From contig NZ_MTQO01000050.1 in assembly GCF_001984155.1 (NCBI RefSeq), positions 1 through 64,000 of the forward strand: a stretch of DNA of 64,000 nt, in the 5' to 3' direction. This DNA comes from Actinosynnema sp. ALI-1.44 (GTDB lineage: Bacteria > Actinomycetota > Actinomycetes > Mycobacteriales > Pseudonocardiaceae). The position numbers and the translations under genes were made by a program. Below the pieces are notes generated by a model. It did not search any database and had not been told where the DNA came from. It was given only the letters and a program-made list of their open reading frames with translations. This document shows, piece after piece, positions 1 through 64,000 of the stretch (the first letter of the stretch is position 1; each line of letters opens with the position of its first letter).

Positions 1-41
1 TGACGAGGTTCATAAAAGCTCTACTGGCTTTCAATAGATCG

Positions 42-66
42 ACACACTGTTGAGTTCTCAAACAAC
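42..66 (-). other. rRNA operon leader motif (16S leader, operon reads off the left edge)
   Basis: Read on the minus strand, this stretch contains the conserved TTGTTTGAGAACTCAACAGT box that actinobacteria carry in the pre-16S leader and in the 16S-23S spacer. It is followed by GTGTCGAT and AAGCCAGT-like sequence towards position 1. Upstream of it there is only intergenic DNA and then the end of pntB, so a 16S leader fits better than an internal spacer. The 16S gene itself would lie to the left of the window. I could not identify convincing -35/-10 boxes between 80 and 260. Confidence 0.55.
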
Positions 67-266
67 ACACGCTCACTCATCCGGAGTGATGTAAACACTC
101 TATCAGAGGGCTTGCCTTGCTAAATTTTGGGGGTCTGCATCCGTTCCCCGGTTTTCTGGGGCCCGTTCCTGCTGACATGGAATAAGTTACACGACCCGAA
201 ACAGGCCGTTTCAGGGGGGTCCCCTTAACTGCATCACCGCAGGTCAGGGGCCCTAGAAGGGGCTGC

Positions 267-285
267 GGGGCCCAGTCGGGGCCCC
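267..285 (-). terminator. Hairpin after pntB
   Basis: GGGGCCC (267-273) pairs with GGGCCCC (279-285) around a 5-nt loop, 26 nt past the pntB stop. It is a plausible terminator for the pnt operon and would insulate it from the rRNA promoter region. There is no T-run, as is usual in high-GC actinomycetes. Confidence 0.45.
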
Positions 286-310
286 ACCTGCCGTTCGCGC
301 CGAGTTCACC

Positions 311-1708
311 TCAGAGGGCTCTGAGCTCCTCCACGACCGCCGAAACCGACTTCTTCGCGTCGCCGAAGAGCATCGAAGTGCGCGAGTCGTAGTAGAGGTC
401 GTTGTCGACCCCGGCGAACCCCGGGCTCATCCCGCGCTTGAGGACGATGACCGACTTGCTCTCGTTCACGTTGAGGATCGGCATGCCGTAGATGGGCGAG
501 CTGGGGTCGGTGTGCGCCGCCGGGTTCGTGACGTCGTTCGCGCCGATCACCAGTGCAACGTCCGTCCTGGCGAACTCGCCGTTGATCTCCTCCATCTCCT
601 TGAGGTGGTCGTACGGCACGTCGGCCTCGGCGAGCAGTACGTTCATGTGCCCCGGCATACGCCCGGCGACCGGGTGGATCGCGTAGTAGACCGCGACGCC
701 CTTGCTCTCCAGTTCCTTGGCCATCTCGCGCACGGCGTGCTGGGCCTGGGCCACGGCCATGCCGTAACCAGGCACGACCACGACCTGACGGGCGTAGCTC
801 ATCTGGATCGCCGCGTCGGAGGCGCTGGTCTGCCGGACGGTCTTGTCCGTCGGCCCGGACGCGCCCGGCCCGGCCGTGCCGCCGAAGCCACCGGCGACGA
901 TCGCCGGGATCGACCTGTTCATGGCCTTGGCCATCAGGTTGGTCAGGATCGTGCCCGACGCCCCGACGATCATCCCGGCCACGATCAGTGCCGTGTTGTC
1001 CAGTGCGATGCCCGTCGCCGCTGCGCTCAGCCCGGTCAGCGCGTTCAGCAGCGAGATCACGACGGGCATGTCCGCGCCGCCGATCGGCAGTACGACCATC
1101 AGCCCGAGCGCCGCGGACGACACGAGGATGCCTGCCATCAGCCACTCGGACGTGCCGCCCGCCACCACCACGACACCGCAGACGACGCCGACGACCAGCA
1201 ACAGGAGGTTCAGCGGCTGTTGCAGCCTGCCGACGCTGATCGGTCTGCCCGGCAGGATCTCCTGGAGCTTGCCGAACGCCACGTTCGATCCCCAGAACGA
1301 GATGGACCCGATCAGGGCCGCGAACAAGGTGGCGATCGACACGTGCGCGGGCTCGTCGGCGAAGCCGTGCGACTGGCGGAACTCCACCCACGCGACCAAC
1401 GCCACCGCGCCACCGCCGACGCCGTTGAACAACGCGACCATCTGCGGCATCGCGGTCATCTTCACCTTGCGCGCGGCCGGGATCCCGATCGCTGTGCCCA
1501 GCGCGACGCCGAGCAGGATCAGCCACCAGTTGCCCATGCCGGGGGTCAGCGCCGTGGCGAGGATCGCGATCCCCATCCCGACCGCCGCCAGCAGGTTGCC
1601 GCGCACGGCCGTCCGGGGGCCGGTCAAGCCCATCAAGCCGTAGATGAACAGCGCGAACGCCACGATGTACAGGCACTGGATCGTGACGGGGTCCTGGAGC
1701 CAGCTCAT
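311..1708 (-). CDS. pntB: NAD(P) transhydrogenase subunit beta
   Basis: Membrane subunit of proton-translocating transhydrogenase, which couples hydride transfer from NADH to NADP with proton entry and so supplies NADPH. The 465-residue protein has a long hydrophobic N-terminal half with many membrane segments. It then has the soluble NADP(H)-binding domain, starting near residue 310 with VVVPGYGMAVAQAQ and carrying the family motifs GRMPGHMN, IGANDVTNPAA and VIVLKRGM. It is full length for PntB. The start overlaps the end of the preceding pntAB by 4 nt, and the gene closes the three-gene pnt operon. The family assignment is secure. Confidence 0.96.
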   Translation of the reverse strand: MSWLQDPVTIQCLYIVAFALFIYGLMGLTGPRTAVRGNLLAAVGMGIAILATALTPGMGNWWLILLGVALGTAIGIPAARKVKMTAMPQMVALFNGVGGGAVALVAWVEFRQSHGFADEPAHVSIATLFAALIGSISFWGSNVAFGKLQEILPGRPISVGRLQQPLNLLLLVVGVVCGVVVVAGGTSEWLMAGILVSSAALGLMVVLPIGGADMPVVISLLNALTGLSAAATGIALDNTALIVAGMIVGASGTILTNLMAKAMNRSIPAIVAGGFGGTAGPGASGPTDKTVRQTSASDAAIQMSYARQVVVVPGYGMAVAQAQHAVREMAKELESKGVAVYYAIHPVAGRMPGHMNVLLAEADVPYDHLKEMEEINGEFARTDVALVIGANDVTNPAAHTDPSSPIYGMPILNVNESKSVIVLKRGMSPGFAGVDNDLYYDSRTSMLFGDAKKSVSAVVEELRAL

Positions 1709-2010
1709 TCCCGTGGCTCCTTGTCGTTCGACTTGGCGACCTTGAACATGCCGAGCATTCGGTCCGTCACCAGGAACCCGCCGACCACGTTGATCGTGCC
1801 GAAGGCGATCGCGACCACGAGCAGGATCTGGTCGAGCGTCCCGGTCGCGCCGAGGCCGAGCACGATCAACGCGCCGAGCAGCACGATGCCGTGGATGGCG
1901 TTCGTGCCCGACATCAGCGGGGTGTGCAACGTGTTGGGCACCTTGGAGATCACCGCGAATCCCACGAAGCCCGCGAGCACGAGGACGGCGAGGTTCTGCA
2001 CCAGCATCAC
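1705..2010 (-). CDS. pntAB: NAD(P) transhydrogenase alpha-2 (membrane) subunit
   Basis: A 101-residue protein with three hydrophobic segments: NLAVLVLAGFVGFAVI, the block around HGIVLLGALIVLGL, and a C-terminal segment around ILLVVAIAFGTINVVGGF. This is the separate membrane piece of the alpha subunit in organisms where PntA is split. The motif MSGTNAIHGIV is typical. It overlaps pntAA upstream and pntB downstream by 4 nt each, so the three subunits are translationally coupled and should be made in fixed ratio. Confidence 0.94.
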   Translation of the reverse strand: MMLVQNLAVLVLAGFVGFAVISKVPNTLHTPLMSGTNAIHGIVLLGALIVLGLGATGTLDQILLVVAIAFGTINVVGGFLVTDRMLGMFKVAKSNDKEPRE

Positions 2011-3098
2011 GACCTCCTCGTCACGCAGGCGGACGCGACGATCTCGTCGTCGAAGTCCAGCTTGACGCGTCCATCGGTGATCAGGAGTTCCAGCAGGGAC
2101 TGGACATTGCGGGAGTACAGCTCGCTGGCCGACTCCGGCATCGAGGCGGGCAGGTTCAGCGGCGCCACGATCGTCACGCCGTGCCGGACGACGACCTCGC
2201 CGGGCACGCTCACCTCGCAGTTGCCACCGGACTCCCCCGCGAGGTCGACGACGACACTGCCCGCGCGCATCGCGGTCACCGAATCCTCGGTCACCAGGAC
2301 CGGGGCCTTGCGGCCCGGCACCTGCGCGGTGGTGATCACGACGTCGTAGCCGATCACCGCCTCGTTCAGGCGTTTCAGCTGTTCGGCGCGTTCATCGTCG
2401 GTCAACGCACGCGCGTACCCGCCTTCACCGACGGCCTCGATGCCCAGGTCGAGCCACTTCGAACCGACCGACCGCACCTGTTCGGCGACCTCGGGGCGCA
2501 CGTCGTAGCCCGTGGTCTGCGCGCCCAGACGGCGTGCCGTGGCCAGCGCCTGCAGACCGGCGACGCCCGCGCCGAGGACCAGCGTCTTGGCCGGGGCGAC
2601 AGTTCCCGCGGCGGTGGTGAGCATCGGGTAGAAACGCGTGAGGTGTTGTGCGCCAAGCAATGCGGCCAGATAACCGGCGACGCTGCTCTGCGACGACAAC
2701 GCGTCCATCGACTGCGCGCGGGAGATACGGGGGATGGCTTCCATGGCCAGGCCGTACACGTCACGGGTGGCCAACGCGTCAGCGATGCCCGAGTTCTGTG
2801 ACTGCGCGCCGAGGAAGCCGATCAGCACGCTGCCGGGTTTCAGACGGCCGATTTCCTCGTCGGTCGGGGCCGCGACCTTGACGACCACATCGCAGGTCCA
2901 CGGATCGCCGAGGGTGGCCCCGGCTTCCTCGTAGAGCCAGTCCGACATCAACGCCCCACCACCGGCGCCGGGTTCGACCACGACGTTCAGCCCCGAGGCG
3001 CGTAGCCGTCCCACGACCTTGGGGACAAGCGCTACCCGTCGTTCGCCAGGGGCCGACTCGCGCGGCACTCCGACCACGATGTTCTGGGTTTCCGCCAT
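2007..3098 (-). CDS. pntAA: NAD(P) transhydrogenase alpha-1 (NAD-binding) subunit
   Basis: Soluble NAD(H)-binding subunit of the transhydrogenase, related to alanine dehydrogenase. From the chosen ATG it is 363 residues: an N-terminal AlaDh/PNT domain beginning VVGVPRESAPGERRVAL, and a Rossmann domain with VLGAGVAGLQALATARRLGA and VVVDLAGESGGN. The ATG at 3098 is preferred because GGGAGGG lies about 9 nt upstream; an in-frame extension to 3176 exists but has no ribosome binding site. It is the first gene of the pntAA-pntAB-pntB operon. An imperfect inverted repeat sits directly upstream (3114-3146). Confidence 0.95.
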   Translation of the reverse strand: MAETQNIVVGVPRESAPGERRVALVPKVVGRLRASGLNVVVEPGAGGGALMSDWLYEEAGATLGDPWTCDVVVKVAAPTDEEIGRLKPGSVLIGFLGAQSQNSGIADALATRDVYGLAMEAIPRISRAQSMDALSSQSSVAGYLAALLGAQHLTRFYPMLTTAAGTVAPAKTLVLGAGVAGLQALATARRLGAQTTGYDVRPEVAEQVRSVGSKWLDLGIEAVGEGGYARALTDDERAEQLKRLNEAVIGYDVVITTAQVPGRKAPVLVTEDSVTAMRAGSVVVDLAGESGGNCEVSVPGEVVVRHGVTIVAPLNLPASMPESASELYSRNVQSLLELLITDGRVKLDFDDEIVASACVTRRS

Positions 3099-3113
3099 TG
3101 GAGACCCTCCCAT

Positions 3114-3146
3114 GGAAACAGAACGTACGTCTTCTGTTCTGCTTCC
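3114..3146 (-). promoter_or_regulatory. Inverted repeat upstream of pntAA
   Basis: GGAAACAGAAC (3114-3124) and GTTCTGCTTCC (3136-3146) form an 11-nt inverted repeat with one mismatch and an 11-nt centre that includes ACGTACGT. It lies 15-48 nt upstream of the pntAA start, so it could be an operator or a 5' UTR stem. No regulator is identifiable nearby. Confidence 0.3.
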
Positions 3147-3193
3147 AGTTCTACCACTGTGTGGCGCGCACCACACCCGTCGAAGGACGCGTT

Positions 3194-3844
3194 TCAGTCT
3201 CGAACGAGTGACTTCGAGTTGTCCTGGGCCTCCCGGGCGCGCGGCACTACGGCTTTGGGCGGCCTCGTCACGTACGGTCGGAGCAAGCGGATGACCACCA
3301 GCCCGACCGCGAGCACAGGCACCATCGCCGCCATAGCGGCCGCGGTCGCCCCGGCGCGCAGCACGTCACGGGGTACCAACGTGATCCGGTTGGTCATCAC
3401 GGAAACCTTGCCGGGCAACGACAACAGCCACAGCACGAGGATGAACCCGGCCATCGCGACGATCGCACGGTAGATCGCGGGGTGGTAGCCGATGCCCTCG
3501 GCCGCGGCCATCACGGCGAGCCAGCCGTAGAGCGCCGTGAGCTGGGCGCGTTCCGTGGTCGCTGCCCACAGCAAGCCGCCGCCGACCGCCAGCACCGCAA
3601 AGACCCACCAGCGGGAATCCGCTCGGGCCCAGTGTCCGGCGCCGTCGAGCCAGCCGACCGGGACACCGGCCCAGTCGAGCAGGGCCATGGGGACTTCCAA
3701 CGGCGTCATCGGTGGCGCGACCGCCTGGCCGAGCACCCACGCCATGGTCCACACCGAGATCACACACGCCACGACCAACTGCCATCGTGGCCGGTCGGTC
3801 ACACACGCCCAGATCCGCGCCAGTTCACGCCGCAAGGTTCGCAT
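3194..3844 (-). CDS. Four- to five-pass membrane protein of unknown function
   Basis: About 216 residues from ATG 3844. Hydrophobic segments are visible near WQLVVACVISVWTMAWVLG, WWVFAVLAVGGGLLWA, ALYGWLAVMAAAEGIGY, AIVAMAGFILVLWLL and the AAMAAMVPVLAVGLVVI stretch, followed by a basic cytoplasmic tail. I recognise no catalytic motif. It follows the FAD oxidase by 31 nt and precedes pntAA by 95 nt on the same strand, so it may be co-transcribed with the oxidase. A TTG start at 3883 would overlap the oxidase end and is less likely. Confidence 0.7.
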   Translation of the reverse strand: MRTLRRELARIWACVTDRPRWQLVVACVISVWTMAWVLGQAVAPPMTPLEVPMALLDWAGVPVGWLDGAGHWARADSRWWVFAVLAVGGGLLWAATTERAQLTALYGWLAVMAAAEGIGYHPAIYRAIVAMAGFILVLWLLSLPGKVSVMTNRITLVPRDVLRAGATAAAMAAMVPVLAVGLVVIRLLRPYVTRPPKAVVPRAREAQDNSKSLVRD

Positions 3845-3875
3845 CGCTACAGCAACTCCCTCGCCGCACCTCTCC

Positions 3876-5258
3876 CTAGCCAAATGATCTTTGATCGACT
3901 TCGGTACGTCCAGTCGCCATGGAGTCGATCACTCGACCGGGGTTGAGGATCCCGCGCGGGTCCAGCGCCTGCTTGATCCGCTGGTGCGACCACAGCGCCG
4001 CCTCGTCCAACTCGCGGGCCAGCCAGTCGCGCTTGAGGAAGCCCACCCCGTGCTCACCGGTGATGGTCCCGCCGAGCTCCAGACCCAGCCGCATGATCTC
4101 GGCGAACGCCCGCTGTGCCGCCTCGGCCTGCGAATGGTCGAACAGCACCGCCGGGTGCACGTTGCCGTCGCCCGCGTGACCACAGGTGGCGATCTCGACG
4201 CCGTACTCAGCGGCGATCCGTTCGATCCCCGCCACCAGGGCGGCGAGGTTGCGGCGCGGGACGCACACGTCGTCCACGAGCGAGGCCGGGTAGTTCTCGA
4301 ACGCCAGCCCGGCCAGCCTGCGGCCCTGCATCAGCAGGTCCGCCTCGGCCGGGTTGTCGGACACGATCACGTCGGTGGCGGCGCACCTGCGGGCCGAGAG
4401 TTCGAACGCCGCGAGTTCCTCCGGAGCCCTGGTGCCCGCGTCGGACTGGGCGATCAGCACCGCGCCGACCCCGTCGGGGAAGCCGAGGTCCTGGAGCCGG
4501 TTGACGGCCGCGATCGTCGCCGCGTCCATCAGTTCGAGCGCGGCGGGACGAGCACCGGTTCCGAGGTGGTCCGCGACCGCACGGCACGCGTCCGCCATGG
4601 TGTCGAAGAACGCGATCGCCGCCAACGGCCGGGCCGCCGCGGGGCGTAGCGCCACGGTCACCTCCGTGACCACGCCGAGTGTTCCTTCCGACCCGACGAA
4701 CACGCGGGTCAGGTCGTAGCCCGCGACTCCTTTGGCCGTCCGCCGCCCGGTCCGCATCACGCGGCCGTCGGCGAGCACCACCTGGAGAGCACGGACGAAG
4801 TCGCCCGTCACGCCGTACTTGAGACAGCACATGCCACCCGCGTTGGTGGCGACGTTCCCACCGATCGACGAGATGTCCTTGGACCCCGGATCCGGCGGGT
4901 AGTACAGCCCCTTCTCCGCGACCGCCGCGGCCAGCGTGGCGTTGATGACGCCAGGCTGGACCACGGCGATCTGCTCCTCGACGTCGATCTCCACGATCTG
5001 GTCGAGTTTCTCCACGTTCAGCAGGACGCAGCCGTCGAGCGCGTTCGCCCCACCGGACAGCCCCGTGCGGGTGCCCTGTGGGACGACCGGGACGTTGTGC
5101 TCGTACGCCCAGCGCAACGTCTGGACGACGTCCTCCAGCGACCTCGCCCTGACCAACGCCCGCGGACTGCCGCTGGGGCAGAAAGCGGCCCGGTCGGTCC
5201 GGTACGCGTCAAGCACATCCGGGTCGTCCGTGGTGGCGTCGGACGGGAGTGAGGTCAC
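3876..5258 (-). CDS. FAD-binding oxidase, GlcD/D-lactate dehydrogenase type
   Basis: A 460-residue 2-hydroxyacid dehydrogenase of the vanillyl-alcohol-oxidase fold. The N-terminal FAD-binding PP-loop domain is visible as VPQGTRTGLSGGANA and ISSIGGNVATNAGGMCCLKYGVT, with VFVGSEGTLGVVTEVTVALRP after it. The C-terminal FAD-oxidase domain carries CGHAGDGNVHP and GTITGEHGVGFLKRDWL, with the histidines and glutamate expected to bind the 2-hydroxyacid substrate. Substrate (glycolate, D-lactate or another 2-hydroxyacid) cannot be decided from sequence. The GTG start has GAGGGA just upstream and lies 9 nt after the quinoprotein gene, suggesting an operon. Confidence 0.88.
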   Translation of the reverse strand: MTSLPSDATTDDPDVLDAYRTDRAAFCPSGSPRALVRARSLEDVVQTLRWAYEHNVPVVPQGTRTGLSGGANALDGCVLLNVEKLDQIVEIDVEEQIAVVQPGVINATLAAAVAEKGLYYPPDPGSKDISSIGGNVATNAGGMCCLKYGVTGDFVRALQVVLADGRVMRTGRRTAKGVAGYDLTRVFVGSEGTLGVVTEVTVALRPAAARPLAAIAFFDTMADACRAVADHLGTGARPAALELMDAATIAAVNRLQDLGFPDGVGAVLIAQSDAGTRAPEELAAFELSARRCAATDVIVSDNPAEADLLMQGRRLAGLAFENYPASLVDDVCVPRRNLAALVAGIERIAAEYGVEIATCGHAGDGNVHPAVLFDHSQAEAAQRAFAEIMRLGLELGGTITGEHGVGFLKRDWLARELDEAALWSHQRIKQALDPRGILNPGRVIDSMATGRTEVDQRSFG

Positions 5259-5267
5259 TCCCTCACG

Positions 5268-6833
5268 CTACTTCAAACCGAACGCCAACAGCACGTTCCC
5301 GTGTTCACTCGGGTAGAAGGGGAAATAGCCCGATTGGACGTACAGCATTCCGTTCGACACCACGGCACCGCCGCTGCCGGAGACCGCGCTGCCGTGTCCG
5401 GTCAGGCCGTTCACGCCTTGGAAGTCACGCACGGTGTCGTACTCCCACAACACTTTGCCCTCGCGTGCGGAGTACGCACGCATCTTGCCGTCGTTGCTGC
5501 CTTCCCACACGACACCAGGTGTCGTGGTCACAGCGGGAGCGTGAGCGGGCGCGCACAGGTCCTTGTGCTTCGAGGCACCGCCCCAGTCACATCCGTTGGC
5601 GGGGTTGGGCGTCTGCCACAACACCTTGCCGTTCTCGGGGTGGACCGCGAACAGCGTGCCCGGTTCGGCGAAGTACGTGGCGATGTAGAGCTTGTCGCCG
5701 TCGTACGACGATCCCCACTGGATGCCGGAGATTCCGCCACTCGGCAGCGGGACACCCAACTGGCGGCGCCACTTCACGTCACCGGTCGCGGCGTCGAACG
5801 CGTGGTACACACCGCTCTTCTGGCCCACGCCGACGTACGTGCGGCCCTTGACGCGGAAGATGTTCGGGGTGGCGCCGATGTCGTAGTCGAGGTTGGTGCC
5901 GTCCTTCAGGCCGGGGCAGTAGCCTTCCGGATCCGGCTGGTTGCACAGATCACGCCAGGTGTCCGCTTTGGTCACCTGCTGCTTCCACCGCACAGCGCCA
6001 CTTCGCGCGTCCAACGCGAGCAGGCTGTCGAAGTCACCCGCGCTGCCGGTGTAGTTCTGGCCGGTTCCCACGTACAGCGTGCCGGTGCGTTCGTCGATCA
6101 CGGGCGAACTCCACACCCCCGCGCCGGACGGTTCGAACTTCTTCGCGCCGCTCGGGTACGTGCCCACCTCCTTCGGCTCGGGAACCGTGAAGTAGCGCCA
6201 GACCAGTTCGCCGGTGTCGGCGTCCAGCGAGTCGATGTGGCCGCGGAACGTGCAGCACGGGTACTCCTTGCCGTTCATGTTCTCGGCGCTGGACGCGCCG
6301 ACGTAGATCCGGCCGTCGTGGTACAGCGGTGAACTGGTGTGCATGCCCGCCGGGTGTGGCTCGGTGTCCTTGGCCCACACCAGTTTCCCGGTCCTGGCGT
6401 CCAGTGCGTACATGTAGCCGCCGCTGTCGCCGAAGTATACCTTGCCGCGCGCGACCGCGGGCCCGTCGAGCACCACCCGCTGCGACGGGTCCACCGACGC
6501 CAGGTCGAAGGTCCACTTCGTCCTGCCGGTCCTGGCGTCCAGTGCGTGGAACTTGCCGTCGGGACCGCCGAAGTAGGCGGCGCCGTCGACCACTGCGGGC
6601 TGGCTCTTGGCGAGCATGCCCGTCTTCGGATAGGCGAAGGCCCACTTCAGCTCCAGCTTGCCGACGTTGGCCGGGGTGATGCGGAACTCAGCCGGGTTGT
6701 GCCGTGACCCGGCCTTGTCCCCCTGCCACGTCGGCCAGTCGCCGCCGCCATGGCTGTGCGCGCTCACGACCGAACTGGCCAGGGTCATGCCTGTCAGCGT
6801 CAATGCCGCGAGTCGGATCAGTGTGTTCCCCAT
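5268..6833 (-). CDS. Secreted PQQ-type beta-propeller dehydrogenase, polyvinyl-alcohol-dehydrogenase-like
   Basis: 521 residues from ATG 6833, with a Sec signal peptide (LIRLAALTLTGMTLASSVVSA). The mature part is made of repeated propeller strands of the form VYFGDSGGYMYALDARTGKLVW, the tryptophan-docking repeats of quinoproteins. A vicinal cysteine pair occurs in YPCCTFRGHIDSLD, reminiscent of the disulfide ring next to PQQ in quinoprotein alcohol dehydrogenases, and DYDIGATPN is also present. Unlike PVADH of Sphingomonads I see no heme CxxCH motif. It probably oxidises an alcohol outside the membrane. It lies 9 nt upstream of a GlcD-like oxidase. PQQ biosynthesis genes are not in the window. 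Confidence 0.8.
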   Translation of the reverse strand: MGNTLIRLAALTLTGMTLASSVVSAHSHGGGDWPTWQGDKAGSRHNPAEFRITPANVGKLELKWAFAYPKTGMLAKSQPAVVDGAAYFGGPDGKFHALDARTGRTKWTFDLASVDPSQRVVLDGPAVARGKVYFGDSGGYMYALDARTGKLVWAKDTEPHPAGMHTSSPLYHDGRIYVGASSAENMNGKEYPCCTFRGHIDSLDADTGELVWRYFTVPEPKEVGTYPSGAKKFEPSGAGVWSSPVIDERTGTLYVGTGQNYTGSAGDFDSLLALDARSGAVRWKQQVTKADTWRDLCNQPDPEGYCPGLKDGTNLDYDIGATPNIFRVKGRTYVGVGQKSGVYHAFDAATGDVKWRRQLGVPLPSGGISGIQWGSSYDGDKLYIATYFAEPGTLFAVHPENGKVLWQTPNPANGCDWGGASKHKDLCAPAHAPAVTTTPGVVWEGSNDGKMRAYSAREGKVLWEYDTVRDFQGVNGLTGHGSAVSGSGGAVVSNGMLYVQSGYFPFYPSEHGNVLLAFGLK

Positions 6834-6967
6834 CCGCCCACCGTGCACTACACAGCGTGCCCGGACATCCACCGGAAGTACAGATAAGGGGTATCCGAAA
6901 GGTTGACGCCCGGTGTCGACCGATCAGTCAGAACCCCAGATCACCGCGTGGGCACGCTGGGCTCGCT

Positions 6968-6982
6968 TTGACGAAGCGTCAA
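6968..6982 (-). terminator. Short hairpin between ilvX-like gene and quinoprotein gene
   Basis: TTGACG (6968-6973) and CGTCAA (6977-6982) pair around AAG, with partial outer pairing of CTCG and CGAG. It lies 22 nt after the stop of the upstream ThDP enzyme gene and may terminate the 9940-7004 operon. The stem is short, so the call is weak. Confidence 0.3.
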
Positions 6983-7003
6983 CGAGTCCCAGATGACAGT
7001 CGC

Positions 7004-8548
7004 TCAGAACAAGGTCGGCACGATCGCCTCGATCACGTGCGGCCCTTCCTTGCCTTGTGCCGCACGGAACTGCTCGGCCAGCTCCTCGGCGGTCGTCGCG
7101 CGGCTCGCGGGGACGCCCATACCCGTCGCCAGCGACACGAAGTCCAGATCCGGCCGGGACAGGTCCAGCCAGTCCAGCGCCTTGGGTCCGGTGCTCTCGG
7201 CACCCACCCGCTGCAACTCCAGCTTGAGAATCGCGTACGAACGGTTCGACAGCAGCACTGTGGTGACGTTCAGGTTCTCGCGGGCCATCGTCCACAGCGC
7301 GGACGCCGTGTACATCGCGCTGCCGTCGGCCTGCAGGCAGATCACCGGGCGGTCCGGGCACGCGACCGCGGCGCCGACCGCGTTGGGCAGGCCGAACCCG
7401 ATGGAGCCACCGGTCAGCGTCAGCACGTCGTGCCTGGGCGCACCGGCGGTCGCCGTGGGCAGGAGCAGGCCGGACGTGTTGGCCTCGTCGACGATGACGG
7501 CGTTCTCCGGCAGCAGCGCGCCGATCACGTCCACCCAGTTCTGCGGCGTCAGCTCACCGGTCGGCAGCGCGGGCCGGTTCGCCTCCTGCAACACAGGTTC
7601 GACGTCCGGTGCCACGATCGCGGCGACGGCCTCCAGTGCCGCGACGATGTCGTCACCCGGCTCGGCGAGCACGTGGACCTTGCAGTCGTCGGGCACGAGG
7701 TCGCTCGGCTTGCCGGGGTAGGCGAAGAACGACACCGGGGACTTCGTCCCGGCCAGCACCAGGTTCCGGACGTCGGTCAGCTGCCAGGTGACCTGCTCGG
7801 CGAGGTAGCCGAGGCGTTCGAGAGCGGGCACGCCCGCGCCGCGCTCGATGCGCGCCGGAAAGGTCTCGGCGAACAGCTTCACACCCGTGGCCTGGGAAAT
7901 CCGGTTGGCCGCGCGGATCGCTCGCTCGCGCGTGCCGACGTTGCCCAGCAGGATCACGGTCGACTCACCGGACCGCAGCACGTCAACGATCGCCTGCACG
8001 ACGTTCTCGGCGACGGTCGGCCGGACCGGGGCGGCCAGCGGCGCCGCGGGCTTGCCGCCGTCACCCCACGAGATGTCCGCGGGCAGGATCAGCGTGGCGA
8101 TCTGTCCGGACCGCGCCACTTTCACGGCCTCGGCGGCGTCCGCGGCGAGCGCCTCGGTCGATGCGCTCGTCCTCGTCCAGCCGACAGTGCCGGACAGCGA
8201 CTCGATGTCCGACTCCAGCGGGGCGTCGTACTGCTTGTGGTACGTCGCGTGGTCACCGACGACGTTGACGATCCCGGTCCGCGCGCGGCGTGCGTTGTGC
8301 AGGTTCGCCAACCCGTTGGCCAGGCCAGGGCCCAGGTGCAGCAGGGTCGCGGCTGGTTTGTCGGCCATCCGGGCGTAGCCGTCGGCCGCGCCGGTCACCG
8401 CGCCTTCGAACAGCCCCAGGACGCCGCGCATCTCGGGGACGGCGTCCAGCGCGGCGACGAAGTGCATCTCGGAGGTGCCCGGGTTGCCGAAGCAGACGGT
8501 CACGCCCGCGTCGACGAGCGTGCGGAGGAGGGCCTGTGCGCCGTTCAT
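7004..8548 (-). CDS. ilvX: ThDP-dependent acetolactate synthase-like enzyme, IlvX type
   Basis: A 514-residue thiamine-diphosphate enzyme. N-terminal pyrimidine-binding domain: VCFGNPGTSEMHF, then the conserved catalytic-type glutamate in LGLFEGAVTGAADGYARM and LHLGPGLANGLANLHNARRA. Central domain and C-terminal PP domain follow, with the metal/diphosphate motif ADGSAMYTASALWT. Length and N-terminus match mycobacterial IlvX rather than the true biosynthetic IlvB, which is longer and sits with ilvN and ilvC. The actual substrate is unknown; benzoylformate- or oxoacid-decarboxylase-type activity is possible. It follows a GlcD-like oxidase by 18 nt, so an oxidase that makes a 2-oxoacid may feed this enzyme (inference). 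Confidence 0.82.
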   Translation of the reverse strand: MNGAQALLRTLVDAGVTVCFGNPGTSEMHFVAALDAVPEMRGVLGLFEGAVTGAADGYARMADKPAATLLHLGPGLANGLANLHNARRARTGIVNVVGDHATYHKQYDAPLESDIESLSGTVGWTRTSASTEALAADAAEAVKVARSGQIATLILPADISWGDGGKPAAPLAAPVRPTVAENVVQAIVDVLRSGESTVILLGNVGTRERAIRAANRISQATGVKLFAETFPARIERGAGVPALERLGYLAEQVTWQLTDVRNLVLAGTKSPVSFFAYPGKPSDLVPDDCKVHVLAEPGDDIVAALEAVAAIVAPDVEPVLQEANRPALPTGELTPQNWVDVIGALLPENAVIVDEANTSGLLLPTATAGAPRHDVLTLTGGSIGFGLPNAVGAAVACPDRPVICLQADGSAMYTASALWTMARENLNVTTVLLSNRSYAILKLELQRVGAESTGPKALDWLDLSRPDLDFVSLATGMGVPASRATTAEELAEQFRAAQGKEGPHVIEAIVPTLF

Positions 8549-8566
8549 GGTCTCGCGAACTCCAAC

Positions 8567-9940
8567 TCAGTCGAAAAGGACACCGGGGTTGAGGACGCCC
8601 GCTGGGTCGAACGCGGTCTTGATCCGCCGCATCAGGTCCACTTTGGCCGGATCGGTGAGCGCGGCGAACCGCTCGGCGTGTTTGCGGCCGATGCCGTGCT
8701 CGCCGGAGATCGCGCCGCCGAGGCTGACGCCCGCCTCGAACAGGCCGTGCAGCACGCGTTCACGCACCTCGCTGTCCTTCTGCAGCACGGCGAGGTGCAC
8801 GTTGCCGTCACCGGCGTGGCCGCAGCCGACGACGAAGGTGTTGTTCTCCTGCGCGATCGCGCGGACGCGTTCCATGAACTGCGGCAGGGAGGCACGGGGG
8901 ATCACCGTGTCGATGATGTCGTCGGCGCCGGCTTCCTTGGCCGCCCAGAACGCCTTCTCCCGCGCGTCAATCAGCTTGTTCGCCGCCGTGCCCTCCAGGA
9001 CGTAGACGTCCTTGGCACCCAGGCTCGACACCAACTCGCCGAGCTCGGCGACGTCCTCGTCGAGCCGGTCGGCGGTCCGGCTCTCCAACTGGACGACCAG
9101 GTACGCGTGCGAGGTCTCCTTGACCTCGTCGGGAATCCCGAGCTGCAACTGGGCGCGGTAGGTGATCGCCCCCATGGTCAGGCCGTCGATGTACTCCACG
9201 ATCAACGGGCCCAGCCCGCTGGCCACGATCTTCGGCACGGCCCGTGCCACCTCGTCGAGGTCGACGAACGGGGCCAGCACCGTGCCCTGGTGCGGCAGGC
9301 GCGGCTGCAGCTTCAGCACGGCCTCGGTCACCAGCGCCAGCGTTCCCTCGGAACCGATGATCAGCTGGGTGAGGTCGTAGCCGGTGCTCGCCTTGACGAA
9401 CTTGCCGCCGGTGCGGATCAGCTCACCCGTCGCCAGCGCGGCTTCAAGACCGAGGACGTTGTTGCGGGTGACGCCGTACTTGATGGCACGCATCCCGCCC
9501 GCGTTCGTGCCGACGTTGCCGCCGATGCTCGCACTGAGCTCACCGGGGTAGACCGGGTACACCAGGCCGTGCTTGGCCAGTTCGGCGTCGAGCTCCTCCA
9601 GGCTGACACCGGGCCCCACCACGGCCACGTGGTTCTCGGTGTCGATCTCGAGGATCGCGGCCATCCGCTCGAACGAGATCAGCAGGCCGTCCGGGCGCGG
9701 CCGCGCCGCACCGGACAAACCGGAACCCGAACCGCGGGCGGTGACGGGGATCCCCAGCTCGGTGGCGGTTTTCAGCAGCCGCGCGACCTGCTCGGCGGTC
9801 TCGGGCAGTGCGACGTACGCCGGTTTCACCGGGTCGTTGCTCAACGCCTCGTCGTGTGCGTAGTCGTCGCCGATCGCATCGCCTGTCAGCAGGTGATCGG
9901 CTCCCACGATCCCGGCCAGCCGAGCTGCCATGTCCGCCAC
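8567..9940 (-). CDS. FAD-binding oxidase, GlcD/D-lactate dehydrogenase type (second copy)
   Basis: 457-residue 2-hydroxyacid oxidase. FAD domain: VTARGSGSGLSGAARP, ASIGGNVGTNAGGMRAIKYGVT, LIIGSEGTLALVTEAVLKL. C-terminal domain: VGCGHAGDGNVHLAV and GGAISGEHGIGRKHAERF. It is the same family as the oxidase at 3876-5258 but clearly diverged from it, so this is not a recent duplication. GTG 9940 is chosen because GGGAG lies 6-8 nt upstream; an ATG at 9931 is the alternative. It is the first gene of an operon with the IlvX-like enzyme. Confidence 0.88.
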   Translation of the reverse strand: MADMAARLAGIVGADHLLTGDAIGDDYAHDEALSNDPVKPAYVALPETAEQVARLLKTATELGIPVTARGSGSGLSGAARPRPDGLLISFERMAAILEIDTENHVAVVGPGVSLEELDAELAKHGLVYPVYPGELSASIGGNVGTNAGGMRAIKYGVTRNNVLGLEAALATGELIRTGGKFVKASTGYDLTQLIIGSEGTLALVTEAVLKLQPRLPHQGTVLAPFVDLDEVARAVPKIVASGLGPLIVEYIDGLTMGAITYRAQLQLGIPDEVKETSHAYLVVQLESRTADRLDEDVAELGELVSSLGAKDVYVLEGTAANKLIDAREKAFWAAKEAGADDIIDTVIPRASLPQFMERVRAIAQENNTFVVGCGHAGDGNVHLAVLQKDSEVRERVLHGLFEAGVSLGGAISGEHGIGRKHAERFAALTDPAKVDLMRRIKTAFDPAGVLNPGVLFD

Positions 9941-10187
9941 TGGACGCTCCCTTCGTACCCGCTGGTAACACTATCCCGTTCGACGGAAAACCGGTTGTGC
10001 CTGATTGATAACGTCGGGGACGTGGCATGTTTCTGCGCGAGCAGGTTGCGGCGCCGCTGAGGCGCGCGACCTCCGTCTCCACCTGCTGATCTCCAGCTGA
10101 GTCCGGCATACCGGACTCGGCAGGTCGTTGTCGCCTCCGAACAACAGCGCTCATCCGAACCCTCTGTTCCGCGCTGGAGCGACACAC

Positions 10188-10736
10188 ATGCTTCCCCACG
10201 CCCGTACGGGTGTTCACGTCCTGTCCGCACCCGCCGTCATCCGGCAGCTGATCCGCTCGTCGGGGGTCGGCCCGGACGACCTGGTGATCGACTTCGGGGC
10301 CGGTCCCGGCACGATCACCGCGCCGCTGGCCGCCACCGGGGCACGCGTCCTCGCCGTCGAACGGAACGCGGCGTTCGCCGGCAAACTCACGCGGCGGTTC
10401 GCCGACCAGCCGCTCGTCAAGGTGGTGCACGCCGACCTGCGCACGGTCCCGCTGCCGAGCCGGGACTTCTCCGTGGTGGCCAACATCCCGTTCGCACTGT
10501 CCACTGTGCTGCTCCGCAGGCTGCTCGACCGGCGGCGACGGTCGCTCGTCGCCGCCGACCTGGTGGTCGAATGGGGCTTCGCCCAGCGGATCGTGGCCGC
10601 GCGGACACCGGAGACCGCCAAGTGGGCCGAGAAATACGAGATGCGAGTCGCGAGACGGATCCAGCGGACGAACTTCCGCCCGGCCCCGCGCGTGGACTCG
10701 GCGCATCTGGTGATCAGACGACGACCACGAAACTGA
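10188..10736 (+). CDS. Short Erm/KsgA-family rRNA adenine N6-methyltransferase
   Basis: 182 residues from ATG 10188 (GGAG 10 nt upstream). A class I SAM fold is visible: motif I VIDFGAGPGTIT, acidic motif II end VLAVERN, VVHADLRTV, and the Erm-type motif IV NIPF at residues 99-102, where Erm proteins have NIPY or NIPF. The C-terminal FRPAPRVDSAHLVI strand is typical of KsgA/Erm. It is much shorter than resistance Erm enzymes (240-340 residues), with a truncated C-terminal domain, so 23S A2058 methylation and macrolide resistance are possible but unproven. It stands alone, and no macrolide biosynthesis genes are visible. Confidence 0.75.
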   Translation: MLPHARTGVHVLSAPAVIRQLIRSSGVGPDDLVIDFGAGPGTITAPLAATGARVLAVERNAAFAGKLTRRFADQPLVKVVHADLRTVPLPSRDFSVVANIPFALSTVLLRRLLDRRRRSLVAADLVVEWGFAQRIVAARTPETAKWAEKYEMRVARRIQRTNFRPAPRVDSAHLVIRRRPRN

Positions 10737-10801
10737 GCTGAACCGTCGCGGACCGTTCACTCGTATGGATGGTGAGGCGCGCACTTCGGGAAGGGCATCG
10801 G

Positions 10802-11680
10802 ATGCGCAACACGCACAGGAAGATCACCAGGAAGAAGGTCATCATCGCGGCGGCGGGCGTCGCACTGGCCGCGGCAGCGGCCTTCACCATCCCCCAGGCC
10901 AGTGCCAAGGACTCCAGGGCCGTGCCGAGCCTGGACGAGATGCGCGGGATGACGGGCACCGCGTGGGCGGTCGACCCGGACACCGGCCAGACCCTGGTCA
11001 CCGCGGACAGCACCGTCAACACCGACCAGTGGAGCGCGTTGGTGTCCCACAGCAACGACAAGGTGAAAGTGCAGCGGGCGCCCGGCAAGTTCAGCCTGTT
11101 CGCCGAAGGCGGGGACGCGATCTTCGCCGGTGGGTCACGGTGTTCGCTCGGCTTCAACGTGACCATGCGCAACGGCGCACCCGGAATCCTCACCGCGGGC
11201 CACTGCACGGCGGGTGGCCGCAACTGGTCGACCGCGCAGGGCGGCCGGGCGGTCGCCACAGTCCAGTCGTCGACGTTCCCCGGCAACGGCGACTTCGCCT
11301 TGCTGTCGTACAACAACGCCGGCACCCAGGCGCCGAGTGCCGTCGACACCGGCGGCGGGCGGCTCGTGCAGATCACCCGGGCCGCGAACGCGCGCGTGAA
11401 CCAGAACGTGCTGCGCATGGGCAGCACGACCGGGTTGAAGGGCGGCCGGGTGACCGCGTTGAACGCGGCGGTGAACTACCCGGAGGGCCGGGTCACCGGG
11501 CTCATCCAGACCACGGTGTGCGCCGAACCCGGTGACAGCGGCGGTCCGCTGTTCACCCAGGACGGCACCGCGCTCGGGCTCACCTCGGGCGGATCCGGCA
11601 ACTGCACCGCTGGCGGCGTCACGTTCTTCCAACCTGTCACCGAGCCGCTGCAGGCCTTCGGCGCCCGAATCGGCCAGTAA
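10802..11680 (+). CDS. Secreted chymotrypsin-like serine protease (S1 family, streptogrisin-like)
   Basis: 292 residues. A basic N-region and hydrophobic core (VIIAAAGVALAAAAAFTIPQASA) form the signal peptide, followed by a pro-region or propeptide remnant and a protease domain. The catalytic triad is visible: His134 in LTAGHC, Asp164 in GDFALL and Ser246 in EPGDSGGP. Cysteine pairs around RCSLGF/GHC and TTVCAEPG/SGNC match the streptogrisin disulfides. The start has GGAAGGG upstream. It is shorter in its pro-region than streptogrisin B/C precursors. A terminator-like hairpin follows the stop. The protein should act outside the cell on proteins. Confidence 0.9.
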   Translation: MRNTHRKITRKKVIIAAAGVALAAAAAFTIPQASAKDSRAVPSLDEMRGMTGTAWAVDPDTGQTLVTADSTVNTDQWSALVSHSNDKVKVQRAPGKFSLFAEGGDAIFAGGSRCSLGFNVTMRNGAPGILTAGHCTAGGRNWSTAQGGRAVATVQSSTFPGNGDFALLSYNNAGTQAPSAVDTGGGRLVQITRAANARVNQNVLRMGSTTGLKGGRVTALNAAVNYPEGRVTGLIQTTVCAEPGDSGGPLFTQDGTALGLTSGGSGNCTAGGVTFFQPVTEPLQAFGARIGQ

Positions 11681-11682
11681 AG

Positions 11683-11728
11683 CTCGTGAGTGGTTACCGG
11701 GGTTCTCACCCTGGTAACCACTCACGAG
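11683..11728. terminator. Bidirectional hairpin between the protease gene and tuf3
   Basis: A perfect 16-bp inverted repeat: CTCGTGAGTGGTTACC at 11683-11698 and its complement at 11713-11728, with a 14-nt loop. It sits between two convergent genes, 3 nt after one stop and 8 nt before the other, and so probably terminates both. Confidence 0.8.
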
Positions 11729-11735
11729 AGGTTCT

Positions 11736-12917
<1,182 letters not shown>

Positions 12918-12944
12918 CGTTGCCTGGTTTTCTGGAAGCTGGGA

Positions 12945-12988
12945 CGCGGAACCCGCGAAGCCGACAACCCTCCTCCTCGGGTTCCGCG
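12945..12988 (-). promoter_or_regulatory. Hairpin in the tuf3 5' leader
   Basis: CGCGGAACCCG (12945-12955) pairs perfectly with CGGGTTCCGCG (12978-12988) over 11 bp, 28-71 nt upstream of the tuf3 start on the transcribed strand. It leaves a 22-nt loop. Its place in the leader suggests attenuation or another RNA-level control of tuf3, or a terminator before an internal promoter. The tuf3 ribosome binding site itself is weak (AGG). Confidence 0.4.
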
Positions 12989-13109
12989 GAGGAAGGTGCG
13001 GAAGGGAGGAGGGTCAGCTATCCAGTGCTGCCAACACGGATGCCGACAACGCGCTCAGCAGGTTCAGGCCTGCGAGCGTCGCGAAGTCGGACATCGGGAA
13101 CACAGCGAA

Positions 13110-13132
13110 GGACTGTAGCTCAGCCACAGTCC
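13110..13132 (-). terminator. Hairpin after the Asp-box protein gene
   Basis: GGACTGT (13110-13116) and ACAGTCC (13126-13132) form a 7-bp stem with a 9-nt loop, 20 nt beyond the stop of the upstream minus-strand gene. This probably separates that gene from tuf3. Confidence 0.5.
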
Positions 13133-13151
13133 TCCGCCAAACGGTTTTCCG

Positions 13152-14231
13152 TTACCTCAGGGTGAGCTTGGCGATCCGGCCCTTCTCACCGGCGGCCCAG
13201 CAACTGGCGTCCCGGCCGCAGTCGACGGTGTCGAAGCTGCCGGCGTCGAACTGGAACCAGTGGTTGCCGTTGTCGAGGCTCACGTCGCTGCCGGTCGGCC
13301 CGACCGCGAGGATCGCGAACGGCAGGTAGGGGACGTAGGTGGCGCCGGAGCGGTAGCCCGCCGGGGCCTTCGCGGCCTTCGTCCACGTCTTGCCGCCATC
13401 GCTGGTGCGGGCCACGGCGTCCTTGGTGGGTTTGGCCGGGTCGTAGTCGCCGCCGATCGCGATGCCGTTGCGCGAGTCGCGCAGCGCCACCGAGAACACG
13501 CCCGCGCTCTCGCCGCTCTGCAGCGGGGTGTCGCTCACGGTCCAGGTCAGGCCGCGGTCCCTGGAGTGGAAGACGCGGGCCTTGGCGTCGCCGCCGGTCG
13601 CGATCCACGCGTCCCGGGAGCCCGACGTGACCAGGCACTGGCCGCTCGCGGCGAACGCGAACTCCTTCGGCTGGACGGCGGGCATTCCGTCGCCGGGCAG
13701 GAGCTTCCAGCTCTTGCCGCCGTCGGTGGTGGACAGGATGCGGAACTTGCCGTCGACCGGGTCGCTCAGTGCGAGACCGTTGCGGCGGTCGAAGAAGGCC
13801 ATGCAGTCGTAGAACGCCCGCGCGTCGGTGTTGCGGAAGGACTCGGTCCAGGACCTGCCGCCGTTCGTCGTGCTGTAGATGCGGGAGTCCGGGCCGTTGC
13901 CGATGGTCATCGCCACGGCCGTGTTCGCGTCGAACGCCTCGATGTCACGGAACTGCAGCGCCTCGGCACCCGGCGGTCCGACGCTGGCCCACGTCCGGCC
14001 GCCGTCGGTGGTCCGCAGCACCGTGCCGCCTGTCCCGCCTGCCCACGCCGTTCGGCCGTCCACAACGGACAAGCCGCGCAGCCGTGCGTCCGTCCCGGTC
14101 GGCGTGAGCTGCCACTTCGGCCCGTGCGCCCCAGCCGGGGCCCCGATCGCCGGTGTCGCCGCCGCCGGTGTCGCGCCCACTACGAGCAGTGCGGCCGTGC
14201 ACACACTGGATAAAGCACCGATCCACCTCAT
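13152..14231 (-). CDS. Secreted Asp-box (BNR/Ycf48-like) beta-propeller protein
   Basis: 359 residues from ATG 14231. An N-terminal signal peptide (ALSSVCTAALLVVGATPAAA) is followed by repeats of the sialidase Asp-box form SxDxGxTW: TTDGGRTW, TTNGGRSW, TTDGGKSW, SRDRGLTW, TSDGGKTW and LDNGNHWF. Six to seven such repeats make a beta-propeller. There is no sialidase FRIP motif, so it is not a classical sialidase; Ycf48-like oxidoreductase annotations are common for this family but function is unknown. It is exported and stands alone, divergent from the DM13 gene. Confidence 0.8.
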   Translation of the reverse strand: MRWIGALSSVCTAALLVVGATPAAATPAIGAPAGAHGPKWQLTPTGTDARLRGLSVVDGRTAWAGGTGGTVLRTTDGGRTWASVGPPGAEALQFRDIEAFDANTAVAMTIGNGPDSRIYSTTNGGRSWTESFRNTDARAFYDCMAFFDRRNGLALSDPVDGKFRILSTTDGGKSWKLLPGDGMPAVQPKEFAFAASGQCLVTSGSRDAWIATGGDAKARVFHSRDRGLTWTVSDTPLQSGESAGVFSVALRDSRNGIAIGGDYDPAKPTKDAVARTSDGGKTWTKAAKAPAGYRSGATYVPYLPFAILAVGPTGSDVSLDNGNHWFQFDAGSFDTVDCGRDASCWAAGEKGRIAKLTLR

Positions 14232-14342
14232 GCGCGCGGAAGTTACCTGATGGTTCGCGCACGGGCCACCGCCGAGAGTTTTAAGAATCCGGTAAGAGGT
14301 GTTTCGCCGCCTTTCAGCCGCCGTGGACGTTCTAATGGACGC

Positions 14343-14894
14343 ATGCGAGCACTGTTTCGGAGGAAGATCACTTGGGCGGCGCTGGTCGTGGTCGCCGTGG
14401 CGGGTGCGTTCGCGCTGTGGGCGTTCCAGCCGTGGCGGCTGTTCACCAGCAGCACGATCGACGAGGCACTGCCGGTCGCCACCACAGTCACCACGGGCAC
14501 CACGGGGAGCACTGCGCCCAGCGCTCCCCCTGTCAGTGCTCCCCCTGCCGGGCCGAAAGAACTGGCGTCCGGCTCGTTCGTCACACAGGAACACGCCACG
14601 TCCGGCCACGCCGCCGTGCTCGAACTGCCGGACGGGCAACGGGTCCTGAGACTGACCGGGCTGTCCTCGTCGGATGGGCCGGATCTGCACGTCTGGCTGA
14701 CCGACGCGACGGCGGGCGGCGACTGGTTCAAGTACGACGACGGCCGCCAGGTCAAACTCGGCGACCTCAAGGCGACGCACGGCAACCAGAACTACGCCAT
14801 CCCGGCGGGAACCTCACTGGACGGCCTGCGCAGCGTGGTCATCTGGTGCGACCGGTTCAACGTGGCGTTCGGCTCGGCCCCGCTTCAGCTGTAG
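14343..14894 (+). CDS. Membrane-anchored DM13-domain protein
   Basis: 183 residues from ATG 14343. An N-terminal transmembrane anchor (ITWAALVVVAVAGAFALWAF) precedes a Thr/Ser/Pro-rich linker and a C-terminal DM13 domain (about residues 80-183) with GHAAVLEL, VLRLTGLSSSDGPDLHVWL and NQNYAIPAGTSLDGLRSVVIWCDRFNVAFGSAPL. The cysteine in VIWCDRFN is the conserved DM13 residue proposed to take part in redox chemistry. It is divergent from the Asp-box propeller gene across 111 nt, so the two may share a promoter region. An in-frame extension to 14250 lacks a ribosome binding site. Confidence 0.8.
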   Translation: MRALFRRKITWAALVVVAVAGAFALWAFQPWRLFTSSTIDEALPVATTVTTGTTGSTAPSAPPVSAPPAGPKELASGSFVTQEHATSGHAAVLELPDGQRVLRLTGLSSSDGPDLHVWLTDATAGGDWFKYDDGRQVKLGDLKATHGNQNYAIPAGTSLDGLRSVVIWCDRFNVAFGSAPLQL

Positions 14895-14899
14895 ATCCC

Positions 14900-15400
14900 T
14901 CAGTTGTACGACAGCGTGTCGCCTCGTTCGAAGTCCAGCAGGAACCGCTTGCGTTCGATGCCGCCGCCGTAGCCGGTGAGGTCACCGGTCGAGCCGACGA
15001 CCCGGTGGCACGGCACGATGATGCTGATCGGGTTCTTGCCGTTGGCCAGGCCGACCGCACGGGACGCCGTCAGCGTCTTGCCGAGCCGCAGCGCCAGCTC
15101 GCCGTAGGAAATCGTTTCGCCGTAACGGATGTCGCACAGCGCCTGCCACACTGTGCGCTGGAAGTCCGTGCCGTGGAACGTGATCGGCACGTCGAACTCG
15201 GTCCGCTCCCCGGCGAAGTACTCGTTGAGCTGCTCGACGGCCTGGCCTAACGGCTCCGGGTCGCGGTGACCGAACGTCTCCTGCGACGGCAGGTACCGCT
15301 GCCGCTCCATGTACACCCCGCTCAGCACACCGTCCGTCGCGACCAGCGTGAGCTGACCGACCGGGCTGTCCATCACGGTGTGACACCTCATCTGTGACAT
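14900..15400 (-). CDS. ogt: Methylated-DNA--protein-cysteine methyltransferase
   Basis: 166-residue suicide repair protein that removes O6-alkyl groups from guanine. The active site IIVPCHRV places the acceptor Cys at residue 131, followed by the GYGGGIERKRFLLDFE substrate loop. The DNA-binding helix region FQRTVWQALCDIRYGETISYGELA is present. The single-domain length fits Ogt rather than Ada. It is monocistronic: xylB precedes it on the same strand but a hairpin separates them. Confidence 0.95.
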   Translation of the reverse strand: MSQMRCHTVMDSPVGQLTLVATDGVLSGVYMERQRYLPSQETFGHRDPEPLGQAVEQLNEYFAGERTEFDVPITFHGTDFQRTVWQALCDIRYGETISYGELALRLGKTLTASRAVGLANGKNPISIIVPCHRVVGSTGDLTGYGGGIERKRFLLDFERGDTLSYN

Positions 15401-15411
15401 GGTGCCAGTCT

Positions 15412-15444
15412 GATTCCCGCGAGCCGCGCGGGCTGGCGGGAATC
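15412..15444 (-). terminator. Hairpin after xylB
   Basis: GATTCCCGC (15412-15420) pairs with GCGGGAATC (15436-15444), a perfect 9-bp stem with a 15-nt loop, directly after the xylulokinase stop and before ogt on the same strand. Confidence 0.6.
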
Positions 15445-15449
15445 GGCCA

Positions 15450-16727
15450 TCACCATGCCGGGTACTGGCCCGTCAGTGCCCACGTCGCCTGGCGCGCGGC
15501 GCCGACCGCGACGTATTCGGCCGTCTCGGGGACCTCGACGGGCACGCCGAAGACCTCCGGCGCGATCGCCTGCACGGCGGCCGACCGCGCACCGCCGCCG
15601 ATCAGCAGAACCCGTTGCGCCGCAAGCCCTGCCGTGCGCAAGGCGGTCAGCCCGAAGCCGAGACCGCCCAGCATCCCCGCGACCGCGGCACGGGCCACGT
15701 TCTCCGGCGTCATGTTGTCGCGCCGCATGTTCAGCAGCGATCCGGTCGCGTCCGGCAGGTTCGGTGTCCGTTCACCGTCCAGGTAGGGCACGAACTCCAG
15801 TCCGCCGGTGTCCTTGGCCGACAGCGCCAGATCGTCGAGTTCGGACAGTTCGACGCCGAGCATCCGCGCGGCGGCGGTGAGCACGCGCGCCGCGTTCAAC
15901 GTGCACACCAGCGGCAGGAACCTGCCTGTGGCGTCGGCGAATCCGGCCACCGCGCCGGTGTCGTCCGGGGTGATCTCGTCGGCGACGCCGAACACCGTGC
16001 CGCTCGTGCCGATCGAGACGACCGCGTCCCCGGCCTCCAGCCGAAGGCCCAGTGCGGCCGCCATGTTGTCGCCCGTGCCTGCCGAGACGAGCATCCCGCC
16101 GGGTGTGCGCCCGGCGGGCTCGTCGGGCGCGAGCACCCGCGGCAGCCCGGGAACCCGGCCGAAGGCCTTGGTCAGGATGTCCTCGCGGTAGACGTCCTGA
16201 CTGGCGGAGTAGTAGCCGGTTCCGGACGCGTCGCCGCGGTCGGTCACCATCTCGCCGGTGAGTTTCCAGGTCAGCCAGTCGTGCGGCAGCAGAACGGTGG
16301 CCACGCGGGCGGCCAGGTCCGGTTCGTGTTCGGCGAGCCACCGCAGTTTGGTCACGGTGAAGCTGGCGACCGGCACCGAGCCGACCGCTTTCGCCCACTC
16401 CCCCGGGCCGCCGAGTTCGCGGGTCAGGTCCGCCGCGGCGTCGGCCGAGCGGGTGTCGTTCCACAGCAACGCGGGCCGGACGACCTCGTTGTTCTCGTCG
16501 AGCGCGACCATGCCGTGCTGCTGGCCGCCGACACCGAGCGACATCACGCCGTCGAGCACGCCGTCGGCAGTGGCCTCCTGGAACGCACGCCACCACTCAT
16601 CGGGGTGAACTTCGGTGCCGTCCGGGTGGGGCGCCCTGCCTTCTCGCACCACCTGACCCGTCTCCGCGTCGCACACCACGACTTTTGTGGACTGGGTTGA
16701 GGAATCCACGCCCGCGACCAACGCCAT
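15450..16727 (-). CDS. xylB: Xylulokinase (FGGY family)
   Basis: 425-residue carbohydrate kinase that phosphorylates D-xylulose for entry into the pentose phosphate pathway. Visible motifs: [13 protein letters not shown] (phosphate loop), [34 protein letters not shown], and the ATPase signature region [24 protein letters not shown] and [16 protein letters not shown]. It is about 30-50 residues shorter at the C-terminus than most xylulokinases, ending at [10 protein letters not shown], but the catalytic core is complete. No xylose isomerase or transporter is adjacent. Confidence 0.9.
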
Positions 16728-16815
16728 CCGGACATCTTAGGCCGGAATTCGTTCATCGCCTGAACTGATCGCGGGGCATTGACAGCGGGTGTAAGCACCG
16801 TCACCATCAGTTCGC

Positions 16816-16829
16816 CTACTCGTGAGTAG
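16816..16829. promoter_or_regulatory. Palindrome before the lipase gene
   Basis: CTACTC-GT-GAGTAG is a 6-bp-arm palindrome ending 2 nt before the AGGAGC ribosome binding site of the lipase gene. It could be an operator or a short leader stem. It shares the CTCGTGAGT core seen in the hairpins at 11683 and 63200. Confidence 0.3.
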
Positions 16830-16842
16830 ATAGGAGCTCCCT

Positions 16843-17793
16843 GTGCGTCCAGCCTTCCTCGGCAGCGTTGCCGTGGCCCTGGCGCTCGCGTTGGGCACGA
16901 CCAGTGCCGTCGCAAGTGCGGATTCGGAGTACCCGGTGCCCTACGGCCTGGCGGGTTTCGCCAAGGCCGCCGAAGCGCAGCTCACCAAGCCGGGCTCCGC
17001 CCCGCCCGGCGCGAACGACTGGTCGTGCGAACCATCCGCCGCCCACCCCGACCCGGTCGTGCTCGCGCACGGCGCCAGCGCGAACATGACCGTGAACTGG
17101 CAGACGATCTCGCCCTTGTTGGCCAACAACGGCTACTGCGTGTTCGCGCTGACCTACGGCGTCCCCTTCGGCACACCGTTCCCGATCAACCAGATCGGCG
17201 GCCGCAACCCGATGGAGCAGAGCGCCGCCGAACTCGGCGCGTTCGTCGACCGCGTGCTCACGGCGACCAAGGCCAAGAAGGTCGACATCATCGGCCACTC
17301 CGAGGGCAGCCTGATGCCCAACTACTACGCCAAGTACCTCGGCGGCGCGCCGAAGATCAGCGACTACGTCGGCCTCACCCCGCTCTGGGACGGCAGCAAC
17401 GTCCTCAACCTGGCCAAGCTCTACGCACTGGCCCGGCAGCTCGGCCTCGGCCCGATCATCGACGCCGTCGTCGACCTGGTCTTCCCCGCCGCGCGGCAGT
17501 TCCTGACCGGTTCGGACTTCATCGTCAAGATGAACAAGGGCGGCGTCGCCGCGCCAGGCGTCAAGTACACGATGATCATGACCAAGTACGACGAGGCCGT
17601 GGTCCCGTACACCAGCGGGCACCTCGACAGCCCCAACGCGACCAACGTCGTGCTGCAGGACCTGTGCGAGGAGGACTACGCGGGGCACGCCATGGTCGCG
17701 TTCGACCCGAACGCCACCCAGGTCATCCTCAACGCGCTCGACCCGCCCAACGCCAAACCCGTGAAGTGCCACGCCGTTCCGCCGAGCCCGTGA
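16843..17793 (+). CDS. Secreted triacylglycerol lipase/esterase (alpha/beta hydrolase, lipase class 2 type)
   Basis: 316 residues from GTG 16843, with TAGGAGC 8 nt upstream. The signal peptide is AVALALALGTTSAVASA. The alpha/beta hydrolase shows the oxyanion region VVLAHGASANMTVNW, the nucleophile elbow GHSEG with Ser153, an acid candidate in MTKYDEAVVPY and the catalytic His candidate in EEDYAGHAMVAFDP. Cysteines in WSCEP, GYCVFAL, DLCEED and VKCHAV suggest two disulfides. The family includes Streptomyces and mycobacterial secreted lipases. Its stop abuts the stop of the convergent oxidoreductase gene. Confidence 0.88.
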   Translation: MRPAFLGSVAVALALALGTTSAVASADSEYPVPYGLAGFAKAAEAQLTKPGSAPPGANDWSCEPSAAHPDPVVLAHGASANMTVNWQTISPLLANNGYCVFALTYGVPFGTPFPINQIGGRNPMEQSAAELGAFVDRVLTATKAKKVDIIGHSEGSLMPNYYAKYLGGAPKISDYVGLTPLWDGSNVLNLAKLYALARQLGLGPIIDAVVDLVFPAARQFLTGSDFIVKMNKGGVAAPGVKYTMIMTKYDEAVVPYTSGHLDSPNATNVVLQDLCEEDYAGHAMVAFDPNATQVILNALDPPNAKPVKCHAVPPSP

Positions 17794-19389
17794 TCACCCG
17801 TACACCAACCGGTTGACCACGCGGTTCATCGCGACATACGCGCCGCCGGACCACTTCGCGCGTGCCAGAGCGGCACGTGCGGCGTTGGCCCCGGCGGCGC
17901 CGTGCACCGCACCACCGGGATGCGCGGACGCGCCAGCCAGGTAGAGCCGGTCGATCGGGGTGTCCGCCCGGCCCGCACCGGGCACCGGCCGGAAAACCAG
18001 CTGCTGGTGGAGCGCCGACGTCCCCTGGTTCACCGCGCCACCGGCAAGATTGGCGTTGTCCCGTGCCATCTCCGCCGGCCCGGTGACCGCCCGCGCCATG
18101 ATCAGCTCACGGAACCCCGGCGCGTGTTTCTCGATCAGCTGCTCCATCCGGTCCGCCCGGCGGCGCAGGCGATCCGTGGTCCAGTTCTGTCCTCTCGGCA
18201 CGTGCGTGTACGCCCACATCGACTCGGTTCCCGCCGGTGACCGGGTCGGGTCGGTCGTGGTCATCTGCCCGATGAGCAGGAACGGGTTGCGCGGCACCCG
18301 GCCGCAGGCCAGTTCGTTGCTGAACCCGGCGAGGCCGTCGAGATCGCCGCCGAGGTGCACAGTCCCCGCGGTCACCGCCTCCTGCGCGATCCACGGCACT
18401 GGGCGCGACAACGCCCAGTCCACCTTCACGGTGGCGTCGTCCCAGTCGAACCGCGTCAGATCCGACACCAGCCTGCTCGGCAGGTGTTGCTCGCCCACCA
18501 GGTCCAGGAACAACGACGGCGCCGCGACGTTGGCGAGCACCGCGCGGGTGGCGCGCACGAGTTCACCGTGCTCGTCACGCACACCGACCGCGGTCCCCGA
18601 CGCGAGCAACACCTGCGTGACGCGCCTGTCACACTCGACACGACCACCTAGTGCGGTCAGCCGTGCGACCAACGCTTCGGTGAGGCTGCTCGCGCCGCCC
18701 TCCGGGACCGGGAAGCCGACGTCCTGTCCCAACACCGTCAGCAACCAGCCGAACAACCCGCTCGCCGACTGTTCCGGACCGAGATCGGTGTGCAACGCGT
18801 TGCCCGCGAGCAGAACCCTGCCACCGTCCCCGGCGAACCACTCCTCCCCCAGCCTGCGCACCGGCAGCGCCGCCATCCGCGCGAACCGCAGCAACTCGGG
18901 CGTGCCCATCGTGCGCAGCAGCCCGCCCGCGGCGCGGACCGGCGGGAACGGGCGAGTGATCGCGTTCAGGACGTCGTCGCGGATTCCCTGCCACTTGGCG
19001 AACTCGGCACGCCACACGTCACCGTCACCCGGCGCGAACGCATCGAGCGACTTCGCGGTCGTGGCCAGTTCCCGTGACAGCAGGACAGCCCGGTCGTCCG
19101 GCAGCACGTGCGCGAGCACTTCCGGCGCGTGGCGCCACTTCAGGCCGTGGCGTTCCAGCCGGAGGTCGCCGAGCACGGGCGACGCCGCGCCGATCGGGTA
19201 GAACGCGCTGAACAGGTCGTTGCGGAAGCCGGGCGCCGTGATCTGTCCGGTGCGGACCGCGCCACCGGGCTCCCGTGCCGCCTCGAGCACCAGCACCGAC
19301 CAGCCCGCGTCGGCCAGGATGTTCGCCGCGACCAGGCCGTTGTGGCCCGACCCGATGACCACCGCGTCGACTGTCTGGACGTCCGGCAT
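17794..19389 (-). CDS. NAD(P)/FAD-dependent oxidoreductase, phytoene-desaturase (CrtI/PYROXD2) family
   Basis: 531 residues from ATG 19389. The N-terminal dinucleotide-binding motif is VVIGSGHNGLVAANILADAGWSVLVLEA, followed by EPGGAVRTG. The C-terminal FAD motif is IDRLYLAGASAHPGGAVHGAAGANAARAAL, typical of CrtI-type amine oxidase superfamily proteins. No carotenoid genes (crtB, crtE) adjoin it, so it more likely belongs to the widespread PYROXD2-like branch with unknown substrate than to a carotenoid pathway. Stop codons of this gene and the convergent lipase are adjacent. Confidence 0.82.
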   Translation of the reverse strand: MPDVQTVDAVVIGSGHNGLVAANILADAGWSVLVLEAAREPGGAVRTGQITAPGFRNDLFSAFYPIGAASPVLGDLRLERHGLKWRHAPEVLAHVLPDDRAVLLSRELATTAKSLDAFAPGDGDVWRAEFAKWQGIRDDVLNAITRPFPPVRAAGGLLRTMGTPELLRFARMAALPVRRLGEEWFAGDGGRVLLAGNALHTDLGPEQSASGLFGWLLTVLGQDVGFPVPEGGASSLTEALVARLTALGGRVECDRRVTQVLLASGTAVGVRDEHGELVRATRAVLANVAAPSLFLDLVGEQHLPSRLVSDLTRFDWDDATVKVDWALSRPVPWIAQEAVTAGTVHLGGDLDGLAGFSNELACGRVPRNPFLLIGQMTTTDPTRSPAGTESMWAYTHVPRGQNWTTDRLRRRADRMEQLIEKHAPGFRELIMARAVTGPAEMARDNANLAGGAVNQGTSALHQQLVFRPVPGAGRADTPIDRLYLAGASAHPGGAVHGAAGANAARAALARAKWSGGAYVAMNRVVNRLVYG

Positions 19390-19503
19390 GGTTCGTGGAT
19401 ACCACACATGCGCGTCTGTTCGGCCGAAGTTGCGGCGAGTATCAATGTTGTAGTGTGCGAGGGCGTCGTTCCCTGCCCGGCTCCAGAACGGACGACACAT
19501 CCG

Positions 19504-19950
19504 ATGTTTACCCTGGTGAGAAAGATCGGTGCGGCGGCAGCCACCGCCGCGGTACTCCTGAGCGCCGCGTGTACGCAGGTCAGCGAGGGCAAACAGGTGC
19601 AGATCCCGACCTTCGGCGGCACCCCGCCCGACACCGCGGCAACGCGGGCGGAAACCACGTCCTGGACGCCGACGTGGGAGGCGAGCATCCCCACGGTCGC
19701 ACCGGCGATCAAGCCGACGACCAGCAAAGCCCCCGTGCCGAAGCCGACGACGACGACGAAACCGCCAGTGGTCACGACGACGACCACCACGCGACCGACT
19801 TTCACCATCCCCCAGATCCCCGGTGTGCCGTTCGCCCAGGAAGGCGCCCGCTGCCTCCAGGAAGGCGCCGTCGCCATCACCAAGTCGGGATCGCCGCTGG
19901 TCTGCACGCGGTCGGGCCGCGGTGACGCGCTGCGCTGGCGCAAACCCTGA
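19504..19950 (+). CDS. Small lipoprotein with Thr/Pro-rich linker
   Basis: 148 residues. The N-terminus (LVRKIGAAAATAAVLLSAACT) ends in a lipobox LSAAC, so the cysteine should be lipidated and the protein anchored to the outer face of the membrane. A long Thr/Pro/Lys linker (about residues 50-95) leads to a compact C-terminal segment with GVPFAQEGARCLQEGAVAITKSGSPLVCTR, a pattern of two cysteines also found at the end of many exported actinobacterial proteins. Function unknown. It is divergent from the oxidoreductase gene. Confidence 0.75.
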   Translation: MFTLVRKIGAAAATAAVLLSAACTQVSEGKQVQIPTFGGTPPDTAATRAETTSWTPTWEASIPTVAPAIKPTTSKAPVPKPTTTTKPPVVTTTTTTRPTFTIPQIPGVPFAQEGARCLQEGAVAITKSGSPLVCTRSGRGDALRWRKP

Positions 19951-20033
19951 CAGGCGCGTCACTCACGTAGCGGTACGGGCGTGAAAACGTCGTAGTTACC
20001 GTGAAACCGGGTGCGGCCTCGAAGGAGGTAACC

Positions 20034-20105
20034 ATGCAAGGCACATGCGGATGCTGTGGTTCGTGCAGCGGCCCCGGATGTGGGTGTTGCTCGAGCTGCT
20101 CGTGA
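20034..20105 (+). CDS. 23-residue cysteine-rich micropeptide with duplicated CGCC(G/S)SCS motif
   Basis: An ATG at 20034 is preceded by a near-perfect ribosome binding site, GAAGGAGGT, with 4 nt of spacing. It opens a 24-codon frame that ends at TGA 20103-20105. Eight of 23 residues are cysteine, and the peptide is a short MQGT start followed by two near-identical octets, CGCCGSCS and CGCCSSCS, joined by GPG. All cysteine codons are TGC/TGT. Possible roles are a miniature metallothionein-like metal binder, a precursor of a modified peptide, or a cysteine-codon leader that senses cysteinyl-tRNA. It ends 139 nt before the polysaccharide lyase gene and 83 nt after the lipoprotein gene. No homologue is known to me. 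Confidence 0.65.
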   Translation: MQGTCGCCGSCSGPGCGCCSSCS

Positions 20106-20166
20106 CTCCAGGCACCGTCCCCTATCGGCCCCTCGTTCCGGTGATCGGGACCTGGGGCCGCAGCTG

Positions 20167-20196
20167 TTGACCATTGACCCGATGATTGAATAACGT
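20167..20196 (+). promoter_or_regulatory. Candidate promoter of the polysaccharide lyase gene
   Basis: TTGACC (20167-20172) and TAACGT (20191-20196) are separated by 18 nt, close to the housekeeping actinobacterial consensus, and lie about 50 nt before the lyase start. If real, the lyase need not depend on readthrough from the micropeptide. Confidence 0.35.
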
Positions 20197-20244
20197 TCGG
20201 GGCGTCCGCCGCCAACGGAAGAACACCGTCCGAGAAAGTTGGCG

Positions 20245-21621
20245 ATGATGCGACGCAGTCCTGCCCTGCTCACCGGCCCGCTGGCCCTGTGCCTGCTCGC
20301 CGGTCTGACACTGCTGCCCGGCGAGGCCACCGCGGCGACGGTACGGGTGAACAACCTGTCCGAACTGCAAACCGCGTTGAACTCCGCGAAACCCGGTGAC
20401 CGGATCGAACTGGCCGACGGCAGCTACACCGCGACCAGCGCGATCCAGATCAAGAAGTCCGGCACGGCGAGCGCACCCGTCACGGTGACCGCGGCGAACA
20501 CCGGACGCGCGGAAATCCGCGGCTCGACCGGGTTCTCGTTCGCGGGCGGGGTGAACAACGTTGTGCTGCAAGGCTTCAACCTCCGGCACGGCGGTTCGAT
20601 GTCGATCCCGTCGGACGCGCACCACATCCGGCTGACCCGCAACACCGTTCAGCTCAGCGGAGACGGCAACTGGGTCACGGTGAACGGCGACGACGTGGAA
20701 GTCGACCGCAACACCTTCCAGAACCGCAGCACCGCGGGCGTCTTCCTGCAGATCGCCGGACCGAGCGACGACGTCGCCAAGCGCACCAAGATCCACCACA
20801 ACTACTTCTACAACCACAGCTTCAGCGGCGCGAACGGCGGCGAGTCGATCCGCTACGGCTACAGCCACAAGCAGTCGTACTCGTCCGGCGGGTTCGTGGA
20901 GTACAACCTGTTCGAGAAGGCCAACGGTGACGCCGAGGCGATCTCGGTGAAAGCGTCCGAGACCACCGTGCGCTACAACACCATCCGCGACAGCAAGGGC
21001 TACATCGTGCTGCGGCACGGCAACCGCAACACCGTCGAGGGCAATCTCATCTACGGCAACTCCGGGATCCGCTTCCACGGCAACGACCACAAGATCATCA
21101 ACAACTACGTCGCCTCATCCGGTCAACGCGCGATCGTGTTCGGCAAGGGCTCCGAGGCCGACAGCGGCCCGACCAGCACCGGCCACGACCGCCCCGACCG
21201 CGTCACCGTCGCGTTCAACACCGTGCTGGGCACCAGCGCCGTCATCGACAGCGACGGCGGCGACTTCAAGCCCAAGGACTGCGTGGTGGCCAACAACATC
21301 ATCGTCGGCACCGGCGGCCCCCTCGTCGACATGGCCAGCGGCTCGACAGTGCGCTACGAAGGCAACATCGCCTGGGGCGGCAGCGCAGGAATGCCGAACG
21401 GCTACCGCTCGGTGGACCCCAAGCTGGGGCGCGACTCGTACGGCATCTCCCGGCTGGCAGCGGGCAGCCCCGCGATCGACACCGCCGCGGGCACGTACTC
21501 GTACGTCACCAAGGACATGGACCTGCAGACCCGGTCCGGCAAGTTCGACGTCGGCGCGGACGAACTCGGCGGCTCCCGCAAGCCCCTGAACAAGGGTGAT
21601 GTCGGGCCGTCGGCTGCCTAA
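20245..21621 (+). CDS. Secreted polysaccharide lyase-like right-handed beta-helix protein (PL6/chondroitinase B type)
   Basis: 458 residues from ATG 20245. The signal peptide is PLALCLLAGLTLLPGEATA. The mature N-terminus VRVNNLSELQTALNSAKPGDRIELADGSYT is the typical opening of PL6 alginate lyase/chondroitinase B proteins. Parallel beta-helix rungs follow (IRLTRNTVQL, VEVDRNTFQN, TKIHHNYFYN, TVRYNTIRDS). The segment NGDAEAISVKASETTVRYN and the following LRHGNRNTVEGNLIYGN contain the residues expected near the catalytic Lys and Arg and the metal site of PL6. Substrate could be alginate or a sulfated glycosaminoglycan. It acts outside the cell. Confidence 0.82.
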   Translation: MMRRSPALLTGPLALCLLAGLTLLPGEATAATVRVNNLSELQTALNSAKPGDRIELADGSYTATSAIQIKKSGTASAPVTVTAANTGRAEIRGSTGFSFAGGVNNVVLQGFNLRHGGSMSIPSDAHHIRLTRNTVQLSGDGNWVTVNGDDVEVDRNTFQNRSTAGVFLQIAGPSDDVAKRTKIHHNYFYNHSFSGANGGESIRYGYSHKQSYSSGGFVEYNLFEKANGDAEAISVKASETTVRYNTIRDSKGYIVLRHGNRNTVEGNLIYGNSGIRFHGNDHKIINNYVASSGQRAIVFGKGSEADSGPTSTGHDRPDRVTVAFNTVLGTSAVIDSDGGDFKPKDCVVANNIIVGTGGPLVDMASGSTVRYEGNIAWGGSAGMPNGYRSVDPKLGRDSYGISRLAAGSPAIDTAAGTYSYVTKDMDLQTRSGKFDVGADELGGSRKPLNKGDVGPSAA

Positions 21622-21630
21622 GCTGCGTCA

Positions 21631-21966
21631 ATGCAGATCATCAAAGGCGCGGGCCAGTGGAACGCGCCCACGGGCGCGCAGAACGACTGGGTGGAGAACC
21701 TGCGGGTGCCGGACTTGTCCGTGGGGACCTACTGCATCCCCGTCGGCGGTGTGGACACCCAAAGCCCGCACACCGAGGACGAGATCTACGTGGTCACCTC
21801 GGGCCGCGCGAAGCTCGTGACACCGGGCCACACAGCCGAGGTCGGCCCCGGCGCGGTGATCTTCGTCCCGGCGGGCGAGGACCACCGGTTCGAGGACGTC
21901 ACCGAGGACCTGGCCCTGCTGGTGGTGTTCGGTCCGGCGTACGGCAGCCGTACGCCGGACCGGTGA
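21631..21966 (+). CDS. Single-domain cupin protein
   Basis: 111 residues, one cupin barrel. Motif 1 is visible as GVDTQSPHTEDEIYVVTSGRAKL (His and Glu metal ligands) and motif 2 as PGAVIFVPAGEDHRFED. It begins 9 nt after the lyase stop on the same strand, so it may be co-transcribed; sugar isomerase or sensor functions are possible but not shown. It is convergent with parC. Confidence 0.8.
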   Translation: MQIIKGAGQWNAPTGAQNDWVENLRVPDLSVGTYCIPVGGVDTQSPHTEDEIYVVTSGRAKLVTPGHTAEVGPGAVIFVPAGEDHRFEDVTEDLALLVVFGPAYGSRTPDR

Positions 21967-21970
21967 GCAC

Positions 21971-24460
21971 TCAGTCCCGTTCGATGATGTGACCGACGAC
22001 GTCCGGCCCCGGATGCGCGTGGCCGGAGCCGTCCCGGCGCATGTCGGGCTCGGGCAGTTCCACGGCCGAGCCGGTGTTGGACGCACCGGCCGGTCGTGGC
22101 CCGATCCAGGCCAGCACGAGCCGCGTCTCGCCCTTGAGGAACCGGTGGGTCCGCACACCGCCGGTGGCACGCCCCTTCGCCGGGTACTCCGCGAACGGCG
22201 TGACCTTGACGCTCATCCCCGTCGACGTCACGACCATCGGCTCGCCGTGCTCGTCATCGTCCGTGCGGACCGCGCCGAAGAACACCGCCTCCGCTTCCTT
22301 GCCCAGGTTGATCCCGGCCATGCCGCCGCCCTTGAGCCCCTGCGGCCGGACCAGTGACGCGGCGAACCGCAGCAGCGACGAATCCGACGAGACGAACGCG
22401 ACGGTCTCGGTGCCGTCCTTGAGCCAAGTGGCGCCGATGATCTCGTCGCCGTCCTTGAGCGTGATCACTTCGAACTCGTCCGACCGCACCGGCCATTCCG
22501 GCGCGCAGACCTTGACCACGCCCTGCTTCGTCCCGACGGCCAGCCCCGGCGACCCGGCGCCCTGCTCACCCAGCGGCGCGATGCCGACGACTTTCTCGCC
22601 CTTCTCCAGCGGCACGAGCTCCTTGGCCGCCATCCCGCCGCCCAGCGACACTGTCCCGGACGCCTCGGGAAGCACCGGCAGCGGCAGGACATCGGTCTTG
22701 AACGCCCGGCCCAGGTTGGTGACGAGCAGGATCTGGCCGCGTGCCGTCGAATGCACGACCGCGGCGACCGTGTCGTGTTTGGCGCGGCCGTTGCGGCGGC
22801 GGGCCTCGTTCGACTCCTCCGACTCCGCGGCCGTACGGGCCACGAGCCCCGTCGCGGACAGGATCACCTGGCACGGGTCGTCGGCGACCTCCAGCGGACC
22901 AGCCGGTTTCGACGCGGCCAGCACCTCTTTGAGGTCACCGTCGATCAACGCGGTCCGGCGCTCGCTCGCCAGGTCCTTGGCGACCTTGGCCAGCTCCGAC
23001 GACACGACCTTGCGCAGCACCGCCTCGTCGTCGAGGATCTTGGACAGCTCGGCGATCTCCGCGGCCAGCTTGTCCTGCTCGTCCTCGAGTTCGATCCGGT
23101 CGAACTTGGTCAGCCTGCGCAGCGGGGTGTCCAGGATGTACTGGGCCTGGATCTCGGACAGCTTGAACTGCTTCATCAAGCCGTCCTTGGCGGCCGCGGC
23201 GTTCTCGCTGTTGCGGATCAGCCGGATCACCTTGTCGATGTTGATCAGGGCCTTGAGCAGACCCTCGACCAGGTGCAGGCGCTCTTCGCGCTTGCGGCGG
23301 CGGTAGCGCGTGCGCCGCGTGACGACCTCGTAGCGGTGCTTGAGGAAGACCTCCAGCAACGCCTTGAGCCCCAGTGTCCGCGGCTGGCCGTCCACCAGCA
23401 CCAGGTTGTTGATGCCGAACGACTGCTCCATCGGCGTGAGCCGGTACAGATCGGCCAGCAGCGCCTGCGGGTTCACGCCGACCTTGCACTCGATGACCAG
23501 CCGGGTGCCGTTCTCCCGGTCGGTGAGGTCCTTGACGTCCGCGATCCCGGTGAGCCGCTTGGACTTGTTCACCTCGTCGGTGATCTTCTCGATGATCCGC
23601 TCGGTGCCGACGCCGTACGGCAGTTCGGTGACCGTGATCGCCTGACGACCCCGGCTGCCCTCCAGCGGCCCGGTCTGCGCACGGGCACGCATCCGCACCA
23701 CGCCACGCCCGGTCTCGTACGCCTTGCGGACCTCGTCGAGCCCCAGCAGCATGCCGCCCGTGGGCAGATCCGGCCCCGGCACGAACTCCATCAGCTTGTC
23801 CAGCGAGGCGTCCGGGTGGTTGATCAGCCACCGCGCCGCCGCCACGACCTCACCGAGGTTGTGCGGGATCATGTTGGTCGCCATGCCGACCGCGATGCCG
23901 GACGTGCCGTTCACCAGCAGGTTCGGGAAAGCCGCGGGCAGCACCGACGGCTCCTGCAGCGACCCGTCGTAGTTCTGGCGGAAGTCGACCGTGTCCTCGC
24001 CGAGCTCGCCGACCAGCAGCATCGCCTCCGGCGACATCCTGGCCTCGGTGTACCTGCTCGCTGCCGGTCCATCGTCCGGGCTACCGAAGTTTCCGTGCCC
24101 GTCGATCAGCGGGGAGTTGAGCGAGAAGTCCTGCGCCATGCGCACCATGGCGTCGTAGATCGCCGTGTCGCCGTGCGGGTGGTAGCGACCCATTACATCG
24201 CCAACGACACGTGACGACTTCACGTACGCGGTGTTCGGGCGCTGTCCGTTCTGCTCCATCGAGAACAGGATCCTGCGGTGCACGGGCTTGAGGCCGTCTC
24301 GTGCGTCCGGCAGGGCGCGGGAGTGGATGACCGAGTAGGCGTACTCCAGATACGAGTCCTCGATCTCCGTCTTCAACGAGTTGTCGATGACGTTGGCGCC
24401 CGCGCTGTCGAACGCGCTCGGGTCGACCCGCGTGACCGTAGTGCCTTTGCGGCGTGCCAT
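21971..24460 (-). CDS. parC: DNA topoisomerase IV-type subunit A (second GyrA-like protein)
   Basis: 829-residue GyrA/ParC family subunit that cuts and rejoins DNA. N-terminal SYLEYAYSVIHSRALPDARDGLKPVHRRILF, GDVMGRYHPHGDTAIYDAMVRMAQDF and the catalytic Tyr137 in AASRYTEAR are intact. The C-terminal domain has beta-pinwheel repeats such as GRAFKTDVLPLP and VTSTGMSVKVTPFAEYP, but I see no GyrA-box QRRGGKG, which argues against gyrase. It pairs with the GyrB/ParE-like gene 31 nt upstream. Actinomycetes have gyrase near oriC, so this pair is the extra topoisomerase IV-like enzyme that helps separate chromosomes. Confidence 0.9.
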   Translation of the reverse strand: MARRKGTTVTRVDPSAFDSAGANVIDNSLKTEIEDSYLEYAYSVIHSRALPDARDGLKPVHRRILFSMEQNGQRPNTAYVKSSRVVGDVMGRYHPHGDTAIYDAMVRMAQDFSLNSPLIDGHGNFGSPDDGPAASRYTEARMSPEAMLLVGELGEDTVDFRQNYDGSLQEPSVLPAAFPNLLVNGTSGIAVGMATNMIPHNLGEVVAAARWLINHPDASLDKLMEFVPGPDLPTGGMLLGLDEVRKAYETGRGVVRMRARAQTGPLEGSRGRQAITVTELPYGVGTERIIEKITDEVNKSKRLTGIADVKDLTDRENGTRLVIECKVGVNPQALLADLYRLTPMEQSFGINNLVLVDGQPRTLGLKALLEVFLKHRYEVVTRRTRYRRRKREERLHLVEGLLKALINIDKVIRLIRNSENAAAAKDGLMKQFKLSEIQAQYILDTPLRRLTKFDRIELEDEQDKLAAEIAELSKILDDEAVLRKVVSSELAKVAKDLASERRTALIDGDLKEVLAASKPAGPLEVADDPCQVILSATGLVARTAAESEESNEARRRNGRAKHDTVAAVVHSTARGQILLVTNLGRAFKTDVLPLPVLPEASGTVSLGGGMAAKELVPLEKGEKVVGIAPLGEQGAGSPGLAVGTKQGVVKVCAPEWPVRSDEFEVITLKDGDEIIGATWLKDGTETVAFVSSDSSLLRFAASLVRPQGLKGGGMAGINLGKEAEAVFFGAVRTDDDEHGEPMVVTSTGMSVKVTPFAEYPAKGRATGGVRTHRFLKGETRLVLAWIGPRPAGASNTGSAVELPEPDMRRDGSGHAHPGPDVVGHIIERD

Positions 24461-24491
24461 TGCTCAGGTGCTTTCTCTCGAGTGGGGCGGG

Positions 24492-26543
24492 TCAGACGTC
24501 GATCGCTTCGCGGTCCACCCGGCTGGACGACTCGACCAGCCAGTTGCGCCGCGGCTCGACCTTCTCGCCCATCAGCAGTTCCAGCGCGTCCTCGGCGGCC
24601 TGCGCGTCATCCATGGTGATCCGGCGGACCGAGCGGGTGGCCGGGTTCATCGTGGTCTCCCACAGTTCGTCCGCGTCCATCTCGCCGAGACCCTTGAACC
24701 GGGGCACCGGGGTGACGACCTGCTTGCCCGCCTTCTCCAGCGCGGCGACCGTGGTCTCCATCTCGCGCTGGGTGAAGGTGAACGTGGTCTGGGAGTTGCG
24801 GCCCTTGGTGACGACCTTGTGCAGCGGCGGCATCGCCGCGTACAGCCTGCCGTCCTCGATCACCGGGCGCATGTACTTGGCGAACAACGTGATCAGCAGG
24901 GTCCGGATGTGCGAGCCGTCGACATCCGCGTCGGCCATCAGGATCACGCGGCCGTAGCGCATCTGCGGCAGGTCGAACGTGCGGCCCGAGCCCGCGCCGA
25001 GCACCTGCACGATCGAGGCGATCTCGGCGTTGCGCAACGTGTCCGCCAGGCTGGCCTTCTGCACGTTGAGGATCTTGCCGCGCAACGGCAGCAGCGCCTG
25101 GTATTCCGAGACGCGCGCCATTCTGGCCGAGCCCAACGCGCTGTCGCCTTCGACGAGAAAAAGTTCGCTGCGCGAGACACCCGTGGTGCGGCAGTCGACC
25201 AGCTTCGGCGGCATGGCCGCGCCTTCCAGCGCGGTCTTGCGCCTCGCGGCGTCCTTCTGCTGCTTCTGCGTCAGCCGCACGCGCGCCGCGTCGACGATCT
25301 TCTGCAGCACGATCTTGGCTTCGGCCTTGGTCTTGCGGTCCTCGGTCCACGACTTGACGTACCGTTCGACGATGCCCTGGATCACCTTGGTGATGCCCGC
25401 GGTGGACAGTTCGTCCTTGGTCTGCGAGGTGAACTGCGGCTCCGGGATGCGCACGTGGATGACCGCGGTCATGCCTTCGAGCACGTCGTCGAGCTGTGGC
25501 GGGTCCTCTTTGGGCTTGAGCAGGCCACGCGTCTTGGAGATGGCCTCCTGCAACGACTTCAGCGCCGCGCGCTCGAAACCCTTGCGGTGCGTGCCGCCGT
25601 GCATGTTGCGGATCGTGTTGGTGAACGACTCGACGATCCGGTCGTAGCCGGTGCCCCAGCGGAAGGCCACCTCGACCTCGGCCTCGCGCTCCACTTTGGA
25701 TCGCATCACGCCGTTCTCGTCGGCCGCGTTCTCGAAGTACGTGCCGGTGCCCTGGATCAGCAGCGTGCCGGTGACGGACTTCTCGCCGTCCGGCGCGAGG
25801 AACTCGACCATGTCGGTCAGGCCGTTGGGGAAGTGGAACGTCTCTTCCTCGATCGCGCCTTCCGTCGCGTCACGCAGCACATATGTGACGCCGGGGACGA
25901 GGAACGCGGTGTTGCGCAGCTTCGACCGGACGGCCTCTTTGTCGAGCGCCGCGCCGTTCTCGAAGTAGCGCGCGTCGTGCCAGTAGCGGATCGAGGTCCC
26001 GGACGCCTCGCCGCGCTTCATCTTGCGCACGAGCACGAGGCCTGGCTGCTTGGTGAACTTCGCCTTGGGTCCCGGTGCGTCGAAGACACCGGCGACGCCC
26101 TGCGCGAACGAGATCTCGTGGACCTTGCCCTCGTGCTTGACCGTGACGTCGAACCGGTGCGACAACGCGTTCACCGCAGACGCGCCGACGCCGTGCAGAC
26201 CACCGGAGGCCTTGTAACCGGAGCCGCCGAACTTGCCACCGGCGTGCAGCCTGGTCAGCACCAGCTCGACACCGGACAGCCCGGACTTCTGGTGTACGCC
26301 CGTGGGGATGCCCCGGCCGTCGTCGTCCACCTGCACGCTGCCGTCGGCGTGCAGGGTGACCACGACGCGGGTGGCGAACCCGGCGATGCCCTCGTCGGTC
26401 GAGTTGTCCACGATCTCGGTGAACAGGTGGTTGACACCGCGGCTGTCGGTCGACCCGATGTACATCCCGGGGCGCTTGCGGACAGCCTCAAGCCCTTCGA
26501 GGTGCGTCAGGTCGTCGGCCCCGTAGGTGGTCTCGGCTGTCAC
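24492..26543 (-). CDS. parE: DNA topoisomerase IV-type subunit B (second GyrB-like protein)
   Basis: 683-residue GHKL ATPase/TOPRIM protein. N-terminal ATP site: EAVRKRPGMYIGST, FTEIVDNSTDEG, VDDDGRGIPTG and the LHGVGASAVNAL lid. TOPRIM domain: RSELFLVEGDSALGSARMAR and VILMADADVDGSHIRTLL with the metal acidic residues. C-terminal GLGEMDADELWETTMNPATR contacts the A subunit. It is translated just before parC. Together they form a heterotetramer that passes DNA duplexes. Confidence 0.93.
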   Translation of the reverse strand: MTAETTYGADDLTHLEGLEAVRKRPGMYIGSTDSRGVNHLFTEIVDNSTDEGIAGFATRVVVTLHADGSVQVDDDGRGIPTGVHQKSGLSGVELVLTRLHAGGKFGGSGYKASGGLHGVGASAVNALSHRFDVTVKHEGKVHEISFAQGVAGVFDAPGPKAKFTKQPGLVLVRKMKRGEASGTSIRYWHDARYFENGAALDKEAVRSKLRNTAFLVPGVTYVLRDATEGAIEEETFHFPNGLTDMVEFLAPDGEKSVTGTLLIQGTGTYFENAADENGVMRSKVEREAEVEVAFRWGTGYDRIVESFTNTIRNMHGGTHRKGFERAALKSLQEAISKTRGLLKPKEDPPQLDDVLEGMTAVIHVRIPEPQFTSQTKDELSTAGITKVIQGIVERYVKSWTEDRKTKAEAKIVLQKIVDAARVRLTQKQQKDAARRKTALEGAAMPPKLVDCRTTGVSRSELFLVEGDSALGSARMARVSEYQALLPLRGKILNVQKASLADTLRNAEIASIVQVLGAGSGRTFDLPQMRYGRVILMADADVDGSHIRTLLITLFAKYMRPVIEDGRLYAAMPPLHKVVTKGRNSQTTFTFTQREMETTVAALEKAGKQVVTPVPRFKGLGEMDADELWETTMNPATRSVRRITMDDAQAAEDALELLMGEKVEPRRNWLVESSSRVDREAIDV

Positions 26544-26626
26544 GACGTCGCTCTCCCCAAGAGTGGTTTGCTAGGTACGGCGTGCAGAAGAGTAGCCGTA
26601 CCCACCGACAGTCTGTTCGAAGACTC

Positions 26627-27445
26627 TCAGCCAGTCGCGAGTGCGAGAGGCAGGAACAGACGCTCCCTGTCGCCGGGGTGTGACGCTCCGTGCACCATCT
26701 CCGTGGTGTCGAACACCTGCTCGGCACCATGACTTTCCAGCCATTCGCGCAGCTCGGAGTGAGTGTCGGCGAGGTGGAACCGGCTCGGCTGGTCGCTCCC
26801 GGCGGCCAGATCGGCGATCAGATCCTGCGCCGTCCGCACGTCGTCGGCGACGAGGGGCCCGATTGCCGTGTTGTCCACGTTACGCCAGGCGACACCGTAT
26901 CCACGAACGCCGTCCGTGCCCTCGATCACACGCACTTGGTCGGCGACCGCGGGCAGCGCGCGCAGCACGTGCTCCCGTGGCGCGCCGAACACCGCCGCGT
27001 CCAGCTCCGCGATCGCCGGGATGTCCTCAGTGGACGCCGGGCGGGACGCGCCGGCCGGCGTCAGCCGCAGGTCACCCGCGTACCTCGTGCACGTGCCGAC
27101 CGACCGGAACCCGAGTTTCTCGTACAGGGGCTTGCCGAACCTGGTCGCGGTCAGCCAGGTCGACTCCGTCCCGGCGTCCGCGATGGCGTGTTCCATCAGC
27201 CGCGTGCCCAGCCCCTGCCTGCCGAACTTCTCCGCGACGAGCATCATTCCGATGGCCGACAACCGGGTTCCGTACCTGGTCGAGACCACGCACCCGGCGA
27301 GCCCGCCGCCCGGGTCGTCGATGCCGAACACGACGCCGATCTCGAACATGAGGTTCCAGATCCGGGCGTCGGGCGTCCAGTCCCGTGACACGGCCAGTTC
27401 GAGGCAGTCATCCAGTCGGGTGGCGTCGATGCGCTTGATCAGCAT
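26627..27445 (-). CDS. GNAT family N-acetyltransferase with C-terminal extension
   Basis: 272 residues from ATG 27445. The acetyl-CoA-binding motif A is visible as IGMMLVAEKFGRQGLGTRLMEHAI, and motif B as LTATRFGKPLYEKLGFRSVG. The second half (from about residue 140) is a further GNAT-like domain of the type often found fused C-terminally, with YGVAWRN and AIGPLVADD. Substrate unknown. It lies upstream of parE on the same strand with an 83-nt gap, and its own upstream neighbour is a methyltransferase. Confidence 0.8.
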   Translation of the reverse strand: MLIKRIDATRLDDCLELAVSRDWTPDARIWNLMFEIGVVFGIDDPGGGLAGCVVSTRYGTRLSAIGMMLVAEKFGRQGLGTRLMEHAIADAGTESTWLTATRFGKPLYEKLGFRSVGTCTRYAGDLRLTPAGASRPASTEDIPAIAELDAAVFGAPREHVLRALPAVADQVRVIEGTDGVRGYGVAWRNVDNTAIGPLVADDVRTAQDLIADLAAGSDQPSRFHLADTHSELREWLESHGAEQVFDTTEMVHGASHPGDRERLFLPLALATG

Positions 27446-27485
27446 CGGGCCACGGTACAAACGGGGCTCCCACCCGACCAGGGGT

Positions 27486-28211
27486 TTAACCGCTGACGAT
27501 CAACCGGAACCCCGCGTCGTACTCGTCGAGTTCCAGCAGGTCGGCGTGCTTGTCGTGCCACGTCCCGTCGGCCAGGTCGGACCGCAGCCTCGCCAGCCCG
27601 CGCTCGACCGCGTCCCGAGGAGCCTGCGCCAGCGCCGAGCACGTGTCCCGCACGGTCAGGTACGCCTCGGGCCTGCGCCAGTACGCGGGGAAAACGCCGT
27701 CTGTGAAGTCCCACGGCAGCGGCAAGGGGATCACGCTGTCCGCGCCGAGTTCCGCGGCGATGTCCGGTGCGGACGGCCGGGACAGCTCCAACTCGGCGAT
27801 CTGCGGCACGTATTCGCGCACGAACCAGAAATCCGCGTGCGACCGGGTGTCATAGGCGAGCACGACCCGGCGCGGCGCGACCCGGCGCAACTCCGCGACA
27901 CCCCGGCGCCAGTCGGACCAATGGTGCACCGTGAGCACGGCCAGTACTGCCTCCACCGCGTTGTCCCTGACAGGCAGGGCTTCCGCGACGGCACGGACGA
28001 CCGGAGCGGCGTCCGTGCCGCGTTGGGCGACCATTCCACCGGACGGCTCGACCGCGTAAACCACTCGATCGGATGGTTCGTAGCTCCCCGCGCCCGCGCC
28101 GACGTCCAGCACCGTCCGCGTCTGCCCCAGCGCCGCGAGGATCGCCGACATCCAGCGCGGATCGGTACGCCGCGCGGTGGCGTAACCGACGCTTATCGAG
28201 TCGTAGAGCAC
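27486..28211 (-). CDS. Class I SAM-dependent methyltransferase (UbiE/COQ5-like)
   Basis: 241 residues if started at GTG 28211. The SAM motif I is VLDVGAGAGSYEPSD, followed by VYAVEPSGGMVAQRG, a post-I acidic strand with VRAVAEALPVRDNAVEAVLAVLTVHHWSDW, which is the classic small-molecule methyltransferase pattern. The start follows the PRISE-type reductase stop by 15 nt, so the two are probably in one operon. Longer in-frame reading upstream overlaps the reductase and shows no family resemblance. Substrate unknown. Confidence 0.8.
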   Translation of the reverse strand: MLYDSISVGYATARRTDPRWMSAILAALGQTRTVLDVGAGAGSYEPSDRVVYAVEPSGGMVAQRGTDAAPVVRAVAEALPVRDNAVEAVLAVLTVHHWSDWRRGVAELRRVAPRRVVLAYDTRSHADFWFVREYVPQIAELELSRPSAPDIAAELGADSVIPLPLPWDFTDGVFPAYWRRPEAYLTVRDTCSALAQAPRDAVERGLARLRSDLADGTWHDKHADLLELDEYDAGFRLIVSG

Positions 28212-28225
28212 ACCCCAGCCTAGGC

Positions 28226-29263
28226 TCAGGGGATCACCTTGCGCCGACGGAAATCCGCGAAGATGTCGAGGAACATCCGCTCTGTGTCGACGAACTCGTG
28301 GAAGCCCATCCGGCGTGCCTTGCCGCCGTCGGCGAGGAAGTCGTAGTCCCACGAGAAGACGAAGTCACCGAACCCCCACGACGAGACTTCCTTGTACGCG
28401 AGCGGTTCCAGCCCGTACTTGGCCACCATCTCGTTCCACAGCGGCTCCTTGTCGGCCATCACGACGTCCAACTGCATCTGAAGCGGGGGCGCGACGTCCA
28501 TCTCGAAGAACCTGGCGATCTTCGGCCACAGGTCGGTCCAGCGGAACAGGTCGCCGTTGTTGATGTTGAACGCCTGGTTCGCGCACTGCTCGTTGGTGGC
28601 GGCCCACACCGTCGCCTTGGCCAGCAGGCCCGCGTCGGTCATCTCCAGCAGCGGCCCGTAGGCGCCCGGCTTGCCGGGGAACCGCAGGGGCAGGCCGAGT
28701 TCCTTGGACATGGCCGCGTAGACCGCGATCACCATGGCGAGGTTCATCGGGTTGCCGAGCCCGAAGCCGGCGACCACGGACGGCCGGATCGCCGACCAGG
28801 TCCACGTCCCGGCACGCCGTTCCAGCAGTTGCTGCTGGGCGACGTTGAACTCGGGCGGCATGTGGCCCGGGTCGTCCTCCCGCGCCGGTGTCTTGAACGG
28901 CCCGAGGTGTGCGCCGTAGACCTTGTAGCCCTGCATCAGGCTGATGTGCCGGACGAACGGGTCCACCGCGTCGACCACGTTGGCCAGCATCTCCACGTTG
29001 GGCGCCACGAGCTCCGCCCAGGTGGGCCGGTCCTGGTATGCCGCATAGAAGACGTGTGTGACCTCGGTCAGACCGCCCAGCTTGGCGTGCGTGTCGGCCG
29101 GGTCGAGCAGGTCGGCCGCGAGGTAGGTGACCTTGTCGGTGTCCACCCCGCCACGGCGGGAGACGCCGACGATCCGCCAGTCGTCCAACGTGCTCAGGTA
29201 GTCGATGAGATTGCTGCCGATGACCCCGTTCGCGCCGACGACGAGGGCGACCTTCTGTTCCAT
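28226..29263 (-). CDS. NAD(P)-dependent reductase of the PRISE (progesterone 5-beta-reductase/iridoid synthase) type
   Basis: 345-residue extended short-chain dehydrogenase. The N-terminus VALVVGANGVIGSNLIDYLSTL is the NADP-binding Rossmann motif. Instead of the YxxxK of ordinary SDRs it has SLMQGYKVYGAHLGPFKTPARE, which matches the GxKxYxGP signature of PRISE enzymes in plants and bacteria; the lysine and tyrosine of that signature are both present. IRPSVVAGFGLGNPMNLAM and the FRWTDLWPKIARFF region also fit. It reduces activated C=C bonds of enones in known members; the bacterial substrate is unknown. A divergent LysR regulator adjoins it. Confidence 0.82.
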   Translation of the reverse strand: MEQKVALVVGANGVIGSNLIDYLSTLDDWRIVGVSRRGGVDTDKVTYLAADLLDPADTHAKLGGLTEVTHVFYAAYQDRPTWAELVAPNVEMLANVVDAVDPFVRHISLMQGYKVYGAHLGPFKTPAREDDPGHMPPEFNVAQQQLLERRAGTWTWSAIRPSVVAGFGLGNPMNLAMVIAVYAAMSKELGLPLRFPGKPGAYGPLLEMTDAGLLAKATVWAATNEQCANQAFNINNGDLFRWTDLWPKIARFFEMDVAPPLQMQLDVVMADKEPLWNEMVAKYGLEPLAYKEVSSWGFGDFVFSWDYDFLADGGKARRMGFHEFVDTERMFLDIFADFRRRKVIP

Positions 29264-29334
29264 GTCCTGATCTTGCGCCGGTCAGATGCCATAAGTCCAA
29301 GTCTTGCTTGTCACAGCTGCTATAGAATTTGGTC

Positions 29335-30204
29335 ATGGCAACCCTCCGTCAACTGGAGTACCTGGTGACCGTGGTCGACGAGGGATCGTTCACCCGCGCG
29401 GCGGAGTTGTTGCACGTCACACAGCCCGCGCTGTCCCACCAGATCCGTGTGCTGGAGAAGGACAGCGGCGGGGCCCTGCTGGAACGGCTGCCCCGGTCGG
29501 TCCGCCTCACGCCGATGGGCCGCGCGATGCTGCCGCACGCACGGGCGGCGTTGGCCGACGCCGAACGCGCCCGGTGCGCCGCCAGGCAGGCGTCCGGCCT
29601 GGAGACCGGCGAGTTGCAGCTGGCCACGTTGTACTCGGTCAGCCTCGGCGTGCTGCCCGCTGTGCTGCGGGCGTGGCGGCGGCGCTGCGAAGGCGTCCAC
29701 ATCCGGCTGTTCGAGCACCGGCACGCCGACGAACTGCACGCCGCGATGCTCGCGGGCCAGGCCGACCTGGCCGTCGGGCCACCGCCGCCGGGCTGGCAGG
29801 GTCCACTCTGGACGCTCGGGACCGAGGAGTTCGTCGTGGTCGACCCGGAGGCGCCGTACGGAGCGACCACGGTCGAGCTGCGGACGCTGGCGGCCCGCAG
29901 CTGGGTGCACTACGCGCCGGGCCACGGCCTTGCCGACGTGCTCGACCAGGCGTGCGCCGCCGCGGGATTCTGGCCGTCCGCGGCGGTCCGGACCGAACAG
30001 ACCGCGGCGGCGCCGATCCTCGCGGCCGCCGGGCTGGGACCGACACTGGTGCCGAGCACCATCCTCCCGCCGTCCTTCGACGGACCGGTGCTGCGGCCGG
30101 ACCCGCCGATCACCCGGCCGCTCGCGGCGTACACCCGGAGCGCTCCCGACCCGCTGACCTCGGCCTTCGTCGAAACGCTGCGGGCGGAAAAACCGGTGGT
30201 CTGA
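29335..30204 (+). CDS. LysR-family transcriptional regulator
   Basis: 289 residues from ATG 29335. N-terminal winged HTH: LRQLEYLVTVVDEGSFTRAAELLHVTQPALSHQIRVLEKDSGGALLER. The remainder is the LysR substrate-binding domain. It is divergent from the PRISE-type reductase with only 71 nt between the starts, so it most likely controls that gene and the methyltransferase after it. The intergenic gap contains CAAGTCTTG, a short palindrome that could be part of its operator, and TATAGAAT close to the LysR start. A perfect hairpin follows the stop. Confidence 0.9.
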   Translation: MATLRQLEYLVTVVDEGSFTRAAELLHVTQPALSHQIRVLEKDSGGALLERLPRSVRLTPMGRAMLPHARAALADAERARCAARQASGLETGELQLATLYSVSLGVLPAVLRAWRRRCEGVHIRLFEHRHADELHAAMLAGQADLAVGPPPPGWQGPLWTLGTEEFVVVDPEAPYGATTVELRTLAARSWVHYAPGHGLADVLDQACAAAGFWPSAAVRTEQTAAAPILAAAGLGPTLVPSTILPPSFDGPVLRPDPPITRPLAAYTRSAPDPLTSAFVETLRAEKPVV

Positions 30205-30207
30205 TCG

Positions 30208-30234
30208 TTGCCCGCGGTGTTACGGTGCGGGCAA
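30208..30234 (+). terminator. Terminator of the LysR gene
   Basis: TTGCCCGC (30208-30215) pairs with GCGGGCAA (30227-30234) over 8 bp with an 11-nt loop, starting 3 nt after the stop codon. Confidence 0.6.
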
Positions 30235-30287
30235 TCCAACCGGGCCGTCGGGGCCCTAGAAAGTGATGGCCAATGAGTGTGCGTCCC

Positions 30288-30330
30288 GAGGGCGCCGGGT
30301 AAGCGTGTTTTCTGGCGTGATGGCGCCCTC
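30288..30330 (+). promoter_or_regulatory. Leader hairpin upstream of the RNHCP gene pair
   Basis: GAGGGCGCC (30288-30296) and GGCGCCCTC (30322-30330) form a perfect 9-bp GC-rich stem around a 25-nt loop that contains TGTTTTCTGG. It lies 44-86 nt upstream of the first RNHCP start. Since the terminator of the preceding gene is already at 30208-30234, this is likely part of the RNHCP leader and a candidate attenuator. Confidence 0.4.
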
Positions 30331-30373
30331 CTTCCGGTGATCGTTCGACCACATCCCGGCTTGGAGCCCAGAG

Positions 30374-30715
30374 TTGACCATCAAGAACCCCTATCTCAGC
30401 ATGGACACGTTCACCTGCGTCCGATGTGGACTTGTCGTGTCCAGGCAGGCCCCGGAGGGGCGGCCGCGCAACCACTGCCCCAGCTGCCTGCACTCCCAGC
30501 ACACCGCGGACACCGACTGCCAGTCGCGGATGATCCCGATCTCGATCGCCGTGCTGCGCAACGGCGACTGGATGCTCATCCACCGCTGCACCCGGTGCGA
30601 CGAGCTGACGTCCAACCCGATCAGCGGTGACGACAACCAGCTCATCCTGGTGCGGATGGCGGTCAGGCCGCTGGCCCAGCCGCCGTTCCCGCTGGAAGCG
30701 TTCGGGGACCTGTGA
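30374..30715 (+). CDS. RNHCP-domain zinc-ribbon protein (first copy)
   Basis: 113 residues from TTG 30374, chosen because GGAG lies 7 nt upstream; an ATG at 30401 has no ribosome binding site. The protein has four CxxC-type pairs: CVRCG, RNHCPSC (the name-giving motif), a lone TDCQ and CTRCDE. It also has MIPISIAVLRNGDWMLIHRC and GDDNQLILVRMAVRPL, all features of the RNHCP family, small presumed zinc-binding proteins of unknown function. A paralogue follows with a 1-nt overlap. Confidence 0.85.
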   Translation: MTIKNPYLSMDTFTCVRCGLVVSRQAPEGRPRNHCPSCLHSQHTADTDCQSRMIPISIAVLRNGDWMLIHRCTRCDELTSNPISGDDNQLILVRMAVRPLAQPPFPLEAFGDL

Positions 30716-31113
30716 TGCCGCGCCGACACCCCGTGCGTGGTGTCCCGCAGCGCGCGAAGGACAAACGGCGAGACAACCCAGGCGACGCGTTCAGGTGCGT
30801 CGGCTGCCGTCTCGACGTGCCCTTCCACGCACCTGGCACAGCGCACCGCAACCACTGCCCGAACTGCCTGACCAGCCTGCACGTCGACGGCCGGATCCCT
30901 GGCGATCGGCGGGCTCGCTGCCGTGGCCGGATGGTCGCGTTGAGCCTGTCGGTCCGCCCGGACGGCGAATGGATGATCATCCACAGCTGTCTGGCGTGCG
31001 ACGAGCTCAGCGCGAACCGCGTCGCCGGTGACGACAACGCGCTCGTGCTGCTCCGCATGGCGTTGCGGCCGTTCGGCGCACGGTTGCCGCAGCGCGCGTT
31101 GCTGGCGTTGTAG
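30715..31113 (+). CDS. RNHCP-domain zinc-ribbon protein (second copy)
   Basis: 132 residues from ATG 30715, which overlaps the TGA of the first copy (TGATG). A basic N-terminal extension (RRHPVRGVPQRAKDKRRD) precedes FRCVGCRLDV, HRNHCPNCLTSLH, RARCRGRMVALSL, EWMIIHSCLACDELS and GDDNALVLLRMALRPF. Layout is identical to the first copy, so this is a tandem duplication that has diverged to roughly half identity by eye. Transcription runs into the convergent xthA gene with no gap. Confidence 0.85.
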   Translation: MPRRHPVRGVPQRAKDKRRDNPGDAFRCVGCRLDVPFHAPGTAHRNHCPNCLTSLHVDGRIPGDRRARCRGRMVALSLSVRPDGEWMIIHSCLACDELSANRVAGDDNALVLLRMALRPFGARLPQRALLAL

Positions 31114-31977
31114 CTACTTCGATTGCGGGAGTTTCTTCGAGCCGCGCTTGACGGCGGGAGCGGACGGTGGCGGCACCACCGGTCCTATGTCGCCGTCAGG
31201 CGCGGTGTCCAGGTCAGCGATCACGGGAGCGTGGTCGCTCGGCCCGGTGCCCTTGCGTGCCTGCCTGTCCACCCACGACGCCTGCACCCGCTCGGCCACC
31301 GGCGAACTGGCCAGGATCAGGTCGATCCGCATGCCCAGGTCCTGGTGGAACATGCCCGCCCGGTAGTCCCAGTACGAGAAGACACGCTTGTCCGGCCAAC
31401 GGTCGCGCATGACATCGTGCAAACCCAACGCCTGCAACTCGGCCAACGCGGCCCGCTCCGGTGGCGTCACGTGCGTCTGGCCAATGTAGGCATCCGGGTC
31501 GAATACGTCCGCGTCGGTGGGCGCGATGTTCATGTCACCGCACACGACCACGGCCTCCGGCCCGGCTTTCACCACGTCACGCAGGACGCCCAGCCAGGCG
31601 AGTTTGTACTGGTAGTGCTCCGAGTCAGGCGTACGGCCGTTGGGCACGTACAACGAGTGCACCCGGACGCCGTCGCAGGTCGCGGAAACCGCACGCGCCT
31701 CGACGTGCGGGAAACCCGGCGCCCCAGGCAAACCGACGGTCACGTCCTCCAGACCGACCTTGGACAGGATCGCGACGCCGTTCCACTGCACCTCGCCGTT
31801 CAGCGCGACCTGGTAGCCGCGGCTGCCGAGTTCGTCACCGAGGAGCTTGGTGAACGCCTCGTCGGCGAGCTTGGTCTCCTGCAGGCACACGACGTCGGGT
31901 TTGCGCTGGTCCAGCCACGGCAACAGCCGGGGGACACGCTGCTTGACCGAGTTCACGTTCCACGTCGCTATACGCAC
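31114..31977 (-). CDS. xthA: Exodeoxyribonuclease III
   Basis: 287 residues from GTG 31977. An AP endonuclease/3'-5' exonuclease for base-excision repair. Metal and catalytic motifs are visible: VRIATWNVNSVKQR, DVVCLQETKL with the metal Glu, HSLYVPNGR, VVCGDMNIAPTDADVFDP, DLGMRIDLILAS and the final GPSDHAPVIADL with the catalytic Asp-His pair. A Pro/Lys-rich C-terminal tail is a mild extension. It is convergent with the RNHCP pair, the two stops being adjacent. Confidence 0.93.
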   Translation of the reverse strand: MRIATWNVNSVKQRVPRLLPWLDQRKPDVVCLQETKLADEAFTKLLGDELGSRGYQVALNGEVQWNGVAILSKVGLEDVTVGLPGAPGFPHVEARAVSATCDGVRVHSLYVPNGRTPDSEHYQYKLAWLGVLRDVVKAGPEAVVVCGDMNIAPTDADVFDPDAYIGQTHVTPPERAALAELQALGLHDVMRDRWPDKRVFSYWDYRAGMFHQDLGMRIDLILASSPVAERVQASWVDRQARKGTGPSDHAPVIADLDTAPDGDIGPVVPPPSAPAVKRGSKKLPQSK

Positions 31978-32194
31978 GCCGCCCACGGTAGCCCCCCGCA
32001 CCGACAATCACCCGGTGCAGCGCCGACGAGCGAGCCCGGCAAAGACCTGACGTTCCCGGTTCCGTTGATGTCGGCGAGTTTCCTCATGTGCCGCGACGGG
32101 CGGTACCGGAATGTTCCGCCCATGTCCCGGGAAGGGTCCGGCCCTGATCGTGCCAGAATCTGCGCAGCCATTCCGGCGCACACTGAGGGGAACC

Positions 32195-33082
32195 ATGACA
32201 CGCCGTCTGTCTGCCTTATCGCTGTTTGCCGCCACCGCGGCCCTGCTCACCGGGTGCTCCATCGCGAACCCGACGTCCAGCGAGGTCTCGCTGCAGTACG
32301 GCGCGGGCCCCTTCGACTCGCGGAAGTTCGTGGAATGCGAGACCGACCGGGATGTCAGCGACGTCAACGACGACCACTACTACTACCCGAACGGCCAGCG
32401 GGACTTCACGTTCGGCGACGGCGACGGCATCGACTCGGCGCCGCTGACGTCGACGACGCAGGATTCGCAGGAGATCAAGGTGAACGGGACGGTGAAATTC
32501 ACCCTGACCACCGACTGCACGGAATTCACCGACCCGACCGGAAAGGTGTGGCCGGGCGGGAAACTGCAGATGTTCCACGAGTTGATCGCGTACAAGTACG
32601 ACGCGGCGCCGACCGACGGCGGCGAGCAGATGAAACCCGGCTGGACCGCGTTGCTGCGCAACTACGTCGGCGCGGCGCTGGACCGGGCCACCGACAACGA
32701 GGCGCTGAAGTACCCGTGGCAGAAGCTGTACACCGACGCGCAGTCGAAAGCCAAGTGGGAGAAGGACGTGCTGGCCCAACTGCCCGAGGTGCTCAAGAGC
32801 CTGACCCAGGGCGTCGACCTGATCACGATCAACTCGGTGTTGCTGCAGAAACCGGGAATCCAGCCGGGCCTGGTGCAGGGCCTGACCGACAAGCAGGCGG
32901 CCGAACTGCGCAGCCAGGCCGCGGACGTGGACAAGCAGGCCGCGGCGAACTTCCCCGGCGGGATTCCCGGTTATCAGGCGTACCAGCAACAACAGGCGGT
33001 GAACGAGGCGATCAAGTCCGGCAAGGTGCAGGTGCTGCCGGTGCCGCAGGGTTCACCGATCATGGTGTCGCCCAACAAGTGA
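32195..33082 (+). CDS. Exported lipoprotein with SPFH/band-7-like features
   Basis: 295 residues from ATG 32195, with GAGGGGAA upstream. Lipobox LLTGC follows a short hydrophobic signal. The mature protein (VSLQYGAGPFDSRKFVECE, QEIKVNGTVKFTLTTDC, then helical QSKAKWEKDVLAQLPEVLKSL) and the Ala/Gln-rich C-terminal helix resemble SPFH-domain proteins of actinobacteria, though this is by pattern only. It is probably anchored outside the membrane. No operon partner. Confidence 0.7.
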   Translation: MTRRLSALSLFAATAALLTGCSIANPTSSEVSLQYGAGPFDSRKFVECETDRDVSDVNDDHYYYPNGQRDFTFGDGDGIDSAPLTSTTQDSQEIKVNGTVKFTLTTDCTEFTDPTGKVWPGGKLQMFHELIAYKYDAAPTDGGEQMKPGWTALLRNYVGAALDRATDNEALKYPWQKLYTDAQSKAKWEKDVLAQLPEVLKSLTQGVDLITINSVLLQKPGIQPGLVQGLTDKQAAELRSQAADVDKQAAANFPGGIPGYQAYQQQQAVNEAIKSGKVQVLPVPQGSPIMVSPNK

Positions 33083-33083
33083 C

Positions 33084-34196
33084 TCACGCCTTCAGCAGCG
33101 CCTGGTCGAGGTCCTGCCAGAGGTCCTCGACGTCCTCGAGCCCGATCGACAGCCGCAGCAACTGCTCGCTGATGCCCGCGTCCGCGCGGGTGTCAGCGGG
33201 CATGATGCGGTGCGTCAGCGAACCGGGGTGCTGGATGAGGCTGTCGACACTGCCGAGACTGACCGCGGGCGTGACCACCCGCACCTCGCTGATCACGGCG
33301 AGCGGGTCGCCCGCCACCTCGATGGACACCAGCGCGCCGCCGATCGTCGGGTAGTGCACCCGCTCGACCTTGGGGTGCTCGGCGAGCCGCCGCGCGAGCT
33401 CCGCCGCAGTGGCCGACGCGGCACGGATCCGGACGGGAAGCGTGGAAAGCCCACGCAGCAACAGGTATCCCGCCATCGGGTGCAGCACACCGCCGGTGAC
33501 AAACCTGAGCTGACGCAGGACACGCGCGTACTCCTCGTCACACGCGATGATGCCGCCCATCACGTCGCCGTGGCCGCCGAGGAACTTCGTCGCGCTGTGC
33601 ATGACGATCCGCGCACCGCGCTCGGCGGGCCGTTGCAGGACCGGTGTCGCGAAAGTGTTGTCCACCAACACAGGCACCGGCCCAGCAGCCGCGACCACAG
33701 CCGCGATGTCCACTTCGGTCAACGTCGGGTTCGCCGGTGACTCGACGATGACCAGCCCGGTGTCCGGGCGGATCGCACTCGCCACCTCCTCGGCGGCAGC
33801 CCACGTGACGAACGTACCGAGCAAACCAGACTCGATCAGGTGATCCGTCGTGCCGTACAGCGGCCGTACCGCCACCACGTGCGGCTTGCCTTGGACAACC
33901 GATGCCAGCAGACACGCTGACAACGCGGCCATACCGCTCGCGAACGCGACAGCCGCCTGACAACCCTCGAGTTCAGCGAGGGCCGTCTCGAACCGTTCGA
34001 TCGTCGGGTTGCTGACGCGGCTGTAGATCGGCAGGCCACCGTCCAGCTCACCGGTGGTGAAGACGTCCAGGCGTGCCGCTTCGGCAGCGCTGTCCCGTGC
34101 CGGGTAGGTAGTGGAGAAGTCCAAGGGAACGGCATGCACGCCCAGGTCGACGAGATCATCGCGACCTGCGTGAACCGCGCGGGTGTCGAGAGCCAT
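33084..34196 (-). CDS. PLP-dependent trans-sulfuration enzyme (cystathionine/methionine gamma-lyase type)
   Basis: 370 residues from ATG 34196. A Cys/Met metabolism PLP enzyme: [66 protein letters not shown] and the Schiff-base lysine in [17 protein letters not shown]. The C-terminal [11 protein letters not shown] and [16 protein letters not shown] are typical. Cystathionine gamma-lyase, gamma-synthase and methionine gamma-lyase cannot be separated from sequence here. The divergent Lrp-family gene suggests control by an amino acid, so a catabolic lyase is the likeliest. Confidence 0.85.
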
Positions 34197-34328
34197 GCCA
34201 CGCAGCATGCCCGCCCGTTCGGCGGCCGAGGGCAGCGTCCGCACCCAGTTCGGCGCAGACGCGTGATTGATCCTCCAGATTCGGCGGACAGCTCGATTCC
34301 CGGGCCGCGGCCGGATACGGTTCGGCGC

Positions 34329-34802
34329 ATGCCCGACACCGAGACCCTGGATTCGGTCGACGTCGCGATCCTGCGGACGCTGCAGGCCGACGGCCGGATC
34401 GCCAACAAGGACCTGGCCGCCCAGGTCGGCGTGGCGCCGTCGACCTGCCTCGACCGAGTGGCAAAGCTACGGCGTCTCGGCGTGATCACCGGCTACGCGG
34501 CGACAGTGGCACCGGAAACCGTCGGCCGCAGCGTCCAGGCCCTGCTCAGCGTGCAGGTCCAGCCGCATGCCCGGCCAGTGGTCGACCCGTTCGTGCAACA
34601 CGTGCTGTCCCTGCCGGAAACAGTGGCGCTGCACCACGTGACCGGAGCCAGCGACTTCATCGTGCACGTCGCGTGCAGCAGCACGGCCGACCTGCAACGC
34701 CTGGTGCTCGACGAGTACACCACCCGCCGCGAGGTCGGCCGCGTGGAAACCCACCTGATCTTCTCAACCTGGACCGGCGGCCCGATCCTGCCGCCGCGTT
34801 AA
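34329..34802 (+). CDS. Lrp/AsnC-family transcriptional regulator
   Basis: 157 residues from ATG 34329. N-terminal HTH: LDSVDVAILRTLQADGRIANKDLAAQVGVAPSTCLDRVAKLRRLGVITGY. C-terminal RAM/ligand domain: VQALLSVQVQPHAR, VALHHVTGASDFIVHVAC. It is divergent from the PLP gamma-lyase across 132 nt and is its probable regulator, responding to an amino acid such as methionine or cysteine (inference). Its TAA stop overlaps the stop of the convergent downstream gene as TTAA. Confidence 0.92.
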   Translation: MPDTETLDSVDVAILRTLQADGRIANKDLAAQVGVAPSTCLDRVAKLRRLGVITGYAATVAPETVGRSVQALLSVQVQPHARPVVDPFVQHVLSLPETVALHHVTGASDFIVHVACSSTADLQRLVLDEYTTRREVGRVETHLIFSTWTGGPILPPR

Positions 34803-35578
34803 CGCTGCAACAGACCGAAATCCGAAGACTCGACCGCCCACTCGTACGTCCCCACCGTGACTGCCTCGGTCGCGGCACGACGCGCGAAACCGTAGGCAGC
34901 GGCGGCAAGGCTCGCGCCGAGGCTGACACGCGCGACCCCAACCTCAGCGAACGCGGCGACACTCGGTGCCCCAGGACCGGCCATGACGTTCACCGGCCCG
35001 TCGACCTCGGCGACAAGTCCCTTGAGCACGCCCACATCGGTGAGTCCCGGGACGAAAACGCCGTCCGCGCCGGCGTCGAGATAGGCGGCGGCACGGGCGA
35101 TCGTGTCTGCCAGGTCGCCCGTGGACAGCAGGTACGTGTCGACGCGCGCGTTCACGAACAGGTCCGCGCCCGCGGCTTTCCGGACAGCGCCGATCCGCGC
35201 TGCCTGCTCGGAGATGGGGCGCAACGTCTCGGGGCCGCCGTGCCAGGCGTCCTCGAAGTTGATGCCCACCACGCCCGCGTCCTTGAACTCGGTGACGGAC
35301 CGCGCCACCCCGTCCAGGTCCTCGGCGTAACCACTCTCGATGTCGGCCGTGACCGGGAGATCCACAGCCTTCACGACGCGCCGGACGACCCCGAGCATGT
35401 CGGCGCGGCCGAGCTTCTCACCGTCCGGAACGCCGAGGCTCCACGCCACGCCCGCACTCGTGGTCGCCACCGCGGCCACTCCCGCCGCGGCGATCAGCCG
35501 AGCACTGCCAGCGTCCCACGCGTTGGCGAGCACAAGCGGCTCACCAGGCACATGCAGCGACCGAAACTGTTGGTACAT
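34799..35578 (-). CDS. Isocitrate lyase/PEP mutase-superfamily enzyme
   Basis: 259 residues from ATG 35578. A single (beta/alpha)8 domain with LVLANAWDAGSARLIAAAGV, VTADIESGYAEDLDGVA, VVGINFEDAWHG (metal-binding acidic residues), RIGAVRKAAGADLFVNARVDTYLL and PGLTDVGVLKGLV. The expected KKCGH signature of isocitrate lyase is absent, so the protein belongs to the short carboxyvinyl-carboxyphosphonate/oxaloacetate-hydrolase-like branch of unknown substrate. An upstream GTG directly before the ATG is an alternative start. Confidence 0.82.
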   Translation of the reverse strand: MYQQFRSLHVPGEPLVLANAWDAGSARLIAAAGVAAVATTSAGVAWSLGVPDGEKLGRADMLGVVRRVVKAVDLPVTADIESGYAEDLDGVARSVTEFKDAGVVGINFEDAWHGGPETLRPISEQAARIGAVRKAAGADLFVNARVDTYLLSTGDLADTIARAAAYLDAGADGVFVPGLTDVGVLKGLVAEVDGPVNVMAGPGAPSVAAFAEVGVARVSLGASLAAAAYGFARRAATEAVTVGTYEWAVESSDFGLLQR

Positions 35579-35668
35579 CACTATTGCCCGCCCCACTGTC
35601 CACTGATCGTTCCCGTCAAGCGTCGCGGACGACCGCAGGCGTGTCTGGCCATATTCGGACCTGATCAC

Positions 35669-35688
35669 TGTACCTACTGGTATGTACA
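35669..35688. promoter_or_regulatory. TGTAC palindrome at the cupin gene start
   Basis: The sequence reads TGTACnTACnnGTAnGTACA, a 20-nt dyad with 16 matching positions, of the size and style bound by TetR-family repressors. It overlaps the ATG at 35682, so a bound protein would block both transcription start and translation of that frame. No TetR gene is nearby. Confidence 0.45.
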
Positions 35689-36056
35689 CTCCGATGATGC
35701 ACTCCTCCCACGGCCAACCACCCGCACCGATCACCCGCACGACAGTGCTCAACCAACTGCTGCCGACACCGCATGTGACACAGCGGGTGGAGATCCGGCG
35801 CATCACCATCGCCCCCAACGAGGCAGCGGGCTTACACGTCCACAATGGACCCGTTTTCGGCGCGGTGGAGACCGGCTCGGTGATCTACCAGATCGAGGGT
35901 GAACCCGCGGTCACCCTCAAACCGGGTGACACGTTCTACGAGCCCGAAGGCGCACGCATCGCCCGGTTCGACGCGGAGGGCGAGGGCGTCACGTTCCTCG
36001 GCTACTTCCTGCTGACCATCGACCAGGAACCCGAGATCACATTCCCCTCGACATGA
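35682..36056 (+). CDS. Cupin-domain protein
   Basis: 124 residues if started at ATG 35682; ATGs at 35694 and 35697 are equally possible and would place the operator fully upstream. One cupin domain: VEIRRITIAPNEAAGLHVHNGPVFGAVETGSVIYQIEG carries motif 1 (two His) and LKPGDTFYEPEGARIARFDAEGEG carries motif 2. Such small cupins are often found as quercetinase-like or sensor proteins. It is the last clearly intact gene before the accessory region. Confidence 0.82.
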   Translation: MYTPMMHSSHGQPPAPITRTTVLNQLLPTPHVTQRVEIRRITIAPNEAAGLHVHNGPVFGAVETGSVIYQIEGEPAVTLKPGDTFYEPEGARIARFDAEGEGVTFLGYFLLTIDQEPEITFPST

Positions 36057-36067
36057 GGCCGTCGCAT

Positions 36068-36586
36068 GTGACCAGCGACGAACTTGGATCCCACGAACAT
36101 CTCGGCGCTCGCCGCCGCCGATCTCGACACTCGCCACCAGACCGTGTTGTACAGCAGCGAGGGCTACATGGCGGTGTACGCCATCGGCCGGATGGCACTG
36201 ATGGTCGTCAGCGCGGCTTGGCCGACCACGTCATCTCGATGACCAAGCGATTGCGCCACGAAGTGCCCTCCCTGCTTGGCCACCGGTGTCGTCGAAACGA
36301 CAACCGGGATGCTGCTGACCTACGAGACGACCGACAGGCATCCGCCGGAGGTACTCGACCTGTTGGCGGGAACGACACTCGACCTGTTCCAGGGTCGCAC
36401 CGTCACGATGATCGAAGACATCTTCAAGAGCCGGGGGTTGCTGCCAGCACGGAGCACTACTTCCAGGAAGTCCAGGTGGGCGCATTACGGATGACGCTGC
36501 GGTTGATCATCAGCGCTCCATATCGGCGCGCAGGCCGTCGAGCACAAGTGAGTGTTGTCGACCTACTGAGCTCTGCGTACAGATGA
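36068..36586 (+). pseudogene. Frame-broken roadblock/LC7-like gene
   Basis: Protein-like sequence runs through this stretch but switches frame several times. From about 36081 one frame reads LDPTNISALAAADLDTRHQ and YSSEGYMAVYAIGRMALMVVSA, then stops at 36240. A second frame gives LADHVISMTKRLRHEVPSLL. The first frame resumes at 36276 with ATGVVETTTGMLL, HPPEVLDLLAGTTLDLFQG and MIEDIFKSRGLLP. A return to the other frame gives EHYFQEVQV. Joined, the pieces resemble actinobacterial roadblock-like proteins (ATG..EHYF). At least three indels are needed, so it is decayed. Confidence 0.5.
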
Positions 36587-36610
36587 ACATGCCTCGTGGC
36601 GCGCTCGGTG

Positions 36611-37108
36611 TCAGATGCTGATCGCTTGCAACGTGGCAGCGAGTTCGCGGTCCGGCCTGACGTTTCTGCTGTACAGCGGGCTGCAGGGGGTCGCGGCCAG
36701 TCGGACCATGAGTTCGACGAGGGACACAGTGGGATCGTCGTGGTGGTGGATCTCGGCGAGGCGGGTGAACTCGGTCATGACGCCCACCACGCTACGGTTC
36801 GCGGTAACACCGAGCTGAACGGTCTGCATATGCTGCCGTTCCTGGTCAACGAATGCGGCGGGAGCCTGGTGGACGGTCAGTGCGGTGCTGATCTGCTCGG
36901 CGATCCTGCTGGTCAGGGTCCCCGCAGGTGCCAATGGCAGCAGCACGGGGAGCAACGTCGCCTCGTTGACCAGCAGGGCGGCCCGCGGCCGCCAAAACAG
37001 GACAGTGGCATACCACGGTCCCAGCAACGTCGTCCCCCGATCGTCGTCTCGCGCGGTTGACGGACCTGCCAGGCGCAGCAGCTTCTTGGTGGCACGCACG
37101 ATCAGCAC
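36611..37108 (-). CDS. DUF6933-like protein of unknown function
   Basis: 165 residues from GTG 37108, which has GGGAG 9 nt upstream; ATG 37126 is the alternative. Begins VLIVRATKKLLRLAG, then TTLLGPWYATVLFWRPRAALLVNEATLLPVLLPLAPA, which matches the DUF6933 pattern of short proteins in variable regions of bacterial genomes. No catalytic motif. A seven-copy hexanucleotide repeat and a hairpin lie 39-112 nt upstream of its start. Confidence 0.65.
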   Translation of the reverse strand: MLIVRATKKLLRLAGPSTARDDDRGTTLLGPWYATVLFWRPRAALLVNEATLLPVLLPLAPAGTLTSRIAEQISTALTVHQAPAAFVDQERQHMQTVQLGVTANRSVVGVMTEFTRLAEIHHHDDPTVSLVELMVRLAATPCSPLYSRNVRPDRELAATLQAISI

Positions 37109-37146
37109 CCGTCCATTCTCCCCCACCCACCACTGTGACAGGCCAA

Positions 37147-37188
37147 GCTACGGCTACGGCTACGGCTACGGCTACGGCTACGGCTACG
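37147..37188. repeat. Hexanucleotide tandem repeat, (GCTACG)7
   Basis: Seven perfect copies of GCTACG. It is intergenic, 39-80 nt upstream of the DUF6933-like start on the minus strand, where copy-number change would alter promoter spacing. Because the unit is six bases, open frames run through it on both strands (alternating Tyr-Gly and Val-Ala), but these are not genes. Confidence 0.95.
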
Positions 37189-37189
37189 G

Positions 37190-37220
37190 GCGACGTTGCC
37201 GGGTATCGCGGCAACGTCGC
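37190..37220 (-). terminator. Hairpin after the coiled-coil gene
   Basis: GCGACGTTGCC (37190-37200) and GGCAACGTCGC (37210-37220) form a perfect 11-bp stem with a 9-nt loop, 14 nt beyond the stop of the coiled-coil gene and directly next to the hexamer repeat. Confidence 0.65.
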
Positions 37221-37233
37221 CCTTCACCCCAAG

Positions 37234-38664
37234 TCACGCGGCACCGTGGGACTCAGCCGTGCTGACGAGTTCGGGATCAGTCGCGTGAGCACCGGCCAGT
37301 GCGACAAGCGCCTCGTCGAGCAGACGCCGGACGGCCGAGTTCAGGGCGGTGCACTCGCTGTCGATCTTCGTCGCGTTCCTGTGGATCGTGGCAGACAGTT
37401 TCTTGACCGAGTCGATCTTCACCAGCTGGTTGAGTGCCTCGGCGATCTTCTCCTCGGCCGTGGCGACCTGGTGGACGCCTTTGCGGCTTGCCGTCGCGAT
37501 GGCGGTCGTTCGCAAGAGCATGAGCACGGTGCGCAGGAGGTCGGGGTTGTCGTTGTCGGGGTCGAAGGCCAGCACGAGCCGCTGGGCACCGATCACCCGG
37601 AGGGTCTGTCCTCCGTTCTGGTCGATGGTGCGGACGAGGCCCAGCGAGGCGACGGCGTCACGGTTGCGCTCAGCTTCGGCGAGGTAGTCGGTCCAGCCCG
37701 TGCGGGCCGAGTCGGTCATCTCGATAACGACGCGAGCGGCTCCGTCGTTCAGGCTCAGCACACCGTCCCCCTTCTTGCAGCGGGGCAGGCGTCCGGTCGT
37801 CACGCTGGTGTCCGCGTAGTCGTCGCCGAGACCGGCGGCGATGCCTACCAGCACGGTGTGTACCGAGCCGGCGTAGGACTCGCCCTTGATCGGCGTCACC
37901 TTGGCGAGGGCGGTCGTGGCCTCGTGGACACGCAGTACCGTCGACACCTCCTCAATCTTGCTCGTCAGCTCGGCGTGCTGCTTGGCCAGTTGCCGGGTGA
38001 GCTGTTCTTGCTGGGCGGTGAGTTCGGCAGCGTGCTTGGCCATCGGGGAGGTCGGGTCTGACGGGTCGAACTGCCGAGCCGCCTTGGCCAGCAGTTCGGC
38101 TGTTCCAGCACTCACCTTCGCGTCGAGATCGGTGCCGAACTTGTCGAGCACCGGCTGGAGGCGCTCGACAAGTTCAGGTCTCTCACCAGCGAAGATTCGG
38201 CGCAACTCGGTGTTCAGGTCCTGCCTCGCTGTCATCACCGTTGTGGCGAGCTCCTTGCGACTCTGGGTGTCCGCATCCGTGATGGCCGTTTTGGCGTCTC
38301 GGGCTGCCGCCATGACGGCTTCGGAAGCTTCCTTTACTGCTCGCGCAGTAAGTTCGGCCGCCTGGGCGGTCGAGTGGGCGGTCTTGTCTCCGACATCCTT
38401 CAGCAGCCGCTCGAGCGCTTGGGCCTCCTGGGCCTGTCCGGTCACGCTCAGTGCGTGGGCGCCGATGCGTACGGCCTCAGTGACGTAGTTCGTCAGGTCG
38501 GCGCTGGCGAGGGTATCGAGGTTCTCCACGAGCGGGCCGCGCTCGCCGGAAACCCACCGTCGGGCCTCTCGTGCGACCTCGCGGTCGTGGATCGTCAGTC
38601 GCTCGATGACGACCGCCGTGGCGTCGTTGTCAAAGTGGGCTGAGTGCGTGACGTGCTGGGTCAT
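37234..38664 (-). CDS. Coiled-coil protein of unknown function beside the RM locus
   Basis: 476 residues. After an N-terminal region (TIHDREVAREARRWVSGERGPLV), residues about 75-260 are almost continuous charged helix, for example KDVGDKTAHSTAQAAEL and MAKHAAELTAQQEQLTRQLA, predicted coiled coil. The C-terminal third is compact: RLPRCKKGDGVLSLNDGAARVVIEMTDSARTGWTDYLAEAERNRDA, a layout that recalls RmuC and DUF2130-like nuclease-fold proteins, but the K in the E-x-K position is not clear, so activity is uncertain. It is divergent from the HTH gene of the type I RM operon across 184 nt. Function unknown; a role in the same defence locus is inference. Confidence 0.7.
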   Translation of the reverse strand: MTQHVTHSAHFDNDATAVVIERLTIHDREVAREARRWVSGERGPLVENLDTLASADLTNYVTEAVRIGAHALSVTGQAQEAQALERLLKDVGDKTAHSTAQAAELTARAVKEASEAVMAAARDAKTAITDADTQSRKELATTVMTARQDLNTELRRIFAGERPELVERLQPVLDKFGTDLDAKVSAGTAELLAKAARQFDPSDPTSPMAKHAAELTAQQEQLTRQLAKQHAELTSKIEEVSTVLRVHEATTALAKVTPIKGESYAGSVHTVLVGIAAGLGDDYADTSVTTGRLPRCKKGDGVLSLNDGAARVVIEMTDSARTGWTDYLAEAERNRDAVASLGLVRTIDQNGGQTLRVIGAQRLVLAFDPDNDNPDLLRTVLMLLRTTAIATASRKGVHQVATAEEKIAEALNQLVKIDSVKKLSATIHRNATKIDSECTALNSAVRRLLDEALVALAGAHATDPELVSTAESHGAA

Positions 38665-38848
38665 TGCGTTCTCCTGCGGGAAGCGCTGCCGATGATCGAC
38701 AGCGGGCCCACACAGGTTGAGGCGAGACCAACGTTATTGCCATACGGGAACTTGGATAAGCGGGGTTATCACTTCTCTAGGCAGCAGTATTGGCTGTGTT
38801 CGATACTCTGTGTGTCACGAGTCGGTGGATAGACCGAAGAGGTGTGTC

Positions 38849-40738
38849 GTGGCAGGTGGAGGGCTTACGTTGACGTTGCAGGACGTCGCGGATCTTGCTC
38901 GTGTCCGTCGTCCAGTCGTGAGCATGTGGCGCAACCGGCCGCGTGTCCGCGGTCTGCATGTGCCCTTCCCCGATCCTGTCGAGGTCTCGGGCGGGATGGA
39001 GCGCTTCCGTCGCGAAGACATCGTCGAGTGGCTGGAGCGCACTGGCCGGGGTAACAACCCCGAGGCGAATCTCGACGCACCAGCGTTAAGCGTGCCCGAT
39101 GACGTGCCTCTGGATGAACTCGTCACGTGGCTCTGCCTCGCGGTGTTGACGGGGGAGGATCTGGCGGAGACGACAGCGGAGAACCGCATCACCCTGGCGC
39201 GCGGTGTCGATCCCGACGACCGGGTGCTGTTGTGCGAGGTGGAGGCTTCCGCGCCTGCCGACTCCACGCTGCGGTTCGCCGATGACCTGATTGAGGCGTC
39301 GTACGGCCCACGCGAGGCACTCGACCGGCTGGACCAAGGAAGGGCCGCGCGGACGTTGGGCACTCGTGACCTCACCTCCGATGCGGTCGACCTCATCCAC
39401 GCCGTCGCCGAAGCCTGCGCCTTCCACCTCGACCCCGAAGACGTGTCGCTCGTACACGTTGGCCCGGCGTCGAGCGTGACGCTCGCGCTTGCCGACGCCT
39501 TCACCCGTCTCGTGGTTCCCGGTGGCACTCCCGAGTTGCGGGACATCCGACGCAGGGCGGCGATTCGCGAGATCGAGACCGTGGACGACGCAACAGGCCC
39601 TAGCGTCCGAGTGCTGTCGGCCATCGGCAGGCCCGCCAACGAGGTGCTCGATCTGGTCGACAACCTCGTGCTCGACCTCGGCGAGGGTGAACTCGCGGTC
39701 GTCATCGGGCCGGCCAGCGTCCTATGTGACGAACTACAGGGCGAGCAGGAGCGGCACCGAGCGCAGACCCTCCGCTCGGAGAGCCTCACCGTCGCGCTGC
39801 GCCTTCCTCGGGGCATGTGGCGTGAGGCGCACCGGCAGGCGCTGGGCCTGTGGGTCTGCGCGACCGGAGGGTCCACGCGGCGGCCGCTGGTCGCCGACTT
39901 GGCCGCGTTCACCCGAGACGAACTAGACCTCGGCGACCTCGGTTCCGATGTGACCGGCGCGTTGACCGCCGATCGAGGTCGTGCCTTCCGATATCTCCGC
40001 CCGCACGACCTCGCGCCGATCCTGAGTGCCCGCGCTGTCGTCGTGCCCCGCGGGGTGCGAGCACTGCGGCTCGCGACGACGGAGATCGAGCGGCACCTTG
40101 CCGTCATCAACACGGCCACCCTGGTAACGAACCAGCCGATCCGGCCCTTTGACGTACTGGCCGAACGTGCCACTGGCTCCATGCTGCTGCGCAGGCGGTC
40201 ACTGGGCGAATTGAAAGACCTAGGGCACGTGCGGGTGCTCCGCGGCAGCCGAATCGACCACAGTCACGACAATCCCGCTGGCTCCGTCGCGGTTCTCTCA
40301 GCGGCCTACTCACACGGCGTCGCGCACCTCGACCCGTTCGATGCTGTGCGGCTGTACCCGCGCGCCGTCCGAACAGATCCGGGGGATGTGGTGTTCGCGG
40401 AACGGCCACGCCCGAGTGCGACGGTCGACGACCACGGCGGATCGGTGGTGGCCTCCCCGTCGAAGATCCTCCGGATCAGTTCGCAAGCGGGGATCGGCCC
40501 CCACGCGGTGGCGGCGATCATCAACCGGCTGCCAGACGAGCCCACTGAGTGGCAGACCTGGAACGTGCCGATTCTCGATACCTCCGAGGTGGAGCGGCTG
40601 GAAGAGGCGCTTCTCGCTGCGGTGAACCACGAGACCACCCTGCGGCGCCACCTGGCCGCAACAGGGGATCTCGTCACCGCCATGATCGACGGAGTCGCCG
40701 CAGGCGCAGTGTCTCTCACCACGCGGACAACGCAGTAG
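38849..40738 (+). CDS. HTH protein with degenerate N6-methylase core and HsdS-like recognition domain
   Basis: 629 residues from GTG 38849 (AGAGG 6 nt upstream). The N-terminus LTLQDVADLARVRRPVVSMWRNR, then MERFRREDIVEWLERTGR, is a helix-turn-helix of the MerR/excisionase kind. The middle lines up in order with HsdM-type methylases: TSDAVDLIHAVAEACAF with VGPASSVTLALADAF where motif I DPxCGSG should be, and GELAVVIGPASVLCDEL for the post-motif IV strand, but the NPPF motif is missing. The C-terminal part LGELKDLGHVRVLRGSRI, PGDVVFAERPRPS and GGSVVASPSKILRISS has the order of a type I target-recognition domain. I infer a non-catalytic sequence-specific DNA-binding protein. hsdM starts 14 nt later. 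Confidence 0.65.
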   Translation: MAGGGLTLTLQDVADLARVRRPVVSMWRNRPRVRGLHVPFPDPVEVSGGMERFRREDIVEWLERTGRGNNPEANLDAPALSVPDDVPLDELVTWLCLAVLTGEDLAETTAENRITLARGVDPDDRVLLCEVEASAPADSTLRFADDLIEASYGPREALDRLDQGRAARTLGTRDLTSDAVDLIHAVAEACAFHLDPEDVSLVHVGPASSVTLALADAFTRLVVPGGTPELRDIRRRAAIREIETVDDATGPSVRVLSAIGRPANEVLDLVDNLVLDLGEGELAVVIGPASVLCDELQGEQERHRAQTLRSESLTVALRLPRGMWREAHRQALGLWVCATGGSTRRPLVADLAAFTRDELDLGDLGSDVTGALTADRGRAFRYLRPHDLAPILSARAVVVPRGVRALRLATTEIERHLAVINTATLVTNQPIRPFDVLAERATGSMLLRRRSLGELKDLGHVRVLRGSRIDHSHDNPAGSVAVLSAAYSHGVAHLDPFDAVRLYPRAVRTDPGDVVFAERPRPSATVDDHGGSVVASPSKILRISSQAGIGPHAVAAIINRLPDEPTEWQTWNVPILDTSEVERLEEALLAAVNHETTLRRHLAATGDLVTAMIDGVAAGAVSLTTRTTQ

Positions 40739-40752
40739 GAAGGATAGGCAGC

Positions 40753-42370
<1,618 letters not shown>

Positions 42371-42378
<8 letters not shown>

Positions 42379-43567
42379 GATGAAGAGCACGACCGTTGGA
42401 GCCTTGGGTGATCTATTCGACGGACCGCACGCCACGCCCACTCGACGGTCCGATGGGCCATATTTTCTCAACATTGCTAGCCTAAAGTCTGGGCGACTCG
42501 ACCTGACAGAGTCGGACCACGTATCAAAAGAAGACTTTGAGCGTTGGACACGCCGGGTTACCCCCTGTGCCGGAGACCTTTTGTTCTCCTATGAGACTCG
42601 ACTTGGCGAAGCAGCATTGATGCCTGAAGGAGTCACGGCTTGCTTGGGGCGGCGCATGGCCCTCCTGCGGCCGGATCGCTCGGTTGTTGATCCGCGTTTC
42701 CTGCTCTACTTCTACCTCAGCCCATCTTTCCAGAGAATTATCGCCACAAACACGATCCACGGTGCCACAGTGCCACGGATCGGGCTTTCTACGATGTCAC
42801 AGTGGGAAATTGAAATTCCGACACTCGCTGAGCAGCAAGCTATCGCGGAGGTTCTGGGGGCGCTCGACGAAAAGATCGCCACCAACAGTCGGACTCTGCA
42901 CCTATGCGTGGAGTTGTGTGATGCGAAGTTCGCTCACGCGGTCAACGGCATGCACCTTGGCAATAAAACGTTCGGTGAAATAGCTGAGGTCAGCGGAGGA
43001 GGGACACCGAGGACCGCAGTTGAGGAGTACTGGAAAGGTGAAATTTTGTGGGCAACCCCGACTGATGTGACCGGTCTCGCTGGCCCCTACCTATCTTCTA
43101 CGAGCCGGATGATCACTCAGGCCGGACTGGACTCGTGCGCCTCGACGCTTTACCCTCGAGGTTCAATCCTGATGACTTCGCGAGCGACTATTGGCGCTTT
43201 CGCCATCGCGCAGTCACCGGTCGCAGTAAATCAGGGCTTCATCGTCGTCAATGCCAAAGATCCCAGGTACCAGCTTTGGCTCTTTCATGAGATGCGCGCA
43301 CGCGTCGCCGAGTTTGTCAGTCACGCCAACGGTGCAACTTTCCTCGAACTCAGCAGAGGCAGGTTCAAGCAGTTCCGGGTTCGGATCCCTGATGTGGAGC
43401 TTGTGTATAGCTTCTCGCGGGAAGTGGAGCCACTTCACGCGCTCGCATCGCAGATGATTAGCGAGTCAAGAAAGATGGCGAATGTGCGGGATGAGCTGCT
43501 GCCCCTGCTGGTGTCTGGAAAAGTCCGTGTACAGGACGCAGTGAAGGTCGTGGAGGGAGTTGTGTGA
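42371..43567 (+). CDS. hsdS: Type I restriction-modification specificity subunit
   Basis: 398 residues. Two target-recognition domains in tandem: the first (about 1-140) with LFDGPHATPTRRSDGPYFLN and PCAGDLLFSYETRLGEA, the second (about 200-350) with FGEIAEVSGGGTPRTAVEEYWKG, LWATPTDVTG and YPRGSILMTSRATIGAFAI. Each is followed by a spacer helix (PTLAEQQAIAEVLGALDEKIATNSR and the C-terminal MISESRKMANVRDELLPLLVSGKVRV). The gene is visibly less GC-rich than hsdM and hsdR, normal for hsdS because recognition domains move by recombination. It recognises a bipartite sequence that cannot be read from the protein. Confidence 0.94.
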
Positions 43568-46500
43568 TGGTGGGGCAGCCGGGGTTCAGTGAGGCGGAGT
43601 GGGAGGGCGTAGCGCTGGAGGCGCTCGCCGAGCAGGAGTGGCAGTCGCTTCCAGGGATCGCCATCGCGCCGGGCGCTGAAAGTGGTCGGGCGTCGTGGGA
43701 TGACATCGTGCTTCCCGGGCGGATGCTGGCCAAGATGCGGGAGTTGAACCCACAGGTGCCGGCGGAATACCTGGAGCAGGCGCTCGCGGAGATCATTCAG
43801 CCGACCTCACAGGACGCGATCGCCGAGAACTACCGGCTGCACCAGATCTGTACTCACGGCTACCGCGGGATCAGCTACATCGACGCCGACGGCGTGGAAC
43901 AGAACCCAACGATCCGGCTGGTCAGTCACCAAGTCGGCGATAACGAGCTGCTCGCGGTCAATCAGGTCACCGTCCGCACGGCGGAGGTCGAGCGCCGCCT
44001 CGATGTGGTGCTCTACCTCAACGGCATGCCGGTCGCGATCTTCGAGCTGAAGCAGGCAGGCGCGGCCAAGGCCGATCTCGACGCCGCGCATGCCCAGTTG
44101 GCGACCTACCTGCGTGAGTTCCCGATGGCGTTCCGGTTCGCCGTGGTGACCGTGATCAGCGATGGGATCACCGCCCGCTACGGCACGCCGTTCACTCCGC
44201 TGAACCACTACTCGCCCTGGAACGTCGATGAGGACGGCAAGCCGGTGAAGCTCGGCGAACCGCTCGATGACGTGCACCTCGGCACCGAGTTGGAGTTCCT
44301 GATTGAGGGCGTGTTCAACCCGGAGCGGTTCCTCCAGTTGCAACGGAACTTCACCGCATTCGACGGTGGGGCCGAGGGGTACGCGAAGCGGATCGCCAAG
44401 CCTCACCAGTACTTCGCGGTCACCAAAGCAGTTGGGTCGACGGTCGCCGCTGTGGAGAGCAACGGCAAGGCCGGGGTCGTGTGGCACACCCAGGGGTCGG
44501 GCAAGTCGATGGAGATGGAGCTGTACGCCCAGCTGGTGGCCGCGCAGCCCAAGCTCAAGAACCCGACCATCATCGTCGTAACCGACCGCAAAGAACTCGA
44601 TGGACAACTATACGAAGCGTTTAACCGGTCCCGTCTGCTGAGCGAGTCCCCGACCAAAGCGATGACCCGCGCGCAGCTTCGCGAGGAGCTGGCCAACCGG
44701 GCGACCGGCGGCATCTATTTCACCACGCTCCAGAAGTTCGGTCTTAGCAAGACCGAGAAGGACGCCGGGCTGGATCATCCGCTGCTGTCGGACCGCCGCA
44801 ACATCATCGTCATCGCCGACGAGGCCCATCGCAGCCACTACGACGACCTCGACGGCTACGCCCGCCACCTCAAGGACGCGCTACCCAACGCCGCGCTGAT
44901 CGCGTTCACCGGGACACCGATCTCCTTCGACGACCGCAACACCCGAGAGGTGTTCGGTGACTACATCGACATCTATGACCTGACCCGAGCGGTCGACGAC
45001 GGTGCCACCGTTCCGGTCTACTTCGAGCCACGCCTGATCAAAGTCGGGCTGATCAAGGATGTCAGCGAAGAAGACCTCGACCGGGCCGCGGACGAAGCTA
45101 CCCTCGGGCTCGACGAGGTAGAACGCGACAAGATCGAGAAATCCGTCGCCGTGATCAACGTCGTGTACGGGGCACCCGCACGTCTGGAGGCACTGGCGGC
45201 TGACATCGTCCAGCACTGGGAGACCCGCTCGGAGCAGCTGCGCAAGTTCATCGGCTCCCCCGGCAAGGCGTTCATCGTCGGCGCGACCCGAGAGATCTGT
45301 GCCCACCTCTACGACGAGATCATCAAGCTCAAGCCGGACTGGCACAACGACGCCGTCGACAAGGGCGTGGTCAAGGTCGTCTACTCCGGCTCAGCTCAGG
45401 ATGTCATGCCAGTGGCCAAGCACGTCCGGCGTGACGGACAGAACAAGGTCATCCAGAAGCGGCTCCGTGACGCGGACGACGAACTCCAGATCGTCATCGT
45501 CAAGGACATGATGCTCACCGGCTTCGACGCGCCACCGCTGCACACGTTGTACCTCGACCGCCCTCTCAAGGGCGCGCTACTAATGCAGACCCTGGCGCGG
45601 GTGAACCGCACCTTCCGAGGCAAGCCGGACGGGCTACTCGTCGCCTACGCACCGCTGGCGGACAGTCTCAGCAGGGCGCTCGCCGAGTACACCGACACCG
45701 ACAGGGCCAAGAAGCCGGTCGGCAAGCACGTCGACGAAGCCGTCGACCTCACCACCACGCTCATCGCCTCCCTCGACGAGCTGTGCGCCGGCTACCCGTG
45801 GCGGGCGAAGCTGGATGGCGGCCCGAAAAGCTGGGTCAAGGCCGCCTACGGGCTCACCAACTATCTGCGCTCCCCCACCACCCCTGGCAACCAGGTGCCG
45901 GAAGGCGAGGAAACGCTCGGCGACCGCTTCCGAAAGTTGGCCAACCAACTGGCCCGTGCGTGGGCGCTATGCGCAGGCAGCCAGACCCTCGAGCACCTCC
46001 GAGTCACGGCAAGGTTCTACGAAGAAGTCCGGGTGTGGATGGGCAAGTTCGACGCTCAGCAGCGGCAGGCCGAGGGCAAGCCTGTGCCGGAGGAGATCCA
46101 ACGGATGCTCTCCGCGCTGGTGGCGACCTCAACCGCGTCCGGTGAGATCGTCGACATCTACGCCGCCGCGGGGCTACCGAAACCATCCCTGTCCGATCTA
46201 GGGCCGGGTTTCCAGGTCAAGGCCCAGTCGGCGTCGAACCCACATCTCGCGATCGAAGCGCTGCGTGCACTGCTCGTTGAAGAGTCGGATCACGCCACGC
46301 GGCACAACCTGGTACGCCAGCGGGCGTTCTCCGAGCGAATCGCCGAGCTGATGCGCAAGTACACCAACCAGCAACTCACCTCGGCCGAGGTGATCGCCGA
46401 ACTCATCGAGTTGGCCAAGGTAGTCGCCGCCGAGGGCAACCGCGGCCAGCGCTTCAGCCCACCCTTGTCCCACGACGAGCTGGCGTTCTACGACGCGGTC

Positions 46501-46785
46501 AGCACCAACGAGTCAGCCGTTGAGTTCCAGGGCGACGACGTGCTCGCCCAGATCGCACGGGAACTAGTGGCGGTCATGCGGCGCGACGTCAAGACCGACT
46601 GGACAGTGCGGGACGACGTGCGCGCCAAGCTCCGATCATCCATCAAACGGCTACTAGTGAAGTACAAGTACCCGCCGGACAAGCAGCCTGAAGCCATCAG
46701 ACTCGTGATCGAGCAAATGGAAGCGATGGCACCCCGCTACGTCTCAAACGGCAACGGAACCCGAACAGATGCGCCTTCAGACTGA
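43567..46785 (+). CDS. hsdR: Type I restriction-modification endonuclease subunit
   Basis: 1072 residues. N-terminal nuclease domain with [19 protein letters not shown] (Glu160 and Lys162 of the PD-(D/E)xK site). Superfamily 2 translocase: Walker A TQGSGKS near residue 310, [15 protein letters not shown] from residue 418 with [15 protein letters not shown], then the second RecA domain [37 protein letters not shown]. Start ATG overlaps the hsdS TGA (TGATG); GGAGGGAG precedes it. The protein appears complete, so the RM system should be active. Confidence 0.96.
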   Translation: [1072 protein letters not shown]

Positions 46786-46879
46786 GAGCGCGCTGTGGCG
46801 GATAGTGGCAACAGCGCGGCCCTGAGTAGCCGGCTCGCGTGTCAGCCGTAGGCTCACCAGCGCGGCAGAACGGTCCAAG

Positions 46880-46990
46880 ATGACGATGGCAGTGGGACGG
46901 CGTGCGGCACAGGCGATCTTGATCTACGTTCTCGTCCAGCTGGTGTTGGTCAAGCGGGCGACCGGCAGCGACGCCGACTCAGCCGACTAA
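46880..46990 (+). CDS. Possible 36-residue membrane peptide
   Basis: A frame starting at ATG 46880 encodes MTMAVGRRAAQAILIY and then VLVQLVLVKRATGSDADSAD, a short basic start, one hydrophobic stretch and an acidic tail. The ribosome binding site is weak. It lies between hsdR and the NUDIX remnant, and its end overlaps the end of that remnant on the other strand by 4 nt. It may be a real small protein or chance. Confidence 0.25.
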   Translation: MTMAVGRRAAQAILIYVLVQLVLVKRATGSDADSAD

Positions 46991-47551
46991 TCCTGCCCAG
47001 CAGCGCCGATACCGCGTGACGTCACGTAGTACAGCAATGGAACCAACGCCCTAGCGCCCAGAAGCTGTTGCTGCGCAGCCAGTTCCGGGATGCGGGTCAA
47101 CGGCACCCACTCCAGGCGGCCGACTTCCTCCGTGTCCGTCGGCTCGGCTATCTTCTCGGCGTCCCGCTACGCGTACACGTCCGTCTTCGCAGTCACTTGC
47201 CCCGGCAACGGCTCAAAGCCGATGAGGTGTTCCGGCTCACCGATCGGCCGCCAGCCGCTCTCTTCCTCAATCTCACGCGCAGCCGTTGCCGCCGGAGCTT
47301 CACCCTCTTCGACCAGGCCACCGAGCAGTTCATAACCCCACTGCCCCGTCGCGAAGCGGTACCGCCACAGCAACAGGACTTCATTCTGTTGGTCACAACC
47401 ATTCCGATGGCGACCCGTGCCAAGTGGACTACGTGATAGTCCCAGCGCTCCCCATTTGGCGCTTCGACATCGACAAGCCCAGCCGAACCCAACGGGTGTC
47501 ATAGACGAGCCGCTCTCCATAGGTCTTCCATGAACCACGTGCCTCAGTCAC
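46987..47551 (-). pseudogene. Frame-broken NUDIX hydrolase
   Basis: Read on the minus strand from GTG 47551, the protein begins VTEARGSWKTYGERLVYDTRWVRLGL. A change of frame gives VDVEAPNGERWDYHVVHLARVAIGMVVTN, and a second change gives NEVLLLWRYRFATGQWGYELLGG. The full Nudix box is present (GLVEEGE, seven residues, REIEEESGW). The frame then meets TAG after TAKTDVYA at about 47168, and continues beyond it as RDAEKIAEPTDTEEVGRLEWVPL, ending at 46987. Two frameshifts and one nonsense codon mean it is inactive. Confidence 0.75.
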
Positions 47552-48215
47552 GGCCGCAGCCTACGGATAATCCGAGCCACTCGTTCTTCCTTCTGCCCTT
47601 TGCAATACTGTGGGCCGGTTCCGTGGTCACCTTGAGCGGTACGACACATAGTGGGCATGTGATGTATGAACGCCCACCAAACACTCCAACCTCGAAATTT
47701 CAGGATACACCCATGGGCAGTTCGTACAAGCACATACTACTCATGGCGGAGTTCATTTTCACGGCTCACCGAATTCAGCCCCCGAGAGCAGCAACACACA
47801 AGATGAGCCAGGAATCACGACAACTATGCAGTATCTAGCCAGCGACAGCTCTACCGTCCGCATCACAGGAGTCGACCTCCTCGAAAGCATTGGCCACAAA
47901 TACAAGCATCTCCGCCAGTTTTCCATGGACACATTGTGCGCCTACTTGCGCTCATGAAAGAGTCATAGATCCTGGGCTCGAAATCAAGAAATGGTTTAAG
48001 TTAACGACAGTTGCCCCTCGATCACACAACCCTTCTAATAAGGAGTTGAACGTACGATCTACGTATACAGCAAACGACACGAGATCTCGTTTACCGGGAA
48101 CCGGCCGGCACTCATCATGAACAATCAAGGAGACGCGTATATTCATCAACGCGACGAGCGACACCGGTCAGACGTCACACTAAATCTCGACGGCGCCGTG
48201 TTGGTCCACTTCGAT
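47552..48215. other. Low-GC stretch without recognisable genes
   Basis: About 660 bases of clearly lower GC than the rest of the window, with only short frames on both strands that show no family resemblance and no good ribosome binding sites. It lies between the NUDIX remnant and the integrase remnant and looks like decayed or foreign sequence. Confidence 0.6.
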
Positions 48216-49224
48216 CTACCAGAGTGCACCATAGATACGATCAGCTTGCAGAGTGCGAAGTTCATTGGCAAGAAATCGACTTTTCGCAGGCGACCTTAGC
48301 CGGCTCTGCGCGATATCATTCCTTTGCTCACGAAGCACGGCAACCGTCTCTGAGTCCAGCGCGGCCCGCCGAATTTGACGGGGTGGTGTCCTTCTCTTTC
48401 CTATCCCCTTGCTCATGACGTAGCTGCGGCGAATCTCTACCATCTTAGCGTTCAGGCCCACGCGAGACCAGCGCAAGCCTGCGACTTCCGCGCGACCGAT
48501 GCCAGTGGTCATCACTAGCCAAACGAGCGCGCCCCAGCCATTGCCCAGCTCGAATGCGCGATCGACCAGCCGAGCAGCATCAGCAGGCGACGGTGGATTA
48601 GGTTCTGGTGGCTCTGCTTGGACGTTGAGCGATTGTGGCAGGGCTCACCTCGATCCACTTCCAGCGAACGGCAGCGTTCAATTTGCCGCTGATGATGGAG
48701 TGAATCTGTCGAACCGTGGCCGCAGCCATCGGCTTGCACTTGTGGGGTTGACATCCCGCCTTAGCACAGTAATGCTCGTCTCGGTCTTGTGCACGATGAA
48801 CGGACGGTCGTCGCAGCGAGTACGGCAGCGACGCAGCACCGAATAGAGGGTTTCCAGGTCCTTCGTCTTCAGCTCATTGACTGGCGTCTCGCCGAGTACT
48901 GGCCGAATGACGCGCTCGATGTATCCCATGTAGCCGTCGCGCGTGCTGGTCTCGATGTCGGCACTGCGCAGCCACTCATCAATGTCGTGGCTGAAGCTGA
49001 CCGGCGACGTGGGTGCACGAAGCTTGTCGATCTCAGCTGAGATGCGCGTCACAGCGCGCTGAGCGCGCTTGTAGGCGGCAGCGTCGGTGCCCTGGATGGT
49101 TTCTCGGCGGTATGTACGGCGGCTGGTGACCCGGGTCCAGGCCCGCGTAGACGACGACGCGGAGGGTGTCGCCGCGCTGCTCGATCCGACCTCGGCGTCG
49201 CCCTTCTGGGCGCGCAGCACTCAT
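48216..49224 (-). pseudogene. Decayed tyrosine-recombinase integrase
   Basis: On the minus strand from ATG 49224: SAARPEGRRRGRIEQRGDTL and VVVYAGLDPG, then a frame change to SRRTYRRETIQGTDAAAYKRA and the SAM-like core domain ISTRDGYMGYIERVIRPVLGETPVNELKTKDLETLYSVLRRC. A second shift gives CKPMAAATVRQIHSIISGKL and WKWIEVSPATIAQRPSRATR, and a third gives PADAARLVDRAFELGNGWGALVWLVMTTGIGRAEVAGLRW, which holds the first catalytic Arg of the recombinase. It stops at 48216 with the His-x-x-Arg and Tyr motifs lost. It sits 85 nt from a tRNA gene, the usual integration site for such elements. Confidence 0.8.
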
Positions 49225-49261
49225 AGGCCCGAGGGTACTCGCACCCTGGGCCGCACCCAAT

Positions 49262-49278
49262 GATCAACTTTGTTGATC
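49262..49278. terminator. Hairpin after the tRNA(CAT) gene
   Basis: GATCAAC (49262-49268) and GTTGATC (49272-49278) pair perfectly around TTT, 31 nt beyond the tRNA 3' end. It may terminate the tRNA transcript or be part of an attachment region between tRNA and integrase. Confidence 0.4.
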
Positions 49279-49308
49279 TTTTGAAGTTGTTCCCGCTGGT
49301 CAGCGCCG

Positions 49309-49382
49309 TGGGCCGGGTGGGGCTCGAACCCACGGCCAAGGGATTATGAGTCCCCTGCTCTGACCAACTGAGCTACCGGCCC
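49309..49382 (-). tRNA. tRNA with CAT anticodon (tRNA-Met elongator or tRNA-Ile2)
   Basis: A complete 74-nt cloverleaf: acceptor GGGCCGG with CCGGCCC, D-arm GCTCAGTTGGTCAGAGC, anticodon arm GGGGA-CTCATAA-TCCCT with anticodon CAT, T-arm GTGGG-TTCGAGC-CCCAC, discriminator A. CCA is not encoded. The D-arm and acceptor are not those of initiator tRNA. Elongator Met and lysidine-modified Ile(CAU) cannot be told apart here. Its 3' end borders the integrase remnant. Confidence 0.95.
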
Positions 49383-49391
49383 TTGGATGTA

Positions 49392-49423
49392 CAAAACCCC
49401 AGGTCAATGCACCTGGGGTTTTG
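49392..49423. terminator. Strong bidirectional terminator between two tRNA genes
   Basis: CAAAACCCCAGGT (49392-49404) and its complement ACCTGGGGTTTTG (49411-49423) form a perfect 13-bp stem with a 6-nt loop and A/T tails in both directions. It ends the tRNA-Asn transcript before the tRNA(CAT) gene, so the two tRNAs are not simply co-transcribed. Confidence 0.85.
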
Positions 49424-49430
49424 CCGCTTG

Positions 49431-49503
49431 CTCCTCCAGCTGGACTCGAACCAGCAACCCTTCGATTAACAGTCGAATGCTCTGCCAATTGAGCTATGGA
49501 GGA
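49431..49503 (-). tRNA. tRNA-Asn (anticodon GTT)
   Basis: A complete 73-nt cloverleaf: acceptor TCCTCCA with TGGAGGA, D-arm GCTCAATTGGCAGAGC, anticodon arm TTCGA-CTGTTAA-TCGAA, T-arm GCTGG-TTCGAGT-CCAGC, discriminator G. CCA is not encoded. Confidence 0.97.
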
Positions 49504-49638
49504 TCGCTCTTTGCCTGACCCGGGATTGTCCTGGCCTGACAGGGGGTAACTCTAGCGCATGTCGCAGGGCGGGGCGGCAGGGGGGTGCTTGGTGAGGGAA
49601 GATGATGTCACGCAGTCAACACACGGGAGGCAGTGCCG

Positions 49639-49830
49639 ATGAAGGTGTTCCTGGCTGGACTCGCAGTTGGCTACGTGCTTGGCGCCAAGGCCGGGCGGGA
49701 GCGGTACGACCAGATCATGCGGGCGTACCACACCCTGCTCGAGCACCCTGCTGTGCAGAGTGCTGCCGGGGTGGCGCGGGCGAAGATCGGCGAGAAGCTC
49801 GGCCGCAACAACCGGCAGTCGGTCAGCTGA
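49639..49830 (+). CDS. Small conserved actinobacterial membrane-associated protein
   Basis: 63 residues from ATG 49639, with GGAGG 8 nt upstream. The N-terminus VFLAGLAVGYVLGAKAGRERYDQI is a short hydrophobic segment with the GYVLGAKAGRERY motif seen in YtxH-like small proteins of many actinobacteria, followed by a helix ending in IGEKLGR. Function unknown. Its last 8 nt overlap the end of the convergent methyltransferase gene. Confidence 0.8.
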   Translation: MKVFLAGLAVGYVLGAKAGRERYDQIMRAYHTLLEHPAVQSAAGVARAKIGEKLGRNNRQSVS

Positions 49831-50578
49831 CCCGGACTACCGCGAACACCCTCCGAAAGGGGTACCAGGTGCGGCCGTCCGCTCTGCGCGGGTAGACCTC
49901 GCGCAGGGCCGGCGCCAGTTCTGCGCGGAATCGCGCCCATTCGTTGTCGGTGAGGGCTGCCTTGATCGGGCGCAGCGCTGTTCCGGTGACCCATTCGAGC
50001 ACCGGGTCGTCGCCGGTCAGGACTTGGGTGTAGGTCGTTTCCCAGGTGTCGACTTCGCAGCCGTCGAAGAGGTCCGCGTAACCCGTCGGCGTGAGGACCG
50101 CGTCGACGGGGCGCAGGTTGACATCCGCGAGCCGGGAGCTCCACGAACGGGCGACTAGTTCACGGATCAGATTGTGCGACGGCCCGTCGAAGTTGCCGGG
50201 GACCTGCATGGCGATCCATGCTCCCGATGGCAGTTCCTTGGCCCAACGGCGCAGCATGTCCGGGTGTCCCGGCACCCACTGCAGGACCGCGTTGGTCACG
50301 ACGACGTCAGTGTCCGGTCGCGGTTGCCAGGTGGCGACGTCGCCCACATGGGCGTTGATGCCGCGTTCCCTCGCCGCGTCCACCATCTCCTGCGAGGAGT
50401 CGAACGCTTCGATGGCCGCGGTTGGCCAGCGTTGGCCGAGGACGGTGGTCAGATTGCCTGGTCCACAGCCCAGGTCGACCACTCTTCTGGGTGAATCTGC
50501 CTGGATTCGGGCGATCAGCTCGTAGAACGGCCGCGCCCGGTGATCGGCGAAGGTCAGGTACTTGTCCGGATCCCACAT
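49823..50578 (-). CDS. tam: Trans-aconitate 2-methyltransferase-type SAM enzyme
   Basis: 251 residues from ATG 50578. The N-terminus MWDPDKYLTFADHRARPFYELIARI and SAM motifs VVDLGCGPGNLTTVLGQRWP, IEAFDSSQEMVDAARERG, VVVTNAVLQWVPGH match Tam, which methylates trans-aconitate to relieve inhibition of the citric acid cycle. Its ribosome binding site GGAGG is part of an 11-bp stem formed with the end of the preceding gene (50584-50624). It ends overlapping the small convergent gene. Confidence 0.88.
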   Translation of the reverse strand: MWDPDKYLTFADHRARPFYELIARIQADSPRRVVDLGCGPGNLTTVLGQRWPTAAIEAFDSSQEMVDAARERGINAHVGDVATWQPRPDTDVVVTNAVLQWVPGHPDMLRRWAKELPSGAWIAMQVPGNFDGPSHNLIRELVARSWSSRLADVNLRPVDAVLTPTGYADLFDGCEVDTWETTYTQVLTGDDPVLEWVTGTALRPIKAALTDNEWARFRAELAPALREVYPRRADGRTWYPFRRVFAVVRVS

Positions 50579-50583
50579 GGGCC

Positions 50584-50624
50584 ACCTCCAGCAAACCGTA
50601 CGTACGTACTTTATTGCTGGAGGT
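50584..50624 (-). promoter_or_regulatory. RNA stem that hides the tam ribosome binding site
   Basis: ACCTCCAGCAA (50584-50594) and TTGCTGGAGGT (50614-50624) are perfectly complementary. On the transcript one arm is the last sense codons of the preceding gene and the other is the GGAGG of tam. The 19-nt loop contains GTACGTACGTAC, a 12-bp self-complementary repeat that could add a second stem or bind a protein. Translation to the end of the upstream gene would open the stem, so the design suits translational coupling. Confidence 0.6.
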
Positions 50625-51144
50625 CGGTCCTCATCAAGCTCAATTTCGCGGCGACCTCCTCGGCCACCCGCCGCACCTCGTCGGCGTCCGTGCCCTTGTC
50701 CGGCCGGACTTGGAGCACGATTCCGTCCTGACCAGGCACTTTGCGTTGGACGAACCACGCGCCGCCACCCGGCAGCTCCTGGCGGTGCCGGGACGTGATC
50801 GACTTCGTGACGCGGTCGTGGATGGTGTCCGGGAGCTTGCCGCTCTGTTCGAACACGAACCGCACCGGCGGCATGTCCGCCAACACCACCGCGTCACCCG
50901 CCCGGGACGCCTCGGTCGCCTCGATCAGCACCAGCGCCCCGCCGCCCCAGGTGGCCTTGCTGATCATGTGCCAGCCGACCCTGCGCGACCCGGGCAGCCA
51001 CAGGCCCAGCGACGTGGCCACCATGTGCCCGCCCGATTTCACCTCGGCCGAGGCGAGCACGTACTCGCCTTCGTCGAGCGTGCCCTCGAAGTCGTCAGGG
51101 ACCTGCCGTCCGGTGAGCCGGGTGACGAACTTGCGCAGGCTCAC
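50611..51144 (-). CDS. Conserved hypothetical protein next to dnaG
   Basis: 177 residues from GTG 51144, overlapping the dnaG stop as GTGA. Reads SLRKFVTRLTGRQVPDDFEGTLDEGEYVLASAEV, then VATSLGLWLPGSRRVGWHMISKATWGGGALVLIEA, a pattern found beside dnaG in actinobacteria. No known catalytic motif. Its C-terminal codons form one arm of the stem over the tam ribosome binding site. Confidence 0.75.
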   Translation of the reverse strand: MSLRKFVTRLTGRQVPDDFEGTLDEGEYVLASAEVKSGGHMVATSLGLWLPGSRRVGWHMISKATWGGGALVLIEATEASRAGDAVVLADMPPVRFVFEQSGKLPDTIHDRVTKSITSRHRQELPGGGAWFVQRKVPGQDGIVLQVRPDKGTDADEVRRVAEEVAAKLSLMRTDLQQ

Positions 51145-53054
51145 GACGCGTACCTCCCCGCGGCCTGCTCGCCCAGCGCGATGTTGTACTGCTCCATCGC
51201 GACGAGGTCGCCGAACAGCTGCCGGTACTCGTCGGCGTCTTCCAGCGGGTTCAGCCGCTGCAACCGGGACTTGATCTCCGCGATCTGCCGTGCCACCAGG
51301 CTCTTGTTCAACGCCGCGATCAAGCTGTCCACATAACGCAGGTCGGGCTCGCCATGCGCGCGCATGGCCTCCACCGACAGCTCGCTGACCAGCGACTGCA
51401 CGACTTGGTGCTGGCAGTGCTTGGTGACCGCGTCGAACAGTTGAGCCCCGGCGAGTCCGCAGGAAGCACCGCCTGCGGCTTGCAGCGCCTTGTGCAACTC
51501 CACGTACGCGGGCTCGGTGAACGCCTCTCCCGGCAGGCTGTCGAAGTGCGGCCCGGCCAGGTGCGGGACCTGCAGCGCCGCCTTCAGCAACTCACGCTGC
51601 AGGTGCAACTCGGGATCGTTGGGTTTGGGGCGTTGCGGGCCCTGGACCTCGATCTCCAGCGCGCCCTGGTCCTTGTCGACCGGACCGGTCTTGCGCGCCG
51701 TGGGCGCCGGTTTGCCGTTCGCGGTCTCCCTGACCCTGCGCACGACCGTTTGGATGTCATCCCAGCCGATCCAGCCCGCCAGCTGCCTGGCGTACTCGTC
51801 CCGCAGGGAGAAGTCCTTGATCTGGGAGACCATCGGCACGGTCCGGCGCAGCGCCTGGACCCGTCCCTCGGCCGAATCCAGGTCGTACCCGGCCAGCTCG
51901 GCCCTGATCCAGAACTCGATCAGCCGCTGCCGCCGGGCGACCAGGTCGCGCACCGCCGTGTCGCCCTTGACCTGCCGAAGCTCACAAGGATCCATGCCGT
52001 CGGGCGCGACGGCGATGAACGTCTGCGAGGCGAACCGCTGGTCCTCCTCGAACGCCTTCATGGCGGCTTTCTGGCCCGCTTCGTCACCGTCGAAGGTGTA
52101 GATGACCTCACCGCGGAAGAACTTGTCGTCCATCAGCAGACGGCGCAGCACCGAGATGTGCTCGGTGCCGAACGCGGTTCCGCAGGACGCGACCGCTGTC
52201 GGGATGCCCGACAGGTGCATCGCCATCACGTCGGTGTAGCCCTCGACCACCACGACCTGGTGCCGCTTGGCGATCTCCCGCTTGGCCATGTCCAGGCCGA
52301 ACAGCACCTGGGACTTGTGGTAGATCGGCGAGTCGCTCGTGTTGAGGTACTTCGCCTGGATCTGGTCGTCGTCGAAGATCCGGCGGGCGCCGAATCCGAC
52401 CACCTCGCCGCCGAGGTCCTTGATCGGCCACAGCAGCCTGCGGTGGAACCTGTCGATCGGGCCGCGCCTGCCCATCTTGGACAGGCCGGCCTTGTCCAGC
52501 TCCGCGAACTCGAACCCACGGCCGAGCAGGTACTTCGTGAGCGTGTCCCAGCCCGACGGCGCGAAGCCGCAGCCGAACATCGCCGCGGCGGCCTGGTCGA
52601 AGCCGCGCTCGGCGAGGAACTCACGCGCCGGTTTGGCCTCCGGGCCGCGCAACTGCTCGGCGTAGAACTCGGCCGCCGCCCGGTGTGCGTCGATGAGCCT
52701 GGTACGGGTGCCGCGGTCGCGCTGGACGCTGGCACCGCCGCCCTCGTAGGTCAGCTTGATCCCGACGCGTTCGGCGAGCCGCTCGACAGCCTCGACGAAG
52801 CTCAGGTGATCGATCTTGCACAGGAAGGCGATGACGTCGCCCCCCTCACCACAGCCGAAGCAGTGGAACGTGCCATGAGTCGGCCGCACGTTGAACGACG
52901 GCGTCTTCTCGTCGTGGAAGGGGCAGAGGCCCTTGGCCGCTCCCCCACCGACCACGCGCAGCGCGACATACTCGCCGATCACATCGTCGATCCTGTTGCG
53001 CTCACGCACGAGGGCGATGTCGCTCTCCCGGATCCGTCCTGCCACACGGCCCAT
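51141..53054 (-). CDS. dnaG: DNA primase
   Basis: 637 residues from ATG 53054; a GTG at 53045 would give the more usual start. Makes RNA primers at the replication fork. CHC2 zinc finger: CPFHDEKTPSFNV and CFGCGEGGDV (about residues 40-70). TOPRIM catalytic core: VVVVEGYTDVMAMH, TFDGDEAGQKA, APDGMDPCEL. The C-terminal part carries the DnaB-binding helical domain. Upstream sequence is occupied by the divergent sigma factor gene a few nucleotides away. Confidence 0.96.
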   Translation of the reverse strand: MGRVAGRIRESDIALVRERNRIDDVIGEYVALRVVGGGAAKGLCPFHDEKTPSFNVRPTHGTFHCFGCGEGGDVIAFLCKIDHLSFVEAVERLAERVGIKLTYEGGGASVQRDRGTRTRLIDAHRAAAEFYAEQLRGPEAKPAREFLAERGFDQAAAAMFGCGFAPSGWDTLTKYLLGRGFEFAELDKAGLSKMGRRGPIDRFHRRLLWPIKDLGGEVVGFGARRIFDDDQIQAKYLNTSDSPIYHKSQVLFGLDMAKREIAKRHQVVVVEGYTDVMAMHLSGIPTAVASCGTAFGTEHISVLRRLLMDDKFFRGEVIYTFDGDEAGQKAAMKAFEEDQRFASQTFIAVAPDGMDPCELRQVKGDTAVRDLVARRQRLIEFWIRAELAGYDLDSAEGRVQALRRTVPMVSQIKDFSLRDEYARQLAGWIGWDDIQTVVRRVRETANGKPAPTARKTGPVDKDQGALEIEVQGPQRPKPNDPELHLQRELLKAALQVPHLAGPHFDSLPGEAFTEPAYVELHKALQAAGGASCGLAGAQLFDAVTKHCQHQVVQSLVSELSVEAMRAHGEPDLRYVDSLIAALNKSLVARQIAEIKSRLQRLNPLEDADEYRQLFGDLVAMEQYNIALGEQAAGRYAS

Positions 53055-53081
53055 GTTATGCCGGGCGCCTACGATGCGGTT

Positions 53082-53999
53082 GTGACGGTCAGCCTGGACA
53101 CACTCGCCGAGGAATTCTCCGAGTACCGGACGCACCTGCTCGGGGTCGCCTACCGGCTCACGAGCACGCTCGCCGACGCCGAGGACGCGGTGCAGGAGGC
53201 CTGGCTGCGGCTGTCCACAGTAGACCGTTCGGGGATCAGGGAGCTCAAGGGCTGGCTGACCACCGTGGTCGGCCGGATCTGCCTCGACCGGCTGCGCTCC
53301 GCCGCCGTGCGGCGGGAGCGCTACACCGGGTCCTGGCTGCCCGAACCGGTGGTCACGCCGGTCGGCGGCGCACCGAGCGAGGACCCGCTGGAAACGATCG
53401 TGCGTGACGACGGCGTCCGGATGGCGGCCCTGATCGTGCTCGACAAGCTGACGCCGGAGCAGCGGGTGGCGTTCGTGCTGCACGACGCCTTCGACGTCCC
53501 GTTCGACGAGATCGCCGAAACCCTCGGCGTCACCACGGCGACAGCCCGCCAGTACGCCAGCAGGGGCCGCAAGGCGCTGGCTGACGCCAATCCCCCGCCC
53601 CGGGCGTCGATGGACGAGCAGCAGGACCTGCTCGGGCGCTTCGTGACCGCGCTGTCGAGCGGTGACGTGCAGGCCGTCGTGGCGCTGCTGCACCCGGATG
53701 TGGCGCTGATCGGCGACGCGGACGGCAAGGCCCGCACCGCGCGCCAGGTCATCCACGGTGCCGACAAGGTCGCCCGCTTCCTGCTCGGCCTGATGAACCG
53801 CTACGGCCTGGCGCTGGACGAAGTCGGACAGCCCGTGATGGTCAACGGCGACCTCGGCGTGCTGTTGCCCGATCGTCCCGGCGACGGCGACCACCTCGAC
53901 CTGACCCGCCGGGTGTCGGTGTTCGCCGTTCGCGACGGCAAGCTGACCGGGTTCTACGACGTGGCGAACCCGGAGAAACTCACCCGCGTCACGCTGTAA
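53082..53999 (+). CDS. sigJ: ECF41-family (SigJ-like) RNA polymerase sigma factor
   Basis: 305 residues from GTG 53082, which has no visible ribosome binding site and may be leaderless; ATG 53058 is the alternative and would start 3 nt from dnaG. Sigma-2 domain FSEYRTHLLGVAYRLTSTLADAEDAVQEAWLRLS, sigma-4 domain LDKLTPEQRVAFVLHDAFDVPFDEIAETLGVTTATARQYASRGRKAL. A C-terminal SnoaL-like extension carries DADGKAR and the end NPEKL, matching the DGGGK and NPDKL signatures of ECF41, in which this extension controls activity in place of an anti-sigma factor. A carboxymuconolactone decarboxylase lies next to it, the usual ECF41 partner. Confidence 0.9.
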   Translation: MTVSLDTLAEEFSEYRTHLLGVAYRLTSTLADAEDAVQEAWLRLSTVDRSGIRELKGWLTTVVGRICLDRLRSAAVRRERYTGSWLPEPVVTPVGGAPSEDPLETIVRDDGVRMAALIVLDKLTPEQRVAFVLHDAFDVPFDEIAETLGVTTATARQYASRGRKALADANPPPRASMDEQQDLLGRFVTALSSGDVQAVVALLHPDVALIGDADGKARTARQVIHGADKVARFLLGLMNRYGLALDEVGQPVMVNGDLGVLLPDRPGDGDHLDLTRRVSVFAVRDGKLTGFYDVANPEKLTRVTL

Positions 54000-54012
54000 T
54001 GCCGAGGGATCT

Positions 54013-54582
54013 CTACCGGGTGAGCGGCACCCGGCAGGCGTCGCCGGACGAGAAACCCTGTTCGGTGATGCCCAGCGCGCTGTTGAACCGGGCACGCATG
54101 TTTTCCAGCGAGATCTGGTAGGTGAGCTCGATCACGCCCTTCTCGCCGAACGCCGCCACCAGGTCGGCGACCTGCTCGTCGGTCACCTGGACCGGTGTCG
54201 CGGTCATCGCGTCCGCGTACCCGATCGCGAGCCGCTCCTCGTGGCTGAACTCGGGTGAGGTGGCGTAGTCGTCGATCTCCCGCAGCCGTTCGACATCGAG
54301 ACCGTCCAGCCGCTGCAGCATGGTGCCGAAGTCGATGCACCACTCGCAGCCGAGCCGCACCGCCGCCCGGTAGACAGCCAGTTCACGCACGGACTTCGGC
54401 AGCGCCTTGCTGACCTTCTCGGCCATCAACTCGTGCACGGCATAGGTGTAGAACACGCCGCTGTGATGCCTGGCCACGGCCAGCGGCTCCATCAGCACGC
54501 CGTACCGCTTGGCCGCCATCCGGTAGATCATCCGGCCGAAAAACCCCGCTTTGTCCGGCGCCACACCAAGAATCCGGGCCAT
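54013..54582 (-). CDS. Carboxymuconolactone decarboxylase/AhpD-like protein, ECF41 target
   Basis: 189 residues from ATG 54582 (GAGGAG 8 nt upstream). An AhpD-like all-helical fold with the redox CxxC in VRLGCEWCIDFGTML, and EERLAIGYADAMTATPVQVTDEQVADLVAAFGEKGVIELTYQISLEN. Proteins of this class are the most frequent neighbours and targets of ECF41 sigma factors. Its own promoter region contains an ECF41-type promoter. It is tail-to-tail with the sigma factor gene, 13 nt apart. Confidence 0.88.
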   Translation of the reverse strand: MARILGVAPDKAGFFGRMIYRMAAKRYGVLMEPLAVARHHSGVFYTYAVHELMAEKVSKALPKSVRELAVYRAAVRLGCEWCIDFGTMLQRLDGLDVERLREIDDYATSPEFSHEERLAIGYADAMTATPVQVTDEQVADLVAAFGEKGVIELTYQISLENMRARFNSALGITEQGFSSGDACRVPLTR

Positions 54583-54615
54583 CGTCCTGCTCCTCTCGTC
54601 CGTGTTCGACAACCA

Positions 54616-54642
54616 GACGAGACGGCAGCCGCGGGTGTGACA
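54616..54642 (-). promoter_or_regulatory. ECF41-type promoter of the carboxymuconolactone decarboxylase gene
   Basis: On the minus strand TGTCACA (54642-54636) is followed after 16 nt by CGTC (54619-54616), the -35/-10 pair described for ECF41 target promoters. It lies about 34 nt before the decarboxylase start, leaving room for a 5' UTR with its GAGGAG. Confidence 0.7.
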
Positions 54643-54696
54643 GCCCGGCGGAGAAAGTCTTCAGTTCGACTCGGACGCCCTGCCTAGGTACCACAC

Positions 54697-55803
54697 CTAG
54701 GACGGGTCGTTGACCCGCGCGGAGAAGTACACGACACCGCTGCCCTTGTGGCGCACCAGCAGCAGGAACGGCCGGTCCACGGTCACCTCGACCGGCTCGG
54801 ACAGGTCCAGCGACAGTGCCCGCATCATCACGGCGGTCGCCGCCGCACCCTCCAGCCCCTGCTCGTCGATCTTGAGCACCGCCTCGTGGATGACCGCCTG
54901 GACAGCGAGCGGGTCCTCGCTGATCGCGCTCAGGTCCGCGTCGTCGGTGAAGACCGTGCGCACCCCGAGCCGGTTCAGTGTGGCCGTCAGCTCGGTCTGC
55001 AGCTTCAGCCGCAGCTTCGGCAGCCGCAGGCTCACCTTCTGGCGCTTGGTCGCGCCGAGCAGGCTCCGCAGCGTCCGCGAGTCCATTGTGGATAGCTCGC
55101 CGTCCGGGAGCAGCACGACCGCCTCGACACCGCCGACGGACGGCAACGCCACCACCTGCCAGCCGGACTGCCTCGCGTAGCCCACGTTCTCGCTGAGCCA
55201 CATCGTCGGCACCGGCACCGCGCCGCCCGGCGCGTTGAAAGGCAGCGACTCGGTCGCGGCTTCCTCGAACTTGTGCCGCCAGCCGACCTTCAGGTACAGG
55301 GCGTTGACCAACGCGGCGACGGTGTCGTGCTTGATCACACCGGATGGCAACAACTCGGGAATCAGCTTCCTCGTCGTCTTCGCCACGTCGGCGTTGATCA
55401 GGTCACGGGAGCCTTCCGGGTCGTCCTTGAACGGTGCCGGGCGCACCGCACCGCTCGGCATGGCGCGCAGCGCGTCGGCGAAGGACTGCCGGATCCGGAC
55501 GCGCTCGTCCGCCCAGAGGGTGTTAGCCACCTCGATCACCGGCTCCTGCTGGTCGCGCTGCGGCTCGTCGAGCCGTTCGGCCTTGCCCAGCAGCCGGATC
55601 AAGTCCTCGACTTCGGCCGACTTGTCTCCGAGCAGCAACGCGGCGAGTTCGTCCTTGGTCGTTCCCGCCGCTCCCCTAGTGACCAACGCGAGCGCGCTGG
55701 CGACCGAGAACGGCGACCACACGACGTTTCCGGCGGGACTGCCCGCCTCGGTGAGAACGTCCTGGACGGCGACGGTGAAATCCAGATGTGCCTGCACAGT
55801 CAC
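54697..55803 (-). CDS. Serpin (serine protease inhibitor)
   Basis: 368 residues from GTG 55803 (GGAGG 9 nt upstream). The serpin fold is recognisable from VVWSPFSVASALALVTRGAAGTTKDELAALL, VNALYLKVGWRHKFEEAATESLPF and the C-terminal VTVDRPFLLLVRHKGSGVVYFSARV. The reactive-centre loop begins KIDEQGLEGAAATAV; counting from hinge residue P17 (Glu) puts P1 at Leu330 and P1' at Ser331, which predicts a chymotrypsin-like or elastase-like target. P14 is Leu where Thr or Ser is usual. No signal peptide, so it acts in the cytoplasm. It overlaps a small basic gene upstream. Confidence 0.9.
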   Translation of the reverse strand: MTVQAHLDFTVAVQDVLTEAGSPAGNVVWSPFSVASALALVTRGAAGTTKDELAALLLGDKSAEVEDLIRLLGKAERLDEPQRDQQEPVIEVANTLWADERVRIRQSFADALRAMPSGAVRPAPFKDDPEGSRDLINADVAKTTRKLIPELLPSGVIKHDTVAALVNALYLKVGWRHKFEEAATESLPFNAPGGAVPVPTMWLSENVGYARQSGWQVVALPSVGGVEAVVLLPDGELSTMDSRTLRSLLGATKRQKVSLRLPKLRLKLQTELTATLNRLGVRTVFTDDADLSAISEDPLAVQAVIHEAVLKIDEQGLEGAAATAVMMRALSLDLSEPVEVTVDRPFLLLVRHKGSGVVYFSARVNDPS

Positions 55804-56021
55804 CGGCGCGGATCCTCCAATGTGATCGTCTGCCCGTCCTGCGGGTGTGGTTTGTGCCCCTCGGCCGACTGCGGGCCGTTCGGCTTCGGACGCCGCGGCT
55901 CGCGGACCCCTGCCGAACCACCGGCCTCACCGGGACGCCCCCGTCCGGCTCCAGCGGCCACCCGGCGACGCAGTAACCGCCGGATCGCTGACCTGATCGC
56001 GCGTGTAATTGGGTTGGCCAT
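55800..56021 (-). CDS. Small basic hypothetical protein
   Basis: 73 residues from ATG 56021. Very arginine-rich N-terminal half (ITRAIRSAIRRLLRRRVAAGAGRGRPG) with a Pro/Gly tail ending in HPQDGQTITLEDPRR. Its TGA overlaps the GTG of the serpin gene (GTGA), and it lies 37 nt after dgt. Function unknown; presence rests on the tight spacing and the ATG with a G-rich upstream region. Confidence 0.5.
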   Translation of the reverse strand: MANPITRAIRSAIRRLLRRRVAAGAGRGRPGEAGGSAGVREPRRPKPNGPQSAEGHKPHPQDGQTITLEDPRR

Positions 56022-56058
56022 ACCCCCGAGTGTGCCACCGGACACAGTCCGGGGCAGT

Positions 56059-57306
56059 TCACCGCGAGCGAACGAACGCCGCGTGCCAGGCCACGGCCTG
56101 CGCGTCGGTCAGCGACGCCACCTGGTCGATCAGCACACGTGAACGCTGTGCGTCATCACCCGCTGCTTGCCATGCGGGCTGGAACGCCGGTTCCAGTGCC
56201 TCCGGTGCGCGCTCGCCCAGCGCGTGGAGCAACTCGGTCAACAGCCGGCGCTGCCGGTCCTGCATCGCCAGCCTGGCCGGGTCGCTCATCACGTACCGCA
56301 ACGCCAGCGACTTCAGCAGCGCCACCTCGACAGCAGCCTGCCGTGGCACCGCGAGGTCCGCGGCGTACCTCGACAAATCCCCGTCACCGTGGATGCGCCG
56401 CGTCTCCCCCACCGCGGCGGACGCGAACCGCCCGACCAGTTCACTGGTCAATCGCTTCAACGCGACCTGCGCCCCGATCGACCCGTCGTACCCGGCGGCC
56501 GCGGCCACCGCGGGCAGGTCCAGCAGGTGCGCCGCTGCCGCCTCCAGCTCCGAGAACGGCTCGGCGGAGAAATGCTTGGCCGCCAGCTCCGCCACCGCCG
56601 CGCGTTCCTCCGCGTCGGTCAGCACACCGAGCGAGATCCGGCCGGCGCGCACACCGTCCTCCACGTCGTGCACCGAGTACGCCACGTCGTCCGACCAGTC
56701 CATCACCTGGGATTCCAGGCAGCACCGCCGTTCCGGCGCGCCCTGCCGGATCCAGTCGAACACCTCGCGGTCGTCCTCGTACACGCCGAACTTGCGCGCT
56801 CCCGCCGTGCGCGGCCACGGGTACTTCACCGACGCGTCCAGCACCGCCCTGGTCAGGTTCAACCCGGCGTCCCCGGCCTTGTGCTCCAGCCTGGTCAGGA
56901 TCCGCAACGTCTGCGCGTTGCCCTCGAAACCGCCGCAGTCCACCGCCGCCGCGTCCAGCGCCGTCTCGCCGTTGTGACCGAACGGCGGGTGCCCGATGTC
57001 GTGGGCGAGGCCGGCCGTGTCGACGATGTCGGGATCGCAGCCCAGCTCCTCCGCGATCTCCCTGCCGATCTGGGCGACTTCCAGCGAGTGCGTCAGCCTG
57101 GTCCGCGGCACGCCGTACACCTCGGTGCCCTCACCCGGCCCGACGACCTGGGTCTTGCCCGCCAGCCTGCGCAACGCCGCAGAGTGCAGCACTCGGGCAC
57201 GGTCCCGCGAGAACGGGCTCCGCCTTGGCGGCGACATGCCCGGCAGCCCGCCACCCTTGCGAGGTTCCTCGAGCCTCCGGGCCGCGTCGTGCGCCGTGTA
57301 CGTCAC
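56059..57306 (-). CDS. dgt: Deoxyguanosinetriphosphate triphosphohydrolase-like protein
   Basis: 415 residues. HD-domain enzyme: SRDRARVLHSAALRRLAGKTQVVG, TRLTHSLEVAQIGREIAEELGCD, TAGLAHDIGHPPFGHNGETALD with the metal His and Asp residues, and MDWSDDVAYSVHDVEDG. It hydrolyses dNTPs to nucleosides and triphosphate and helps set the nucleotide pool. It lies close to dnaG as in many actinobacteria. GTG start overlaps the upstream YdcF gene stop (GTGA). Confidence 0.94.
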   Translation of the reverse strand: MTYTAHDAARRLEEPRKGGGLPGMSPPRRSPFSRDRARVLHSAALRRLAGKTQVVGPGEGTEVYGVPRTRLTHSLEVAQIGREIAEELGCDPDIVDTAGLAHDIGHPPFGHNGETALDAAAVDCGGFEGNAQTLRILTRLEHKAGDAGLNLTRAVLDASVKYPWPRTAGARKFGVYEDDREVFDWIRQGAPERRCCLESQVMDWSDDVAYSVHDVEDGVRAGRISLGVLTDAEERAAVAELAAKHFSAEPFSELEAAAAHLLDLPAVAAAAGYDGSIGAQVALKRLTSELVGRFASAAVGETRRIHGDGDLSRYAADLAVPRQAAVEVALLKSLALRYVMSDPARLAMQDRQRRLLTELLHALGERAPEALEPAFQPAWQAAGDDAQRSRVLIDQVASLTDAQAVAWHAAFVRSR

Positions 57307-57950
57307 TGGAGATCAACACCGATGTCGTCGGCGGGCGCGTTGAAGACGCGGTAGTACAACAGGGCCCCGGTCTCCCTGAGGATGTACTTCGCCTGGGTCT
57401 CCCTGGTCTGCACGACCGGGCCCGAGTGCGTCGGCGACGTCCACGCCGACAGTCCCGCGTCGTGGGCCATTGTGCGGGCCCGTAAGGAATGCCACGGGTC
57501 ACTGACGATCACCGCGGACCGCCAGCCACGGTCCAACGCGGTCTTCGCCACCGCGTTGATCGTTCCCAGGGTGTCGCTGCCCTCGCCGACGACGATGACC
57601 TTGGCCCGCGGCACACCATGCGACGTCAGCCACAGCCTGCCTGCCTCGGCCTCCGTGTAGATGTCGCCTGTCCGCCGGCCGCCGCCGGTGATGATGTACC
57701 CGGCCACGCCACGGTCGAACAAGTTCTTCGCGTGTTTCAGACGGGCTTCGAGAATCGGGGACGGTCGGCCGTCGTACTGCGCCGCGCCCAGCACGACGAC
57801 AGCATCCGCCTTGGTCCGGTCGTCCTGCCGGGCTTGCTGCCACACCCGGAACCCGGTGCCACCGACGACCAGGACGAGCATCAGCACGAGGCCAAGCAGG
57901 CCCCGGACGATCCACCTCCTGGTCCCCGCCGGACGGGTTTCAACGTTCAC
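57303..57950 (-). CDS. YdcF/SanA-family (DUF218) membrane protein
   Basis: 215 residues from GTG 57950. An N-terminal transmembrane helix (RGLLGLVLMLVLVVGGTGFRVW) anchors a periplasm-side DUF218 domain: ADAVVVLGAAQYDGRPSPILEARLKHAKNLFDRGVAGYIITGGGR, TYTEAEAGR-like DIYTEAEAGRLWLTSHGVP, VVGEGSDTLGTINA and IVSDPWHSLRARTMAHDAG. SanA/YdcF proteins affect cell-envelope barrier function; biochemical activity is unproven. It is coupled to dgt by a 4-nt overlap. Confidence 0.85.
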   Translation of the reverse strand: MNVETRPAGTRRWIVRGLLGLVLMLVLVVGGTGFRVWQQARQDDRTKADAVVVLGAAQYDGRPSPILEARLKHAKNLFDRGVAGYIITGGGRRTGDIYTEAEAGRLWLTSHGVPRAKVIVVGEGSDTLGTINAVAKTALDRGWRSAVIVSDPWHSLRARTMAHDAGLSAWTSPTHSGPVVQTRETQAKYILRETGALLYYRVFNAPADDIGVDLQ

Positions 57951-58006
57951 TCCCGCATCATGGCAGACGGGTCCGACAGTTCCGGCGTCCCGCTGGCCCA
58001 GAAGGG

Positions 58007-58054
58007 AATCCCCGCAGAAATCCCGGCCGAAATCCCGGTGGGAATCCCGGTCAG
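58007..58054. repeat. 12-bp tandem repeat, four copies
   Basis: Four adjacent units of 12 bases of the form AATCCC(C/G)G(C/T)nnn: AATCCCCGCAGA, AATCCCGGCCGA, AATCCCGGTGGG and AATCCCGGTCAG. It starts just before the response regulator stop codon (58051-58053) and lies in the 100-nt gap between that gene and ydcF. Confidence 0.85.
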
Positions 58055-58656
58055 AGCCAGCCGCGTTCCTCGGCCAGCCTGGCCGCCTCGGCCCTGGTGC
58101 GGGCACCGGTCTTGCCGATCGCGGCGGACAGGTGGTTGCGCACCGTCCCCTCGGACAAGTGCAGCGACTTGGCGATGTCCGAAATGGTGCCGCCGTCGCT
58201 GGACTCCGCGAGCACCTCGCGTTCCCGCAGTGTGAGCGGACTCTGCCCGGTGGCGAGCGATTCGGCCGCCAGCGACGGGTCGACGACGCGCAGCCCGGCG
58301 TTCACCCGGCGAACCGCGTCCACGAGCTGCTCGGGCGGCGCGTCCTTGACCACGAACCCGGCGGCTCCCGCGGCCAGCGCCCGGCTCAGGTACCCGGGCC
58401 GCCCGAACGTCGTGCACATCACGACCTGGCAGCCCGGCATCTCGGCCCGCAGCTCGGCCGCCGCGGCGATGCCGTCCTTGCCCGGCATCTGCACGTCCAG
58501 CAGCGCGACGTCCGGTTTGGTCCGCCGGGCCGCTGGCAGCACGTCGTCACCGGTACCGACCTCGGCGACCACCTCGATGTCGGCTTCCAGGCCGAGCATC
58601 GCCGCCAGCGCTCCCCGCACGAGTGTCTGGTCGTCGGCCAGCAGCACTCTGATCAC
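58051..58656 (-). CDS. NarL/LuxR-family response regulator
   Basis: 201 residues. Receiver domain with DD at residues 8-9, phosphoacceptor Asp54 (VALLDVQMPGKDG) and Lys in VVKDAPPE. C-terminal LuxR HTH LTLREREVLAESSDGGTISDIAKSLHLSEGTVRNHLSAAIGKTGARTRAEAARLA. Start GTG overlaps the kinase stop (GTGA). Together with the kinase and ABC transporter it forms a DesKR-like export operon: the regulator probably activates the transporter genes. Confidence 0.94.
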   Translation of the reverse strand: MIRVLLADDQTLVRGALAAMLGLEADIEVVAEVGTGDDVLPAARRTKPDVALLDVQMPGKDGIAAAAELRAEMPGCQVVMCTTFGRPGYLSRALAAGAAGFVVKDAPPEQLVDAVRRVNAGLRVVDPSLAAESLATGQSPLTLREREVLAESSDGGTISDIAKSLHLSEGTVRNHLSAAIGKTGARTRAEAARLAEERGWL

Positions 58657-59783
58657 GTCGTCACGTCCGCGCGCACCATGAACCCGCCTTCTCCTCGTTG
58701 GGCCGCCGTCAGCCTGCCGTCCACCTTCGCCAGGCGCTCACGCAGCCCGGCGAGCCCGTTGCCGTCGTGGTCACCGTCGGCGGACCGTCCGCGACCGTTG
58801 TCCACGACCTCGATCCACGACTCGCCCAGCCTGATCTCACACCGGCTCGCGCCACTGTGCCTGATCACGTTGGTCACCGCTTCCCGCAGCACGTACCCGA
58901 ACGGCTCCCGCAGCTCGCCGGGGACGTCGTCGACCGCCTGCGGCAGGTCGGCATCGATCCCCGCCGCCAACAGCGCCGCCTTGGCGGTGGCGATCTCGGC
59001 GGGCAACGACATCTTGCGGTAACCGGACACCGTCGCCCTGATCTCGGTCAGCGCCTGCCGCGACAGCCGCTCCACGTCGTGCACCTCCGCCAGCGCGCGC
59101 TCGACGTCCGGCGAGCTTTCCAGTATCCGCCGGGCCAGGCCCGCCTTCAGCGTGATCGTCGTGAGGCTGTGGCCGAGGACGTCGTGCAGGTCACGAGCGA
59201 CCCTGACGCGCTCTTCGGCCACCGCGAGCGTCCTGATCTCGTCGCGGGCCAACTCCAGTTCGTCCGACTTCCGGAAGAACGCTCGCGCCGTGAAGATCGA
59301 GATGGTCAGCACCAGCATGATCACCCCGGAATCGAAGTCCGGCCTGCCGGTCTCGGCCGCCGTCGCGATCAACATCGCCGCCGTGCCGCACAGCCCGTAC
59401 GCCAGCCCGATCCCGGCGGGCAGCAGTGCCAGCGCCGAGACGATCGCGAACGTCAGATAGGTCAGATCCTCCGCTTCGAGCAGAATCCCCAACACCACGG
59501 GAAAGACCGTGGCGATGGCCACATACAGCACGCGGACCAGCGGGGACGAGCACAGCCCGAACCGCAACGAGGCCATGTACGTGACCGAGTACAGCACGAC
59601 GACAACCAGCACCACAGTGCCGACCCAACCCGCGTACTGCCCGCTGTAACCGTCGATCACCGCTCGAACGAGAAACAAAAGGAACGCGGCAGGGAAAAGC
59701 ACCTGCCCGATCGTCCGCCGCCGGCTCGGCGGCGGCTCCGGCCAGGTCCACAGGCTGTTCACGAGCTCACGGTACGACGTCAA
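58653..59783 (-). CDS. DesK-like sensor histidine kinase
   Basis: 376 residues from TTG 59783, which overlaps the permease TGA as TTGA; a GTG shortly downstream is the alternative. Four to six membrane helices (IGQVLFPAAFLLFLVRAVI, GWVGTVVLVVVVLYSVTYM, VLYVAIATVFPVVLGILL, TFAIVSALALLPAGIGLAYG), then HisKA_3 with the phosphoacceptor His in VRVARDLHDVLGHSLTTI. The HATPase domain has REAVTNVIRHSGASRCEI and VVDNGRGRSADGDHDGNGLAGLRERL. Its partner regulator follows directly. Confidence 0.92.
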   Translation of the reverse strand: MTSYRELVNSLWTWPEPPPSRRRTIGQVLFPAAFLLFLVRAVIDGYSGQYAGWVGTVVLVVVVLYSVTYMASLRFGLCSSPLVRVLYVAIATVFPVVLGILLEAEDLTYLTFAIVSALALLPAGIGLAYGLCGTAAMLIATAAETGRPDFDSGVIMLVLTISIFTARAFFRKSDELELARDEIRTLAVAEERVRVARDLHDVLGHSLTTITLKAGLARRILESSPDVERALAEVHDVERLSRQALTEIRATVSGYRKMSLPAEIATAKAALLAAGIDADLPQAVDDVPGELREPFGYVLREAVTNVIRHSGASRCEIRLGESWIEVVDNGRGRSADGDHDGNGLAGLRERLAKVDGRLTAAQRGEGGFMVRADVTT

Positions 59784-60499
59784 CGGCGCGCACTGTCCAA
59801 ACGGTAACGACGAATGACAAGCGCACCGAGCACCACCGTCCACGCCGCCAGGACGAGCACGCAGGTGAGCACGTTCTCCGACGACCCGAGCGCCGACGCT
59901 CCGATCTGGCTCATCCAGTACGTCGGCAGGATCTTCGCGATGACGCCGAACAAGCCGGGCAATGCCGACAAAGGCACCCAGAGGCCACCGAACATCGCCA
60001 GCACCATCATCAGCACACCGGTGATCGACTGCATGCTGTCGGCAGTGCCGTACTGCCCGAGCAACAAACCGAGCAACGCGAACGGAATCGCCGCCAGCCA
60101 GACCCCCGCGGTGACCTGAGCCCATTGCGCGGCGTCCAGCGTGACCCCCTGACCGAGCGCGCCGACCAGCGGAACGAGCACGACCGCGGGCAGTGCCACC
60201 ACCATGCCGACAACGCCCTTGCCGACCAGGTACCCGGCTCCGCTCAGCGGGGTCAGCCGCAACTGCCGCTGCCAGCCGGCGTCCCGTTCGACGGCCACCC
60301 GCGCACCGGCGAACAACGCCGCGGAGAACGCGCCCCACGTGATCATGCCGACCATCAGACTGGCCTTCGCGTTCGCGTCGCCTTCGCCGAGGTTCGAGAG
60401 GAACACGAACATCAGGATCGGCAACGCGACAGTGAAGATCAGGAACTTGGCCGCGCGCAACGCCCGTTTGATCTCCAGTATCAGATATCCGGTGCTCAT
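59780..60499 (-). CDS. ABC-2 type transporter permease
   Basis: 239 residues, six hydrophobic segments, beginning LEIKRALRAAKFLIFTVALPILMFVFLSN. ABC-2 type permeases of this kind export drugs, lipids or peptides. It lies between the ATPase (4-nt overlap) and the histidine kinase (4-nt overlap), so all four genes are translationally coupled. Confidence 0.92.
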   Translation of the reverse strand: MSTGYLILEIKRALRAAKFLIFTVALPILMFVFLSNLGEGDANAKASLMVGMITWGAFSAALFAGARVAVERDAGWQRQLRLTPLSGAGYLVGKGVVGMVVALPAVVLVPLVGALGQGVTLDAAQWAQVTAGVWLAAIPFALLGLLLGQYGTADSMQSITGVLMMVLAMFGGLWVPLSALPGLFGVIAKILPTYWMSQIGASALGSSENVLTCVLVLAAWTVVLGALVIRRYRLDSARR

Positions 60500-61395
60500 C
60501 GGGTGATCTCCTGTGCGGTGAGGGCGAGGAAGGCTTCTTCGAGTCCGGCGGCGCTGACCTCGATGTCGCGCGCGTCCGAGTAGTGCAGCAACGCTCGCAA
60601 CGCGGCGTCGGAGTCCTTGCAGTGCAACTGGATCCGGTCGGCACGCCGTTCGGCGGACGCCACTCCGGGCATGTCGTCGAGCAGTTCGACCGGGACGCCC
60701 GGCAGTACGGCGGAGATCGTGCGGCCGGACGCCATCTCACGGACGCTGGCAACGCTGCCGTCCGCGACGACCTTCCCCGCGCGCATGAGGATCACGCGGT
60801 CGGCGAACTCCTCCGCCTCGTCCAGGTAGTGCGTCGCGAACAGCACTGTGCGCCCCTGGTCGGTGAATTCCCGCATCGACGCCCAGAACTCCCGGCGGGT
60901 GCCGACGTCCATCGCGGCGGTCGGCTCGTCCAGGACGAGCAGGTCGGGGTTGGCGACCAGGGCGACGGCGAACCGGACGCGCTGCCGCTGGCCGCCGGAG
61001 AGCTTGGTGCAGCGGCGATTCGCCAACTCCTCGACGCCCGCCCGGCGCATCGCCTCGGCGACCGGCAACGGCTTGCGGTGCAGCGAAGCGATCATCCCGA
61101 CGGTTTCCTCGACGGTGGCGTCGTCGAGCAGGGTGCCGTTCTGCAACATCGCGCCGATCGCGCCTTCGGCGACCGCCTGGCGCGGGGTGTTGCCGAAGAC
61201 CAGCACCCGACCGGTGTCGGGCGTGGTCAGCCCGAGGATCATGTCGACGGTGGTCGATTTACCCGCGCCGTTGGGGCCGAGCAGGGCGACCACCTCGCCG
61301 GGGGCGATCAGGACGTCGATCGCGTCGACGGCGCGCAACTCGCCGTAGGTCTTGGTCAGTTCCGTGATGCTGACCGCGGCTCCGTGTTCTTTCAC
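60496..61395 (-). CDS. ABC transporter ATP-binding protein
   Basis: 299 residues. Walker A LLGPNGAGKSTTVDMIL, Q-loop AIGAMLQNGTL, signature CTKLSGGQRQRVRFAVAL, Walker B LLVLDEPTAAMD, H-loop LFATHYLDEAEEFADRV. The C-terminal region (from about residue 225) is the DrrA/CcmA-like extension. First gene of the ABC permease-kinase-regulator operon. The start GTG at 61395 has only a weak ribosome binding site. Confidence 0.93.
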   Translation of the reverse strand: MKEHGAAVSITELTKTYGELRAVDAIDVLIAPGEVVALLGPNGAGKSTTVDMILGLTTPDTGRVLVFGNTPRQAVAEGAIGAMLQNGTLLDDATVEETVGMIASLHRKPLPVAEAMRRAGVEELANRRCTKLSGGQRQRVRFAVALVANPDLLVLDEPTAAMDVGTRREFWASMREFTDQGRTVLFATHYLDEAEEFADRVILMRAGKVVADGSVASVREMASGRTISAVLPGVPVELLDDMPGVASAERRADRIQLHCKDSDAALRALLHYSDARDIEVSAAGLEEAFLALTAQEITR

Positions 61396-61527
61396 GGTGT
61401 CGACGATGCGCCCTTTCCCGGCCTGATCAGCAGGCCGCTCGTCATGAATCCGACCATGACATTTGTCGTGGGCCCGTTACCACAAACCGCGGGCGACCTC
61501 ACCTCGCTCGAGATCAACAACCCCGAC

Positions 61528-61553
61528 TTATCCACAGTCGACAGTTGTCCACA
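61528..61553. promoter_or_regulatory. Two DnaA-box sequences between the ABC operon and a divergent gene
   Basis: TTATCCACA (61528-61536) is the exact DnaA consensus and TTGTCCACA (61545-61553) is the form usual in actinobacterial origins. Both are on the + strand with 8 nt between them. The site lies 54 nt before the ATG of the gene at 61607 and 133 nt upstream of the ABC operon start. Two boxes alone do not make an origin; control of the adjacent gene by DnaA is more likely. Confidence 0.6.
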
Positions 61554-61606
61554 GGCCCGGGCCCGGCGACTTTCCCCACCCCGGCCCCACTGGCCAGAGT
61601 GGAAGC

Positions 61607-62545
61607 ATGCCGAACCGAGACCTGATCGATCTGGAAGCACTGTCCCTGCTGTTCCCCCACCGCGTGGCCCTCGCCGCCGACCTTGTCGACCTGGGCCTCA
61701 CCGGCGCCACGGTGAACCGAAGATGCCTGCCCGGCGGGCCGTGGCAACGCCTTTTACCCGGCGTCCTCCTGCTCGACCGCACCGCTCCCACCAGGTGGCA
61801 GCTGATCCAGGCGGCGCTGCGGTATGCGGGTGAAGGCGCTGTGGTGACAGGCAGCGACGCGCTCACGCTGCATGGGTTGCGCCCGATGCTTCCCCACGGA
61901 CGCGTGCACGTTCTGGTGCCCAGCAGGCGTTTCGTCCGCAGCAGTGCCAGTGTGCTGGTGGAGCGAACCCTGAGTCCGCCCCGTCCCGTGCTCCGGCACG
62001 GACTGCTGACGGCCCCGCTCGCCCGGGCCGCCGTCGACGCGGCGAGGCGGATCACCAGCCGGGCCGTGGTGAGCACGGTGTTCGCCGAAGTCGTGTTCCA
62101 CAAGGGCGTCCGGCTGGACGAGCTGAACACCGAACTTGTCGTGGGCACACGGCGTGGCGCCGCGCTGTGTCAGGAAGTGCTGCACGACATGGGCGGGCGT
62201 ATCCGCTCAGGTGTCGCGTCCCTGGCTCGTGACCTCGTCCTTCGCGCCGGGCTACCCCCGCCGCGATGGAACGCGCCCGTAGACGACGCCATGGGCAACC
62301 CCCTCGGCGCTGTCACCGGGACATGGGACGACATGCGGCTGGCGTGGGACGTGCACGCCTTCGACTTCGACCCCGATCCCGACAGCTACCCGACCGCGCT
62401 GAAACGAGGGTCCCGGCTGGCCGCGACCGGCCTCCTCGTTCTGCACACACCGGCCACCCGGCTGCGTTCCGACCCGCAAGGAGTGATCGCCGAGCTGATC
62501 GCCACGTTCGACCAAGCCCGAACCCGTGTCTGCCCGAGCGCTTGA
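61607..62545 (+). CDS. AbiEi antitoxin-like/DUF559-type protein
   Basis: 312 residues from ATG 61607 (GTGGAAG upstream). N-terminal winged-helix-like region LTGATVNRRCLPGGPWQRLLPGVLLLDRTAPTRWQLIQAALRYAGEGAVVTGSDALTLHGL resembles the AbiEi antitoxin domain frequent in actinobacteria. HVLVPSRRFVRSSASVLVERT and LTAPLARAAVDAARRI follow. The C-terminal LAWDVHAFDFDPDPDSY region may be the nuclease-like DUF559 portion in degenerate form. No toxin gene is adjacent. Actual function unknown. Confidence 0.7.
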   Translation: MPNRDLIDLEALSLLFPHRVALAADLVDLGLTGATVNRRCLPGGPWQRLLPGVLLLDRTAPTRWQLIQAALRYAGEGAVVTGSDALTLHGLRPMLPHGRVHVLVPSRRFVRSSASVLVERTLSPPRPVLRHGLLTAPLARAAVDAARRITSRAVVSTVFAEVVFHKGVRLDELNTELVVGTRRGAALCQEVLHDMGGRIRSGVASLARDLVLRAGLPPPRWNAPVDDAMGNPLGAVTGTWDDMRLAWDVHAFDFDPDPDSYPTALKRGSRLAATGLLVLHTPATRLRSDPQGVIAELIATFDQARTRVCPSA

Positions 62546-63199
62546 CCCGTCGCGTCACAAGCACCGCGTGGCCGGGTGTACGCCCCCAGCCGCCTGGCCG
62601 CGCGGCCCCACTTGTCTCCAACGAAAGGAGAACCATTTGCTGTTATAGCCGCGAATGTCCCTGCGGACGCTTGTTCCGAGGTCTGGTCGTCCGCATAGGC
62701 GATCGTCCGCAGTGGACGGAATCGCTCTGAATGGATTCGTGCTGTGTTCACGCTGCCGGTCCGGTCGCGGACCTCCACCCGCACCGACCGGCAGCTGGAC
62801 AGGACACCGATCCATAGGCCTCCCGCATGAGCGTTCCGCGCCGATGAACCTGCGGGGCGGCATGGTGTCTACGCAGCCGGGCGGCGTGGTGGTGACCGCA
62901 GATCAAACCACCACAACAAGACAGCGTGTTCGCGGATGCGCAGCCTTCCGCCTGGAAGACATCCTCTGTTCCGTGCGTTTAGCGGGCACACGGCGCGCCG
63001 GTCGGCGTTGCGGTGATCTCCGCGCCGAGCGCTCTAGGTCGTACACGATCAGGGTGGGCGGAGGGCGTGAACGTCCGCAGTCCTTCAGTCTTTCCCATGT
63101 GGCCACGGCAGGTGGAGCTCGTCGGCCAGTGGGACGCACCGGGTCGACAGTCCGGGGAAGCGAGCGTGGAGCGCCCCCGGACGGGTGTCCCCGCTGTTT
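62546..63199. other. Intergenic stretch without recognisable genes
   Basis: About 650 bases between the AbiEi-like gene and the hairpin before the IS3 element. Long frames exist because of the high GC but show biased, low-quality composition and no family motifs or ribosome binding sites. The stretch may contain remains of a gene disrupted by the insertion sequence. Confidence 0.5.
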
Positions 63200-63237
63200 C
63201 CTCGTGAGTCCCGGTGTGCTGGCTGGGACTCACGAGG
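63200..63237. terminator. Long hairpin before the IS3 element
   Basis: CCTCGTGAGTCCC (63200-63212) pairs perfectly with GGGACTCACGAGG (63225-63237) over 13 bp with a 12-nt loop. It shares CTCGTGAGT with the terminator at 11683. Confidence 0.6.
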
Positions 63238-63312
63238 GACGGCAACCGCAGGTGAACCGCTCCCTGGAAGCTGGACTGGGAATCCAGTTCCGACTCTCCG
63301 GGAAGCGGTTCG

Positions 63313-63777
63313 GTGTATCCAGGAAGTTCGTTGTCTGAGCGGCAGCGGGAGGCTGCTTTCGCGTTGTTCGAGGCTGGGTATGGCGAGAAGGCCGTGTCGG
63401 CCCGGTTGGGGGTGTCTGCGACGGCGGTGCGACGCTTGCGTGATCGTTGGAGGCTGCGAGGCGCGGGAGCGCTGGTGATGAACCCGGGCAAGCGGTCGTT
63501 CACGTTCGAGTTCAAGCTCGAGGTCGTGCGCCGGTTCGTCGCGGGTGAGGCGAGCGCGATCGAGCTGGCACGCGAGCACGATCTGTCCTCGCCCAAGCTG
63601 GTGGAGGGCTGGGTTCGGGCGTACCGGCGTGACGGCGAGGAAGCGTTGCGGTCCAAGCGAAAAGGCCGACCGGCCAAGCCCGCCGACACCTCCAGGCTCA
63701 GCGAGCTGGAGCGCTTGCGGCAGGAGAACCTCGAGTTGTCCGCGAAGGTGGCATACCTGGAAAACTGCGGGCCTTGA
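63313..63777 (+). CDS. IS3-family transposase OrfA
   Basis: 154 residues from GTG 63313. Two helix-turn-helix regions: EAAFALFEAGYGEKAVSARLGVSATAVRRLRDRW and FEFKLEVVRRFVAGEASAIELAREHDLSSPKLVEGWVRAY, then a basic linker (RSKRKGRPAKPA) and a leucine-zipper-like helix LSELERLRQENLELSAKVAYLE. It ends at ENCGP. A -1 slip at the GGAAAAC sequence just before the end would give EKLRALKEQ and continue into orfB, the normal IS3 way to make the full transposase. Confidence 0.8.
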   Translation: MYPGSSLSERQREAAFALFEAGYGEKAVSARLGVSATAVRRLRDRWRLRGAGALVMNPGKRSFTFEFKLEVVRRFVAGEASAIELAREHDLSSPKLVEGWVRAYRRDGEEALRSKRKGRPAKPADTSRLSELERLRQENLELSAKVAYLENCGP

Positions 63778-64000
63778 AGGAGCAGGGGCGAGACCCGCAC
63801 GCGGAGCTCACAACCGCGATCATCGAGACGTTCGGGCCGCCCACGGCCGCTACGGGCACCCGGCGGATCCACACAGTGCTGACCCGCCAGGGCTGGCAGG
63901 TGGCCAAGAAACGGTGCTCACGCTGATGAACACCCTCGGCCTGGTCTGCGAGGTCCGGTGGCCACGCCGCCACCGGTCCTGGCTCGGGCAGACCGGCACG
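63767..64000 (+). pseudogene. IS3-family transposase OrfB, frame-broken and incomplete
   Basis: Continuing in the -1 frame: LKEQGRDPHAELTTAIIETF, then the sequence needs a shift to read AHGRYGH and another to read RRIHTVLTRQGWQVAKK, and a third to read TVLTLMNTLGLVCEVRWPRRHRSWLGQTGT at the window edge. These are N-terminal parts of an IS3 integrase-type transposase before the DDE domain. At least three indels make it non-functional. Confidence 0.75.

Follow-up and report, generated by a model that had tools for sequence, protein, structure and literature searches.

The window, the whole stretch of 64,000 nucleotides analysed here, carries a frame of 23 codons between the genes for a probable lipoprotein and a polysaccharide lyase (Table 1). 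It opens with an ATG at 20034, ends with a TGA stop (20103-20105) and specifies eight cysteines arranged as two CxCCxxC halves with a period of 11 residues. The first-pass annotation had given the sequence and coordinates of this 23-residue peptide exactly, and the doubled cysteine spacing that it described was borne out, as was its remark that the peptide is too short for normal gene finding.

Table 1. Features of the peptide locus in the window
Feature	Position	Strand	Remarks
Upstream neighbour, probable lipoprotein	19504..19950	+	Judged by its N-terminus; nothing matched in Pfam; context, outside the unit; kept in genome G005
Conserved promoter element TCACTCACGTAGCGGTACG	19959..19977	+	Leave-one-genus-out: 0/100 shuffles reach the window's score
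-10-like hexamer TACCGT	19997..20002	+	22 nt downstream of the element's GGT; putative promoter function
Ribosome binding site GAAGGAGGT	20021..20029	+	AACC spacer; ATG 4 nt downstream
Eight-cysteine mini-protein MQGTCGCCGSCSGPGCGCCSSCS, 23 codons + stop	20034..20105	+	From the sequence, conservation in 7/8 genomes of the genus and pN far below pS
Terminator-like hairpin 3' of the stop	20126..20160	+	Putative terminator function
Downstream neighbour, polysaccharide lyase	20245..21621	+	Pfam Chondroitinas_B, E 6.3e-32; start chosen by eye; context, outside the unit

On both strands of the 64-kb window this is the sole ORF of 15-45 codons that combines at least 30% cysteine with a GGAGG site. 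Dropping the GGAGG requirement added no further ORF within the same limits of length and cysteine content, and 60 dinucleotide-preserving shuffles of the window produced 0 such cysteine-rich ORFs. A GGAGG-like site also lies upstream of the start in most relatives.

Conservation and distribution of the peptide

A 301-base query matched all eight genomes of the genus (Kibdelosporangium), and the peptide is present at the same locus in seven of them. It is missing there from the eighth, G005, which keeps the gene upstream as well as the lyase and the region 5' of it, with no peptide in between. Across 21 pairs of Kibdelosporangium sequences compared at 21 shared codons, pS was 0.48 and pN 0.027, and variation was purely synonymous in 14 of the 16 variable codons. 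The claim of a selected peptide, which the first-pass annotation had staked beforehand on a related frame at the same place in close relatives and on synonymous and nonsynonymous changes not accumulating equally, thus held on both counts: the frame is there in 7/8 genomes, and pN far below pS reveals purifying selection on the protein. We conclude that the 23 residues make up a genuine mini-protein, strongly conserved within a single bacterial family.

Elsewhere in the G005 genome (C1:7694718-7694861) we observed a seven-cysteine copy, MNHCGCSSCTGPGCGCCGSC; about 35-40 bases upstream of it the promoter model finds a match (E 0.054).

A profile built from five sequences of the genus matched 159 of 297 family genomes in 35 of 46 genera (E 0.1). 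With a 26-member profile the figures rose to 186 genomes and 39 genera (E 0.01), where the 186/297 includes E-values up to 0.01 and 39 family hits, besides the loci of the genus, were confirmed by sequence; genus counts use the labels assigned in our analysis. In the 111 family genomes left unmatched by the 26-member profile, the gene may be lost, may be present in a divergent form or may escape a profile of 21 positions. In a sample of the order, 25 of 249 genomes matched, every one in the Pseudonocardiaceae, and in a sample of the phylum the one match among 396 genomes was the window's own. As far as sampled, the stand-alone gene is therefore a trait of the Pseudonocardiaceae.

Forty hits were picked across genera, and 39 contained the core described below (L047 lacks it). 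These 39 loci, the window and six loci of the genus make up the 46-locus set used throughout, in which the labels g8 and g8b denote one genus, so that 24 labels stand for 23 genera; L068 comes from genome G024 of genus g18. Named loci with the peptide include Lentzea, Saccharomonospora, Saccharopolyspora and Longimycelium. Genomes of g8 (Lentzea) mostly give two matches each. Their copies are of two kinds: one (L040, L041, L079) lies beside DUF6319 and TAP-like hydrolase genes and is without the promoter element, and the other (L073, L074) lies at other places and has it.

The core, C-[GSN]-C-C-x-x-C-[ST]-G-[PS]-x-C-G-C-C-x-x-C, spans 18 residues and was found in 45 of the 46 loci; L066 has one extra residue, with eight cysteines in 19. 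All cysteines, G9 and G13 are invariant and P10 is kept in 43/45. The residues between the core cysteines are solely G, S, T, A, N, K, D and P, with no histidine and no aromatic residue (45/46 loci). The N-terminus before the first cysteine, by comparison, is unconserved and ranges from 2 to 17 residues. Searches of profile and structure libraries gave nothing: 0 Pfam or NCBIfam families for six members at E 1, 0 PHROGs matches for the window's peptide at E 0.1, and no PDB sequence matched by profile A3 at E 10. AlphaFold2, given 24 relatives, returned neither a fold nor secondary structure (mean pLDDT 58.5), a model outcome that is uninformative either way on a metal-organised fold.

Promoter element and hairpin across the family

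The loci share the element TCnCYCGnGYRGYGGTRnC, followed after 19-20 bases by TAnnnT, which itself lies 31-50 bases before the start codon. With a leave-one-genus-out matrix, the score of the locus was reached by five or fewer of 100 dinucleotide shuffles at 41 of 46 loci (by none at 40), the instances having been picked with the all-loci consensus, so that the procedure is not wholly blind. The five loci that fall short of this are three copies from g8 and the two from g3.

A promoter model, R1, was used to scan the Kibdelosporangium genomes. The site at the peptide was the top hit in seven of the eight (E 7e-5 to 7e-4), the high scores of the window's site and three others being by construction, since R1 was built with them. 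The next hit in those seven genomes had an E-value of 0.037 or worse (0.12 in the window's own genome). In G005 the top hits (E 0.009 and 0.0125) lie at other places and the peptide's site scored E 0.054. Searched as a 26-mer with no more than 3 mismatches, the element has one site in the window's own genome. What the scan brings out is the want of equal sites elsewhere in the Kibdelosporangium genomes. Because there are further, weak R1 hits and 150 of about 10,700-16,000 first-look candidates were scored per genome, the element may nonetheless be shared by a small regulon. Compared by eye with the sites of BldD, Zur, CsoR and CRP, it presumably fits none of these.

Beyond the stop codon, the best 40-nt energy of the window's hairpin is -25.3, against -14.4 ± 3.0 for shuffles (z -3.6). 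A hairpin at this position has z < -2 in 35 of 46 loci, with mononucleotide shuffles as the control. The promoter element, the ribosome binding site and the hairpin suggest that the peptide is made from a short one-gene transcript of its own.

The same core within larger proteins

A genome scan confirmed 12 loci, one of them outside the Pseudonocardiaceae, in a metagenome-assembled genome (MAG) of a Thermoplasmata archaeon. Here (L100:3980-4831) the eight-cysteine core lies in an N-terminal extension of a 283-residue AhpC/TSA peroxiredoxin, which starts MADKEKDCNCCDECTGPGCGCCEDCAPRMP; for the best 60 of the 124 solved relatives, the alignment begins no earlier than residue 28. Within the archaeal phylum 1 of 292 genomes matched, namely the MAG itself; the fusion, known from this one MAG, is therefore a rare or local event.

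In a scan of viral contigs, 6 of 83 stretches were confirmed (L143-L148), and a second viral scan confirmed three loci, every one on contigs already found. Within long ORFs, these stretches carry either the core itself or a form whose first half reads CCDNACGNC or CGGDCCDSC. By PHROGs and Pfam, L144 and L146 are head-maturation-protease-like and L143 and L147 weakly so (E 0.0038 and 0.0015); L145 reads as portal/Mu-F/RNA-ligase. L148 received no PHROGs or Pfam assignment, and the stretch adjoining its core resembles phage capsid maturation proteases.

Searching the bare module against annotated phages and plasmids gave no match, for which the low-complexity filter of BLAST may be the cause. 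The archaeal N-terminus matched plasmids in its peroxiredoxin part alone (8 records, query residues 22-46). Whole phage proteins matched 2 and 17 phage records over a stretch next to the core (query residues 241-316 and 289-353), with the cysteine core itself unmatched among those listed (15 of the 17).

In our judgement, rather than by calculation, chance recurrence of eight placed cysteines and a GP turn is unlikely, and the present data fit descent and convergence alike. Its occurrence in the archaeal peroxiredoxin and in six viral-contig proteins gives the core the look of a portable module. We propose, tentatively and as the less probable side of the question, that the 18-residue CxCCxxC[ST]GPxCGCCxxC acts as a metal-thiolate or redox module, both portable and self-sufficient, which occurs on its own with its own promoter across the Pseudonocardiaceae, fused to a peroxiredoxin in an archaeon and embedded in head-maturation and portal-type proteins of phages.

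Genomic neighbours and candidate functions

By a crude gene caller, the next downstream gene is convergent in 35 of 46 loci and on the same strand in ten, with none called in one; in two of the ten same-strand loci (L055 and L068) tblastn placed a convergent hydrolase in between. A TAP-like hydrolase is convergent to the peptide in 23/46 loci (12 labels), and a DUF6319 protein is encoded upstream in 14/46. Same-strand downstream ORFs in 23 loci, considered as an operon that the frame might lead, were set aside as antisense readings of the convergent TAP-like hydrolase. An NADPH-dependent FMN reductase gene is divergent in 7/46 loci from four genera (L048, L049, L050, L056, L060, L062, L077), MsrB is encoded within 8 kb in 11/46 loci (8 labels; more than 3 kb away in 4 of the 11), an AhpC/TSA peroxiredoxin adjoins L066, and methionine-synthase-like genes lie near L073, L074 and L078. 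Neither a metal-resistance gene nor a regulator gene is a common neighbour in the 46 loci; the recurrent neighbours of known theme are redox or sulfur genes, and we take the redox colour of some of them as a hint only.

The peptide has the sequence traits of metallothioneins: it is small and rich in cysteine, with CxC and CC clusters and a core free of histidine and aromatic residues. The nearest working parallel would be the fungal copper metallothioneins. Those of Neurospora crassa and Agaricus bisporus have 26 residues and seven cysteines in the pattern CxC-x5-CxC-x3-CxC-x2-C (PMC4755600). They resemble the peptide in being cysteine-rich, in their length of about 25 residues, in Gly/Ser-type spacers and in CxC motifs, but the peptide does not fit their pattern, having eight cysteines as CxCCxxC-x4-CxCCxxC; and copper binding is known for the fungal proteins, whereas the peptide is known here from its sequence. 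The mycobacterial MymT is likewise a small, cysteine-rich actinobacterial protein with CxC; it has 4.9 kDa, binds 4-6 Cu(I) and is under RicR (PMC6337107). The peptide is about half its size and has a different promoter element, and no relation between the two was detected. SmtA and the Pseudomonas metallothioneins are bacterial metal-thiolate proteins, which is the role that we propose for the peptide; they are longer and use histidine ligands, as in the Zn3Cys9His cluster of PflQ2 MT, and smtA lies divergently to smtB, which encodes its repressor (PMC7387436), in contrast to the histidine-free core and the absence of a common regulator neighbour at the peptide loci. A fitting bacterial counterpart of the peptide was not found in the open-licence literature.

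We lean, with little more than even confidence, towards the peptide being a stand-alone miniature metal-thiolate protein, and of the three candidates named in the first-pass annotation the 'minimal metallothionein' still ranks first. A core organised by metal is suggested by the eight thiolates, the small spacers and the recurrence of the module, and going by sequence the peptide may at most work like a metallothionein. Its own promoter, a strong ribosome binding site and the hairpin past the stop would yield a short transcript and hence the peptide, whose two CxCCxxC halves, jointed by an [ST]GPx turn, would enclose one small metal-thiolate cluster. The metal, most likely Cu(I) or Zn(II), would be bound in the cytoplasm, and the predicted physiological role is to buffer it; since oxidised thiolates release metal, it would be tied to the thiol redox state. 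This reading is favoured by the purifying selection, by relatives in 186/297 family genomes, by the eight-cysteine core without histidine or aromatics, by the shared promoter element and hairpin, by the parallel size and make-up of the fungal proteins (PMC4755600) and by reuse of the core in the archaeal peroxiredoxin and six viral-contig proteins, as would be expected of a self-organised module. Against it stand the AlphaFold2 result without a fold, neighbours with redox or sulfur rather than metal-resistance themes, an element that by eye matched no metal regulator, the seven-cysteine copy in G005 and the 111 unmatched family genomes.

Its main rival, which we consider rather unlikely, is a thiol-redox mini-protein whose cysteines cycle between thiol and disulfide as an electron donor or as a sink for oxidants (peroxide, methionine-sulfoxide or quinone stress), metal being minor. 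The fusion to a peroxiredoxin suggests such a role, as do the FMN reductase, MsrB and peroxiredoxin neighbours, but neighbours vary among genera, MsrB is over 3 kb distant in four of its 11 loci, 23/46 loci have the TAP-like hydrolase as convergent neighbour instead, and CxCC clusters suit metal clusters equally well. The presence of the core within head-maturation-protease-like and portal-type proteins would fit a structural or adaptor module, in which the cysteines would hold Zn(II) or an iron-sulfur cluster and so shape a small knob for docking to another protein, maybe also in phage head proteins; we think this improbable, the stand-alone protein having little besides the core for docking and its N-termini being variable. 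A short sequence rich in Cys, Ser and Thr could also be the precursor of a ribosomally made, modified peptide (RiPP), in a family rich in secondary metabolism. This proposal of the first-pass annotation found no support, as the residues ahead of the first cysteine are unconserved and no modifying enzyme was present among ten neighbouring proteins scanned, and we regard it as very improbable.

Least probable of all, and near excluded, is the idea, also raised there, of a cis-acting leader that controls the lyase by sensing cysteinyl-tRNA through its cysteine codons. In 5/7 Kibdelosporangium loci, the window included, the place of the lyase is taken by a same-strand gene of 458-470 aa (Pfam assignment for the window's gene), with a hairpin in between, as such a leader would have it. 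However, G005 has the lyase without the peptide, G003 and G007 keep the peptide next to a different, convergent gene, and, with a same-strand gene downstream in 10/46 loci and a convergent one in 35/46, the family has no fixed downstream partner; because of these convergent neighbours, and because lyase and peptide each occur without the other, the leader idea is unsupported. Nor is selection confined to the cysteine codons, as Gly and Pro (G9, G13, P10) are conserved like Cys. The title of Canestrari et al. 2020 reportedly applies the word leaderless to the polycysteine leaders of mycobacteria. The cysteine-responsive polycysteine ORFs of mycobacteria resemble the peptide in being short and cysteine-rich and in coming from an actinobacterium, but are leaderless and act in cis on a downstream operon (PMC9094748). 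In the case of the peptide, by contrast, a ribosome binding site precedes the start, the protein sequence is conserved and the gene that follows is not a fixed one.

Taken together, a gene found in most genera of the Pseudonocardiaceae, a family known for antibiotic producers, lies below ordinary gene-calling length, and its common element points to one regulator shared by most of the family. If the peptide binds metal, it would be a bacterial protein of 20-23 residues at the lower size limit of metallothioneins. Should the portable module hold true, few known metallothionein-type proteins would be shorter, and the core would represent a domain type undescribed in the profile libraries searched. 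One core in the peptide, the peroxiredoxin and the phage head proteins makes the three cases jointly testable.
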